Below, one piece after another: positions 1 through 21,627 of a stretch of DNA of 21,627 nucleotides. The notes beneath the pieces were generated by a model that was not told the DNA's origin, did not search any database, and was given only the letters and a program-made list of their open reading frames with translations. Positions within the stretch are counted from its first letter, which is position 1. Every line of letters starts with the position of its first letter. Source of the stretch: a virus. A program made the translations under genes and the position numbers. The stretch is taken from positions 1 to 21,627 of the IMG/VR virus record IMGVR_UViG_3300032046_000248. One strand, 5' to 3'.

Positions 1-1338
1 AAGGGTCTGAATAATATATATCATCTTGAAATGGATTTGGTTCCTGTTCTGGTTGTAATGGAACTTACTGGTGTCTACTTGGACAGGGATGAGTGGACTT
101 CCTTGAAAGATATAGCAATTATAGATAGGGATATAAGTTATAGTAAAATTCTTGACGTTATTTTGGAGAAGATAGATTTTACTTCTTATGCCAATGGAGC
201 TGTTCTAGCGGATACATTCTTTGTACCTGTAAAGAGTAAGAAAGCTAGGCTTGCCCTTGAATCGTTAGTAGATTCTTCCGTACTAAAAGGTTGGCTAAGA
301 GAGAGCATAAACATAAACTCTCCTAAACAGTTACTAGCAATCCTCAATAAAACATTTAAGATTAAAGTAGATTCTACTGACGAGAAGTTATTAAAAGATG
401 TAAAGGATGATACTATTATACCCCACATTCTCGGATATAGGGGCTACAATAAAAAGATTACAACCTACGGGGATGATTTTCTAAAGCACATCCACCCAGT
501 TACTGGTAGAATACACTCCGAGTTTTTACAGAATGGTACTACATCTGGAAGATTCAGTTCTACCAACCCAAACCTGCAAAATATTCCAGCAGATAAGGAA
601 TATAGGAAGCCATTCAAAGCACCAGAAGGAAAGTTACTCCTATCCCTAGACTACTCCCAACAGGAGTATAGACTGGCTGGTGCAATATCAAAGGATCCTG
701 TAATCATAGAGTCATATGTCTTAGGAAAGGATATGCATACTGCTACGGCTTCAATTATCTTTGGTGTGCCTTTAGATTCTGTTACAAAAGAAGAGCGTGG
801 TCTAGGAAAGACAATCAACTTCGCAGTACTATACGGTTCTACCGCCTATGGGTTGGGTTTCAACCTAAAAATTAAATCAGCAGTAGCCGAGGAGTTCTTA
901 GAGAAATTCTACAAAGGATACCCAACACTAACTATTTTCAAGAGAGCTATAGAAGATGCGATATGGGAAAAGAAATATTCCTCTACTGTAATGGGTAGGA
1001 AAAGATATTGGGAAAATAAAGCTTTCTTTGTTGATTATAAGGAAGCTGATAAGTGGGAAGCCCGTGTACGAAGAGAGGGGTTCAATCACATCATTCAGGG
1101 AACAGGTGCTGACGTTACCAAGTTAGCCATGATAAAGATGTTCAGAGAAAATCCGTTCGGAGATTCTTTCAAACTAATCATGCAGGTTCACGATGAACTT
1201 GTAGTAGAGATAGATGAGGAGATAGCAAAAGACGCGGATATATTCGGAAAGAAGTGCATGATAGATGTATTCCAACCCTTTCTAGGGGTTATACCAGCCG
1301 CAGTAGAATCACACATAGATACTTGTTGGACCAAATAG
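1..1338 (+). CDS. polA: Family A DNA polymerase, C-terminal part (5' end outside window)
   Basis: Replicative or repair DNA polymerase of the Pol I family. The frame is open from base 1 and reads LEMDLVPVL just before the first ATG (31), matching the start of the Pol I polymerase domain, so the true start lies upstream. Visible motifs, numbered from base 1: TSGRFSSTNPNLQNIP near 181-196, motif A DYSQQEYR near 217, motif B RGLGKTINFAVLYG near 266-279 and motif C QVHDELVVE near 395. The O-helix position that sets dideoxynucleotide selectivity is Phe (NFAVLYG), as in E. coli Pol I. Any 3'-5' or 5'-3' exonuclease domain would be upstream and cannot be judged. It ends in TAG, 8 nt before recA, and is the first visible gene of the replication operon. 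Confidence 0.96.
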   Translation, partial: KGLNNIYHLEMDLVPVLVVMELTGVYLDRDEWTSLKDIAIIDRDISYSKILDVILEKIDFTSYANGAVLADTFFVPVKSKKARLALESLVDSSVLKGWLRESININSPKQLLAILNKTFKIKVDSTDEKLLKDVKDDTIIPHILGYRGYNKKITTYGDDFLKHIHPVTGRIHSEFLQNGTTSGRFSSTNPNLQNIPADKEYRKPFKAPEGKLLLSLDYSQQEYRLAGAISKDPVIIESYVLGKDMHTATASIIFGVPLDSVTKEERGLGKTINFAVLYGSTAYGLGFNLKIKSAVAEEFLEKFYKGYPTLTIFKRAIEDAIWEKKYSSTVMGRKRYWENKAFFVDYKEADKWEARVRREGFNHIIQGTGADVTKLAMIKMFRENPFGDSFKLIMQVHDELVVEIDEEIAKDADIFGKKCMIDVFQPFLGVIPAAVESHIDTCWTK

Positions 1339-1346
1339 GAGAACAA

Positions 1347-2345
1347 ATGCCAGATTTTATAGAAACTTTAATAGACCAGTTAGGTGAAGAATTAATAGTA
1401 AAAGAGAACGTAAAGGTAGATGTTATATCTACAGGAAGTCTATCGTTGGATTCATCTATTGGAATAGGTGGAATACCTAGAGGAAGAATCACAGAGATAT
1501 TTGGTGCGGAGGGTAGTGGTAAGACATCTCTAGCTCTTTCAATAGCTAGGAGTGCTATCAAACAGGGACTAAAAGTTCTCTATGTAGATGCAGAGAATAT
1601 GATAAACTATGAAACAGTAGCTGACCTACTTGGAGAGGATTTGAATAAGGAGAACTTAGTTATTCTTCAGCCCGAAACAGCAGAGGAAAATCTTACTTCA
1701 TGTGAGATAGGAATCAAATCGGGGGAGTTCGGACTTATTGTACTAGACTCTGTTGGTGCTCTGTCTCCAGAGGTAGAGAAGAAGAAGGAACTTACAGACC
1801 TAACTGTAGGTATCGTTCCAAAACTACTAACCCTATGGCTTAGAAGGAACGCAGTTCTAATTGGAAGGTCTAATGTTGCTTTCCTAATAATCAATCAGGT
1901 CAGAGACCAGATAGGCTCTTATGTACACGCTTTTTCTACTCCAGGTGGGCACGCCCTTAAGCACTTTGCCTCTGTAAGAATATCCTTATCTAAGGGCGAG
2001 GAAATAAAGCAAGGTACAGAATCTGTAGGAATAAACGTCAAATTCACAGTAAAGAAAAACAAGTTAGCCCCTCCATTCAGAAGCTTTCTAATCCCACTTT
2101 ACTTTGGTAAAGGAATAGATAGCATAAGAGATACCATCCTGTTCTCGGAGATGCTAGGAGTCCTAAAGAAGAAAGGTTCTTACTATGTATTTGAGAAGGA
2201 AACCATTGGTCAGGGAGTATCCAAGACAGCGGAAATGTTGAGCAATAACCCAGACCTACTTGACAAGATTAGACAGATATGTTATAATTGGGTTGCTTCA
2301 GAGAATTTACCTACAGTAGAAGAAGAGGAGAAAGAAGATGAATAG
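1347..2345 (+). CDS. recA: RecA recombinase
   Basis: Strand-exchange ATPase of homologous recombination, 332 aa, close to the usual RecA length. The start at 1347 is chosen because AGGAG lies just upstream; an ATG at 1254 in the same frame lies inside polA and has no such site. Motifs: Walker A GAEGSGKT (53-60), VDAE with the catalytic glutamate (about 80-83), Walker B LIVLDS (130-135), INQVRDQIG (182-190) leading into the L2 DNA-binding loop, and PGGHALKHFASVRI (199-212). The C-terminus is acidic (EEEEKEDE), as in bacterial RecA. The stop is TAG; the next gene starts inside its last codons, so the two are translationally coupled. Phages use such proteins for recombination-dependent replication and repair. 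Confidence 0.95.
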   Translation: MPDFIETLIDQLGEELIVKENVKVDVISTGSLSLDSSIGIGGIPRGRITEIFGAEGSGKTSLALSIARSAIKQGLKVLYVDAENMINYETVADLLGEDLNKENLVILQPETAEENLTSCEIGIKSGEFGLIVLDSVGALSPEVEKKKELTDLTVGIVPKLLTLWLRRNAVLIGRSNVAFLIINQVRDQIGSYVHAFSTPGGHALKHFASVRISLSKGEEIKQGTESVGINVKFTVKKNKLAPPFRSFLIPLYFGKGIDSIRDTILFSEMLGVLKKKGSYYVFEKETIGQGVSKTAEMLSNNPDLLDKIRQICYNWVASENLPTVEEEEKEDE

Positions 2346-2646
2346 AAGCATAAGGTATGAACGTCTGTTCCCAATGGGGCAGTATGTAAACGTGAAGTTT
2401 GTAGATGAAGTGAACGACCTACCAGAAGCAATTTGCATGAATGAGGACCTTATGAATAAGATAAGGTATCTCCAAATGGTAGATGTAGAACTGTCTTACA
2501 GAATCTATCTGAAACTTTACGAAAAGTCCAAGACACTCGATATAGAAGAACTGGCCAAGTCTATGGAATTTCTTGAAACAGAACGAGAAGTTACTATCAA
2601 GGGTATAGAGGCCATTCTAAATCCAAATAAGAAATTAACTGCATAA
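2338..2646 (+). CDS. Hypothetical protein, 102 aa
   Basis: Small soluble protein with no motif I recognise. Its ATG lies inside the last codons of recA (8 nt overlap) and the purine-rich GAAGAAGAGGAG stretch of recA serves as ribosome site. The second half is strongly helical and rich in Lys and Glu (about residues 45-90). Its place between recA and the ssDNA-binding protein suggests a replication or recombination accessory role, but nothing in the sequence proves this. Confidence 0.75.
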   Translation: MNRSIRYERLFPMGQYVNVKFVDEVNDLPEAICMNEDLMNKIRYLQMVDVELSYRIYLKLYEKSKTLDIEELAKSMEFLETEREVTIKGIEAILNPNKKLTA

Positions 2647-2660
2647 AAAGGAGAATAACC

Positions 2661-3455
2661 ATGTCATTTTTTGATACAACAAGACCTGAAAAGTCAAGCA
2701 ATTTCCGCAAGACGGAACACATAGACCTATCACCAGGCCAAACAACTATCCGTATAATTGACACCCCCGAAGAGGCGTACAAATTTCATACCCACTACAT
2801 TAAAGGTGTATACATCAAATGTCTTGGGGAGGATTGTCCAGTTTGCAAGAGCAACATGAAAATCTTTGCAGAGAATCCAGACAAGTACAGAGATGTTCCT
2901 GGTTGGAGTCCTAAGGCAGAACGCTTTGCTGTAAATGTCTTTGATAAGACCCCAGTAAAGATATGCAAGAACTGCAAGGCAGAGATAAAGAAGAACGGTG
3001 CTAGTTTCCTACCCGTTTGTCCTAAGTGTAACCAACCAGTTATAGCAGAGCCAGAGGCTCCCCTAAACAAGATTAAGGTATTGGCAAAGGGCGTTACTGT
3101 TGCTGATTTGCTGAATGGAATTGACGCAAGTATCTTGGATAAAGAGGGAAACAAAGTCGGCATCAATAACTTCGACATTGTTCTCTATGTAACAGGAACT
3201 GGAAAGCAACAGACCATTTCCCCTATCCCACTGATTGATAAGACAGAGCCAGTAGAGTACAAGCCGGAAGATAAGTTCGATCTAAAGAAGATTGCGATTG
3301 AGCTAACCTCCGAGGAAATATCTGACCTACAGCGGGGTATTAGTCTGAGGGATATATTCGCCGCTCGTAAGAGTGCTGTTCCTGCTGACGGAGTAGAAGA
3401 GCCAGTTGAGGCTTCTGAAGCAGTCAAGAAGGAAATTGCTGACCTTCTAAAGTAA
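2661..3455 (+). CDS. Single-stranded DNA-binding protein, gp32-like, with zinc cysteines
   Basis: Probable phage ssDNA-binding protein of 264 aa, coating template strands for the polymerase, helicase and RecA encoded alongside. It has the usual phage SSB opening (MSFFDTTRP... then an LSPGQTTIRIID strand), a CLGEDCPVC cluster near residue 53, and paired cysteines CKNC and CPKC (about 94-97 and 114-117) that look like a zinc ribbon inserted in the OB-fold. The last 50 residues are acidic and Ala/Glu-rich, typical of SSB protein-interaction tails. A strong AAAAGGAG lies 8 nt before the ATG. A large GC-rich hairpin follows the stop. The assignment rests on architecture and context; a purely structural zinc protein is less likely. 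Confidence 0.8.
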   Translation: MSFFDTTRPEKSSNFRKTEHIDLSPGQTTIRIIDTPEEAYKFHTHYIKGVYIKCLGEDCPVCKSNMKIFAENPDKYRDVPGWSPKAERFAVNVFDKTPVKICKNCKAEIKKNGASFLPVCPKCNQPVIAEPEAPLNKIKVLAKGVTVADLLNGIDASILDKEGNKVGINNFDIVLYVTGTGKQQTISPIPLIDKTEPVEYKPEDKFDLKKIAIELTSEEISDLQRGISLRDIFAARKSAVPADGVEEPVEASEAVKKEIADLLK

Positions 3456-3461
3456 GTTAGT

Positions 3462-3511
3462 AGAGATGGGTGGGAGGTATTGGTGTAGTACAGGCATACC
3501 CGCCCATCTCT
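3462..3511 (+). terminator. Large GC-rich hairpin between ssb and the helicase genes
   Basis: A 13-bp stem (3462-3474 with 3499-3511, one G-T pair) closes a 24-nt loop and is followed by only three T. It may be an intrinsic terminator that reduces read-through from the abundant ssb mRNA, or a 3' end protecting hairpin. The weak T tract argues for partial termination. Confidence 0.55.
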
Positions 3512-3521
3512 TTGAGGTTAC

Positions 3522-3893
3522 ATGGAAAATATCGCAGACCTATACTACGAAAAATTAGAGAAAGCAGAAAGTCCTGGTAAACTTCTTGCAAAATTCTATG
3601 AAGGAATTTGTGATAAGCCAGGTTCTATTCAGAATATTGTATTGTTCAATAAGCTAGTGAAGGTATATGGAAAGTACATCCCGTTTTTCGCCATCCTAGA
3701 CCTGTATTCATTTGATGGAGAAGTTACAAGTCCATACGGACTCCTATCATTTTATTGTAAACGAAGGATGGAACAGAAGATGGCAGTTGTTGTACTGAAT
3801 GATGCCTATAAACCCCTTGATGGGAATATTAATAAGATTCTTGAGCAGATTGAGAAACAGAAAGAAAATCCCATTAAGATAAGGAAGCTATAA
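3522..3893 (+). CDS. Hypothetical protein, possible helicase loader
   Basis: 123 aa, mostly helical, no catalytic motif. Its TAA is directly followed by the ATG of the DnaB helicase, with no spacer. Many phages place a small helical helicase loader or loader-like protein immediately before their DnaB gene, so that role is a reasonable guess from position and size only. The ribosome site GAGG is 5 nt before the ATG. Confidence 0.7.
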   Translation: MENIADLYYEKLEKAESPGKLLAKFYEGICDKPGSIQNIVLFNKLVKVYGKYIPFFAILDLYSFDGEVTSPYGLLSFYCKRRMEQKMAVVVLNDAYKPLDGNINKILEQIEKQKENPIKIRKL

Positions 3894-5180
3894 ATGGTGG
3901 AGAAAAAACTTTCAATCGAACCAGAGATAGCTGTTTTATCTATCATACTAAACAATCCAGATGTGGTTTATAATCTTGAGGGATTGAAAACCTACATGTT
4001 CGTTACTGATACCCACAAGAATATCTTTTCTATCGTAGATGCTATCAGAGAGATCCATAAGCTTCCTGACATGGCTATGGTAATAAATTATGCAAGGTCA
4101 TTGAATAAAATGGATGCTTGTGGTGGTGAGCAGTACATATCTCACCTGCAAACTCAGGTATATCTCAGAGATAATCTATCTGAATATGTAAAGACTATAA
4201 AGAACTCTTATAAATTAACAACCTTCTTGGGTCTAACCAGTGGTCTATCCATAGATAATCTTAAGATTGATACCATAGATGATACTATATCTCAATATCA
4301 GAGTAACATTGAGAAACTACTTACAGACTCTGGGGGTGAAGGAACCTATGCCATTGGAACCTTACTGAGAGATTCATTCAATGAGATAGTGGACAGAGTT
4401 AAAAATCCAGGTCTCAGAGGTTCATCTACAGGGATAAAGAAAGTAGATTCCTTTACAGGTGGTTTCGATGGTGGAGATTTGTGGTACATAGGTGCTAGAC
4501 CTGGAATGGGAAAGAGTGCTTTCATAAGTTGTTCTGCTCTAAGAGGAGCAAAGGGAGGGACACCAGCACTAATCTTCTCCAAAGAAATGACTCGACAACC
4601 CTTGATGGAGAGGTTTATGTCAGTAGAAACTGGCATACCCCTATTCCAGATAAGAGAGGGTTTACTAGACCAAGCACAAATGGATGTTCTAAGGGATGCT
4701 TCAAAGAAGATGGCAGACTACCCACTCTACATAGACTTGAACTTCACCAGTTCAGTAGAGCAGATAGAATCCACCATAAGAAAGTATCATTCCTTATATG
4801 ATACAAGAGTAATTTATATAGATTATATTCAGCTTATGTCGGAAAGAGATGCCGACCAAACACAGGAGTTAGGTAGGATTTCTAGGAAGCTAAAGCTATT
4901 AGCAAATCAATTAGACATCACCAATGTTGTACTTTCACAGCTAAATAGGGATGTTGAGCATAGAGATAATAAGAGACCCGTAAGTGCAGACCTAAGACAG
5001 TGTGGTAATCTTGAAGAGGACGCTGATTTTATTATAGGACTATACAGGGATGAAATATATAATAGCGACACTAAAGACAAAGGTAAACTGGAGTTCATCA
5101 TACTAAAGCAACGCAACGGACCTACGGGAATGTTGAAACTTGGATTTGATGGAAATACCACAACAGTTCGAGAAGATTAG
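3894..5180 (+). CDS. dnaB: DnaB-type replicative DNA helicase
   Basis: Hexameric 5'-3' helicase of the replication fork, 428 aa. An N-terminal helical domain (about 1-110) is followed by a linker and a RecA-like ATPase domain: Walker A GARPGMGKS (200-208), the SKEM segment (229-232), Walker B VIYIDYIQLM (306-315), the sensor SQLNR (348-352), DADFIIGLYR (376-385) and the ILKQRNGPTG arginine-finger segment (403-412). No intein is seen. It ends in TAG; the next in-frame stop is a TAA about 23 codons on. It starts directly after the preceding stop, so the two genes are coupled. Confidence 0.95.
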   Translation: MVEKKLSIEPEIAVLSIILNNPDVVYNLEGLKTYMFVTDTHKNIFSIVDAIREIHKLPDMAMVINYARSLNKMDACGGEQYISHLQTQVYLRDNLSEYVKTIKNSYKLTTFLGLTSGLSIDNLKIDTIDDTISQYQSNIEKLLTDSGGEGTYAIGTLLRDSFNEIVDRVKNPGLRGSSTGIKKVDSFTGGFDGGDLWYIGARPGMGKSAFISCSALRGAKGGTPALIFSKEMTRQPLMERFMSVETGIPLFQIREGLLDQAQMDVLRDASKKMADYPLYIDLNFTSSVEQIESTIRKYHSLYDTRVIYIDYIQLMSERDADQTQELGRISRKLKLLANQLDITNVVLSQLNRDVEHRDNKRPVSADLRQCGNLEEDADFIIGLYRDEIYNSDTKDKGKLEFIILKQRNGPTGMLKLGFDGNTTTVRED

Positions 5181-5182
5181 CT

Positions 5183-5761
5183 ATGCCATATAAAGATACT
5201 GGTAAAGCAAAAGAATATCAGAGAAAGTATCAACATGATTACCATGTAAGAAATAGGGATAATCCTGACTATATTGCAAAGAGCAATAATATATTTGAAG
5301 GAGGACTAATGCCAGTATACAGTAAAATTAAGGGGAATATTTTTGAACGGGAAGCAGTAAACATGCTCACAGAACTAATACCTGGAAGTAAGTGGAAGAG
5401 AGTTCCTACCAGTGGTGCTATTGGAACACGCATGGAGATACCCCTTCTATTCTCTGACTTGATTGGGGAGATAAAGGATTTTCCTAAAAGAATGAGAGGA
5501 GAAGCGAAGGCAGGTTACGGAGGTGCTAAACAATTTACCCTAAAGAAGGAATGGCTGGATAAGATACTAATGGAAGCCAAGAATACCTACTCAGTACCCT
5601 TCCTTATAGGTAAATTTTCAGGGGCTAGAGATGGTAGCAGAGTATTTGTAGCGTTGGATGTACATGTATTTGCTACACTTGTGAATCAGATAACAGATTT
5701 GCAGAGGAGATTGGATGAAGAAACCGAGAAGGTGGAACACTATCAGAAAGAACCTCTCTAA
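5183..5761 (+). CDS. PD-(D/E)XK nuclease, Holliday-junction-resolvase-like
   Basis: 192 aa. The core (about 45-185) has the layout of archaeal-type or phage resolvases: GNIFEREAVNML helix, KRVPTSGA strand, acidic DLIGEI, then GEAKAG as the E-x-K catalytic strand (about 108-113), a helix with WLDKILMEAK and a VPFLIGKF strand. It would cut branched DNA made during recombination, fitting its place after recA and dnaB. The first 42 residues are a basic PYKDTGKAKEYQRKY type tail found at the front of various phage nucleases. A second in-frame ATG at 5309 has a much stronger ribosome site (AAGGAGG), so a shorter 150-aa form starting MPVYSKIK may be the main product. Confidence 0.75.
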   Translation: MPYKDTGKAKEYQRKYQHDYHVRNRDNPDYIAKSNNIFEGGLMPVYSKIKGNIFEREAVNMLTELIPGSKWKRVPTSGAIGTRMEIPLLFSDLIGEIKDFPKRMRGEAKAGYGGAKQFTLKKEWLDKILMEAKNTYSVPFLIGKFSGARDGSRVFVALDVHVFATLVNQITDLQRRLDEETEKVEHYQKEPL

Positions 5762-6182
5762 ACTCCTGAACATAAGCCAAGACGTACTTGACTTTCTATC
5801 AAACTATGATATAATGTTGGCAGGTGTATCGGGTTCTTCCATAAAGGATATTAGTATAAGCCTTGATGTAACCGAGATAGATGTAAGAAAGACATTGTTA
5901 GATAACATTGGAATCTATTGTAATAATTGGGATGGATTTGATGAATCTAGCGATATAAACCCTTACTTTGTATTTAGAACAATGGTAAAAACGCTAGGGA
6001 AAGTACCTTCGGACGAGGAGTTCTCTGATGAGATGCAACGAATGACTGGAGATGCCTCATTCTTAGGTGAAGATTATAAGCAGATTTACCAAGTCATATC
6101 AATATTCAGTACCTTACGTTACAAATACTTATCAAAGTATAGAAAGGAAGATTATGGAAATTACCTCAGCAGAAATACTTAA
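5715..6182 (+). CDS. Hypothetical protein, possible HTH
   Basis: 155 aa, beginning inside the end of the nuclease gene. No family recognised. The stretch SGSSIKDISISLDVTEIDVRK (about 40-60) could be a helix-turn-helix. The start is uncertain: no strong ribosome site precedes 5715, and a later ATG (5814) exists. It overlaps the well-marked start of the next gene at 6154. Confidence 0.6.
   Translation: MKKPRRWNTIRKNLSKLLNISQDVLDFLSNYDIMLAGVSGSSIKDISISLDVTEIDVRKTLLDNIGIYCNNWDGFDESSDINPYFVFRTMVKTLGKVPSDEEFSDEMQRMTGDASFLGEDYKQIYQVISIFSTLRYKYLSKYRKEDYGNYLSRNT
5788..5815 (+). promoter_or_regulatory. Possible internal sigma70 promoter
   Basis: TTGACT at 5788, a 16-nt spacer and TATAAT at 5810 lie inside a coding region. 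The match is good, but the bases also encode DFLSNYDI, so it may be chance. Confidence 0.3.
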
Positions 6183-6528
6183 AAAATTACCCGACTTCAG
6201 TGACCTTGTTGGTATCACAGATGATATAGCAAGAGTTATTATCAGGAAGCTCACTCTGGAAAAAGAGGTAAAGGTTTGGGAGTCAAAGATTATAAAAGAA
6301 TCCATGACAAATCCCGCTCGCTTTATTGATAACAAAATTCCCTCAGTAGCTTTCATAGAAAAAGCCTACCTCTATACAGGATTTGATGGGGAGGTTCTTC
6401 CAGCAAGGGAAGAATTGATTTCAGTTACTGCCGAACTGGAAAGACTCAAGTCAAGATTAGACTTATATAAAGAATTCCTCAGCATGTGGAGAAGTTTGAA
6501 CGCATCGGAAAGGGCTGTAAATGCCTGA
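6154..6528 (+). CDS. Hypothetical protein, 124 aa
   Basis: Starts MEITSAEILKK at an ATG 5-7 nt after AAGGAAG, a far better site than the earlier in-frame ATG at 6067 inside the upstream gene. Largely helical with a C-terminal coiled-coil-like stretch (TAELERLKSRLDLYKEFL). Its TGA stop overlaps the next start (6521). No function can be read from it; the setting is DNA metabolism. Confidence 0.7.
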   Translation: MEITSAEILKKLPDFSDLVGITDDIARVIIRKLTLEKEVKVWESKIIKESMTNPARFIDNKIPSVAFIEKAYLYTGFDGEVLPAREELISVTAELERLKSRLDLYKEFLSMWRSLNASERAVNA

Positions 6529-7207
6529 TAATATTTATATATCCGCCTCACTTCTAAAAGACTACTTGGATTGTCCTAGGAAGGTACACTACCGTCTTAA
6601 TTTTCCTGAGCTAACAATACAGACTCCTGAGATGGTAGTAGGTAACATTGTACACACCACCCTAGAAAAGTTTTGGGATGGTAGGGTTGTCGCTGTTGAG
6701 TATGTTAAGGCTCAATCTATGTTGAACCACCTGACCTTAATGCACACAGATAAGGCACTCCTATGTGTAAGTAATTTCTTTGATTTCTTTCAAGGGTTAG
6801 TTACCGCCGAGGATAAGATAGAGTACAGGTTCAAGATTCCCTTTGGGGATGCTTTTCTTGTAGGAAAGATAGATAGGGTTGGAGCTTTTGGTTATGTGAT
6901 GGACTGGAAAACTTCGTCCAATCACACAAGTAATGTTAACAGAGACCCACAGTTCATCTTATATCAGTATGTATATGAGCAAATATTTGAGAAGGCTCCC
7001 TCAAGTGTTATGAGAGCCAACTTAATAGATGGTTCTATAGATACCTATTCAAGAGACAAAATCATGGAGTATAGTATAATTAACTCTGTAATCCCCAGCG
7101 CAATAGAGTCTATACGAAAAGGAACTTTGTCTCCTACCGGACTGTTTGTGGGAAAGTGCGCTAGATGCCCCGCAAAAATAGCTTGCTGGAAGGATTTAGG
7201 TTACTAA
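6521..7207 (+). CDS. Cas4/RecB-like Fe-S PD-(D/E)XK nuclease
   Basis: 228-aa exonuclease-type protein. It has the full RecB-nuclease set: an N-terminal Cys18 in YLDCPRKVHY, His45 in GNIVHTTLEKFW, Asp118 in GKIDRV, Asp128 and Lys130 in MDWKTSS, a QFILYQYVY helix, and C-terminal Cys213, Cys216 and Cys222 in GKCARCPAKIACW. Four such cysteines hold a 4Fe-4S cluster in AddB, Cas4 and related phage exonucleases. It probably makes or trims 3' single-stranded ends for the RecA system. No CRISPR genes or arrays are nearby, so a Cas role is not supported. It overlaps the preceding gene by 8 nt. Confidence 0.87.
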   Translation: MPDNIYISASLLKDYLDCPRKVHYRLNFPELTIQTPEMVVGNIVHTTLEKFWDGRVVAVEYVKAQSMLNHLTLMHTDKALLCVSNFFDFFQGLVTAEDKIEYRFKIPFGDAFLVGKIDRVGAFGYVMDWKTSSNHTSNVNRDPQFILYQYVYEQIFEKAPSSVMRANLIDGSIDTYSRDKIMEYSIINSVIPSAIESIRKGTLSPTGLFVGKCARCPAKIACWKDLGY

Positions 7208-7208
7208 T

Positions 7209-7643
7209 ATGTCATGGATAGTTCAGCGTTTACTAATGGAAACTCCTACAATCAAAGAGACTCACAACTTTGAATCAGACGATTATAATAATCTACTTAT
7301 CATTGAGAAGAAGATAACCGGAATGATGGAAAAGCAGATGTTTTCTATGCAGGAGGTACATATTCTTACTCTCATACGAGAGGGATATCTATTTGGAGAC
7401 ATAGAGTCTCAAATAGGACTAGGAAGGGATACGGTATCAAAAATATATAAAGGTATTTGTGAACGAATCGCCTTCTCTCTAGGAGGAGAATTTACTAATG
7501 ACGGTTTTATACGGGAAGTATCCAAGAAAAACCACCTCTCTCCTGAAGAACAGGCAAAGTTAGCAAGGTTCATGGAAAGTAATCTAAAACATAAAGTTCT
7601 AAGGAAACCAACGCATGAAACTAATACGGAGGATATAGAATGA
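7209..7643 (+). CDS. Helix-turn-helix protein, sigma region 4-like
   Basis: 144 aa. The middle (about 45-85) reads MQEVHILTLIREGYLFGDIESQIGLGRDTVSKIY, split as a helix plus a classic helix-turn-helix like sigma70 region 4 or LuxR-type domains. It probably binds DNA and may regulate phage transcription or replication; no sigma region 2 is present, so it is not a complete sigma factor. It overlaps the exonuclease start by 4 nt. Confidence 0.65.
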   Translation: MSWIVQRLLMETPTIKETHNFESDDYNNLLIIEKKITGMMEKQMFSMQEVHILTLIREGYLFGDIESQIGLGRDTVSKIYKGICERIAFSLGGEFTNDGFIREVSKKNHLSPEEQAKLARFMESNLKHKVLRKPTHETNTEDIE

Positions 7644-8542
7644 CACAAGATGTAAAAAAGGTGAACCCATTTAATTTTAAGTGTATTCACAGACATTCGG
7701 GAATTACTCACCCTCAGTGTTACCTGAGGTACTTATCCGGTGACACCAGTACCACAAGAAAACGTCCAAAAGTACTGGTATTTGATATAGAGACCTCTCC
7801 TCTAAAGGCTTACATCTTTGCAACCAGACTCTGGAATACAAATGTAAACGAAGAGCAAGTTCTATCTCAGTGGTTTGCTCTGTGCTGGTCAGCAAAATGG
7901 CTATTTGATGATAAGATAATCTCGGATAGAATTACTGGTAAGGAAGCTAGAGGAGAGGACGACAGTAGAATTGTACGAAGTATGTGGAATCTACTGAATG
8001 AAGCTGATATTGTTATTGCCCATAACGGGGATAAGTTTGACGTTCCTAATATGAACACTAGGTTCATTGTCAATGGACTACCCCCCACTGCCCCATATCA
8101 AACCATAGATACCTGCAGTATAGCAAAGAAACAGTTCGGTTTCTCCCACAATAATCTAAACGCTCTGGCTAAGGTGTTTGGTTTCAAGGTAAAGCTAGAG
8201 ACCAACTTCGAACTCTGGAAGAGGTGCGTAGACGGAGACGAAGATTCTCTTCTAAGGATGCAGAAATATAACAAGCGTGATGTGGAAACATTAGAGGAAG
8301 TCTACATGAAGATTAGACCTTGGATTCACAACCACCCCAACTTGGGACTTTATACGGAAAATACCGAACCCATCTGTTCAAATTGTGGAAGTAGTGGTAT
8401 AATTAAGACAGACAAATTCTACTACACCTTCACAGGTAAGTATGAACTATATAGATGTGAATGTGGTGCGTATATAAGAGTAAGGGCTACTTCTCTCTCT
8501 AAAGAAAAGAGGAAGAACCTTTTAGTTAGTGTCGCTAAATAG
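7640..8542 (+). CDS. DEDDy 3'-5' exonuclease with zinc ribbon
   Basis: 300-aa RNase H-fold exonuclease of the DnaQ/YprB type. Catalytic residues: FDIET (Asp49, Glu51), HNGDKFD (128-134) and YNKRD (Tyr210, Asp214). The C-terminus has CSNCG and CECG pairs (246-249 and 273-275) forming a zinc ribbon, and the N-terminus a possible further Cys/His cluster (CIHRH ... HPQC). It may provide proofreading or end-trimming for the polymerase encoded upstream. It ends in TAG; another in-frame stop (TAA) follows six codons later. Confidence 0.88.
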   Translation: MTQDVKKVNPFNFKCIHRHSGITHPQCYLRYLSGDTSTTRKRPKVLVFDIETSPLKAYIFATRLWNTNVNEEQVLSQWFALCWSAKWLFDDKIISDRITGKEARGEDDSRIVRSMWNLLNEADIVIAHNGDKFDVPNMNTRFIVNGLPPTAPYQTIDTCSIAKKQFGFSHNNLNALAKVFGFKVKLETNFELWKRCVDGDEDSLLRMQKYNKRDVETLEEVYMKIRPWIHNHPNLGLYTENTEPICSNCGSSGIIKTDKFYYTFTGKYELYRCECGAYIRVRATSLSKEKRKNLLVSVAK

Positions 8543-8555
8543 AAAAGGAGATATA

Positions 8556-8957
8556 ATGGTTAAGGATACAGAGGAAAAAGTAATAACTGTGGTAGAATAT
8601 CCTGGTGAGGATGGTAGTTTACCCACAGCCAGATATAATGTGGCATTGGATGAGGCTAAATTAGGGGATGATGGGTTCTGGGAAGTAATCAGAACCGTTA
8701 AACAAATAGTAACCTTTGATAATCAAACGTGGTACATCAGAGAGAAGGCAGTCAAATCCATAGACAAAAACTTTACTAAGGCAAGCAGAACTACCCACAC
8801 AGCTATAGGCCATTTACTAGAAGAATATTCAGAGGATTTCTTTAGTAAGGGTGAGTGGGATGGACACCAGTACGTCATGGAAACTAAGGACTTAAATAAA
8901 GTAAAGATAGAGGAGCATCATGGCATCATTGAAGATGTCTCGAATACCAAAGCTTAA
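8556..8957 (+). CDS. Hypothetical protein, 133 aa
   Basis: Starts MVKDTEEKVITVVEYPG. The ATG at 8556 is preceded by a strong AAAGGAG at good spacing and is preferred over 8529, which overlaps the exonuclease gene. Mixed alpha/beta, acidic, no recognised motif. Its end overlaps the next gene by 38 nt. Confidence 0.75.
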   Translation: MVKDTEEKVITVVEYPGEDGSLPTARYNVALDEAKLGDDGFWEVIRTVKQIVTFDNQTWYIREKAVKSIDKNFTKASRTTHTAIGHLLEEYSEDFFSKGEWDGHQYVMETKDLNKVKIEEHHGIIEDVSNTKA

Positions 8958-9165
8958 CACTATCGTAATTCGACAGGACTCAGAGAGGGCTTTCTTTATA
9001 GCCTCTCCGACTTCTATCGTTGTTAGTGTTGATACCCTATCCTTTATCATTAAGTTTCTTACTGATAATGGGTATATAGACCACGAGGTATTGGAAGGAA
9101 TTTTAGAGGAGTATCATTCCGGTGGAGGTAACGATATGAGGAGAAAAAATGACTTTGCTTTATAA
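8920..9165 (+). CDS. Hypothetical protein, 81 aa
   Basis: Small protein with a GAGGAG ribosome site 5 nt before the ATG. It overlaps both neighbours (38 nt upstream, 17 nt downstream), typical of coupled phage operons. No motif recognised; the middle is beta-rich and hydrophobic (SIVVSVDTLSFIIKFL) but too short to claim a membrane helix. Confidence 0.65.
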   Translation: MASLKMSRIPKLNTIVIRQDSERAFFIASPTSIVVSVDTLSFIIKFLTDNGYIDHEVLEGILEEYHSGGGNDMRRKNDFAL

Positions 9166-9721
9166 AACAGTGGGCGTACTTGTATCAGGACCTATAGGTT
9201 CTGGTAAGACTACATTTTGTAGTATGTTGCATACCGAGATGTATAATCGTGGCTGGGCTGGTGAAAAATTCAGTTATGCCAACAGGGTTAAAGAAATTGC
9301 CCGTATGATGGGCTGGGATGGTGTCAAGGATGAACGAGGAAGAGAACTGCTTCAGAAACTTGGGACTGATACCGGAAGAAATTATGACCAAGATATGTGG
9401 GTAAAGTATCTGATAGACAAACACATTCCAGGTCAAGATCGGTATCCCTTTGACATCATATTTATAGATGATTGGAGATTTCCTAACGAGAGGGACTACA
9501 TTGAGAAAAACCCACTATATAATTTACTTACAGTAAGGATGGTAAGAGATTGTTCCGAAGATAGTAAACATATATCGGAAATATCCCTACCAGATCATAG
9601 ATTGGATACCAGTTACTATGACAGTGTAATCTATAACACAGGAGATCTATATGCACTTCAAAGAAGTGCAGTAGCAACTTCTCTGTATATCATATCCAAA
9701 TATAATAAAGGAGTAAAATAA
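9149..9721 (+). CDS. Deoxynucleoside monophosphate kinase
   Basis: 190-aa P-loop kinase resembling T4 gene 1 product, which phosphorylates dNMPs to feed phage DNA synthesis. Walker A GPIGSGKTT lies at 14-22; KFSYANRVKEIARMMGW and ELLQKLGTDTGR match the substrate-binding helices of this family; IDDWRFPNE (about 107-115) is its signature DxRFPNE-type motif. The start overlaps the previous gene and has a GGAG site. It closes the nucleotide and DNA metabolism block. Confidence 0.87.
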   Translation: MTLLYKTVGVLVSGPIGSGKTTFCSMLHTEMYNRGWAGEKFSYANRVKEIARMMGWDGVKDERGRELLQKLGTDTGRNYDQDMWVKYLIDKHIPGQDRYPFDIIFIDDWRFPNERDYIEKNPLYNLLTVRMVRDCSEDSKHISEISLPDHRLDTSYYDSVIYNTGDLYALQRSAVATSLYIISKYNKGVK

Positions 9722-9722
9722 A

Positions 9723-10049
9723 ATGAACTTTGAAACTATCGTAACCGCAGGTGGAACCACTGCCGCTATCGTACAGGGAATCAAGTGGCTATGGAGAAAG
9801 TTTGTAGCCAAGAATATGCTGTATGAATTTCCTGCATGGTTCTATGCACTATCAGTACCAGTTCTAAATATTCTGGTGGTTCCTTTACTAGCTATTGTAG
9901 GCTTCACAGGATTTGCTATGCCAACTGATTGGACTGGTTGGGTACAGAATATTATTCAGGTACTTATTGGTACTGTAATTTCATTCGTTACTTACAACGA
10001 GGCTATTAGACCTTTCAATGTATACAGGGCGGAGTTAGCCGCAAAATAA
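9723..10049 (+). CDS. Two-helix membrane protein, holin-like
   Basis: 108 aa with two hydrophobic segments: about 40-65 (FYALSVPVLNILVVPLLAIVG...) and 76-93 (VQNIIQVLIGTVISFVTY), and basic residues between residues 20 and 30. Size and topology fit a holin, but no lysin gene is adjacent, so membrane protein is the safe call. AAAGGAG precedes the ATG. It is the last gene before the tRNA/RNA region. Confidence 0.65.
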   Translation: MNFETIVTAGGTTAAIVQGIKWLWRKFVAKNMLYEFPAWFYALSVPVLNILVVPLLAIVGFTGFAMPTDWTGWVQNIIQVLIGTVISFVTYNEAIRPFNVYRAELAAK

Positions 10050-10056
10050 TTGCTTC

Positions 10057-10085
10057 TTGCATAAAATCAAACTTTATGCTATAAT
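10057..10085 (+). promoter_or_regulatory. Sigma70-type promoter 1 of the RNA region
   Basis: TTGCAT (10057-10062), 17-nt spacer, TATAAT (10080-10085). It lies just after the membrane protein gene and reads into the leader hairpins and tRNA array. Confidence 0.75.
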
Positions 10086-10134
10086 AGAGGTAAGAATGAA
10101 TGAAAAAGAGGCAAAAAGAAGTAGAAATTGCCCC

Positions 10135-10163
10135 TTGACAAATGAAAAGAACGGGTGTATAAT
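10135..10163 (+). promoter_or_regulatory. Sigma70-type promoter 2 of the RNA region (full consensus)
   Basis: TTGACA (10135-10140), exactly 17 nt, TATAAT (10158-10163). The expected start, about 10170, falls at the first base pairs of an 11-bp stem, so the transcript would begin with a base-paired 5' end. Confidence 0.88.
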
Positions 10164-10168
10164 TAGTA

Positions 10169-10335
10169 CAAGATAAGGTAATACCATGTGTGCCGTTTAG
10201 AACCTCCTTTCGATTTGACAAACACCTTATCTTGATAAAGTCCGGTGGTATTGGTTAAGAGAATTCCACCAGCCGGACAGTAAGACAGGAGAGTGGCAAG
10301 CATAAGTTACGTTGATCACGCCTCTACCACTCTCC
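10169..10335 (+). ncRNA. Structured leader RNA with three hairpins and a 16S-tail mimic
   Basis: This roughly 170-nt stretch between promoter 2 and the first tRNA folds into three stems in series: 10169-10179 with 10224-10234 (11 bp), 10241-10249 with 10268-10277 (9 bp, one bulge), and 10288-10296 with 10327-10335 (9 bp). The loop of the first contains ACCTCCTTTC (10202-10211), the same bases as the anti-Shine-Dalgarno end of 16S rRNA in many bacteria. No open reading frame of note is present. It could be a separate small RNA or a leader cut off when the first tRNA is processed. Confidence 0.6.
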
Positions 10336-10340
10336 ACTAT

Positions 10341-10414
10341 CTGGGATTAGCTCAGTCCGGCAGAGCACTCGCTTTGGGAGCGAGGGGCCACAGGTCCAAA
10401 TCCTGTATCCTAGA
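10341..10414 (+). tRNA. tRNA-Pro(TGG)
   Basis: Complete cloverleaf: acceptor CTGGGAT/ATCCTAG, D-stem GCTC/GAGC, anticodon stem CTCGC/GCGAG with loop TTTGGGA, T-arm ACAGG/CCTGT. The T-loop is TCCAAAT, with C at position 55. CCA is not encoded. A structured RNA element starts 2 nt after it. Confidence 0.93.
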
Positions 10415-10416
10415 CT

Positions 10417-10478
10417 AGATTGCCCACAGCAACACATATAAAACCTTCAAATTGGATTGAAAATGTTAACGGCAATCT
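10417..10478 (+). ncRNA. CAGCAAC-family RNA element E1
   Basis: 62 nt closed by an 8-bp perfect stem AGATTGCC/GGCAATCT. The 5' strand is followed by CACAGCAACACATATAAAA, then a hairpin TTCAA/TTGAA (10446-10450 with 10457-10461) and TTAAC just before the 3' strand. It begins 2 nt after tRNA-Pro. Elements E5 and E6 share this layout closely. Confidence 0.6.
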
Positions 10479-10492
10479 GTGATATTATAGTA

Positions 10493-10567
10493 AGGCTACA
10501 CACTGCAACACATACAATTGGTAAAGCTAAACGCTTATGGGTTCAAACCCCAAAATTTATGTAGCCT
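10493..10567 (+). ncRNA. CAGCAAC-family RNA element E2 with T-arm-like hairpin
   Basis: 75 nt closed by AGGCTACA/TGTAGCCT (8 bp). The motif CTGCAACACATA follows the 5' strand, then a small AAGC/GCTT hairpin and a T-arm-like hairpin TGGG-TTCAAAC-CCCA. The T-arm lies 8 nt from the acceptor-like strand, so it is not a normal tRNA. It is best seen as a tRNA-like member of the element family. Confidence 0.5.
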
Positions 10568-10579
10568 GATGAATCATTT

Positions 10580-10659
10580 GACTTCTTACAGCAACAAAAA
10601 ATGCAGCAATGCAACTTACAGTTGAGCCCCAGGGCTCCATCGTTTCAAGAGGAGAAGTC
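10580..10659 (+). ncRNA. CAGCAAC-family RNA element E3
   Basis: 80 nt closed by GACTTCT/AGAAGTC (7 bp). The 5' strand is followed by TACAGCAACAAAAAA, then TGCA-GCAA-TGCA and GAGCC-CCAG-GGCTC hairpins. A competing hairpin GAGG/CCTC overlaps its 3' strand. The rest of the gap to the next tRNA (10660-10711) holds only a weak ATACT/AGTAT hairpin. Confidence 0.5.
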
Positions 10660-10711
10660 CTCCCCCTCAAAGAGAGAAAATACTAGAAGTCAGTATTGTA
10701 CTTTTACATAT

Positions 10712-10787
10712 TGCGGGATACAGTAGTCCGGTCTAACTGGAGGGTCTCATAAACCCTGTATCGTGAGTTCGAATCTCACTCCCGCAA
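10712..10787 (+). tRNA. tRNA-Met or Ile2 (CAT)
   Basis: Acceptor TGCGGGA/TCCCGCA, D-stem CAGT/ACTG, anticodon stem AGGGT/ACCCT with loop CTCATAA, T-arm GTGAG-TTCGAAT-CTCAC. CAT may be elongator Met or an Ile(AUA) tRNA with modified C34. An Ile(TAT) gene elsewhere in the window already reads AUA, which favours Met. Confidence 0.92.
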
Positions 10788-10790
10788 CCT

Positions 10791-10860
10791 AAGGTTTTAT
10801 CAGCAAGTTTCCCCTCAACTCCCCACCCCTAACGGAGTGGGTGAGAGAATAAACTGCTTA
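10791..10860 (+). ncRNA. Structured spacer E4 with CAGCAA motif
   Basis: It begins 3 nt after the tRNA, with TATCAGCAAG following the first bases. The likely stem is AGCA-GTTT (10802-10810, one bulge) with AAAC-TGCT (10851-10858), enclosing a CCCAC/GTGGG hairpin (10822-10826 with 10837-10841). It is the least typical member of the family. Confidence 0.35.
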
Positions 10861-10863
10861 TTT

Positions 10864-10956
10864 GCCAAAGAGATTGCTCATGGATGAGCAAGTAATCAGT
10901 AATGATTATTAACAGCAATCTTAACATATATAGAGGTTCGAATCCTCTCTTTGGCT
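10864..10956 (+). ncRNA. tRNA-like RNA without an anticodon arm, enclosing a family-type stem
   Basis: 93 nt. Acceptor-like stem GCCAAAG/CTTTGGC with T at the discriminator position, and a perfect T-arm AGAGG-TTCGAAT-CCTCT. In place of the D and anticodon arms is an 8-bp stem AGATTGCT/AGCAATCT (10871-10878 with 10914-10921) that holds a hairpin TAATCA-GTAA-TGATTA and TTAAC before its 3' strand, the same end as E1 and E6. No 5-bp stem with a 7-nt anticodon loop can be drawn. The alternative, a degenerate tRNA with a D-arm TTGC/GCAA, leaves the middle unexplained. The layout recalls tmRNA or bacterial Y RNAs with a tRNA-like module. Confidence 0.65.
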
Positions 10957-10958
10957 CT

Positions 10959-11013
10959 AGGCTTCACACAGCAACTCATAAAATACAACTGTTAATTGTA
11001 AAAATCGAAGCCT
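10959..11013 (+). ncRNA. CAGCAAC-family RNA element E5
   Basis: 55 nt closed by AGGCTTC/GAAGCCT (7 bp), starting 2 nt after the tRNA-like RNA. ACACAGCAACTCATAAAA follows the 5' strand, then hairpin TACAA-CTGTTAA-TTGTA. Five T follow the 3' strand, so it could also slow transcription. Confidence 0.6.
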
Positions 11014-11019
11014 GTTTTT

Positions 11020-11092
11020 GTTGGTGTAGTTCAGCGGTTAGAACGCTTCTCTGATAAGGAAGAAGTCGCTAGTCCGAATCTAGCCATCAACA
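11020..11092 (+). tRNA. tRNA-Ile(GAT)
   Basis: Acceptor GTTGGTG/CATCAAC, D-stem GTTC/GAAC, anticodon stem CTTCT/GGAAG with loop CTGATAA, T-stem GCTAG/CTAGC. The T-loop is TCCGAAT (C55). The T-arm is identical to that of tRNA-Asn in this window. Confidence 0.93.
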
Positions 11093-11095
11093 CCT

Positions 11096-11154
11096 AGCTT
11101 GCATACAGCAACACATAAAAAACTTCTGACATAAGAAAATTTTAACGCAAGCTG
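11096..11154 (+). ncRNA. CAGCAAC-family RNA element E6
   Basis: Closed by AGCTTGC/GCAAGCT (7 bp), starting 3 nt after tRNA-Ile. ATACAGCAACACATAAAAAAC follows the 5' strand (11103 on), then a TTCT/AGAA hairpin and TTTTAAC before the 3' strand. It is the last element before the Ro-like gene. Confidence 0.6.
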
Positions 11155-11189
11155 ACAATTTATATAGTAGTTAGAAAAACCAATTTAGT

Positions 11190-11226
11190 TAGTTTCCGCC
11201 AACAAAAAAAATCCAATCGGAAACTA
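11190..11226 (+). promoter_or_regulatory. 5' UTR hairpin just before the Ro-like gene
   Basis: A 9-bp perfect stem TAGTTTCCG/CGGAAACTA (11190-11198 with 11218-11226) with a 19-nt A-rich loop ends 1-2 nt before the AAAGGA ribosome site. It could be a control element, for example for binding by the encoded protein, or simply protect the mRNA end. Confidence 0.5.
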
Positions 11227-11242
11227 GAAAGGATGGTACACT

Positions 11243-12667
11243 ATGAGGACTAACAGTTTTCTAAACGCACTACAGACTAGAGATGCTCTTACTGAGAATG
11301 ATATGGTAACTCATTCTACCTCAGGTAGCAGGGTTCTAGATTTGTTCTATGGTATGGGTGGGTCTCGTCAGTTGAATGAGGCCAGAATCGCAGGTATGTT
11401 CTCACAGGCTTTTATTGAGAACAGACTTCTAGCTACCAAGGCATTGTTCTATAACAGGGACGTGCGTGGTGGACAGGGAGAGAGACGCTCATTCAGAATT
11501 ATGTTTGAGTATCTATGCTATGATCATCCAGAGGTAGCAATCAAGAACATCCCTAACGTACCCTTCTACGGAAGATGGGACGACTTGTTCAATGCACTAG
11601 GAACTCCTGCAGAGAAGCCAGCTTTGGACTTTATAGCTACTGCTCTAAAGGCAGGAGACAAGCTATGTGCTAAGTGGATGCCTCGTGAGGGTAAGCACAA
11701 CTCAGCTTGGGCAAAGATTCTTCGTACCCACCTAGAGCTAACCCCAAAGCAGTATCGTAAGCTATTGGCTGGAAACACTCAGGTTATCGAGAATTTTATG
11801 TGCTCAGGGGACTGGGGAAAGATTGACTACAACCACGTTCCTTCTGTAGCTTCCAACAAGTACAGACACGCCTTCGGAAAGCACGACTTCGAGAGGTATT
11901 CAGGATGGTTGGAGAGTCTAAGCAAGCCTGAGTCAGGAAATAAGATTCATGCTGACGCTATCTTCCCACACACCATTGTTCACGGATACCTAAGTAACCA
12001 TTATGGGGGTATCAAGGGACTGGACAAGACCCTAGAGGCTCAGTGGAAGGCTCTACCTAACTATGTTCCAGATGGACACTCATTCATTCCTGTATGTGAT
12101 GTTTCAGGGTCAATGAATGGAGAGCCTATGGAGGTAAGTGTAAGTCTAGGTGTATACCTATCAGAGAGGAACAAGGGACCATTCAAGGATGCGTTCCTAA
12201 CTTTCTCAGGTCGTCCACAGCTACAGATTCTTACCGGAAATACCCTAAGAGGTAAGATTGAGCAGTTGGAGGCTTCACACTGGGATATGAACACCGACCT
12301 AGAGGCAGTATTCAAGTTGATATTGTCAAAGGCTACGTCAGGTTCAGTTCCTGCAGAGGATATGCCTGAGACCATCCTAATCATTTCCGATATGCAGTTC
12401 GACCAGTGTATCGAGAAGCCAAGCAACACGGCTATGGATATGATTAGAAGGCAGTACGAGACCGCTGGTTACAAGATTCCAAACGTGGTGTTCTGGAACG
12501 TAAGAACCTCACAGGGAATTCCTGTAAAGCTAGACGAGCAGGGTACTGCAATCGTAAGCGGATTCTCACCTAGCGTTATGAAGAATCTATTGAGTGGTGA
12601 GATGAGACCTGACGCAGTAATGCTTCGTACCTTGCTAGACCCAAGGTACGAGAGAGTAGTAATCTAA
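11243..12667 (+). CDS. DUF2828 / TROVE-vWA (Ro60-like) RNA-binding protein
   Basis: 474 aa. The N-terminal part (about 25-270) matches the DUF2828/TROVE alpha-helical repeat domain, with the signatures FYNRDVRGGQGERR (69-82), FYGRWDDLF (108-116), KWMPREGK (144-151) and DYNHVPSVASNKYRHAF (195-211). The C-terminal part is a vWA domain with a complete metal site: DVSGS (286-290), Thr351 in DMNTDLEA and Asp383 in IISDMQFD. Ro60 proteins with this pairing form a ring that binds the ends of structured or misfolded RNAs and Y RNAs, and in bacteria can tether RNA-degrading enzymes. The gene follows six small structured RNAs and a tRNA-like RNA. It prefers C/G-ending codons (GAG, AAG, TAC, AAC) more than its neighbours, suggesting high expression. 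Functional equivalence to Ro60 is inferred; DUF2828 itself is poorly characterised. Confidence 0.87.
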   Translation: MRTNSFLNALQTRDALTENDMVTHSTSGSRVLDLFYGMGGSRQLNEARIAGMFSQAFIENRLLATKALFYNRDVRGGQGERRSFRIMFEYLCYDHPEVAIKNIPNVPFYGRWDDLFNALGTPAEKPALDFIATALKAGDKLCAKWMPREGKHNSAWAKILRTHLELTPKQYRKLLAGNTQVIENFMCSGDWGKIDYNHVPSVASNKYRHAFGKHDFERYSGWLESLSKPESGNKIHADAIFPHTIVHGYLSNHYGGIKGLDKTLEAQWKALPNYVPDGHSFIPVCDVSGSMNGEPMEVSVSLGVYLSERNKGPFKDAFLTFSGRPQLQILTGNTLRGKIEQLEASHWDMNTDLEAVFKLILSKATSGSVPAEDMPETILIISDMQFDQCIEKPSNTAMDMIRRQYETAGYKIPNVVFWNVRTSQGIPVKLDEQGTAIVSGFSPSVMKNLLSGEMRPDAVMLRTLLDPRYERVVI

Positions 12668-12672
12668 TCCAA

Positions 12673-12724
12673 CAGGGAGATAAAGAGTGGTGTCTCCTTC
12701 CTTAAAAGACACCACTCTCTCCTG
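12673..12724 (+). terminator. Strong hairpin after the Ro-like gene
   Basis: A 12-bp perfect stem (12684-12695 with 12707-12718), extended by CAGG-AG/CTCCTG at its base, with an 11-nt loop. No T tract follows, so it is more likely an mRNA 3' end stabiliser or processing site than a classic terminator. It shares the AGAGTGG/CCACTCT core with the hairpin at 10288-10335. Confidence 0.5.
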
Positions 12725-12745
12725 CCTATTATGAAAGGAGTAAGT

Positions 12746-13024
12746 ATGGCTACAAAATTAGGTAAATGGTTAGGAAGAAGTGTTAGAAAGTCCCTCAAAG
12801 TGGTATCTCCACATGCTGTTAGGACAATCCTACAGGAATCAGGGACAAGCCTTACTGCGTTGAAAGAAGTTGCAAAGAGTAACGCAGTAATCAAGGAAGC
12901 TGATGCTACCGACAAACAGACCAAGGCTCAGAAATTGGCTGTGGAAGCAAAAGCCCTCTTTGAGGATTCAACTACCATCAAGAACGCTCTTGCAGAGCTT
13001 GACTCTGCGGATGGTAAGTTATAA
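12746..13024 (+). CDS. Hypothetical protein, 92 aa
   Basis: Starts MATKLGKWLGRSVRKSL at an ATG 6 nt after AAAGGAG; the GTG/ATG further up (12731) overlaps this site. The N-terminus is basic and the rest is Ala/Lys-rich and helical, like small phage structural or DNA-associated proteins. No family recognised. It sits between the Ro-like gene and a tRNA cluster. Confidence 0.7.
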   Translation: MATKLGKWLGRSVRKSLKVVSPHAVRTILQESGTSLTALKEVAKSNAVIKEADATDKQTKAQKLAVEAKALFEDSTTIKNALAELDSADGKL

Positions 13025-13031
13025 GTAATTG

Positions 13032-13096
13032 GTGTGGTCAAATCAACGGTAATGGCTAGGCTCCGAACTGTTGGTCTAATGGTCTAGCAACCACAC
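13032..13096 (+). ncRNA. Closed structured spacer before tRNA-Gly
   Basis: 65 nt closed by GTGTGGT/ACCACAC (7 bp), with an inner TGGCTAG/CTAG-CA pairing. It has no T-arm or anticodon arm, so it is not a tRNA. It ends 5 nt before tRNA-Gly. Confidence 0.4.
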
Positions 13097-13101
13097 ATTA
13101 A

Positions 13102-13172
13102 GCGGGTATGGTATATCGGCTGTGCCTCTGCCTTCCAAGCAGGTGAAGTGGGTTCGACTCCCGCTATCCGCT
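13102..13172 (+). tRNA. tRNA-Gly(TCC)
   Basis: Acceptor GCGGGTA/TATCCGC, anticodon stem TCTGC/GCAGG with loop CTTCCAA, T-arm GTGGG-TTCGACT-CCCGC. CCA not encoded. Confidence 0.92.
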
Positions 13173-13173
13173 C

Positions 13174-13331
13174 AAATAAGAATGTGAGCCAGAGGATTCA
13201 TAGGACAATCCGGTATGGGATAAGCACCTAGGCTGACGGGAAGGCATACACTAAACGGTGGAGTAATCATTCCGGTGGACGGTCAATACTTACACTAGAG
13301 CCAAAAAGACTTTTGTCCGTCATTCTTATTT
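13174..13331 (+). ncRNA. 158-nt structured RNA closed by an 11-bp stem
   Basis: AAATAAGAATG (13174-13184) pairs perfectly with CATTCTTATTT (13321-13331). The interior is rich in short complementary runs (for example GGACAATCC and GGTGGAGTAATCATTCC) and has no reading frame. It fills the whole gap between tRNA-Gly and tRNA-Arg(ACG), leaving 1 and 3 nt. No known RNA family is recognised. Confidence 0.55.
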
Positions 13332-13334
13332 TAT

Positions 13335-13406
13335 GTCTCTGTAAGCTAACGGACAAACTATCTCGCCACGAACGAGACTTTGGGAGTTCGAATCCCCCTA
13401 GAGACA
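13335..13406 (+). tRNA. tRNA-Arg(ACG), with C33
   Basis: Acceptor GTCTCTG/TAGAGAC, anticodon stem TCTCG/CGAGA, loop CCACGAA. Position 33 is C instead of the nearly universal T. The D-stem and T-stem each contain one A-C mismatch. With A34 changed to inosine it would read CGT, CGC and CGA. Confidence 0.87.
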
Positions 13407-13409
13407 CCT

Positions 13410-13487
13410 AGTATTCCTGAAAAGCATAGAAACATAAGACAATGAGGACAACAATCTCCCTAGCCGTCTGCTAAATAACGGAATACT
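13410..13487 (+). ncRNA. Closed structured spacer before the suppressor tRNA
   Basis: 78 nt closed by AGTATTCC/GGAATACT (8 bp), starting 3 nt after tRNA-Arg. AAGCATAGAAACATAAGAC follows the 5' strand and AAATAAC precedes the 3' strand, loosely like the E1/E6 pattern; an inner AGAC/GTCT stem is possible. A divergent family member is possible. Confidence 0.45.
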
Positions 13488-13490
13488 TAT

Positions 13491-13561
13491 GCTTTGGTAG
13501 CTCAAAGGCAGAGCGAGTGTCTCTAAAACACTTTATAGGGGTTCAATTCCCCTTCAAAGCG
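13491..13561 (+). tRNA. Amber suppressor tRNA, anticodon CTA
   Basis: Acceptor GCTTTGG/TCAAAGC, D-stem GCTC/GAGC, anticodon stem AGTGT/ACACT with loop CTCTAAA, T-arm AGGGG-TTCAATT-CCCCT, discriminator G. Loop positions 34-36 are CTA, which reads the stop codon TAG. GTCTCTAAAAC in this arm differs by one base from GTCTCCAAAAC of the window's tRNA-Trp, and both have G73, so it may derive from tRNA-Trp. In E. coli, tRNA-Trp mutated to CUA (Su+7) is charged mainly with Gln. The amino acid inserted here cannot be read from sequence. Confidence 0.92.
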
Positions 13562-13572
13562 CACATCTTTTT

Positions 13573-13582
13573 GAAAGGAGGT
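13573..13582 (+). promoter_or_regulatory. Near-perfect ribosome site before ATG-TAG
   Basis: GAAAGGAGGT lies 5 nt before the ATG at 13588, the strongest Shine-Dalgarno match noted in the window, yet the second codon is TAG. It is also exactly complementary to ACCTCCTTTC in the leader RNA at 10202-10211. Confidence 0.7.
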
Positions 13583-13587
13583 ACACC

Positions 13588-13617
13588 ATGTAGACAGATA
13601 AATCTCCACCATCCTGA
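13588..13617 (+). CDS. ATG-TAG minigene (9-codon peptide if TAG is suppressed)
   Basis: ATG at 13588 is followed at once by TAG (13591). If TAG is read by the suppressor tRNA encoded 27 nt upstream, translation runs M-X-T-D-K-S-P-P-S and stops at TGA (13615-13617). Without suppression the ribosome stops after one codon. Minigenes of two codons in phage lambda (bar) cause peptidyl-tRNA drop-off and are relieved by peptidyl-tRNA hydrolase. The ATG-TAG start is repeated in the Pth2-like gene at 14046. The role is inferred; it could be a sensor or leader controlling the gene at 13667. Confidence 0.45.
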
Positions 13618-13666
13618 TTATATTTTATCCGACTATCATATATAAAATATAAAAAGGAGAAACAAA

Positions 13667-14056
13667 ATGAATACACTAAGTAAAGAATTTACGTTAGGAA
13701 CATTTTTTGGTGAAGACCCTGAGAACTATACAAAACTTCGTAAGCAGTGGTCTAAGATGGTAAACTCAGACACCAAAGATGAATTAACAATGGCACACCA
13801 CATCCTCTATCTTATCTTGATAGGTAAGAATTGGAAGAAAGCAGTAACCCTTCCTACAAGTAAAAATAAGTTAGCGAATGGTTACAAGCCCCACATTATT
13901 GATGTGGCAGAAAGATGGAACGGTACTTTTACAAAGAACAAAATTCTATCTGCCTTCGAGGGTGTAGTAACGCCAGAGATGTATGATAACGCAGGAAAAG
14001 TAACCAACCTCGATATGTCTGAGGATGCCTACAAGGACTTGAACAATGTAGACTAA
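13667..14056 (+). CDS. Hypothetical protein, 129 aa
   Basis: Strong AAAAAGGAG site before the ATG. Soluble, helical, Lys/Asn-rich; no recognised motif (it begins MNTLSKEFTLGTFFGEDPENY). Its last 11 bases overlap the ATG-TAG start of the Pth2-like gene, so the two are probably translationally coupled. The 76-nt region before it (13591-13666) is AT-rich and holds the minigene's remaining codons. Confidence 0.75.
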   Translation: MNTLSKEFTLGTFFGEDPENYTKLRKQWSKMVNSDTKDELTMAHHILYLILIGKNWKKAVTLPTSKNKLANGYKPHIIDVAERWNGTFTKNKILSAFEGVVTPEMYDNAGKVTNLDMSEDAYKDLNNVD

Positions 14057-14369
14057 TAAATATTCCTACGTTTTTGTTCGTGATGATTTACCAAACACAG
14101 TAAAACTTGTACAGGCTAGTCATGCTTGTATGGAGATGGGTTTTGTAACAGATGCACCAGAAGAGCAGACGTTCTTAGTGGCACTGTCCGTAAAGAATGA
14201 AGCAGGTTTGATAAAAGTTTCAGAACTCCTAGAACAGCAGGAGATAAAGTTCAAGATGTTTTATGAACCTGACTACAATTACGGGTACACAGCACTCTGT
14301 ACAGAACCAGTTGATTTTGGAAAATACACGCTTTTCGATAGATACAATTTGGTAAAGATTGGCTCTTGA
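14046..14369 (+). CDS. Peptidyl-tRNA hydrolase 2-like protein with TAG as codon 2
   Basis: Pth2 enzymes free amino acids or peptides from tRNA that has dropped off the ribosome. Reading from 14046 gives M-(TAG)-TNKYSYVFVRDDLPNTVKLVQASHACMEMG, which matches the Pth2 first strand and catalytic helix (VRxDL...QxxHA), and later FKMFYEPDYNYGYTALCTEP. The only upstream in-frame start is ATG 14046, preceded by AAGGA, and its next codon is TAG. The later ATG at 14130 would remove the whole conserved N-terminus. So the gene appears to need the amber suppressor at 13491. Total 107 residues; the stop is TGA, which overlaps the promoter at 14366. A sequencing error or pseudogene is the main alternative. 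Confidence 0.72.
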
Positions 14370-14394
14370 CAAGCTAGAAAAAAAGTAGTATAAT
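14366..14394 (+). promoter_or_regulatory. Sigma70-type promoter of the tRNA-Ala cluster (full consensus)
   Basis: TTGACA (14366-14371), 17 nt, TATAAT (14389-14394). The expected start near 14401 falls in a hairpin (14400-14422), so the transcript would begin base-paired. Confidence 0.88.
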
Positions 14395-14399
14395 GTATG

Positions 14400-14422
14400 T
14401 GTGGATGGAATTTCCATCCACA
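14400..14422 (+). promoter_or_regulatory. Hairpin at the transcript 5' end
   Basis: Ten perfect base pairs (14400-14409 with 14413-14422) and a 3-nt loop sit between the promoter and tRNA-Ala. A paired 5' end commonly shields RNA from 5'-end-dependent decay. Confidence 0.6.
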
Positions 14423-14425
14423 AAC

Positions 14426-14497
14426 GGGCTTGTAGTATAACGGCGATTACAGTTGCTTTGCAAGCATCTGACGGAGGTTCGACCCCTCTCAGGTCCA
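14426..14497 (+). tRNA. tRNA-Ala(TGC)
   Basis: Acceptor GGGCTTG/CAGGTCC, anticodon loop TTTGCAA on a GTTGC/GCATC stem (one T-T mismatch), T-loop TTCGACC. Discriminator A. Confidence 0.88.
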
Positions 14498-14515
14498 CAG
14501 TAGGAGGTAGTCATC

Positions 14516-14632
14516 ATGCAAGATTATCAGGTTGCCGTAGTAGAGTTCTGTTTCTTATGTGTAAGGTGTCTTATACCCATAGTAGTTATATTTATTATCG
14601 GGTGTATAGCAAGAAGAATATGTAAAAAGTAA
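14516..14632 (+). CDS. Small membrane protein, 38 aa
   Basis: AGGAGG lies 8 nt before the ATG. The protein has one hydrophobic helix (about 14-31, with CLIPIVVIFIIGC) and a basic tail (ARRICKK), with five cysteines. It is a typical tiny phage membrane protein of unknown function, placed between tRNA-Ala and tRNA-Leu. Confidence 0.6.
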   Translation: MQDYQVAVVEFCFLCVRCLIPIVVIFIIGCIARRICKK

Positions 14633-14636
14633 GTAC

Positions 14637-14711
14637 CCTTCTGTGGTCCAACTTGGCAGAGGCAACACGTTTAGACCGTGTACAGTGGTGGTTCGAATCC
14701 ACTCAGAAGGA
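14637..14711 (+). tRNA. tRNA-Leu(TAG), short variable loop
   Basis: Acceptor CCTTCTG/CAGAAGG, anticodon stem ACACG/CGTGT with loop TTTAGAC, T-arm GGTGG-TTCGAAT-CCACT, A73. The variable region is only ACAGT, whereas bacterial tRNA-Leu normally has a long variable arm. It reads CTA, a common Leu codon in these genes. Confidence 0.87.
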
Positions 14712-14715
14712 CTGT

Positions 14716-14786
14716 GTTCTTGTAGTTCAGAGGCAGAATAGCCCCCTCGTAAGGGACAGACGGTGGCTCGACCCCACTCAGGAACT
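14716..14786 (+). tRNA. tRNA-Thr(CGT)
   Basis: Acceptor GTTCTTG/CAGGAAC, anticodon loop CTCGTAA, T-loop CTCGACC (C54), discriminator T as in the other two Thr tRNAs of the window. Confidence 0.88.
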
Positions 14787-14822
14787 CTCAGGACAAAACG
14801 ATTATAGAAAAGGAGATATATA

Positions 14823-15188
14823 ATGAATCCAGAAGATTTGCTGAATAGTATGCAATTTCAATACAAAGATCTTTCACAGTGGGCAACTAATATAACCATA
14901 TCTGACCCACGAATTGGGTGTAGTATCCACACCAAGACACCCGTAAAGCTGATGCCAGCTATTCCTAGAATAGAAAATGTTATCTTCAATCCACCATGCA
15001 CAATTATTGTGTGGGAAGATAAGACCAAGACAATCGTAAGGTGTCACGAAGAGGAGTTCAGCGAAGAGCATGGTTTCGCTATGGCAGTAATCAAGAAGTT
15101 GTTCGGTACTCGTACTGAATACCTGAATATTATTGCTAAGGCTGACAGACAGCCTAAAGTAGAGAAGAAAGTAAAGAAGGCTAAATAA
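14823..15188 (+). CDS. Conserved phage protein, 121 aa
   Basis: Strong AAAAGGAG site. The centre reads NVIFNPPCTIIVWEDKTKTIVRCHEEEFSEEHGFAMAVIKKLFG, a pattern I recognise from small phage proteins of unknown function (a strand with TKT, then an EFDPEKGFAMA-like helix). The lysine-rich tail is KVEKKVKKAK. Function unknown. It sits between tRNA-Thr(CGT) and tRNA-Asn. Confidence 0.75.
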   Translation: MNPEDLLNSMQFQYKDLSQWATNITISDPRIGCSIHTKTPVKLMPAIPRIENVIFNPPCTIIVWEDKTKTIVRCHEEEFSEEHGFAMAVIKKLFGTRTEYLNIIAKADRQPKVEKKVKKAK

Positions 15189-15198
15189 GCCTTCTCCT

Positions 15199-15270
15199 TA
15201 CCTCGTAGCTCAACGGTGGAGCGGGAAGCTGTTAACTTCAGGGTTGCTAGTCCGAATCTAGCCGAGGTAG
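15199..15270 (+). tRNA. tRNA-Asn(GTT)
   Basis: Acceptor TACCTCG/CGAGGTA, D-stem GCTC/GAGC, anticodon loop CTGTTAA, T-stem GCTAG/CTAGC with loop TCCGAAT (C55), discriminator G. Confidence 0.9.
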
Positions 15271-15281
15271 CAAGGATGTAA

Positions 15282-15734
15282 ATGGAAACCGGAACTGAAA
15301 AGAAAGAACGATTACTTGGTGAGTCCTACGGGGCCGCTACATCCAGACTAAGGAAAGAAGTACTGTTCCAGTTACTTGTAAATCAAGGACTGAACGTATG
15401 CTTTCAATGTGGAAAAGAAATAGAAACTGCTGGTGAAGTTTCCATAGAACATAAGAGACCTTGGATGTCAGCGGAGAATCCAAAAGAAGCTTTCTATGAC
15501 TTGGATAACATAGCCATCTCGCACTTGAGCTGTAACGTGAGAGCAGGAAACCACAAGGTTCCTCGTCCAAACAATAGAGGAGAACTTAATGGAAGTTCAA
15601 AGCTAACTTGGAAAGATGTAACTGAGATAAGACAGAAACTAATAGAGGGAGTATCCCTAGCAACTCTTTCAGAAGAGTATGGGGTTACAGAGAGAACCCT
15701 CCGGCTCATTAAAAACTCAGATATTTGGAAGTAA
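15282..15734 (+). CDS. HNH endonuclease with C-terminal HTH
   Basis: 150 aa. A zinc-bound HNH core: CFQC (40-43), SIEHKRP (54-60, catalytic His57), LDNIAISHLSC (74-84). The last 45 residues (GSSKLTWKDVTEIRQKL...SLATLSEEYGVTERTLRLI) are a DNA-binding helix-turn-helix often attached to free-standing homing endonucleases. It lies inside the tRNA cluster, 11 nt after tRNA-Asn and 2 nt before tRNA-Glu, so tRNA genes may be its target and home. No group I intron is seen around it. Confidence 0.85.
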   Translation: METGTEKKERLLGESYGAATSRLRKEVLFQLLVNQGLNVCFQCGKEIETAGEVSIEHKRPWMSAENPKEAFYDLDNIAISHLSCNVRAGNHKVPRPNNRGELNGSSKLTWKDVTEIRQKLIEGVSLATLSEEYGVTERTLRLIKNSDIWK

Positions 15735-15736
15735 AT

Positions 15737-15811
15737 GCCCTGTTCATCTAATTGGAATAGGATACGGGACTCTCAATCCCGTCATTATGAGTTCGATCCT
15801 CATACAGGGCA
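15737..15811 (+). tRNA. tRNA-Glu(CTC)
   Basis: Acceptor GCCCTGT/ACAGGGC, anticodon stem CGGGA/TCCCG with loop CTCTCAA, T-loop TTCGATC. It starts 2 nt after the HNH stop codon. Confidence 0.9.
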
Positions 15812-15822
15812 CTCCATCACAT

Positions 15823-15903
15823 GTGTAGGTTGGGCAGGTGGTGAGCCCTTCTGACTGTAGATCAGACGTTTCGACTTTGGAGGTTCAATTCCTCTCCTAC
15901 ACA
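15823..15903 (+). tRNA. tRNA-Tyr(GTA)
   Basis: Acceptor GTGTAGG/CCTACAC, anticodon stem TCTGA/TCAGA with loop CTGTAGA, a longer variable arm as expected for bacterial Tyr, T-arm GGAGG-TTCAATT-CCTCT. Confidence 0.92.
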
Positions 15904-15905
15904 CT

Positions 15906-15990
15906 GCCTCGACTAACACAGACCTGAAAAGGTGGATGGCTCCGACTCCGAGAGCAAAATTCGGGTAAACGTGGTCAGACTCTAAGAGGC
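15906..15990 (+). ncRNA. Structured spacer between tRNA-Tyr and tRNA-Arg(CCT)
   Basis: Closed by GCCTC/GAGGC (5 bp), with a second GACC/GGTC layer (15921-15924 with 15973-15976) and inner ACCT-GAAA-AGGT and CCGA/TTCGG hairpins. No reading frame. The closing stem is shorter than in other spacers. Confidence 0.35.
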
Positions 15991-15997
15991 TTTATAA

Positions 15998-16070
15998 GTT
16001 CTTGTCGTCCAACGGACAGGATGATAGTTTCCTAAACTATAGATTACGGGTTCGAATCCCGTCAAGAACT
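15998..16070 (+). tRNA. tRNA-Arg(CCT)
   Basis: Acceptor GTTCTTG/CAAGAAC, anticodon stem ATAGT/ACTAT with loop TTCCTAA, T-arm ACGGG-TTCGAAT-CCCGT. It reads AGG, a frequent Arg codon here. Confidence 0.9.
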
Positions 16071-16143
16071 CCTGTGCCGAGACCAAGGCTAGTGTCAATC
16101 CTACATGATTAGTAAGAGGCCCAATCACCCTCATGGATAATAT

Positions 16144-16217
16144 GCCGTCCTTCGCCTAGAGGCCCAAGGCAACTGACTGTGAATCAGTGAACGTGAGTCC
16201 GAATCTCACAGGACTGC
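16144..16217 (+). tRNA. tRNA-His(GTG)
   Basis: Anticodon stem ACTGA/TCAGT with loop CTGTGAA, D-stem GCCT/AGGC, T-loop TCCGAAT (C55). The acceptor CCGTCCT/AGGACTG has a C-T mismatch at pair 2, and the extra G at position -1 pairs with C73 as in other tRNA-His. The 73-nt spacer before it (16071-16143) shows no clear closing stem. Confidence 0.87.
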
Positions 16218-16265
16218 CCTGGCGTCACCTGCCGTAGTGGTGAGACTGGCCGGCTCGGTCACATT

Positions 16266-16354
16266 GGGAAGATGCCAGAGTCCGGCTGAATGGAACTGTC
16301 TTGAAAACTGTCACACCCTCAAAAGTGTCGTGGGTTCGAATCCCACCCTTCCCG
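16266..16354 (+). tRNA. tRNA-Ser(TGA)
   Basis: Acceptor GGGAAGA/CCTTCCC (last pair mismatched), anticodon loop CTTGAAA, long variable arm ACAC/GTGT typical of Ser, T-arm GTGGG-TTCGAAT-CCCAC, G73. The short spacer before it (16218-16265) holds two small hairpins, TCACC/GGTGA and GGCCG/CGGTC. Confidence 0.9.
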
Positions 16355-16359
16355 CCTAT

Positions 16360-16434
16360 CCTCCAGTGGTCCAATTTGGCAGAGGCAACCGCCTCAAGAG
16401 CGGTACAGTGAGAGTTCGAATCTCTCTTGGAGGA
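16360..16434 (+). tRNA. tRNA-Leu(CAA), short variable loop
   Basis: Acceptor CCTCCAG/TTGGAGG, anticodon stem ACCGC/GCGGT with loop CTCAAGA, T-arm GAGAG-TTCGAAT-CTCTC, A73. As in tRNA-Leu(TAG), the variable region is only ACAGT and the D-arm is Leu-like. Confidence 0.88.
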
Positions 16435-16437
16435 CTG

Positions 16438-16583
16438 CCCGCAGAATATAGGAAATCTCGTTCACAAAGACGTAGTGTAAGGGAGCCAAGACAAAGCTAT
16501 AACTCACCGAATTGGTATAAATCGGAAAGCCTGAAATACGGCCCTGAGGACAACATTACACGGATTAGTGACCTTACTGCGGG
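16438..16583 (+). ncRNA. 146-nt closed structured RNA between tRNA-Leu and tRNA-Asp
   Basis: CCCGCAG (16438-16444) pairs with CTGCGGG (16577-16583). The interior has short complementary runs and no convincing gene; a reading frame crosses it but also crosses the flanking tRNAs. It shares a GAGGACAACA run with the spacer at 13410-13487. Family unknown. Confidence 0.45.
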
Positions 16584-16589
16584 TTCATA

Positions 16590-16665
16590 CGGTTTGATAG
16601 CTCAAATGGATAGAGCATAGTCCTGTCAAGACTAAGGCTGTGGGATCGTACCCCATTCAGACCGC
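16590..16665 (+). tRNA. tRNA-Asp(GTC)
   Basis: Acceptor CGGTTTG/CAGACCG, anticodon stem TAGTC/GACTA with loop CTGTCAA. The T-loop is ATCGTAC, departing from the TTCGA consensus, and the discriminator is C rather than the usual G. Confidence 0.85.
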
Positions 16666-16729
16666 CTAAATTTCCTGCTAAGATAGTAGAGGGTGAAAGT
16701 CCCTACTCTTTGATTTGTAAGGAGGTTGT

Positions 16730-16993
16730 GTGAACAAACTTCAACGCAGACAAGAAGGTATTAAACGAGCGAGGCGTGTACTAAGAGTGTGGAGAGGTTC
16801 TTGGGGTATCCGTCCTGATGCAAGAGAATATTTGAAGGATGGAGGAGAGTGTGAACACCGCCTGATACATACCAGAGTACCTTGTAGCTGTATGAGTTGT
16901 GGAAACCCACGCAGAAACTTTGGAGAGCGTACTATACAAGAAAAAAAGGCTGATCTAGAAAGGATAGAGGATGAATTACTGGATAACAACTGA
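16730..16993 (+). CDS. Small conserved phage protein with Cys cluster, GTG start
   Basis: 87 aa from GTG at 16730, preceded by AAGGAGG. The N-terminus is very basic (RRQEGIKRARRVLRVWRG); PCSCMSCGNPRRNFG (about 51-65) is a pattern I have seen in small phage proteins of unknown function, with three cysteines that may bind zinc; the C-terminus is a short coiled coil (KKADLERIEDELL). It could bind nucleic acid. The 64-nt stretch before it (16666-16729) contains an AGTA-GGG/CCC-TACT hairpin. It overlaps the phosphoesterase start by 23 nt. Confidence 0.7.
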   Translation: MNKLQRRQEGIKRARRVLRVWRGSWGIRPDAREYLKDGGECEHRLIHTRVPCSCMSCGNPRRNFGERTIQEKKADLERIEDELLDNN

Positions 16994-17489
16994 TACACAC
17001 TTTGGTCACGATGCAATGATGAATCTTTGTGGGAGACCTGAAGGTTTCTCTGAGAAGATACTCATAAACCTAAATCGTACCAAGCAGTGTCCTGATGTTC
17101 TAATACATCTTGGAGACATCTGTTTTGGAAGAGAGGAGTATTGGCATAACGAAATTAGTAAGTGGGTATGTGGAAAGAAGTGGCTTATAAGAGGCAACCA
17201 CGACAAGAAGAGCGATACTTGGTATCTTGAACATGGTTGGGACTTTGTAGCTGAGATGATATGGATAGAGAAGTTTGGGAAGAAGATACTATTCTCCCAT
17301 AAACCCACAGTGGATTGTGGATATGATTTGAATATTCATGGTCACTTCCACAATGCAGACTACAGAAGGTTTGAGCCTGAGTTGGTAGCGATAATGAATA
17401 ACAAACAGGTTCTATTGGCGTTGGAGACCACCAACTACATGCCAGTGAATCTGGAGAAGTTTGTACGACAAGCTGGTGAAGCACATTAG
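16971..17489 (+). CDS. Calcineurin-like metallophosphoesterase
   Basis: 172-aa phosphoesterase with the complete two-metal set: DTHFGH (Asp8, His10), GDICFG (Gly48-Asp49), GNHD (75-78), SH (His110) and GHFH (124-127). Such phage enzymes hydrolyse phosphodiesters or phosphomonoesters; the substrate is not evident. The ATG follows AAAGGATAGAGG. The gene ends CAT-TAG inside the tRNA-Thr(GGT) gene, sharing 18 bases with it; the TAG lies in the tRNA D-loop. If TAG were suppressed, translation would continue through the tRNA for about 50 codons to the next TAG. Confidence 0.88.
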   Translation: MNYWITTDTHFGHDAMMNLCGRPEGFSEKILINLNRTKQCPDVLIHLGDICFGREEYWHNEISKWVCGKKWLIRGNHDKKSDTWYLEHGWDFVAEMIWIEKFGKKILFSHKPTVDCGYDLNIHGHFHNADYRRFEPELVAIMNNKQVLLALETTNYMPVNLEKFVRQAGEAH

Positions 17490-17544
17490 GATGTGTGCTT
17501 TCTTGGTAAGAAAGAGGCAGTGAGTCCGAATCTCACCACTAGCT
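17472..17544 (+). tRNA. tRNA-Thr(GGT), overlapping a protein gene
   Basis: Acceptor GCTGGTG/CACTAGC, D-arm GCAC-ATTAGGAT-GTGT, anticodon stem CTTTC/GAAAG with loop TTGGTAA, T-loop TCCGAAT (C55), discriminator T. The first 18 bases are also the end of the phosphoesterase gene. Confidence 0.87.
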
Positions 17545-17580
17545 CTGAAGTAAAATTATATAAAAGGAAAAGAGGATTAT

Positions 17581-18054
17581 ATGAGGAAAACTTTGCTTTT
17601 CGTAGTAGTAGTTGGTTTGCTTTTAGCAAGCACTGGTTTTGTATTTGCGTCTGGAAATAGGGATGTAACATCCTGTCCTGTTCCAACATCAACGGAGAGA
17701 CATTCTCCAACTAAAACTAATGTTCCTCCAACGGAGACATTGGTACCTCCAACAGAGACACCAATACCTCCAACGGAAACGCCAGTACCACCTACAATAA
17801 CACCAGTACCCCCAACGGATACTCCTGTTCCTCCAACGGAAACATCAATTCCACCAACAGCAACGGGAACAAATCGTCCACCTGTGGTACATGATACACC
17901 AACTCCAACGGCACATAGGTATATTCTTACCATACCAACCCCAACTCCAACAGCAGAAGCATGTAATTGTTGTGATACAAAGAATTTGGAGCGGATAGCA
18001 ACTTCTTTGGAACAAATAGTAGCCATACTAAATAGAGCTTTTCCAACAAAGTAA
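17581..18054 (+). CDS. Secreted PPTxT-repeat protein
   Basis: 157 aa. The N-terminus (MRKTLLFVVVVGLLLAS...FVFASG) is a signal peptide or membrane anchor. Residues 48-96 are seven tandem copies of a 7-residue unit, [VI]PPTxT[PLS], followed by more Pro-Thr runs (TPTPT) and a C-terminal domain with CNCC and a helix (LERIATSLEQIVAILNRAF). The repeat makes an extended stalk, so the protein may display its C-terminal helix at the cell surface, perhaps for superinfection control; this is a guess. Such Pro-Thr stalks are frequent in Chloroflexota proteins. AAAGGAAAAGAGG lies before the ATG. Confidence 0.75.
   Translation: MRKTLLFVVVVGLLLASTGFVFASGNRDVTSCPVPTSTERHSPTKTNVPPTETLVPPTETPIPPTETPVPPTITPVPPTDTPVPPTETSIPPTATGTNRPPVVHDTPTPTAHRYILTIPTPTPTAEACNCCDTKNLERIATSLEQIVAILNRAFPTK
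17722..17868 (+). repeat. Tandem 21-bp repeats coding for the PPTxT stalk
   Basis: Seven imperfect 21-bp units built on CCTCCAACGGAGACA-like sequence lie inside the secreted protein gene. Synonymous differences between copies suggest they are not recent duplications. Confidence 0.75.
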
Positions 18055-18057
18055 CCC

Positions 18058-18086
18058 TTGACAAAAGGAGAAAACATGTGTAAAAT
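18058..18086 (+). promoter_or_regulatory. Possible sigma70-type promoter
   Basis: TTGACA (18058-18063), 17 nt, TAAAAT (18081-18086). It overlaps the ribosome site and start of the small gene at 18076, so it would serve the RNA cluster further down rather than that gene. Confidence 0.4.
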
Positions 18087-18228
18087 AATGATGTTTACTT
18101 GGGAGTATGACGAAGTTAGTAGGTGTAGTGTAAGAAAATATAATCTACTTACTTCAGGATTGACATGGCAGGAAGCAAAGGAAATTCGCTCCCATGACCA
18201 TAGATATATGATAGTCGTAACAAAGTAA
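18076..18228 (+). CDS. Hypothetical protein, 50 aa
   Basis: AAAAGGAG precedes the ATG. The protein (MCKIMMFTWEYDEVSRCSVR...) is compact, with two Cys and a C-terminal MIVVTK strand. No family recognised. Confidence 0.6.
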   Translation: MCKIMMFTWEYDEVSRCSVRKYNLLTSGLTWQEAKEIRSHDHRYMIVVTK

Positions 18229-18233
18229 TTAGT

Positions 18234-18343
18234 AGGTGTGAAGAACAGCTAACTAGAACTAAGCGGACGGTATATCCAGTCCTGTTCCATTAGTGATATA
18301 GTAGCATTGTATACGGACTTCTTCGTTAGTATGGGTCACACCT
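18234..18343 (+). ncRNA. 110-nt closed structured RNA before tRNA-Ile(TAT)
   Basis: AGGTGTGA (18234-18241) pairs with TCACACCT (18336-18343). Inside is a GAACAG/CTGTTC stem capped by GGAC/GTCC. No reading frame. It ends 4 nt before the tRNA. Confidence 0.5.
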
Positions 18344-18347
18344 TTAT

Positions 18348-18421
18348 TCTCTTGTAGCTCAACTGGTCAGAGCGGCACTCTTATAAGGTGTATGTTGGTG
18401 GTTCGACTCCACTCAGGAGAA
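18348..18421 (+). tRNA. tRNA-Ile(TAT)
   Basis: Acceptor TCTCTTG/CAGGAGA, D-stem GCTC/GAGC, anticodon stem GCACT/GGTGT with loop CTTATAA, T-arm GGTGG-TTCGACT-CCACT. It reads AUA, abundant in these genes (bacteria usually read AUA with CAT plus lysidine). Confidence 0.9.
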
Positions 18422-18423
18422 CT

Positions 18424-18498
18424 TGTACAGTATAAGCCCAAGGGTTAATCTATAGTAAGGGAAGAGGAAGCATCACCCAATAAGCAAACTCCTGTACA
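18424..18498 (+). ncRNA. Closed structured spacer between tRNA-Ile and tRNA-Arg(TCT)
   Basis: 75 nt closed by TGTACAG/CTGTACA (7 bp), 2 nt after one tRNA and 3 nt before the next. The interior is A/G-rich with weak pairing only. Confidence 0.4.
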
Positions 18499-18501
18499 TC
18501 T

Positions 18502-18574
18502 GGGATCGTAGCTCAACGGACTGAGCTACTGCCTTCTAAGCAGTCGGTTATGGGTTCGAATCCCATCGGTCCCT
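18502..18574 (+). tRNA. tRNA-Arg(TCT)
   Basis: Acceptor GGGATCG/CGGTCCC, D-stem GCTC/GAGC, anticodon stem ACTGC/GCAGT with loop CTTCTAA, T-arm ATGGG-TTCGAAT-CCCAT. It reads AGA, a frequent Arg codon here. Confidence 0.92.
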
Positions 18575-18576
18575 CC

Positions 18577-18635
18577 TATAGCAAGGATTGAGTTCCAATG
18601 AGGGATGTGGGCTACGGCAACGACACACCGCTATA
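18577..18635 (+). ncRNA. Closed structured spacer before tRNA-Gln
   Basis: 59 nt closed by TATAGC/GCTATA (6 bp). The interior pairing is weak. Listed because it repeats the spacer pattern; the stem alone could be chance. Confidence 0.3.
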
Positions 18636-18639
18636 ATAT

Positions 18640-18712
18640 TGACGACTAGCTCAAATGGCGGAGCAGGGGACTCTGAATCCCAAGGCTCAAGGTTCGACTC
18701 CTTGGTCGTCAG
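18640..18712 (+). tRNA. tRNA-Gln(CTG)
   Basis: Acceptor TGACGAC/GTCGTCA, D-stem GCTC/GAGC, anticodon loop CTCTGAA, T-arm CAAGG-TTCGACT-CCTTG, discriminator G. It reads CAG. Confidence 0.9.
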
Positions 18713-18718
18713 CCTTAC

Positions 18719-18802
18719 GGAATCATGGCATAATGGTATTGCAGTGGTTTGCTAAACCATCCATCTGAATAAGGTGTCTAGGTTCAAATCCTAGTGGTTC
18801 CG
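18719..18802 (+). tRNA. tRNA-Ser(GCT)
   Basis: Acceptor GGAATCA/TGGTTCC, anticodon stem GTGGT/ACCAT with loop TTGCTAA, an extended variable arm, T-arm CTAGG-TTCAAAT-CCTAG, G73. Confidence 0.9.
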
Positions 18803-18817
18803 CCTTGAAATTGGTAC

Positions 18818-18846
18818 TTGACAACCATATAGATTAGGTGTATAAT
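18818..18846 (+). promoter_or_regulatory. Sigma70-type promoter (full consensus) at a start codon
   Basis: TTGACA (18818-18823), 17 nt, TATAAT (18841-18846). The expected start near 18853 lies after the AGGAG ribosome site (18847-18851) and only a few bases before the ATG at 18859, so a transcript from it would be nearly leaderless. Confidence 0.8.
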
Positions 18847-18858
18847 AGGAGATATAAC

Positions 18859-19026
18859 ATGATGCCTTATGGTGTGAAGCGAAATTGGAATGACACCGAC
18901 TATGCTAAATGTTGGCGAGGTTCCAAGAGTATGCGTAAGACCGTGAAAATTCTTCACCGCAAGGAAAGAAGAATCGTTCGTCAGAATCTTATAACTATAG
19001 CGAAAGGACGTGAGGATGAAAACTAA
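18859..19026 (+). CDS. Small basic protein, 55 aa
   Basis: Starts MMPYGVKRNWNDTDYAKCW; an AGGAG lies 7 nt before. Very rich in Arg and Lys (KTVKILHRKERRIVRQN), so it may bind nucleic acid. No family recognised. It overlaps the lipoprotein gene by 11 nt. Confidence 0.65.
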   Translation: MMPYGVKRNWNDTDYAKCWRGSKSMRKTVKILHRKERRIVRQNLITIAKGREDEN

Positions 19027-19246
19027 AAGGTTGCTAGTTTGGATTGCTTTACTTGTTGCTTTGATGGGATGTGGACCTTCCGAGTTTATAAGAACCACAG
19101 ACAGTACATCAGAAACTAGATCAGATGTTGTCCTGGTAGCAGAAACAAAAGTAAATTTTCTGTACAAGTACACTGATGGTTGGATCACCTGTTTTTTTCT
19201 TGAGGGAAAGAATAGTGGTATTGCAAGTCCTCTATGGTGTAAGTAA
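19016..19246 (+). CDS. Small lipoprotein
   Basis: 76 aa. The N-terminus MKTKRLLVWIALLVALMGCG has a signal peptide ending in a lipobox (LMGC), so Cys19 should be lipid-modified and the protein membrane-anchored outside the cytoplasm. The mature part is about 58 residues. The ATG at 19016 follows AAAGGA; a GTG two codons earlier is possible. Phage lipoproteins of this size often act in superinfection exclusion or lysis, but no specific motif shows either. Confidence 0.75.
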   Translation: MKTKRLLVWIALLVALMGCGPSEFIRTTDSTSETRSDVVLVAETKVNFLYKYTDGWITCFFLEGKNSGIASPLWCK

Positions 19247-19249
19247 AAC

Positions 19250-19320
19250 GGGTGTTTAGTTTAGTGGCAGAATCTTCGTCTCCAAAACGAACAGCAGAGG
19301 TTCGAATCCTCTAACTCCCG
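19250..19320 (+). tRNA. tRNA-Trp(CCA)
   Basis: Acceptor GGGTGTT/AACTCCC (one T-T mismatch), anticodon stem TTCGT/ACGAA with loop CTCCAAA, T-arm AGAGG-TTCGAAT-CCTCT, G73. It starts 3 nt after the lipoprotein stop. Confidence 0.9.
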
Positions 19321-19330
19321 CCTTAGTGAT

Positions 19331-19401
19331 GGGTAGGTGTCCGAGCGGCCAGGATGTGGTCTGCAAAACTACTCAGGTGAGTTCAACTCTCACCCTACCC
19401 T
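19331..19401 (+). tRNA. tRNA-Cys(GCA)
   Basis: Acceptor GGGTAGG/CCTACCC, anticodon stem GTGGT/ACTAC with loop CTGCAAA, T-loop TTCAACT. Discriminator T, as in other bacterial tRNA-Cys. Confidence 0.92.
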
Positions 19402-19411
19402 CAGTAAGTAT

Positions 19412-19484
19412 GGATCTGTATATCAACGGTGAGATGGCTTTCCCTACAAGAAAGAGGTTGGTGGTCCGAATCCACTCAGATCCA
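19412..19484 (+). tRNA. tRNA-Val(TAC), with C33
   Basis: Acceptor GGATCTG/CAGATCC, anticodon stem CTTTC/GAAAG with loop CCTACAA, so position 33 is C. The T-loop is TCCGAAT (C55). Discriminator A. Confidence 0.87.
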
Positions 19485-19488
19485 CTAT

Positions 19489-19561
19489 GGGTTTATAACA
19501 CAACGGACAAGTGTAGCAGACTCTTAATCTGTTAATTCGGGTTCGAATCCCGATAATCCCA
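19489..19561 (+). tRNA. tRNA-Lys(CTT)
   Basis: Acceptor GGGTTTA/TAATCCC (one T-T mismatch), anticodon stem GCAGA/TCTGT with loop CTCTTAA, T-arm TCGGG-TTCGAAT-CCCGA, discriminator A. Confidence 0.9.
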
Positions 19562-19870
19562 CTAGAAAATCCTTGGTGACTGAAACACTCCTGACTTCGG
19601 GAGCAAGGTAGCCTCAGAACAGCCATACTACTTGAGGCGTAACACGGCATAGAGATTATAACGTACCGAGATAAGGGTCTCACTGGCTAGTAGAATGTAC
19701 CAGTGATAGCGGGTTCGGTGATTAAACCCCCATGAAGCTACACCGATACAGGTAAAATCCTGTAGAAGCATTGACGAGACCTTGCTAGTCTCCGAGCTTC
19801 TTGACGGAATATTACTGGATTTATGTCCTATAGTTTGCAAGGTTGGTATCTTGCCCAAGAATTTTCTTAT
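19562..19870 (+). ncRNA. 309-nt structured noncoding RNA between tRNA-Lys and tRNA-Phe
   Basis: No reading frame with a ribosome site. Many stems: CCTTG/CAAGG enclosing CTCCTG-ACTT-CGGGAG, GCCTCA/TGAGGC, GGTCTC/GAGACC (about 19677-19682 with 19775-19780) enclosing CACTGG/CCAGTG and TACAGG/CCTGTA hairpins and a possible CGGTG/CACCG pseudoknot, then ACCTTGC/GCAAGGT. The last two overlap at ACC, suggesting alternative folds. It does not show RNase P, tmRNA or group I intron core motifs that I could find. It is the longest noncoding stretch in the window without a tRNA. Confidence 0.55.
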
Positions 19871-19943
19871 CTACCTGTAGTATAGAAGGTCTGTACATAT
19901 ATCTGAAGAATATAGGGTACTGGTTCGATCCCAGTCGGGTAGG
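19871..19943 (+). tRNA. tRNA-Phe(GAA)
   Basis: Acceptor CTACCTG/CGGGTAG, anticodon stem TATAT/ATATA with loop CTGAAGA, T-arm ACTGG-TTCGATC-CCAGT. Discriminator G (A is usual for Phe). Confidence 0.87.
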
Positions 19944-19977
19944 CTGTACCAAATAAATACAAGGAAAGGAATTGCTA

Positions 19978-20499
19978 ATGGAGATGTCAAGAGTTTGGGC
20001 TATGCCCAACCATAATACATTTGAAATCAAACCAATAAGAGAATTTGTGCTAAAGTACCTCTCACAATCAAAATTTAGCATAGACCCTTTTGCTAGAGAC
20101 AGCAAGTTAGCAACAATTACTAATGACCTAAATCCTGATACGGATACTGGGTATCATCTATTAGCAAAGGATTTTCTTTCTGTGATGAAGGAGAGACAAA
20201 TAAAACCAGACCTGGTTATAATGGATCCTCCCTACAGTATAGGTCAGATCAAGCAGTGCTATGAAAGTTTTGGTGCCGACTTTGGACAGCATGAGGCTCA
20301 GTTTACCCCAAGTTGGGTAGAAGAACGAGACATAATCAAAGAGATATTAACAAATGGTGGTGTGGTATTGTCTTTTGGTTGGAATAGTAACTGTATGGGA
20401 AAGACAAGAGGGTTTGAAATAGTAGAAATAATGTTAGTAGCTCACGGTGGACCTCATAATGATACCATATGTGTAGCCGAAAGAAAAAATGCCGCTTAA
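19978..20499 (+). CDS. Small adenine-type DNA methyltransferase-like protein
   Basis: 173 aa, starting MEMSRVWAMPNHNTF; AAGGA lies 7 nt before the ATG. SIDPFARDSKLATITNDLNP (about 35-54) resembles the SAM-binding region of a compact phage/plasmid family, LVIMDPPYSIGQ (about 80-91) is the amino-methyltransferase DPPY motif IV, and SFGWNSNCMGKTRGFEI...HGGPHNDTI is the family's conserved end. It probably methylates adenine (or cytosine N4) in DNA, perhaps to avoid restriction; no target-recognition domain is seen. Its last codons GCC-GCT-TAA are also the first 9 bases of tRNA-Thr(TGT). Confidence 0.78.
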   Translation: MEMSRVWAMPNHNTFEIKPIREFVLKYLSQSKFSIDPFARDSKLATITNDLNPDTDTGYHLLAKDFLSVMKERQIKPDLVIMDPPYSIGQIKQCYESFGADFGQHEAQFTPSWVEERDIIKEILTNGGVVLSFGWNSNCMGKTRGFEIVEIMLVAHGGPHNDTICVAERKNAA

Positions 20500-20562
20500 A
20501 CATATACGGTGATGCGCCTCCCTTGTAAAGAGGAAAACCGGATTCGAGTTCCGGAGGTGGCT
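20491..20562 (+). tRNA. tRNA-Thr(TGT), overlapping a protein gene
   Basis: Acceptor GCCGCTT/AGGTGGC, anticodon loop CTTGTAA on CCTCC/AGAGG (inner pair mismatched), T-arm CCGGA-TTCGAGT-TCCGG, discriminator T as in the other Thr tRNAs. The first 9 bases contain the methyltransferase stop codon. Confidence 0.85.
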
Positions 20563-20574
20563 CTAGGAGACAAT

Positions 20575-20766
20575 ATGAAATTAAAGTGTCCTGCTTGTAA
20601 TTCATGTTTTGATTATGTATGGCATAGTAATCAAAGATTCTTTTGGTGTGAATTCTGCCAACATATGTATGATTTAGTAGATAATAAGTACAAAAGAATA
20701 ATTGGAATGAAGGAAACTGAGGAAGGACTAAAGGTGTATTATGATGAATCTGAGTCGAGGGTATGA
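20575..20766 (+). CDS. Small zinc-ribbon protein, 63 aa
   Basis: Starts MKLKCPACNSCFDYVW at the ATG preceded by AGGAGA. CPAC and CEFC pairs form a treble-clef or zinc-ribbon fold, of the kind found in small nucleic acid or ribosome-binding proteins. The earlier ATG (20509) lies inside tRNA-Thr. Its end overlaps the next gene by 26 nt. Confidence 0.7.
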   Translation: MKLKCPACNSCFDYVWHSNQRFFWCEFCQHMYDLVDNKYKRIIGMKETEEGLKVYYDESESRV

Positions 20767-21627
20767 ATTTGATGATATTCTACTTGTTCCACAACCGTCC
20801 TCTGTAACTAGCAGGGAGACGGTTGATTTGTCTACAACCATTGGAAACTTACTAATGTCTACTCCGATTATAGCCTCTCCTATGAGTGGGATTGTTGGAG
20901 TAGAATTAATTAAGGAATTAGGCAGACTTGGTGGAATAGGAATACTCCACAGATTTTACCAAAACCCTGGAAAAAGGCAGGTAGACCTACAACTTCTGGA
21001 AAGAAACGCAACCAACTTCGGGGTAGCCGTAGGTTTGGGAGATACTTTTTATCTAACTGCCTTAGAGTATGGTGCTTCTATTATCTGTGTGGATGTGGCT
21101 AACGGATACTTGGATTCCGTACTTGACTTTACCAATGAAATAGCCACCTATATACGGAATCATAATTATAACTGTATAGTTATGTCGGGGAACGTGGCTA
21201 CCTTTGAGGGAGCTAAACGATTGCACGATAATGGAGCCAAGCTAATACGAGTTGGAATAGGGTCTGGACAACTATGCACTACCAGAACTAATACGGGGGT
21301 TGGAGTTCCTCAGGCTACCGCCATTCAGGATTGTAGTTACTACATGAATGACCTTGATATTCTGGAGATGGGAAGAAGAGAAAGAGCAAATCCCAAAACA
21401 GAGTGGAATGTAGTAGCTGATGGTGGAATAAAAAATTCTGGTGATGCTGTAAAAGCACTTGCCTGTGGAGCGGACTTGATTATGCTAGGTTCTTTGTTCG
21501 CCAGTTGTTTTGAATCGGATAATAATGGTAAAATTCAGGGAATGGCTTCAAGAGAATTTCAGGAACAATTCTATGGAGAAGTAAAGAAATCTGTAGAAGG
21601 TATACAAAAGAACGCAGAGAAAACTCA
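20741..21627 (+). CDS. IMP dehydrogenase / GMP reductase family enzyme (3' end outside window)
   Basis: Open from ATG 20741 (or 20744) to the window end, 295+ residues, so partial. Features: GYEFDDILLVPQPSSV near the N-terminus, STPIIASPMSGIVG, LGGIGILHRFY, the SGNVAT strand (about 148-153), the catalytic loop VGIGSGQLCTTRTNTGVGVPQATAI with the active-site Cys (about 176), ADGGIKNSGDAVKALACGADLIMLGSLFA for phosphate binding, and a start of the mobile flap. GVGVPQ rather than GVGYPQ leans to IMP dehydrogenase; no CBS domain insert is present. It acts in purine nucleotide supply (IMP to XMP, or GMP to IMP). AAAGGTG is a weak ribosome site; translation is probably coupled to the preceding gene. 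Confidence 0.87.
   Translation, partial: MMNLSRGYEFDDILLVPQPSSVTSRETVDLSTTIGNLLMSTPIIASPMSGIVGVELIKELGRLGGIGILHRFYQNPGKRQVDLQLLERNATNFGVAVGLGDTFYLTALEYGASIICVDVANGYLDSVLDFTNEIATYIRNHNYNCIVMSGNVATFEGAKRLHDNGAKLIRVGIGSGQLCTTRTNTGVGVPQATAIQDCSYYMNDLDILEMGRRERANPKTEWNVVADGGIKNSGDAVKALACGADLIMLGSLFASCFESDNNGKIQGMASREFQEQFYGEVKKSVEGIQKNAEKT

What the first reader, a model, noticed from the sequence alone, without database searches (positions are those of the whole stretch)
10417..11154. Repeated RNA element: 7-8 bp closing stem, then (C/T)ACAGCAACACATAAAA, hairpin, TTAAC
E1, E5 and E6 share nearly the same bases after the 5' strand (ACAGCAAC, then CATA and an A run) and the same layout, while their closing stems differ completely in sequence yet still pair (AGATTGCC/GGCAATCT, AGGCTTC/GAAGCCT, AGCTTGC/GCAAGCT). 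That is compensatory change, the mark of a selected RNA structure. E2 and E3 fit with longer interiors; E4 is weaker. Each of E1, E4, E5 and E6 begins 2-3 nt after a tRNA or tRNA-like RNA. I do not recognise a described family.
Basis: seen in the sequence. Interest (0 to 1): 0.8.

Follow-up and report, generated by a model that had tools for sequence, protein, structure and literature searches.

The report
Phage RNAs beside a Ro60-like gene
Between the tRNA genes of this virus of bacteria lie small structured RNAs of one widespread family that imitate parts of tRNAs and often sit beside a gene for a ring-shaped RNA-binding protein of the Ro60 kind, so they are probably the virus's own version of 'Y RNAs', with an unexpected likeness to RNAs known only from social amoebae.

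Summary
The window holds six stand-alone elements (three clear, two longer, one weak) and one tRNA-like variant, just upstream of a DUF2828/DUF7788 gene whose predicted fold is Ro60/TROVE. A pattern that leaves four stem positions free found 71 viral-contig stretches; 40 of 51 unique matches pair perfectly there, with 12 different stems. In 80 loci chosen only by the Ro-like protein, 77 element hits (2 false) lie on its strand and none on the other, crowded within 1 kb of the gene. The interior carries tRNA pieces: anticodon-loop hairpins (19 of 73 short elements against 0.36 in shuffles) or a permuted tRNA like that of bacterial YrlA Y RNAs. In some copies the scaffold is instead embedded in a tRNA at position 29/30. 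Best reading: phage Y-type RNAs, partners of the phage Ro-like protein, that display tRNA mimics. They reach no Rfam threshold. The nearest model for the scaffold is the Dictyostelium Class I RNA, reported as unique to dictyostelids. Binding and function are inferred, not shown.

The parts
10135..10163 (+). consensus sigma-70 promoter TTGACA-17-TATAAT ahead of the RNA cluster
   Evidence: 12 of 12 consensus positions; consensus match only
10417..10478 (+). E1: 8-bp closing stem AGATTGCC/GGCAATCT, CACAGCAAC strand, hairpin, TTAAC
   Evidence: RF01414 19.8 bits at 10418-10479
10493..10567 (+). E2: 8-bp stem AGGCTACA/TGTAGCCT, CTGCAAC strand; interior keeps a T-arm-like hairpin GGGTTCAAACCCC
   Evidence: counterpart in L114
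10578..10693 (+). E3: 9-bp stem TTGACTTCT/AGAAGTCAG, TACAGCAAC strand, long multi-hairpin interior
   Evidence: same stem and motif in L114
10791..10856 (+). E4 (weak): AAGGTTTTAT CAGCAAG ... ATAAAC TG directly after tRNA-Met
   Evidence: closing stem not in the minimum-energy fold
10864..10956 (+). embedded form: tRNA-like RNA with paired acceptor ends, D-arm- and T-arm-like hairpins; scaffold turned inside out (AGTAATCA gtaa TGATTATT aa CAGCA) in place of the anticodon arm
   Evidence: Rfam tRNA 25.1 bits, below gathering; fold z -4.19, the T-arm not in that minimum-energy fold
10959..11013 (+). E5: stem AGGCTTC/GAAGCCT, ACACAGCAAC strand, anticodon-arm-like hairpin TACAA CTGTTAA TTGTA
   Evidence: RF01414 22.9 bits
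11096..11153 (+). E6: stem AGCTTGC/GCAAGCT, ATACAGCAAC strand, hairpin, TTAAC
   Evidence: RF01414 23.5 bits
11243..12667 (+). Ro60-like protein, 474 aa (DUF2828 + DUF7788, PHROG_850 'RNA-binding protein'), 89 nt after E6
   Evidence: AlphaFold model pLDDT 80.8; ten Ro60/TROVE entries rank first, Z 14.3-19.2 over 386-409 residues

Best explanation
The elements are phage-encoded Y-type RNAs: small non-coding RNAs made in the tRNA-array transcript and partnered with the phage Ro60-like ring protein encoded beside them. The constant part (closing stem starting AG and ending CTG(T), CAGCAA strand, A-rich strand before the 3' stem strand) is the scaffold, most likely the Ro-binding part. The variable interior is a display module made of tRNA pieces: an anticodon arm, a T-arm, or a circularly permuted tRNA whose acceptor stem is sealed by a loop. 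The module presents tRNA features to enzymes that act on tRNA (nucleases, modifying or repair enzymes), either as a decoy or to bring the Ro particle to them. Shown here: the structure and its covariation, the gene neighbourhood, the Ro60 fold (predicted), the tRNA mimicry. Inferred: expression in this phage, binding to the Ro-like protein, and the decoy/recruitment role.
For: Neighbourhood: in 80 loci selected by Ro-like protein alone (best 80 of 568 relatives), 77 hits in 44 loci on the Ro strand, 0 on the other strand, 0 reversed (2 of the 77 lie inside the Ro gene and are false). Density 4.46 and 2.50 per 10 kb within 1 kb up- and downstream against 0.45 and 0.12 farther out. Reverse direction: 34 of 50 records found by the element encode a PHROG_850 protein, against 0 of 12 records whose pattern match does not pair and 1 of 28 other records from the first motif scan. 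Predicted fold of the protein is Ro60. tRNA mimicry: anticodon-like loops in 19 of 73 short elements (shuffle mean 0.36, max 3 of 300) and 12 of 71 long ones (0.84, max 4); YrlA model up to 48.9 bits, matches in 18 of 20 records (13 of 14 control genomes also ring at E<=1, so only the strong matches count). GenBank phages: 11 of 17 Ro-bearing records have elements in the stretch fetched, 8 of them within 1 kb of the gene, among them E. coli phage Alf5 and Listeria phage AG20. In Listeria phage CKA15 three highly transcribed unannotated regions lie within 2 kb upstream of its Ro-like gene and the authors suggest Y RNAs (PMC12282133, passages); three elements lie directly upstream of that gene in Listeria phage AG20.
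Against: No binding, expression or phenotype was measured. 16 of 50 element-bearing records lack a PHROG_850 protein, two of them 249.6 and 180.6 kb long, and none of the 16 has a TROVE match; all may be fragments. 36 of 80 Ro loci show no element with the strict scanner; 5 of 17 GenBank records show none in the stretch fetched and one (DLP6) only a weak one. Several of the 12 unpaired control records are short (3.6-4.7 kb), which lowers their chance of holding the gene. The scaffold does not fit the outer stem of the Rfam YrlA model, and no YrlA match was reported in the window at E<=1. E4 is weak.
Confidence: 0.75

Rival explanations
1. Stand-alone tRNA decoys: the elements soak up anticodon nucleases or other tRNA-targeting defences (or are substrates for tRNA-modifying enzymes) and do not need the Ro-like protein, whose neighbourhood only reflects a shared tRNA-defence locus.
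For: Anticodon-loop mimics far above shuffles; embedded forms duplicate isoacceptors that the same locus already carries uninterrupted: Asn in L176, Asp in L168, Ile in L193; element-bearing records without Ro-like gene exist.
Against: Many interiors hold no anticodon arm (AUUGG loops, T-arm only, no predicted hairpin), while the scaffold is constant; elements crowd within 1 kb of the Ro gene. Their closeness to tRNAs was not measured for comparison.
Confidence: 0.12
2. A tiny intron: the scaffold is an excisable 41-48-nt insert in tRNA genes at position 29/30; the stand-alone elements are the permuted (inside-out) version and would give circular or re-joined RNAs.
For: In 5 selected embedded copies removal of the insert gives a canonical tRNA (Asn, Asn, Asp, Ile, Gly) that ARAGORN finds, whereas ARAGORN finds none in the uncut form; 27-29 pair with 41-43 in 15 of 15 pairs with compensatory changes; 4 of 5 end in CCA.
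Against: The same pairing fits a three-way junction without excision, and bacterial YrlA joins its tRNA module through a 3-bp stem (model structure) that I take to be the same pairs. The Rfam tRNA model calls the uncut L114 copy at 50.9 bits. Permuted copies read by eye mostly lack CCA at the sealed acceptor end. Uninterrupted copies of the same isoacceptor exist in three of the loci. Short elements would have almost no exon. The five copies were chosen, and their borders set, to restore the stem.
Confidence: 0.08
3. Processing signals or spacers of a tRNA operon (hairpins for RNase III/E), without a function after cleavage.
For: Position between tRNAs; successive elements often about 12 nt apart; some other spacers of this array also have closing stems.
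Against: Conserved unpaired CAGCAA strand, tRNA-like interiors, tie to the Ro-like gene, and elements in Synechococcus phage BUCT-ZZ01 in a stretch with no annotated tRNA.
Confidence: 0.04

Closest known systems
Bacterial Y RNAs / YrlA (Rfam RF02553; Chen et al. 2014, RNA 20:1715, abstract recalled; paper not held)
   Same: Encoded beside a Ro60 relative; closed by an end-to-end stem; many long copies carry a permuted tRNA module (T-arm, sealed acceptor, D-arm); best match 48.9 bits. As recalled, that paper already reports likely Y RNAs near Ro60 in >250 bacterial and phage species.
   Different: Outer scaffold is another sequence (AG-stem, CAGCAA, A-rich, stem-CTGT); several copies through a tRNA array; interiors reduced to a single anticodon arm or other hairpin; inside-out forms embedded in tRNAs; no match in 20 records reaches the family cut-off of 69 bits.
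Dictyostelium Class I RNA (Rfam RF01414; Kjellin et al. 2021, PMC7919456: sections 8 and 15, first part of 16, and passages read)
   Same: About 55-60 nt; covarying terminal stem; conserved AG..CUGU ends; unpaired UUACAGCAA-like motif straight after the 5' stem strand; A-rich loop. The model scores E1, E5, E6 (19.8-23.5 bits) and 20 places at 25-36 bits in 20 element-bearing phage records against at most 18.3 bits in 20 others.
   Different: Nothing reaches the 41.5-bit cut-off; phages, not dictyostelids (the authors found none outside); DUSE promoter not looked for; a directly binding protein known there is the RRM protein Rnp1A, not a Ro protein.
Ro60/TROVE proteins (Deinococcus Rsr 2nvo, Xenopus Ro 1yvr, Thermus phage phiLo Ro60 9l5y)
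   Same: Whole-length fold match of the model, Z 14.3, 17.7 and 18.6; vWA-like DxSGS motif invariant.
   Different: Pfam TROVE not matched; families are DUF2828 and DUF7788; sequence identity 10-16%.

Membership tests
YrlA / bacterial Y RNA (RF02553) | encoded next to a Ro60 relative | tested here: met
   Ro-like gene 89 nt downstream in the window; 40 of 80 Ro-chosen loci have an element within 1 kb
YrlA / bacterial Y RNA (RF02553) | score over the curated cut-off (69 bits) | tested here: not met
   0 of 20 records, best 48.9 bits; no YrlA match in the window at E<=1
YrlA / bacterial Y RNA (RF02553) | permuted tRNA-like module | tested here: inconclusive
   present in many long copies elsewhere; in the window only remnants (E2 T-arm-like, E5 anticodon-like arm)
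YrlA / bacterial Y RNA (RF02553) | YrlA-type outer stem | tested here: not met
   in L124 the model starts inside the element and runs 15 nt past it, with poor pairing of its outer stem; one copy examined this way
YrlA / bacterial Y RNA (RF02553) | binds Ro60 | not testable with these tools
   needs biochemistry
Dictyostelium Class I RNA (RF01414) | score over the curated cut-off (41.5 bits) | tested here: not met
   0 of 20 records, best 35.8; window best 23.5
Dictyostelium Class I RNA (RF01414) | terminal stem kept by compensatory changes | tested here: met
   12 fully paired of 23 distinct stems, shuffle mean 0.64
Dictyostelium Class I RNA (RF01414) | conserved ends AAG .. CUGU | tested here: inconclusive
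   AG and CTG were required by the scanner; free positions: T (102) or A (34) before AG in 136 of 144, T after CTG in at least 114 of 144, though a T there raised the scanner's score
Dictyostelium Class I RNA (RF01414) | 11-nt motif with T3 C6 C9 A10 A11 | tested here: inconclusive
   by eye: E3 has all five, E1/E5/E6 lack T3; C6 and C9-A11 were part of the search motif
Dictyostelium Class I RNA (RF01414) | DUSE promoter element about 60 nt upstream | not tested
   phage genes; a sigma-70 consensus promoter lies ahead instead
Ro60/TROVE (protein 11243-12667) | ring-plus-vWA fold of Ro60 | tested here: met
   the first ten rows are Ro60/TROVE, Z 14.3-19.2, next row 11.1
Ro60/TROVE (protein 11243-12667) | Pfam TROVE (PF05731) match | tested here: not met
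   not among the families reported for 37 members at E<=1; Pfam's Ro60 vWA domain matched one member at E 0.13
functional tRNA (10864-10956) | Rfam/ARAGORN tRNA | tested here: not met
   25.1 bits, below 29; not called by ARAGORN

The most novel reading that the evidence does not exclude
The phage elements and the Class I RNAs of social amoebae are one RNA family: a Ro-protein-bound, Y-type RNA with a CAGCAA scaffold that is shared between viruses of bacteria and dictyostelids. Class I RNAs, thought to be unique to Dictyostelia and tied to multicellularity, would then be the Y RNAs of a DUF2828-type Ro protein there.
Probability: 0.2. Interest if true: 0.92.

Novelty: new variant of a known kind. 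Interest (0 to 1): 0.8.

Why it matters
It gives a concrete, searchable RNA partner to the DUF2828 Ro-like proteins that hundreds of phages carry (relatives in 682 GenBank phage records), and it shows that these RNAs carry interchangeable tRNA pieces, down to a single anticodon arm. That makes the question what Ro-Y particles do testable in a fast laboratory system (E. coli K-12 and phage Alf5). The likeness to Dictyostelium Class I RNA, if it is kinship, would overturn the view that those RNAs are confined to dictyostelids.

Tried and rejected
Chance repeats: rejected on the unconstrained stem positions and on strand (77 against 0). The reversed-sequence controls (6 against 240 hits, 4 against 264) are too lenient: at least 28 of the 171 unique candidates look like chance matches in coding DNA (L001-L103 mostly, GC-rich L005 alone has 5), so the opposite strand is the fairer control. 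The set of 144 used may keep a few such false members.

Direct DNA relatives of the window in GenBank phages: a tRNA-Ile only in the near search of the whole window; the distant search of 10000-11300 listed 74 records, of which I saw 20 rows, all tRNA-Pro. phmmer of the Ro-like protein against solved structures: nothing; the 37-sequence profile gave TROVE at E 0.022 only, so the fold comparison carries that claim. AlphaFold without alignment failed (pLDDT 38). NCBIfam: no family. No covariance model of my own was built. Small ribozymes and group I introns: no Rfam match in the window at E<=1. Mobile DNA element: not pursued, because stems differ between copies and the 77 hits all run with the Ro gene. 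Gordonia phage Forza (Ro-like gene) showed no element above its reversed control; Providencia phage PR1 (tRNA array, no Ro-like gene annotated in the stretch) showed one doubtful hit; the latter was meant as a negative control and is a single case.

Counts to read with care: I listed L164 and L172 among controls by mistake; both carry paired elements (L164 has a Ro-like gene, L172 none). They are left out of the 0 of 12. L183 (unpaired) was not tested. In one search, 50 of the 58 paired loci were given; 8 were left out as same contig (L170, L192, L195), near-identical (L048, L086, L185) or apparently sharing copies (L151, L186, judged from length and spacing of their matches). Records were my choice: 14 found by the element, 6 by the Ro-like protein (best bits of those six: 27.4, 27.2, 24.1, 23.6, 19.5, 15.0); the 20 places of 25 bits or more include near-identical copies, and I did not check each against the element list; 7 of 14 control genomes also ring at E<=1, their bits not shown. 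The 20 control records were not matched for base composition. In one search, 5 of 14 hits look like ordinary tRNAs with chance hairpins and were dropped by eye; 5 of the remaining 9 went into (the window copy lacks an anticodon arm; L262, L287 and the first L288 copy did not give the same borders by eye).

Full report
What is there. The window is a 21,627-base IMG/VR virus record with 27 tRNAs by ARAGORN. Between tRNA-Pro (10341-10415) and an ORF at 11243 lie the elements. E1, E5 and E6 are near-copies in the unpaired strand with unrelated closing stems; E2 and E3 have the same stem-plus-CAGCAA (or CTGCAA) layout with longer interiors; E4 (10791-10856) is weak; 10864-10956 is a tRNA-like RNA that holds the same parts turned inside out. 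A consensus sigma-70 promoter, 12 of 12 positions, lies at 10135-10163.

Relatives. Exact-pattern scanning found L114, a syntenic relative with about seven elements (one of them embedded) followed directly by the same ORF, and L011/L048/L086, a different phage whose elements read TAGGNNNN-NNN-CAGCAA-...-NNNNCCTGTTA. A second pattern that fixed only TAGG, CAGCAA, AAC and CCTGT found 71 stretches, 58 of them with a fully paired match. The four free stem positions are fully complementary in 40 of 51 unique sequences with 12 different stems; counting each distinct stem once, 12 of 23 against a shuffle mean of 0.64. This is a covariation test on positions that the search did not constrain.

The neighbour. 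The ORF at 11243-12667 matches DUF2828 and DUF7788 and PHROG_850 'RNA-binding protein'. A model from 37 sequences of viral contigs (pLDDT 80.8) matches only Ro60/TROVE structures at E<=0.001 and ranks ten Ro60/TROVE entries first, Z 14.3-19.2 over 386-409 residues. In 80 loci fetched with this protein family alone, 77 hits lie on the gene's strand (2 false, inside the gene), none on the opposite strand, none in reversed sequence, about ten- and twenty-fold denser within 1 kb up- and downstream of the gene than beyond. Conversely 34 of 50 element-bearing records encode the protein against 0 of 12 records with unpaired pattern matches and 1 of 28 other records. The 16 exceptions, two of them over 180 kb, also lack Pfam TROVE.

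The interiors. The 144 non-redundant elements fall into a short class (43-65 nt, 73 elements) and longer ones of 73-139 and 154-233 nt. Short elements carry a hairpin whose 7-nt loop reads CUNNNAA, the form of an anticodon loop, in 19 of 73 cases (0.36 expected); implied anticodons over both classes include Lys UUU, Arg UCU, Thr UGU, Ser GCU and UGA, Asn GUU and Ile GAU. E5 of the window is one (CUGUUAA, as in the phage's own tRNA-Asn at 15199). Others have AUUGG loops or no predicted hairpin. Many long ones carry, in order, an optional anticodon arm, T-arm, acceptor stem sealed by a loop and D-arm, that is a circularly permuted tRNA (by eye). The Rfam YrlA model finds this module (33.4 bits in L086, 38.6 in L124, 48.9 at best). 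YrlA also joins its module to the rest through a 3-bp stem, which I take to be the remnant of the anticodon stem.

The inside-out form. In nine places the scaffold hairpin plus CAGCA lies within a tRNA (after dropping 5 of 14 hits by eye). For five chosen copies, taking out 41-48 nt between positions 29 and 30 leaves a canonical tRNA by ARAGORN, which finds none in the uncut sequence; 27-29 and 41-43 stay complementary through compensatory changes. The Rfam tRNA model does call the uncut L114 copy (50.9 bits). This can be read as a Y-type domain grafted into the anticodon stem or as a tiny intron. Uninterrupted genes for the same isoacceptor in L176, L168 and L193 make the graft or decoy reading more likely.

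Known phages. Of 17 GenBank Ro-bearing records read in part, 11 have elements in the stretch fetched: Alf5, AG20, F361, BUCT194, EF5, BUCT-ZZ01, S13 and Faith1 within 1 kb of the gene, BcoS-136, phiM12 and KVP40 farther off (S13, Faith1 and phiM12 judged by eye; EF5, BcoS-136, phiM12 and Faith1 have variant ends). One (DLP6) is weak and five (Ochrobactrum phage OC, LR756508, Serratia phage BF, Staphylococcus phage S-CoN_Ph12, Forza) show none. In Listeria phage CKA15, three very highly transcribed unannotated regions lie within 2 kb upstream of the Ro-like gene; the authors propose Y RNAs, and found the protein in purified particles (PMC12282133, passages). I did not see their coordinates, and that AG20 is a close relative of the P100-like CKA15 is recalled, so the match to the three AG20 elements is inferred.

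Likeness to Class I RNA. The Rfam model of Dictyostelium Class I RNA picks E6, E5 and E1 at their bounds (23.5, 22.9, 19.8 bits; E-values 0.08, 0.11, 0.7) and gives 20 places of 25-36 bits in 20 element-bearing records (1.67 Mb) against a maximum of 18.3 bits in 20 other phage records (1.97 Mb). The published features (about 60 nt, covarying terminal stem, AAG..CUGU ends, CAGCAA-like motif after the 5' strand) are alike, and the authors report the class as unique to dictyostelids (PMC7919456). Nothing reaches the 41.5-bit cut-off, and my search motif shares these features, so I do not file the elements as members; homology and convergence remain open. Of the six records chosen by the Ro-like protein and not by the motif, four have a place over 23 bits.

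Mechanism. Best supported: Y-type RNAs whose scaffold is held by the phage Ro-like ring while the interior displays tRNA parts. [quoted passage not shown] A phage with a large tRNA array would gain from shielding or repairing tRNAs. Binding and function remain to be shown.

Novelty. Phage Y RNAs near Ro60 are a known kind (Chen et al. 2014, abstract recalled; cited for mycobacteriophages in PMC12282133). I found no printed description of this scaffold, of the anticodon-arm modules, of the embedded form or of the Class I likeness in the ten paper searches made, which cover only openly licensed papers and of which I saw listings and a few papers in part. Hence a new variant of a known kind.

Noticed in passing
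window 10169-10234: First transcript region after the promoter: 11-bp closing stem CAAGATAAGGT/ACCTTATCTTG around a loop with ACCTCCTTT, like the anti-Shine-Dalgarno end of 16S rRNA (that likeness is recalled); L114 has a similar stem and ACCTCCTTT.
   Followed up: partly
window 13174-13334, 13409-13490, 16436-16590, 18423-18501: 4 of 12 inter-tRNA spacers tested are bounded by 7-11-bp complementary ends (shuffle p 0.003-0.023), with no CAGCAAC inside: possibly further RNA families of the same array.
   Followed up: partly
window 13491-13562: ARAGORN calls a tRNA-Pyl with anticodon CTA, i.e. a possible amber-reading tRNA; whether the phage recodes TAG was not checked.
   Followed up: no
window 20491-20562: A 28th tRNA found by Rfam (37.7 bits) but not by ARAGORN.
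   Followed up: no
L204, L222, L232, L233, L251, L261, L269 and others, upstream of the Ro-like gene: A conserved element of about 150-165 nt (often GGATCG GTACAGCAAC ... CTATGAAC ... CGATCC TGTT), a distinct long subclass.
   Followed up: no
L278 14321-14644 (Escherichia phage Alf5): Annotated hypothetical protein BIZ90_gp133 lies antisense over two elements and may not be a gene.
   Followed up: no
L288 7890-8132 (Cronobacter phage S13): Genes annotated as a 121-nt tRNA-Ser and a 113-nt tRNA-OTHER are embedded scaffold-in-tRNA forms.
   Followed up: partly
record G001 (contig of L011), 30184-30603 and 31512-32561: The Ro-like match is in two pieces, as if the gene were interrupted; the related contig L086 has a short Ro-like ORF from 3243.
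   Followed up: no
Listeria phage CKA15 (PMC12282133): The Ro-like protein was detected in purified virions (20 peptides, 57.1% coverage), so the particle might be packaged.
   Followed up: no

Follow-up and report, generated by a model that had tools for sequence, protein, structure and literature searches.

The locus and its gene neighbourhood

The stretch of DNA analysed here, hereafter the window, is a virus record of 21,627 bases, probably a fragment, that carries 27 tRNAs called by ARAGORN, genes for replication and one encoding a DUF2828/DUF7788 protein. An array of small RNA elements, here named E-RNAs, spans the interval from tRNA-Pro to this last gene, which is rsr-like, and five free copies flank a tRNA-like element. 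The features are, in window coordinates:

10341-10415, tRNA-Pro (ARAGORN)
10416-10479, + strand, free E-RNA E1, beginning directly after tRNA-Pro
10493-10567, + strand, free E-RNA E2, with the motif variant ACTGCAA and a T-arm-like hairpin inside
10578-10693, + strand, free E-RNA E3, longer than the others, with the 3' strand AGAAGTCAG and an inner alternative partner
10864-10956, + strand, tRNA-like element, with its discriminator base at 10956
10958-11014, + strand, free E-RNA E5, beginning two bases past the 3' end of the element
11020-11094, tRNA-Ile (ARAGORN)
11095-11154, + strand, free E-RNA E6, beginning directly after tRNA-Ile
11243-12667, + strand, rsr-like gene (DUF2828 and DUF7788, phrog_850), with a Ro60/TROVE fold predicted by an AlphaFold model and Foldseek

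The rsr-like gene adjoining the array most likely encodes a Ro60 homologue, because the AlphaFold model of its product (mean pLDDT 75.4, 11 sequences) was matched by Foldseek to a TROVE domain (9kop, E 3.7e-8, TM 0.60), the Ro autoantigen (1yvr, E 4.3e-7), the Ro60 of Thermus phage phiLo (9l5y, E 5.1e-6) and the Rsr of D. radiodurans (2nvo, E 1.7e-5). A sequence search of the PDB with an Rsr profile retrieved no Ro60, its sole match being irrelevant (E 0.2). Phage homologues of Ro60 are common, with matches in 682 of 50,697 phage records.

Elsewhere in the window, the Rfam tRNA model matches positions 20491-20562 (+) with 37.7 bits, above its cut-off, at a place where ARAGORN makes no call. 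A possible amber suppressor is the tRNA with a CUA anticodon at 13491-13562 (+), which ARAGORN labels tRNA-Pyl.

Anatomy of the tRNA-like element

The element consists of the following parts (loci of the surveys described below are designated by L and a number):

10864-10870, + strand, 5' strand of the acceptor stem, GCCAAAG, forming 7/7 pairs with 10949-10955
10874-10891, + strand, D-like hairpin TTGCTC-ATGGAT-GAGCAA; a D arm is also present in L120, L256 and L404
10892-10909, + strand, capped E stem GTAATCA-GTAA-TGATTAT at the place of the anticodon arm, recovered by scans for capped hairpins
10912-10918, + strand, family motif ACAGCAA, supported by its enrichment in the family
10932-10948, + strand, T arm AGAGG-TTCGAAT-CCTCT, taken from the Rfam tRNA alignment
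10949-10955, + strand, 3' strand of the acceptor stem, CTTTGGC

The tRNA-like ends put forward in the original prediction were confirmed: the 7-bp acceptor stem is perfect and canonical, and the T arm has five pairs and a loop, TTCGAAT, that fits the canonical TTCRANY. In a covariance search for a cloverleaf, which the original prediction had named as a possible refutation, the Rfam tRNA model matches the element end to end with 25.1 bits (E 0.24 over the window), below its gathering score of 29 bits, and leaves the middle unaligned. ARAGORN calls no tRNA at 10864-10956. No anticodon arm with a 7-nt loop was found in the element, and the 13 nt from ACAGCAA to the T stem leave no room for one. 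The D-like stem, of 6 bp, is slightly irregular in starting 3 nt past the acceptor instead of 2. The GNRA-like hairpin expected in the middle is real and corresponds to the capped E stem; ACAGCAA starts two bases past it, within the 0-4 nt after a stem strand by which E-RNAs are recognized. Comparison with tmRNA, also suggested at the outset, found no support, since neither ARAGORN nor Rfam reports a tmRNA at this place.

Two mutually exclusive folds of the middle

The original prediction further placed in the middle an 8-bp stem that would replace the D and anticodon arms. The two strings concerned, AGATTGCT (10871-10878) and AGCAATCT (10914-10921), are present and exactly complementary. Their pairing would destroy TTGCTC-ATGGAT-GAGCAA, so the 8-bp stem and the D-like hairpin are mutually exclusive. 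With the acceptor, the E hairpin and the T arm held, the D-like fold reaches -26.3 kcal/mol versus -24.7 kcal/mol for the fold with the 8-bp stem, which is thus 1.6 kcal/mol behind. The unconstrained minimum of the element alone is -28.5 kcal/mol; minimum and centroid both keep the D-like and GTAA hairpins, and the T arm gives way to a longer outer helix. The syntenic counterpart of the element in L120 has, by eye, an ordinary D arm and no complementarity like that of the 8-bp stem, and L256 and L404 likewise fold with a D arm and without such a stem. Energy, L120 and the folds of L256 and L404 thus speak against the 8-bp stem as the main fold. It is probably not the fold, and the D arm is kept rather than replaced. 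The 8-bp stem would cover AGCAA of the motif, which makes a switch hiding ACAGCAA conceivable, but an RNA built from acceptor, T arm and this stem, with or without such a switch, appears very unlikely.

The likeness noted between AGATTGCT and the stem of E1 is probably a coincidence because E stems vary between copies; what recurs is ACAGCAA beside a stem. That a single RNA combines tRNA-like ends with the module shared by the small RNAs around it remains correct, this module being the capped hairpin with ACAGCAA and not the 8-bp stem.

The E-RNA family and its linkage to rsr

E1, E2, E3, E5 and E6 share one form, in which a stem strand is followed by one or two bases, ACAGCAA (ACTGCAA in E2), a body and the other strand. 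All end in CTG except E3, which ends in CAG. A stem with ACAGCAA is the core of a family that has no Rfam model; no Rfam family reaches its cut-off on the free E-RNAs of the window.

Linkage to rsr was assessed in 80 viral loci fetched through the rsr-like neighbour protein, some of which have less than 1 kb upstream. An E-type element lies within 1 kb upstream of rsr in 26/80 loci; averaged over all 105 arrangements of its seven letters, the motif itself counted, the number is 2.1. The runners-up are AACAGCA, which overlaps the motif, with 24 loci, and then an ordering with 9. About 1 kb downstream of rsr, E-type elements occur in 27/80 loci, and upstream in antisense in 1/80. Among annotated phages, an E element is found within 2 kb upstream of rsr in 9 of 17 loci (mean of the orderings 1.0; the next best, with 6 and 5, overlap the motif). 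These upstream elements include those of Listeria, Campylobacter, Bacillus, Vibrio, Enterococcus and Synechococcus phages, the ones counted in KVP40 and Lak-B9 being weak. Salmonella VSe11, Mycobacterium Faith1 (where a permuted gene stands next to rsr) and Staphylococcus 6ec carry E elements downstream of rsr, and a scripted scan detected no convincing E element near rsr in Ochrobactrum OC, LR756508 and Serratia BF.

In Listeria phage CKA15, E elements lie at 25,289-25,553, between tRNA-Met and rsr; according to the excerpt cited here, the region upstream of the Rsr gene was proposed by the authors to encode Y RNAs (PMC12282133). The RNA described there as most abundant in CKA15 (OR088597.1, 26,236-26,727, − strand) overlaps three doubtful ORFs; it was considered as an E-RNA and rejected, since a scan of this stretch yielded no ACAGCA-plus-stem element. 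Y RNAs of mycobacteriophages are also on record, by way of a passage that cites them.

Several recurrent variants were encountered in the loci. Long-bodied E-type elements (156-171 nt), alike in their bodies, occur in L136, L139, L155, L160, L167-L170, L183, L186, L187, L194, L196, L200, L207, L208 and L210; most begin with TAGGATCGGTACAGCAA, they precede the rsr match by about 235-1,450 bases, and an Rfam scan of part of these loci returned tRNA matches only. A very similar E element, TAGAATGTTAACAGCAA...ACATTCTG, has its motif some 50-65 bases ahead of where the rsr match starts in L136, L149, L155, L160, L164, L168-L170, L172, L183, L186, L187, L194-L196, L198, L200 and L207-L210, and could also be a 5' UTR element for autoregulation. 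A long-bodied E-type element of 183 nt, near-identical in the two contigs L190 and L193, lies about 1.8 kb past the start of the rsr match.

Chimeras of tRNA and E module in two gene orders

Relatives of the element were sought independently of rsr with a pattern consisting of ACAGCAA followed by GGTTCGAATCC within 12-42 bases, which occurs in at least 120 stretches of viral contigs. Matches in the 120 loci listed comprise 36 permuted and 28 normal-order chimeras, 60 unclassed cases and 3 at an edge; the DNA fetched per locus (mean 8.8 kb) contains an rsr ORF in 36 cases. Bacterial contigs contributed 14 normal-order, 2 permuted and 107 unclassed matches, with 3 at an edge. Another pattern, YACAGCAACNCATANAA, gave mostly chance matches, of which those bearing a stem were kept (the window, L120, L017/L054/L092 and L030); matches in L022/L031/L039 have the stem but resemble protein-coding repeats and were discarded. 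With looser T arms and all loci included, 111 distinct chimeras in 83 clusters were obtained, 53 in normal order and 58 permuted. Normal-order chimeras also occur in contigs of bacterial genomes, several of them Lachnospiraceae MAGs (L415, L416, L417, L424, L404, L371 and L396, among others).

Sorted by their stems, the two arrangements represent one circular order. A permuted chimera has both RNA ends in the E stem and encloses an anticodon arm (where present), a T arm, a closed acceptor and a D arm; a normal-order chimera ends at the acceptor and has its E stem capped as a hairpin. At the border of stem and loop of this hairpin, 43 of the 53 normal-order chimeras read TG, like the CTG end of free E-RNAs, versus AG in the element of the window.

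The distance from ACAGCAA to the T stem in the 53 normal-order chimeras is at least 23 bases in 46, 18-21 in 4 and 11-13 in 3. These last three are the element of the window (counted as its copy L357), L256 from a viral contig (95 nt) and L404 from a Lachnospiraceae MAG contig (90 nt). The minimum-energy folds of L256 and L404 consist of acceptor, D arm, E hairpin, unpaired ACAGCAA and T arm. Since they share the layout without an anticodon arm, the element belongs to a small recurring subtype which, judged from sequence and predicted folds, is a tRNA body with its anticodon arm exchanged for an E arm.

Decoding tRNAs interrupted by the E module

Many relatives appear to be tRNA genes able to decode. 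When arms were chosen by pairing alone and identical copies were removed, an anticodon arm was found in 18/28 normal-order and 17/39 permuted chimeras. U33 is present in 17/18 and 16/17 of these arms, respectively, and A37 in 15/18 and 17/17; control arms at displaced positions have U33 in 4/10, 0/5 and 2/8. Counted by cluster, 29 of 31 representatives have U33. In these decoding chimeras the anticodon stem harbours the E module in its 5' strand.

Joining of the putative exons was evaluated by fusing the downstream arm directly to the two or three bases that follow position 26, which could be done for 32 of the 83 cluster representatives. A near-perfect anticodon stem resulted in 23/32, versus 12 unjoined; shuffling of upstream exons among genes gave a mean of 9.2 and at most 17 in 5,000 shuffles. 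Among representatives with an imperfect local stem, joining restored 16 of 20 (shuffled mean 6.6, with none of 5,000 shuffles reaching 16), and in a first version of the test the count was 24 of 39, against an average of 10.0 and no more than 18 in 2,000 shuffles. ARAGORN accepted the joined exons of 18/19 normal-order and 20/20 permuted chimeras, and 0/39 unjoined. Because it accepts exons swapped between genes nearly as often (mean 35.6/39), only the stem-restoration test counts. Restoration of the stem fits splicing, and equally an unspliced tRNA from whose stem the E module bulges. The relatives thus seem to carry the E module inside decoding tRNA genes, in normal or circularly permuted order, with putative splicing. 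Unlike in many of them, joining restores no anticodon arm in the element of the window.

The chimera near base 2495 of the minus strand of L272, a viral contig, would acquire on joining the anticodon UUA, which would read the stop codon UAA. The idea that chimeras fill missing isotypes was not retained: 6 of 9 (7 records) have an anticodon unseen elsewhere by ARAGORN, which is no evidence, since too few other tRNAs are present.

Interpretation and alternative explanations

The element of the window is, with better than even probability in our judgement, a tRNA-shaped RNA lacking an anticodon that belongs to a family of small phage RNAs linked with Rsr, and it would act as a Y-RNA-like scaffold. 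Its anatomy, its recurrence, the linkage of the family to rsr and the predicted Ro60 fold form the observed basis of this interpretation. The element would be transcribed within the tRNA operon. We infer that RNase P and RNase Z cut its two ends and that CCA is added; the RNase Z cut would also free the 5' end of E5. Such processing is made more plausible by the spacing of the array, E5 starting two bases after the element and E1 and E6 one base after the 3' ends of tRNA-Pro and tRNA-Ile. The E arm may then bind Rsr made from the next gene, and the tRNA-shaped half may serve as a handle through which tRNA enzymes, a nuclease or a toxin directed at tRNA reach the Rsr ring, in the manner of bacterial Y RNAs. 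This assignment of the E arm to Rsr and of the tRNA body to an effector is drawn by analogy: in YrlA, according to the excerpt cited, Rsr is held by the stem and an effector is met by the tRNA-like domain (PMC8394870).

The counterpart in L120 invites another explanation. L120 is a viral contig with an Rsr fragment 73% identical to that of the window; its counterpart sits between tRNA-Met and E5/tRNA-Ile and reads, by eye, as an E-interrupted tRNA-Asn(GUU). The window could therefore hold a decayed version of this gene that lost its anticodon arm, the rest being a relic, and the presence of another tRNA-Asn at 15199-15271 (ARAGORN) agrees with such a loss. Yet the acceptor and T stems are perfect, although 4/7 acceptor pairs and 4/5 T-stem pairs differ, by eye, from L120 on both sides. 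These two-sided changes that still pair argue against plain decay, as does the occurrence of the arm-less layout in two other sequences, and we consider a relic unlikely. An intact body without an anticodon loop would also suit a decoy or antagonist that keeps anticodon nucleases or other defence enzymes aimed at tRNA occupied, Rsr being incidental. The same idea was raised for YrlA (PMC7790460, in an excerpt), and some phage tRNAs are described as countering tRNA-cutting defences (PMC12409363, in an excerpt). The ACAGCAA module, however, is also found in E-RNAs without any tRNA body, clustered beside rsr, which makes this role fairly improbable. The spacing of E1, E5 and E6 could, for its part, mean that the element is chiefly a processing signal in the transcript, where cutting by RNase P and RNase Z would release the E-RNAs next to it, E5 foremost. 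Such punctuation would leave the E module within the element unexplained, and we find it quite improbable.

More speculative than the Rsr-linked scaffold, and doubtful though worth entertaining, is a general system of tRNA-gene rearrangement in viruses of bacteria, comprising interrupted and circularly permuted tRNA genes, in which the E stem and ACAGCAA would guide the cutting and ligation that join the gene halves and Rsr would hold the RNA. The free E-RNAs and the element of the window would belong to the same RNP, and the Class I RNAs of dictyostelids would be eukaryotic relatives.

Under the preferred reading as an Rsr-linked scaffold, the element would be one end point, at which the tRNA body is retained and the decoding arm is swapped for a Ro60-linked module. 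The E motif offers a simple way to find candidate RNA partners of phage Ro60 homologues, on which little was found in the open-licence literature. Questions that become testable are which RNA is held by phage Ro60, whether any viral tRNA genes are permuted or spliced, and whether the Y RNA world extends to the Class I RNAs of social amoebae.

Comparison with known systems

The likeness to the phage Ro60/Rsr proteins, represented by that of Thermus phage phiLo (PDB 9l5y, an entry known by its title), lies in the fold of the product of the adjacent gene.

Permuted and intron-containing tRNA genes resemble the relatives of the element in that an E module lies inside decoding tRNAs in both orders and that joining restores the anticodon stem. 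According to the excerpts cited, group I introns are known from bacterial tRNA genes and from phages of bacteria (PMC3984707), and by 2014 six algae and one archaeon had yielded 34 permuted tRNA genes (PMC3978253). The relatives described here differ by their occurrence in viral and bacterial MAG contigs and by the ACAGCAA module, and the element of the window by having no anticodon arm to restore. Among the open-licence papers listed, nothing was found on permuted phage tRNA genes, on short interruptions of phage tRNAs other than group I introns, or on the ACAGCAA motif; earlier papers on bacterial Y RNAs may hold a description.

Dictyostelid Class I RNA (RF01414) shares with E-RNAs a terminal stem whose 5' strand is followed by ACAGCAA and a 3' end that reads CUG(U), as described in the excerpt cited (PMC7919456); from the same excerpt and the model consensus, its ACAGCAA lies beside the 5' strand and is little paired (PMC7919456). 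One partner of Class I RNA is an RRM protein. E-type elements are among the best matches of the RF01414 model in rsr phages, as far as the matches were checked, with a best E of 1.9e-5 in Vibrio BUCT194. Three E-RNAs of the window match with E 4.8e-4, 6.9e-4 and 4.2e-3, and E1, E5 and E6 score 19.8-23.5 bits. The cut-off of 41.5 bits is reached in none of the 17 records, and 7 of 14 control genomes also match at E<=1. What we describe is a likeness between Class I RNA and E-RNA, without a claim of homology.

A close parallel is found in the YrlA RNAs (RF02553), partners of Rsr (Ro60). The element of the window has D, T and acceptor arms like those of a tRNA, lacks an anticodon arm and lies beside an rsr-like gene, all of which are YrlA-type traits. 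It is nevertheless not a member of the YrlA family as modelled: RF02553 does not match it, and none of the 5 matches listed for the window record lies there. The YrlA consensus is without ACAGCAA, and in YrlA the RNA ends at the basal stem and its parts come in the order T arm, closed acceptor, D arm, whereas the element ends at its acceptor and has its module capped. Just upstream of rsr in L005 (5690-5815) lies a permuted YrlA-like E element with the anticodon loop CTTTTAA (Lys) and the motif CCAGCAA, which indicates that the first base of the motif can vary. The YrlA model is matched along its full length by L005 with 38.6 bits and along part of it by L186, which also has a permuted tRNA body, with 33.6 bits; none of the 11 records exceeds the gathering score of 69 bits. 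The comparison with YrlA made in the original prediction proved apt nonetheless, as the permuted tRNA-like E-RNA of L160 spans the whole of that model in its match (40.1 bits, with E 2.4e-9 in the search of its record) and the gene adjacent to the element has a predicted Ro60 fold.

Follow-up and report, generated by a model that had tools for sequence, protein, structure and literature searches.

The window, i.e. the whole stretch of DNA analysed here, is an entire virus record of 21,627 bases, a fragment without structural genes. ARAGORN detected 27 tRNAs in it, including a canonical cloverleaf at positions 13491-13562 (+ strand) with anticodon CTA (amber suppressor) in the loop CTCTAAA, as an earlier note on this DNA had read it; the program's label "tRNA-Pyl" reflects the CTA anticodon only. 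A PHROG 850 protein (RNA-binding protein; DUF2828/DUF7788), presumably Ro60/TROVE-like, is encoded within the tRNA cluster at 11243-12667. Downstream of the suppressor tRNA and on the same strand lies a short leader ORF (13588-13617) with a very good ribosome-binding site of its own, AAAGGAGG (13574-13581), the letters ATG-TAG-ACAGATAAATCT-CCACCA-TCC-TGA (codons ACA, GAT, AAA and TCT in front of the two CCA) encoding M-(TAG)-T-D-K-S-P-P-S-(TGA), with the in-frame "gate" stop at 13591-13593 and Pro-Pro at 13606-13611. The leader precedes gene X (13667-14056, + strand, 129 aa), which gave no matches as a single query and whose relatives match PHROG 22448 in profile search. The end of gene X is overlapped by 11 nt by the start of a gene resembling the peptidyl-tRNA hydrolase Pth2 (14046-14369, + strand), which has the ribosome-binding site AAGGA (14033-14037) and runs from ATG 14046 through a gate TAG as codon 2 (14049-14051) and 105 open codons to TGA 14367-14369. 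The distance of about 480 nt between tRNA and Pth2-like gene given in the earlier note holds (484 nt), but the second ATG-TAG frame, i.e. the leader, was missed there, and the 129-aa gene also lies in between.

No in-frame ATG, GTG or TTG separates the TAG from the conserved YSYVFVRDDL of the Pth2-like protein, and the next ATG in frame (14130) lies beyond the conserved region; the frame is complete only from ATG 14046 via the TAG, as had been noted before. The closest homologues in IMG/VR (L001-L003) start with MNKYSYVFVR and the window frame reads M-TAG-T-NKYSYVFVR, therefore the frame and its N-terminus are real. Two IMG/VR matches to the pattern ATG-TAG-NKYxYVF were both chance occurrences on the wrong strand of other genes. 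Among close relatives sought via DnaB (L007-L017) none spans the switch, the contig of L008 stopping just before the position of the suppressor tRNA.

CTA suppressor tRNAs together with in-frame TAG are hallmarks of phages in which TAG has become a sense codon (genetic code 15; PMC9523058, PMC10607447), and a general reassignment could account for both features of the window. However, 5 of the 29 reading-frame ends counted in the window are TAG (19 TAA, 5 TGA), so that this genome uses TAG as a normal stop. They include polA, recA, dnaB and the exonuclease (1338, 2345, 5180, 8542), correctly listed before as ending in TAG, and a fifth frame ending at 17489; the accompanying idea that these are early genes made before suppression, with recoding in late genes, is not upheld, and no reassignment, genome-wide or in late genes, was seen within the 21.6-kb fragment lacking structural genes. 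Genes ending in amber number 18 in phage XacN1 (PMC5852040) and 12 in Summit (PMC9022506) according to their authors, and early TAG codons are concentrated in the Pth2-like module. We regard general reassignment as a very remote prospect: as far as these sequences go, the system is not genome recoding, with the gate confined to one small accessory module.

Relatives of the Pth2-like gene in large phages were found by tblastn against phage records, and a profile scan of IMG/VR yielded 68 loci. The comparison of homologues for ATG-TAG starts proposed in the earlier note showed such stops across many phage lineages: 47 distinct homologous start regions have an early in-frame stop, which is TAG in 45, TGA in two (one of them, L056, spurious, as ATG follows the TGA) and TAA in none. 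Codons 3 and 4 are the most frequent positions of the TAG (range codon 2-9). In-frame TAG lineages include the window, Pectobacterium phage CBB and Cronobacter phage GAP32 (MAQ-TAG-NEKTWIYVFVR), Erwinia/Serratia phages (MTH-TAG-NDKTW), Acinetobacter phage ME3 (MT-TAG-IHENKKHTYVFVR), Salmonella phage Arash (ML-TAG-NKHWIYTFVR), XbC2, LR756511 (MTH-TAG-VETPYLYCFVR), the very distant members LR756501 (735 kb; MS-TAG-IYKLIVVTRQDL) and LR756500 (MK-TAG-INNHK), the M. smegmatis phage StephanieG (ATG-TAG-GTG, with a CTA tRNA downstream) and IMG/VR contigs. The base 3' of the TAG is a purine in 45/45 starts (A 34, G 11, never a pyrimidine); a purine after UAG favours suppression. Because the frame has a TAG near its start, annotated Pth2-like genes of large phages are truncated or absent.

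As a lone metagenomic contig (21.6 kb), the window might owe its TAG to a sequencing or assembly error or to decay of the gene into a dead pseudogene, but finished, independently sequenced genomes and dozens of contigs show the same feature, its codon position varying and the remaining frame being intact and conserved; errors or decay would yield TAA and TGA as well, and TAA was not seen in the 47 start regions. The probability of this explanation is practically negligible. As a control, all loci were scanned for ATG with a ribosome-binding site, a stop by codon 11 and then at least 75 open codons with no alternative start: 56 TAG cases vs 15 TAA and 13 TGA were counted, most of the TAG cases being the Pth2-like family, and early TAG is therefore more frequent than expected by chance. 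A search for TAG interruptions in any gene returned mostly antisense frames; otherwise only an HD-domain gene (described below) and Pth2 stood out among the matches listed.

Translation might also begin after the TAG at a non-standard codon, or reach the frame by frameshifting from gene X, which would make the ATG-TAG a meaningless overlap. A possible start codon directly follows the TAG in L046 (ATG) and StephanieG (GTG), where readthrough may be unnecessary, and ATT or GTN is frequent at this position. But most homologues have no ATG, GTG or TTG between TAG and core, the ATG before the TAG has a well-placed ribosome-binding site, and such starts would leave both the leaders and the match between stop and anticodon unexplained, so that we consider this reading quite unlikely.

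The match between stop and anticodon was followed through the homologous loci. A CTA tRNA lies at a distance of ≤6 kb in most Pth2-like loci, with 55 distinct CTA tRNAs near homologous genes. A covariance model built from 34 aligned CTA tRNAs, plus whole-record searches, located one elsewhere on the contig for L029, L032, L033, L050, L065, LR756511, RAS14 and XacN1, and the CTA tRNAs of L088 and L093, missed by ARAGORN, were identified by eye. That of L088 (6434-6539; L115 1501-1606), overlooked in the ARAGORN default search, has a very long variable arm. Counted by hand, 65/68 IMG/VR homologues are gated by a stop at some point of the module, and in 59 of the 65 the contig also encodes the cognate suppressor tRNA. 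The six gated loci with no cognate tRNA on the contig are L028, L034 and L092 (short fragments), L040 (103 kb) and L041 (30 kb), which have TAG leaders, and L044 (357 kb), in which TAG gates are kept and no CTA tRNA was found, ARAGORN having covered part of the contig. An Arg-CCG tRNA occupies 9893-9968 of L044, the syntenic place at which relatives carry the CTA tRNA. The ungated homologues in Hallingskeid, RaK2 and S-CBWM1 come with no suppressor tRNA seen (for RaK2 and S-CBWM1, within 12 kb around the gene).

The stop and the tRNA also differ jointly. L039 has a TGA start and a tRNA-TCA 282 nt upstream of the match; the L030/L220 contig has a TGA leader and two tRNA-TCA, with no CTA tRNA among the tRNAs seen. 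The genes behind the TAG leader of L156 (tRNA-CTA) and the TGA leader of L211 (tRNA-TCA) are homologous (62% identical over 120 aa), therefore stop and anticodon have changed together. In the Pth2-like family, as read from these genomes, a stop matching the suppressor tRNA of the phage stands within the first codons and replaces a plain start. The proposal of the earlier note that the gene is made only with an active suppressor is supported by this recurrence, by the near-exclusive cognate stop and by the TGA/TCA switches, and we are highly confident that expression is suppression-gated.

The leader layout of start, stop, Pro-Pro and end recurs in the relatives. Among homologues with gene X or an X-Pth2 fusion and an available upstream region, the leader is present in all except L031, in which the frame before gene X (5580) carries TAA (MES-TAA-IYFDTS); no TTA tRNA was seen on the parts of L031 scanned. 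The peptides vary in length and sequence, e.g. MKL-TAG-IRPP-stop (L056), MKL-TAG-IHPP-stop (L002/L073), MFQSSM-TAG-VPFANGPPF (L032), MKKL-TAG-ILSARAPP (L041), MFT-TAG-ITNKSPP-stop (L040), MHR-TAG-IYYQTGPP-stop (L078) and MQA-TAG-ICRPPVPP-stop (L086), and five leaders contain two TAG codons (L028, L029, L033, L089, L090). Third positions of the Pro-Pro codons differ, a sign that selection acts on the peptide encoded in the frame running on past the stop.

All of IMG/VR was then scanned, using no protein information, for a ribosome-binding site, ATG, one codon, TAG, 6-15 bases, two Pro codons and TAA, a pattern in which 4/10 gap lengths keep the frame. The 49 matches in frame vs 6 out of frame correspond to a binomial p of 5e-14, with related sequences treated as independent, and a CTA tRNA was present at 35/49 in-frame vs 0/6 out-of-frame loci; about one third of the matches have no tRNA in the fetched stretch, many stretches being short. 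The TGA version of the scan gave 18 loci, 10 of them in frame, and a TCA tRNA is near the TGA leaders of L211 and L213, while L220 belongs to the L030 contig with its two TCA tRNAs. The genes behind the scanned leaders are relatives of gene X, genes for proteins with a Pth2 domain and members of another family, gene Y (YRxxHIAYCxxRGRTxEQIE; L152, L161, L173, L182), which has no PHROG match and in L161 and L173 is joined to a Pth2 domain. At the level of sequence, operons opening with X or Y begin with a leader of start, stop, Pro-Pro and end, in which the stop corresponds to the anticodon of the suppressor.

In E. coli there is a functional link between ATG-stop minigenes and peptidyl-tRNA hydrolase. 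The leaders, which are very short, could be drop-off minigenes of the kind of the lambda bar minigenes, generating short peptidyl-tRNAs with the Pth2-like protein as antidote and readthrough being irrelevant. Such minigenes do not predict an in-frame Pro-Pro after the stop, a matched anticodon or the position of the hairpin described below, and Summit has a leader, yet a search of 62 kb detected no Pth2 there; this explanation is highly unlikely. The alternative that we favour, a leader whose readthrough controls the next gene, was examined by RNA folding.

ViennaRNA predicts a hairpin behind the window leader (13612-13659, + strand) in which TTATATTTTAT (13618-13628) pairs with ATAAAATATAA (13642-13652), and TCCT (13612-13615) pairs with the AGGA of the next ribosome-binding site AGGAG (13655-13659). 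Leader-to-gene distances are 44-73 nt. Twenty-seven non-redundant leaders were compared with shuffled controls, assuming a modelled ribosome footprint and ignoring cotranscriptional folding; the p-values treat related sequences as independent and overstate independence to that extent. Predicted pairing of the next gene's ribosome-binding site in free RNA was 0.66 vs 0.465 in shuffles (p 8e-7); it stayed at 0.66 with a ribosome at the first stop and was 0.31 with a ribosome at the Pro-Pro-stop. The predicted gain in access was 0.351 vs 0.052 in shuffles (p 1e-7), and 25/27 leaders exceeded their shuffles. In the window alone, free-state pairing shows no excess (0.42 vs 0.40 shuffled) and is predicted to drop to 0.16. 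Pro-Pro ahead of a stop is a slow step in translation. The RNA past the leader is thus predicted to hide the next ribosome-binding site, which a ribosome at the Pro-Pro-stop, and not one at the first stop, would set free. A leader ORF with a ribosome-binding site upstream of the regulated gene is seen in the sequence, the structure hiding the next site and its opening by the leader ribosome being predictions, and together they make it probable that the leader works as an attenuator.

Other genes of the module are gated as well. An HD-domain gene (a provisional name, as Pfam HD matches fall below the curated cut-off) follows or is fused to Pth2 in many gated phages. The TAG is at codon 3 in the HD-Pth2 fusions of XacN1, RAS14 and CM1, and at codon 3-5 if L050 and L082 are taken with them. 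Where the HD gene is separate, the CBB/GAP32/BF group has the TAG within the domain (..ISELDTG-TAG-GDPVLL..), L035-L037 and L046 have it following LPP, and L061, L065, L079 and L092 have it as codon 3. Different positions of TAG in the same HD gene argue for repeated selection. The HD-domain gene with internal TAG is found at 6312-6875 of L042 and in relatives; in CBB and GAP32 the annotation splits it into two genes. A third gated gene family, common to L058 (7784) and L067 (7960), starts with MT-TAG-..VKEAAE (TAG at codon 3); it sits just upstream of the suppressor tRNAs. Phage tmRNA genes are present near the Pth2-like gene and suppressor tRNAs in L058-L063, L067, L068, L079, L082 and L144.

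The AlphaFold model of the window Pth2-like protein has a pLDDT of 92.5, and its 14 best PDB matches are all Pth2 structures, the only ones that match well (3erj: E 1.6e-5, TM 0.81). PF01981 matches 27/55 family members at E<=0.01 (best 8e-10), with no match for the window protein itself, and a comparison of the family profile with PDB Pth2 chains gives matches at E 1e-5. The phage family shares with archaeal and eukaryotic Pth2 (PF01981) the fold and the R-x-D ... Q-x-x-H-A signature; it differs from them in being shorter, in having its own E-P motif and in missing the Gly-Lys stretch after the first strand, where Lys is aligned to Gln. This Lys is one of the Pth2 catalytic residues, and its replacement by Gln means that the activity may differ from that of classical Pth2. 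XbC2 has a separate gene annotated as peptidyl-tRNA hydrolase. The Pth2 fold with Gln for Lys, the separate gene of XbC2 with its hydrolase annotation and the nearby tmRNA genes suggest a putative role of the product in handling suppression products or in limiting suppression; we put such a feedback or clean-up role forward tentatively and hold it to be rather doubtful.

We propose that the phage suppressor tRNA very probably acts as a trans-acting inducer of a small operon, both by direct readthrough and by a readthrough-gated attenuator. Of the simple ATG-TAG switch in the earlier note the start gate stands, but that switch is incomplete, a readthrough-gated leader peptide being also present upstream in the operon. 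When the suppressor tRNA is absent, release factor would terminate translation at codon 2-4, the leader hairpin would remain closed and no operon protein would be made. Once the tRNA cluster is transcribed, matured and charged, ribosomes would read the stop as sense; the readthrough ribosome would pause at Pro-Pro(-stop) and open the hairpin, turning on gene X or Y, and ribosomes passing the TAG at the Pth2 start would turn on Pth2. More speculatively, the product may act on peptidyl- or aminoacyl-tRNA arising from suppression, or clear its side effects, in a homeostatic loop like that of RF2, to which the HD protein and the phage tmRNA found nearby in some phages may also belong.

As in code-15 and other recoded phages (crAss-like, Lak), a phage CTA tRNA would permit translation of genes with in-frame TAG, and work on those phages has already suggested a regulatory role. 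In recoded phages, however, TAG is reassigned and occurs many times in many genes, most of them structural or lytic, whereas here a single codon is concerned, at the beginning of an accessory module, and the present system adds the Pro-Pro leader attenuator and the TGA/TCA version. With ermC/cat translational attenuation, the trp/his leaders and TnaC it shares a short upstream ORF with its own ribosome-binding site, a Pro-rich, stall-like end and, by prediction, a hairpin hiding the next start under control of the leader ribosome position; the signal in those systems is an antibiotic, a starved sense codon or tryptophan, whereas here it would be stop readthrough by a phage suppressor tRNA. No readthrough-triggered leader attenuator was found in the open-access literature searched. 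In RF2 (prfB), too, an early in-frame stop gauges termination against a competitor and so adjusts how much of a translation-related protein is made, but there a +1 frameshift occurs at UGA and RF2 lowers its own level, while here the stop would be read in frame by a dedicated tRNA. Synthetic amber-suppression feed-forward loops (PMC7969014) likewise make expression tRNA-dependent by a TAG in the target; those are engineered, and the present switch is natural and widespread.

Judging from the genomes compared, we consider it likely that the suppressor tRNA as dedicated inducer, with operons locked by the cognate stop (TAG/CTA, TGA/TCA) at the gene start or in a Pro-Pro leader attenuator, defines a widespread and previously undescribed class of natural switches in large phages. 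If this is true, a leader peptide reporting suppressor-tRNA activity would be a type of sensor absent from the literature searched, and a natural, portable suppressor-operated switch would be on offer. The idea can be tested in M. smegmatis phage StephanieG (Bixzunavirus), Acinetobacter phage ME3 and Serratia phage BF. Lone suppressor tRNAs are common in standard-code phages, and candidate targets can now be proposed for two such phages. The authors of XacN1 did not identify targets for its two suppressor tRNAs (PMC5852040); ORF364 of this phage is the HD-Pth2 fusion and starts with MK-TAG-. The purpose of the suppressor tRNA of Summit was stated as unknown by its authors (PMC9022506); MK-TAG-VYKPP-stop lies 430 nt upstream of this tRNA, before gene 069, a member of the gene Y family. 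The early stops also explain truncated, split and missing genes in annotations and family libraries: PHROG 34073 (77 aa) and 26054 (46 aa) appear to be pieces of Pth2-like and HD genes that arose through the in-frame TAG.

Follow-up and report, generated by a model that had tools for sequence, protein, structure and literature searches.

Predicted suppressor-gated Pth2 genes in phages and a probable second copy of the blocked start at an ATG-TAG site

Phage suppressor tRNAs, genome-wide recoding of TAG, and viral peptidyl-tRNA hydrolases are already known, as is a synthetic circuit built around an amber codon at the start of a gene. The synthetic circuit is a feedforward 'leak dampener', in which an amber codon lies directly 3' of the start codon and a suppressor tRNA is co-expressed (PMC7969014). 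Stop-codon recoding in code 15 phages was described by Borges et al. 2022, as cited in the relevant passages of PMC10879173 (see also PMC11210395). The viral and phage peptidyl-tRNA hydrolases of PMC12487901 and the jumbo-phage PTH2 of PMC7824862 belong to the same enzyme family as the gene described here; in the passages of these papers that bear on the subject, suppressor tRNAs and a stop codon within the gene both go unmentioned, and those of PMC12487901 cite minigenes. A target for phage suppressor tRNAs has been sought twice, by the authors describing XacN1 (PMC5852040) and by those describing Summit (PMC9022506), and neither group found one. A stop-blocked phage Pth2 is undescribed in the literature that we searched, with subscription papers and preprints mostly outside that search.

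Here we analyzed a 21.6-kb virus record (21,627 nt, IMGVR_UViG_3300032046_000248), the whole of which is referred to as the window. It has 27 tRNAs by our count. An amber suppressor tRNA with anticodon CTA (13491–13562) is followed by a Pth2-like peptidyl-tRNA hydrolase gene (14046–14369) whose codon 2 is TAG; both are on the plus strand, as are all features described below that lie between them. The tRNA was called by ARAGORN, which prints the label 'Pyl' for every CTA anticodon, and scores 64.5 bits as an Rfam tRNA, with no ribozyme or further RNA family adjoining it in Rfam. As in the leak dampener, the amber codon stands right after the start codon, where a suppressor would unlock it; here this is known from sequence. 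Unlike that engineered circuit, the arrangement in the window is natural, and the gated gene is a peptidyl-tRNA hydrolase. With code 15 phages, as the relevant passages describe them, the window shares a phage CTA suppressor tRNA, a decoding of UAG that is predicted here, and a proposed timing of gene expression. Those phages, however, recode TAG genome-wide, whereas the window has the standard genetic code, with a block at the start of a single, specific gene. TAG terminates five window genes, including those of DNA polymerase and of the RecA-like and DnaB-like proteins, and code 15 was therefore rejected for the window. The Pth2 gene is the only one found within the window to need TAG to be decoded.

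The tRNA array of the window also contains a DUF2828/DUF7788 gene (11243–12667; PHROG 'RNA-binding protein'), which we take to be TROVE/Ro60-like. Relatives of this gene occur in loci L052 and L053, which have 15 and 23 tRNA/tmRNA genes, respectively, and neither a suppressor tRNA nor a Pth2 gene in the stretch examined. The relative in L053 is at 5938–6339, and the tRNA array of this locus has a permuted-type tmRNA call (tmRNA*). Elsewhere in the window, an ATG-TAA-ATG (15276–15287) lies directly 3' of a tRNA-Asn and just 5' of an HNH gene, probably by chance.

The 14046 frame, when read through its TAG, is a Pth2 by fold prediction, and has no alternative start codon between the TAG and the Pth2 fold. 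The PF01981 profile gives E 0.13 for the window protein alone, below the cut-off, and is matched by 21 of 33 aligned relatives (best 1.7e-6). A profile search with the Pth2 family reaches solved Pth2 structures. The AlphaFold model of the protein has a pLDDT of 91.9, and the best 14 PDB matches in a fold search are all Pth2 structures (TM up to 0.79).

Pth2 genes with a comparable start are widespread in phages. A tblastn search of annotated phages yielded 25 records, and profile scans of IMG/VR yielded 35 and 53 loci. Once near-duplicates had been removed by hand, 71 Pth2 loci were tabulated, which share ancestry and are not all independent, and several of whose contigs are incomplete pieces of a genome. 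An early stop is present as TAG at codons 2–9 in 53 of these loci, as TGA in one, and as TAA in none, while the remaining 17 have no clear early stop. Since TAG is the rarest stop triplet in the Pth2 loci (22% of stop triplets), its excess at this position goes beyond chance, with P ~4e-15 even for 25 independent lineages (a roughly estimated number). The Pth2 frame begins with ATG, zero to two codons, and TAG, mostly with a Shine-Dalgarno (SD) sequence, in ME3, CBB, GAP32, XbC2, Kaldavass, BF, SNUABM_19, and Arash, and likewise in three metagenomic huge phages. The stop lies directly 3' of the SD-ATG, mostly with no further ATG ahead of the Pth2 fold. In all blocked genes the SD-ATG 5' of the stop and the fold 3' of it share one frame, which rules out a frameshift of the prfB type at the stop. 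In the annotations, several of these genes begin at an internal start codon or are missing. The position of the stop varies from codon 2 to codon 9, and the suppressor tRNAs have very different sequences, so it seems to be the stop itself that matters, and not the residue inserted there.

A profile search of genome contigs found one Saprospiraceae contig in which Pth2 starts MK-TAG and a suppressor tRNA lies 18 nt upstream. In locus L026, an ATG immediately follows the early TAG. In cluster C mycobacteriophages (Alice), the start is ATG-TAG-GTG and the SD is better placed for the GTG, such that the block may be relaxed in this group. In mycobacteriophages Alice and IkeLoa (L194:3968–4348 and L198), a CTA suppressor tRNA lies ~250 nt 3' of the Pth2 gene; a search with the mycobacteriophage Pth2 matched 158 Mycobacterium phage records, which offer a tractable test system. 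The contig of L013 and some others may use TAG as sense throughout. The Pth2 N-terminus in L031 (4060–4095) has two TAGs (MRPFQ-TAG-TKEEYG-TAG-DQHF), and in L027 the Pth2 TAG doubles as the stop codon of an in-frame ORF upstream (167 aa; 5497–6000), so that read-through would give a fusion protein. Open frames that begin with an SD-ATG and an early TAG also occur near Pth2 or the suppressor tRNA at L119:7793–8254 (150 codons), L141:6654–7043 (120 codons), and L125:5274–5531 (78 codons), and are possible further suppressor-gated genes.

In many loci the Pth2 gene adjoins a gene for an HD-domain protein, and in others the two are fused. The HD gene itself is blocked in some phages, by TAG in L121 (MT-TAG-VNFDKLEQP) as against TGA in L120 (MS-TGA-VNYALLEEP). 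Among HD-Pth2 fusions, an early TAG precedes the usual start in XacN1 and CM1 (both MK-TAG), L022 (MNLA-TAG), and L038 (MSFT-TAG); the fused part seems open in these four, and the frame extends upstream to the TAG, with the XacN1 fusion gene starting MK-TAG-T. A different placement is seen in six Mimasvirus/Eneladusvirus sequences (L005, L006, L007, L008, L010, and L021), in which an in-frame internal TAG (ELDTG-TAG-GD or ELDSG-TAG-GD, at about 3440 or 6440 in the locus) splits the annotated HD gene 3' of Pth2. An internal in-frame TAG (DLPP-TAG-IYE) likewise splits the annotated HD gene 3' of Pth2 in L017 and L018.

Of the 53 early-TAG loci, 48 have a CTA suppressor tRNA on their record. It falls inside the fetched locus in 36, and 12 more were elsewhere on the record or missed by ARAGORN (LR756511, CBB, XbC2, L025, BF, XacN1, L121, L126, L127, L132, L022, and CM1), that of XacN1 being counted from its description (PMC5852040). 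In L126, the suppressor lies just 3' of Pth2, was missed by ARAGORN, and is the sole tRNA found in 56 kb. No suppressor tRNA was found in five early-TAG records (L026, L038, L049, L051, and L128), some of which are fragments. CTA tRNAs are less frequent in loci without an early stop (about 10 of 17; Fisher p 0.006, for loci that are not fully independent); their presence there indicates that the tRNA has other uses or that the block can be lost. The codon and the anticodon also change together. The Pth2 stop in L033 is TGA, and its 67.8-kb contig has a single tRNA, with anticodon TCA. The L120 contig, with its TGA-blocked HD gene, has a TCA tRNA as well, and no CTA tRNA was found on it. A TCA tRNA is thus present in both TGA cases and was seen in none of the TAG cases examined (p 0.0007). 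These two switches are the strongest evidence, at the level of sequence, for a pairing of stop and suppressor. The arrangement, its conservation, and the matching of codon to anticodon are direct observations, and the window and most of the 71 loci have the two sequence marks of a suppressor-gated gene, namely an early stop in an otherwise open gene and a cognate tRNA in the genome. Phages thus appear to keep Pth2, often along with the HD protein, stop-blocked while encoding the tRNA expected to relieve the block.

The window has a second ATG-TAG (ATG at 13588–13590, TAG at 13591–13593), 25 nt 3' of the suppressor tRNA. The initial annotation had described it as a minigene with the strongest ribosome site of the window, and this holds: its SD, GAAAGGAGGT (13573–13582), provides with AAGGAGGT and a 5-nt spacing the longest match (8 nt), and the only one of that length, 5' of any ATG on both window strands. 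Two further claims, that the site lies between the suppressor tRNA (13491–13562) and the Pth2-like gene (14046) and that both starts share eight bases, agree with the coordinates and the sequence, as ATGTAGAC occurs at 13588–13595 and also opens the gene at 14046. Upon decoding of the TAG, the frame (13588–13617) would read M-x-T-D-K-S-P-P-S, followed by TGA. A CTCC at 13604–13607 had been suggested to pair with GGAG of the ribosome site; this is possible (−6.2 kcal/mol), but 158 of 200 shuffled sequences are at least as stable; the pairing is weak, and we rejected this hairpin.

The site could be a chance product: the 3' trailer of the tRNA would then contain, by coincidence, a strong match to an SD just ahead of an ATGTAG. 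Some 17 ATGTAG are expected by chance per window, and the site is known from a single sequence. However, only ~0.02 are expected with an 8-nt SD, and this one falls in the sole interval between the suppressor tRNA and the ATG-TAG gene. It is also part of an imperfect 29-nt direct repeat, which makes a chance origin quite improbable. The left copy (13575–13603) comprises the SD, the ATG-TAG, and 10 nt, and the right copy (14033–14061) is the beginning of the Pth2 gene together with its SD. Aligned in register, SD included, the copies share 22 of 29 positions; they lie 458 bases apart. The binomial tail is 6.6e-8 per position pair and, by our own estimate, of the order of 0.02 over all such pairs within the region.

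Position points the same way. The Pth2 start lies 18, 22, and 35 nt behind the suppressor tRNA in L152, L140, and L104, respectively, and in L118 it is a direct ATG-TAG. The window minigene, at 25 nt, thus occupies the place that the Pth2 start has in other phages. Given this position and the in-register repeat, the ATG-TAG at 13588 probably arose as a duplicate of the blocked Pth2 start, which is the reading that we prefer. In the simplest reading, the start would have been duplicated when an ORF of 129 aa (13667–14056), which lies between the two copies and overlaps the Pth2 start at its 3' end, came between the tRNA and Pth2, leaving one copy of the start at either end of the segment holding this ORF. 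The ORF has no relatives and no family match in protein searches. Taken together, we consider it rather probable that a stop-blocked Pth2 and its cognate tRNA form a module widespread among phages, that the window is an instance of it, and that the blocked start is present there a second time, at 13588.

The initial annotation had instead viewed 13588 as a one-codon ORF that, like lambda bar minigenes, would release peptidyl-tRNA and might belong to a sensor or feedback loop for the level of suppression; in a wider form of this proposal, it would sequester tRNA or sense Pth2 activity. A lambda bar minigene consists of two sense codons and a stop codon behind a strong SD. The window site resembles such minigenes in its very short ORF, strong SD, and link to Pth, but its ATG is directly followed by TAG, and it was rejected as a minigene of this type. 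With TAG as codon 2 the P site would hold fMet-tRNA only, which peptidyl-tRNA hydrolase cleaves poorly. The strong SD and immediate stop do fit the proposal, and it is well known that ribosomes near the start of an ORF lose short peptidyl-tRNAs (PMC10192219). Against it, no similar minigene is present in the other Pth2 loci (about 70): when the Pth2 loci were searched for short frames with an SD of at least 7 nt and TAG within codons 2–5, the window site and one site in L122 were the only matches, the latter apparently unrelated. By this comparison, the conserved element is the blocked start of the Pth2 gene itself, and the minigene is unique to the window among the Pth2 loci compared. A sensor of peptidyl-tRNA drop-off is thus unsupported, and we regard a minigene acting by release or sequestration as very improbable. 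The broader part of the claim, that the site is tied to suppression and Pth2, is supported, and a suppressor-readable stop at the Pth2 start is strongly conserved among phages.

Loss of the ATG-TAG in close relatives that keep the tRNA had been named as evidence against the minigene. Most Pth2 loci do keep the tRNA and have no minigene, which counts in part against the minigene, none of them being a close relative. A DNA search of phages, IMG/VR protein searches with Pth2, ORF 13667, the TROVE-like gene, and the DNA polymerase, and a DNA scan for the pattern AAAGGAGGTN5ATGTAGAC retrieved no close relative of the window phage from the collections, and the history of the minigene therefore cannot be read from relatives. 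Five matches to the pattern were discarded, having neither a tRNA nor Pth2 and looking like coding sequence of other genes, as was L002, the sole match of one IMG/VR protein search, which is a chance peptide.

The 13588 frame might also serve as a suppressor-responsive upstream ORF that controls ORF 13667 and the overlapping Pth2 gene through a hairpin. The hairpin (13612–13658, with arms at 13612–13628 and 13642–13658) covers the SD of ORF 13667–14056, has a predicted stability of −10.4 kcal/mol (z −3.0), and is equaled in stability by 3 of 200 shuffled sequences. Unsuppressed, ribosomes would stop at 13593 and the hairpin would stay closed; with suppression, they would reach the TGA that ends the nonapeptide frame (13615–13617), which lies within the 5' arm, and open the hairpin, so that ORF 13667 and Pth2 are translated. 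The modelled cost of opening the SD falls accordingly, from 5.2 kcal/mol for free RNA to 4.2 with a ribosome at the TAG and 0.5 with one at the TGA, the ribosome footprints in this model being assumed. The hairpin was, however, noticed after the fact, in one AT-rich sequence with no relatives to show covariation. We hold this reading as a tentative one; it is compatible with a duplicated origin of the site. The compound proposal that the suppressor tRNA mainly unlocks the Pth2 (and HD) operon and that 13588 is a suppressor-sensing leader acting through a hairpin in this phage is unlikely.

For the preferred reading, a stop-blocked Pth2 paired with its tRNA, the following circuit can be proposed. 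Ribosomes would start on the Pth2 gene and stop at once until enough charged phage suppressor tRNA is present. A fraction would then read through, Pth2 would be made, and its level would track suppressor activity. Suppression and heavy phage translation may produce stalled or dropped peptidyl-tRNAs that Pth2 would clear, which is the least certain step. If Pth2 is coupled to suppressor activity, its supply would follow the need for it, a logic akin to that of prfB control. Like prfB autoregulation (PMC12421855), the circuit would involve an early in-frame stop, a function in peptide release, and expression that depends on termination efficiency; prfB (RF2) uses frameshifting, whereas the phage Pth2 frame runs on unshifted and needs a tRNA.

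These comparisons bear on the targets of phage suppressor tRNAs. The stop-blocked HD-Pth2 gene is a candidate target of the XacN1 suppressors. A Pth2 target would be readily overlooked, because gene callers either pass over such a gene or place its start beyond the stop. Neither Pth2 nor HD was found in Summit, whose suppressor thus has another target. To our knowledge, a suppressor-gated start is otherwise known only from synthetic biology. If our reading is correct, the Pth2 module would be a natural form of that synthetic circuit, and would explain the mis-annotated Pth2 genes in several phages. For standard-code phages with a puzzling amber suppressor tRNA, Pth2 would be a likely job for such tRNAs, and their role would be directly testable in phages that have laboratory hosts.
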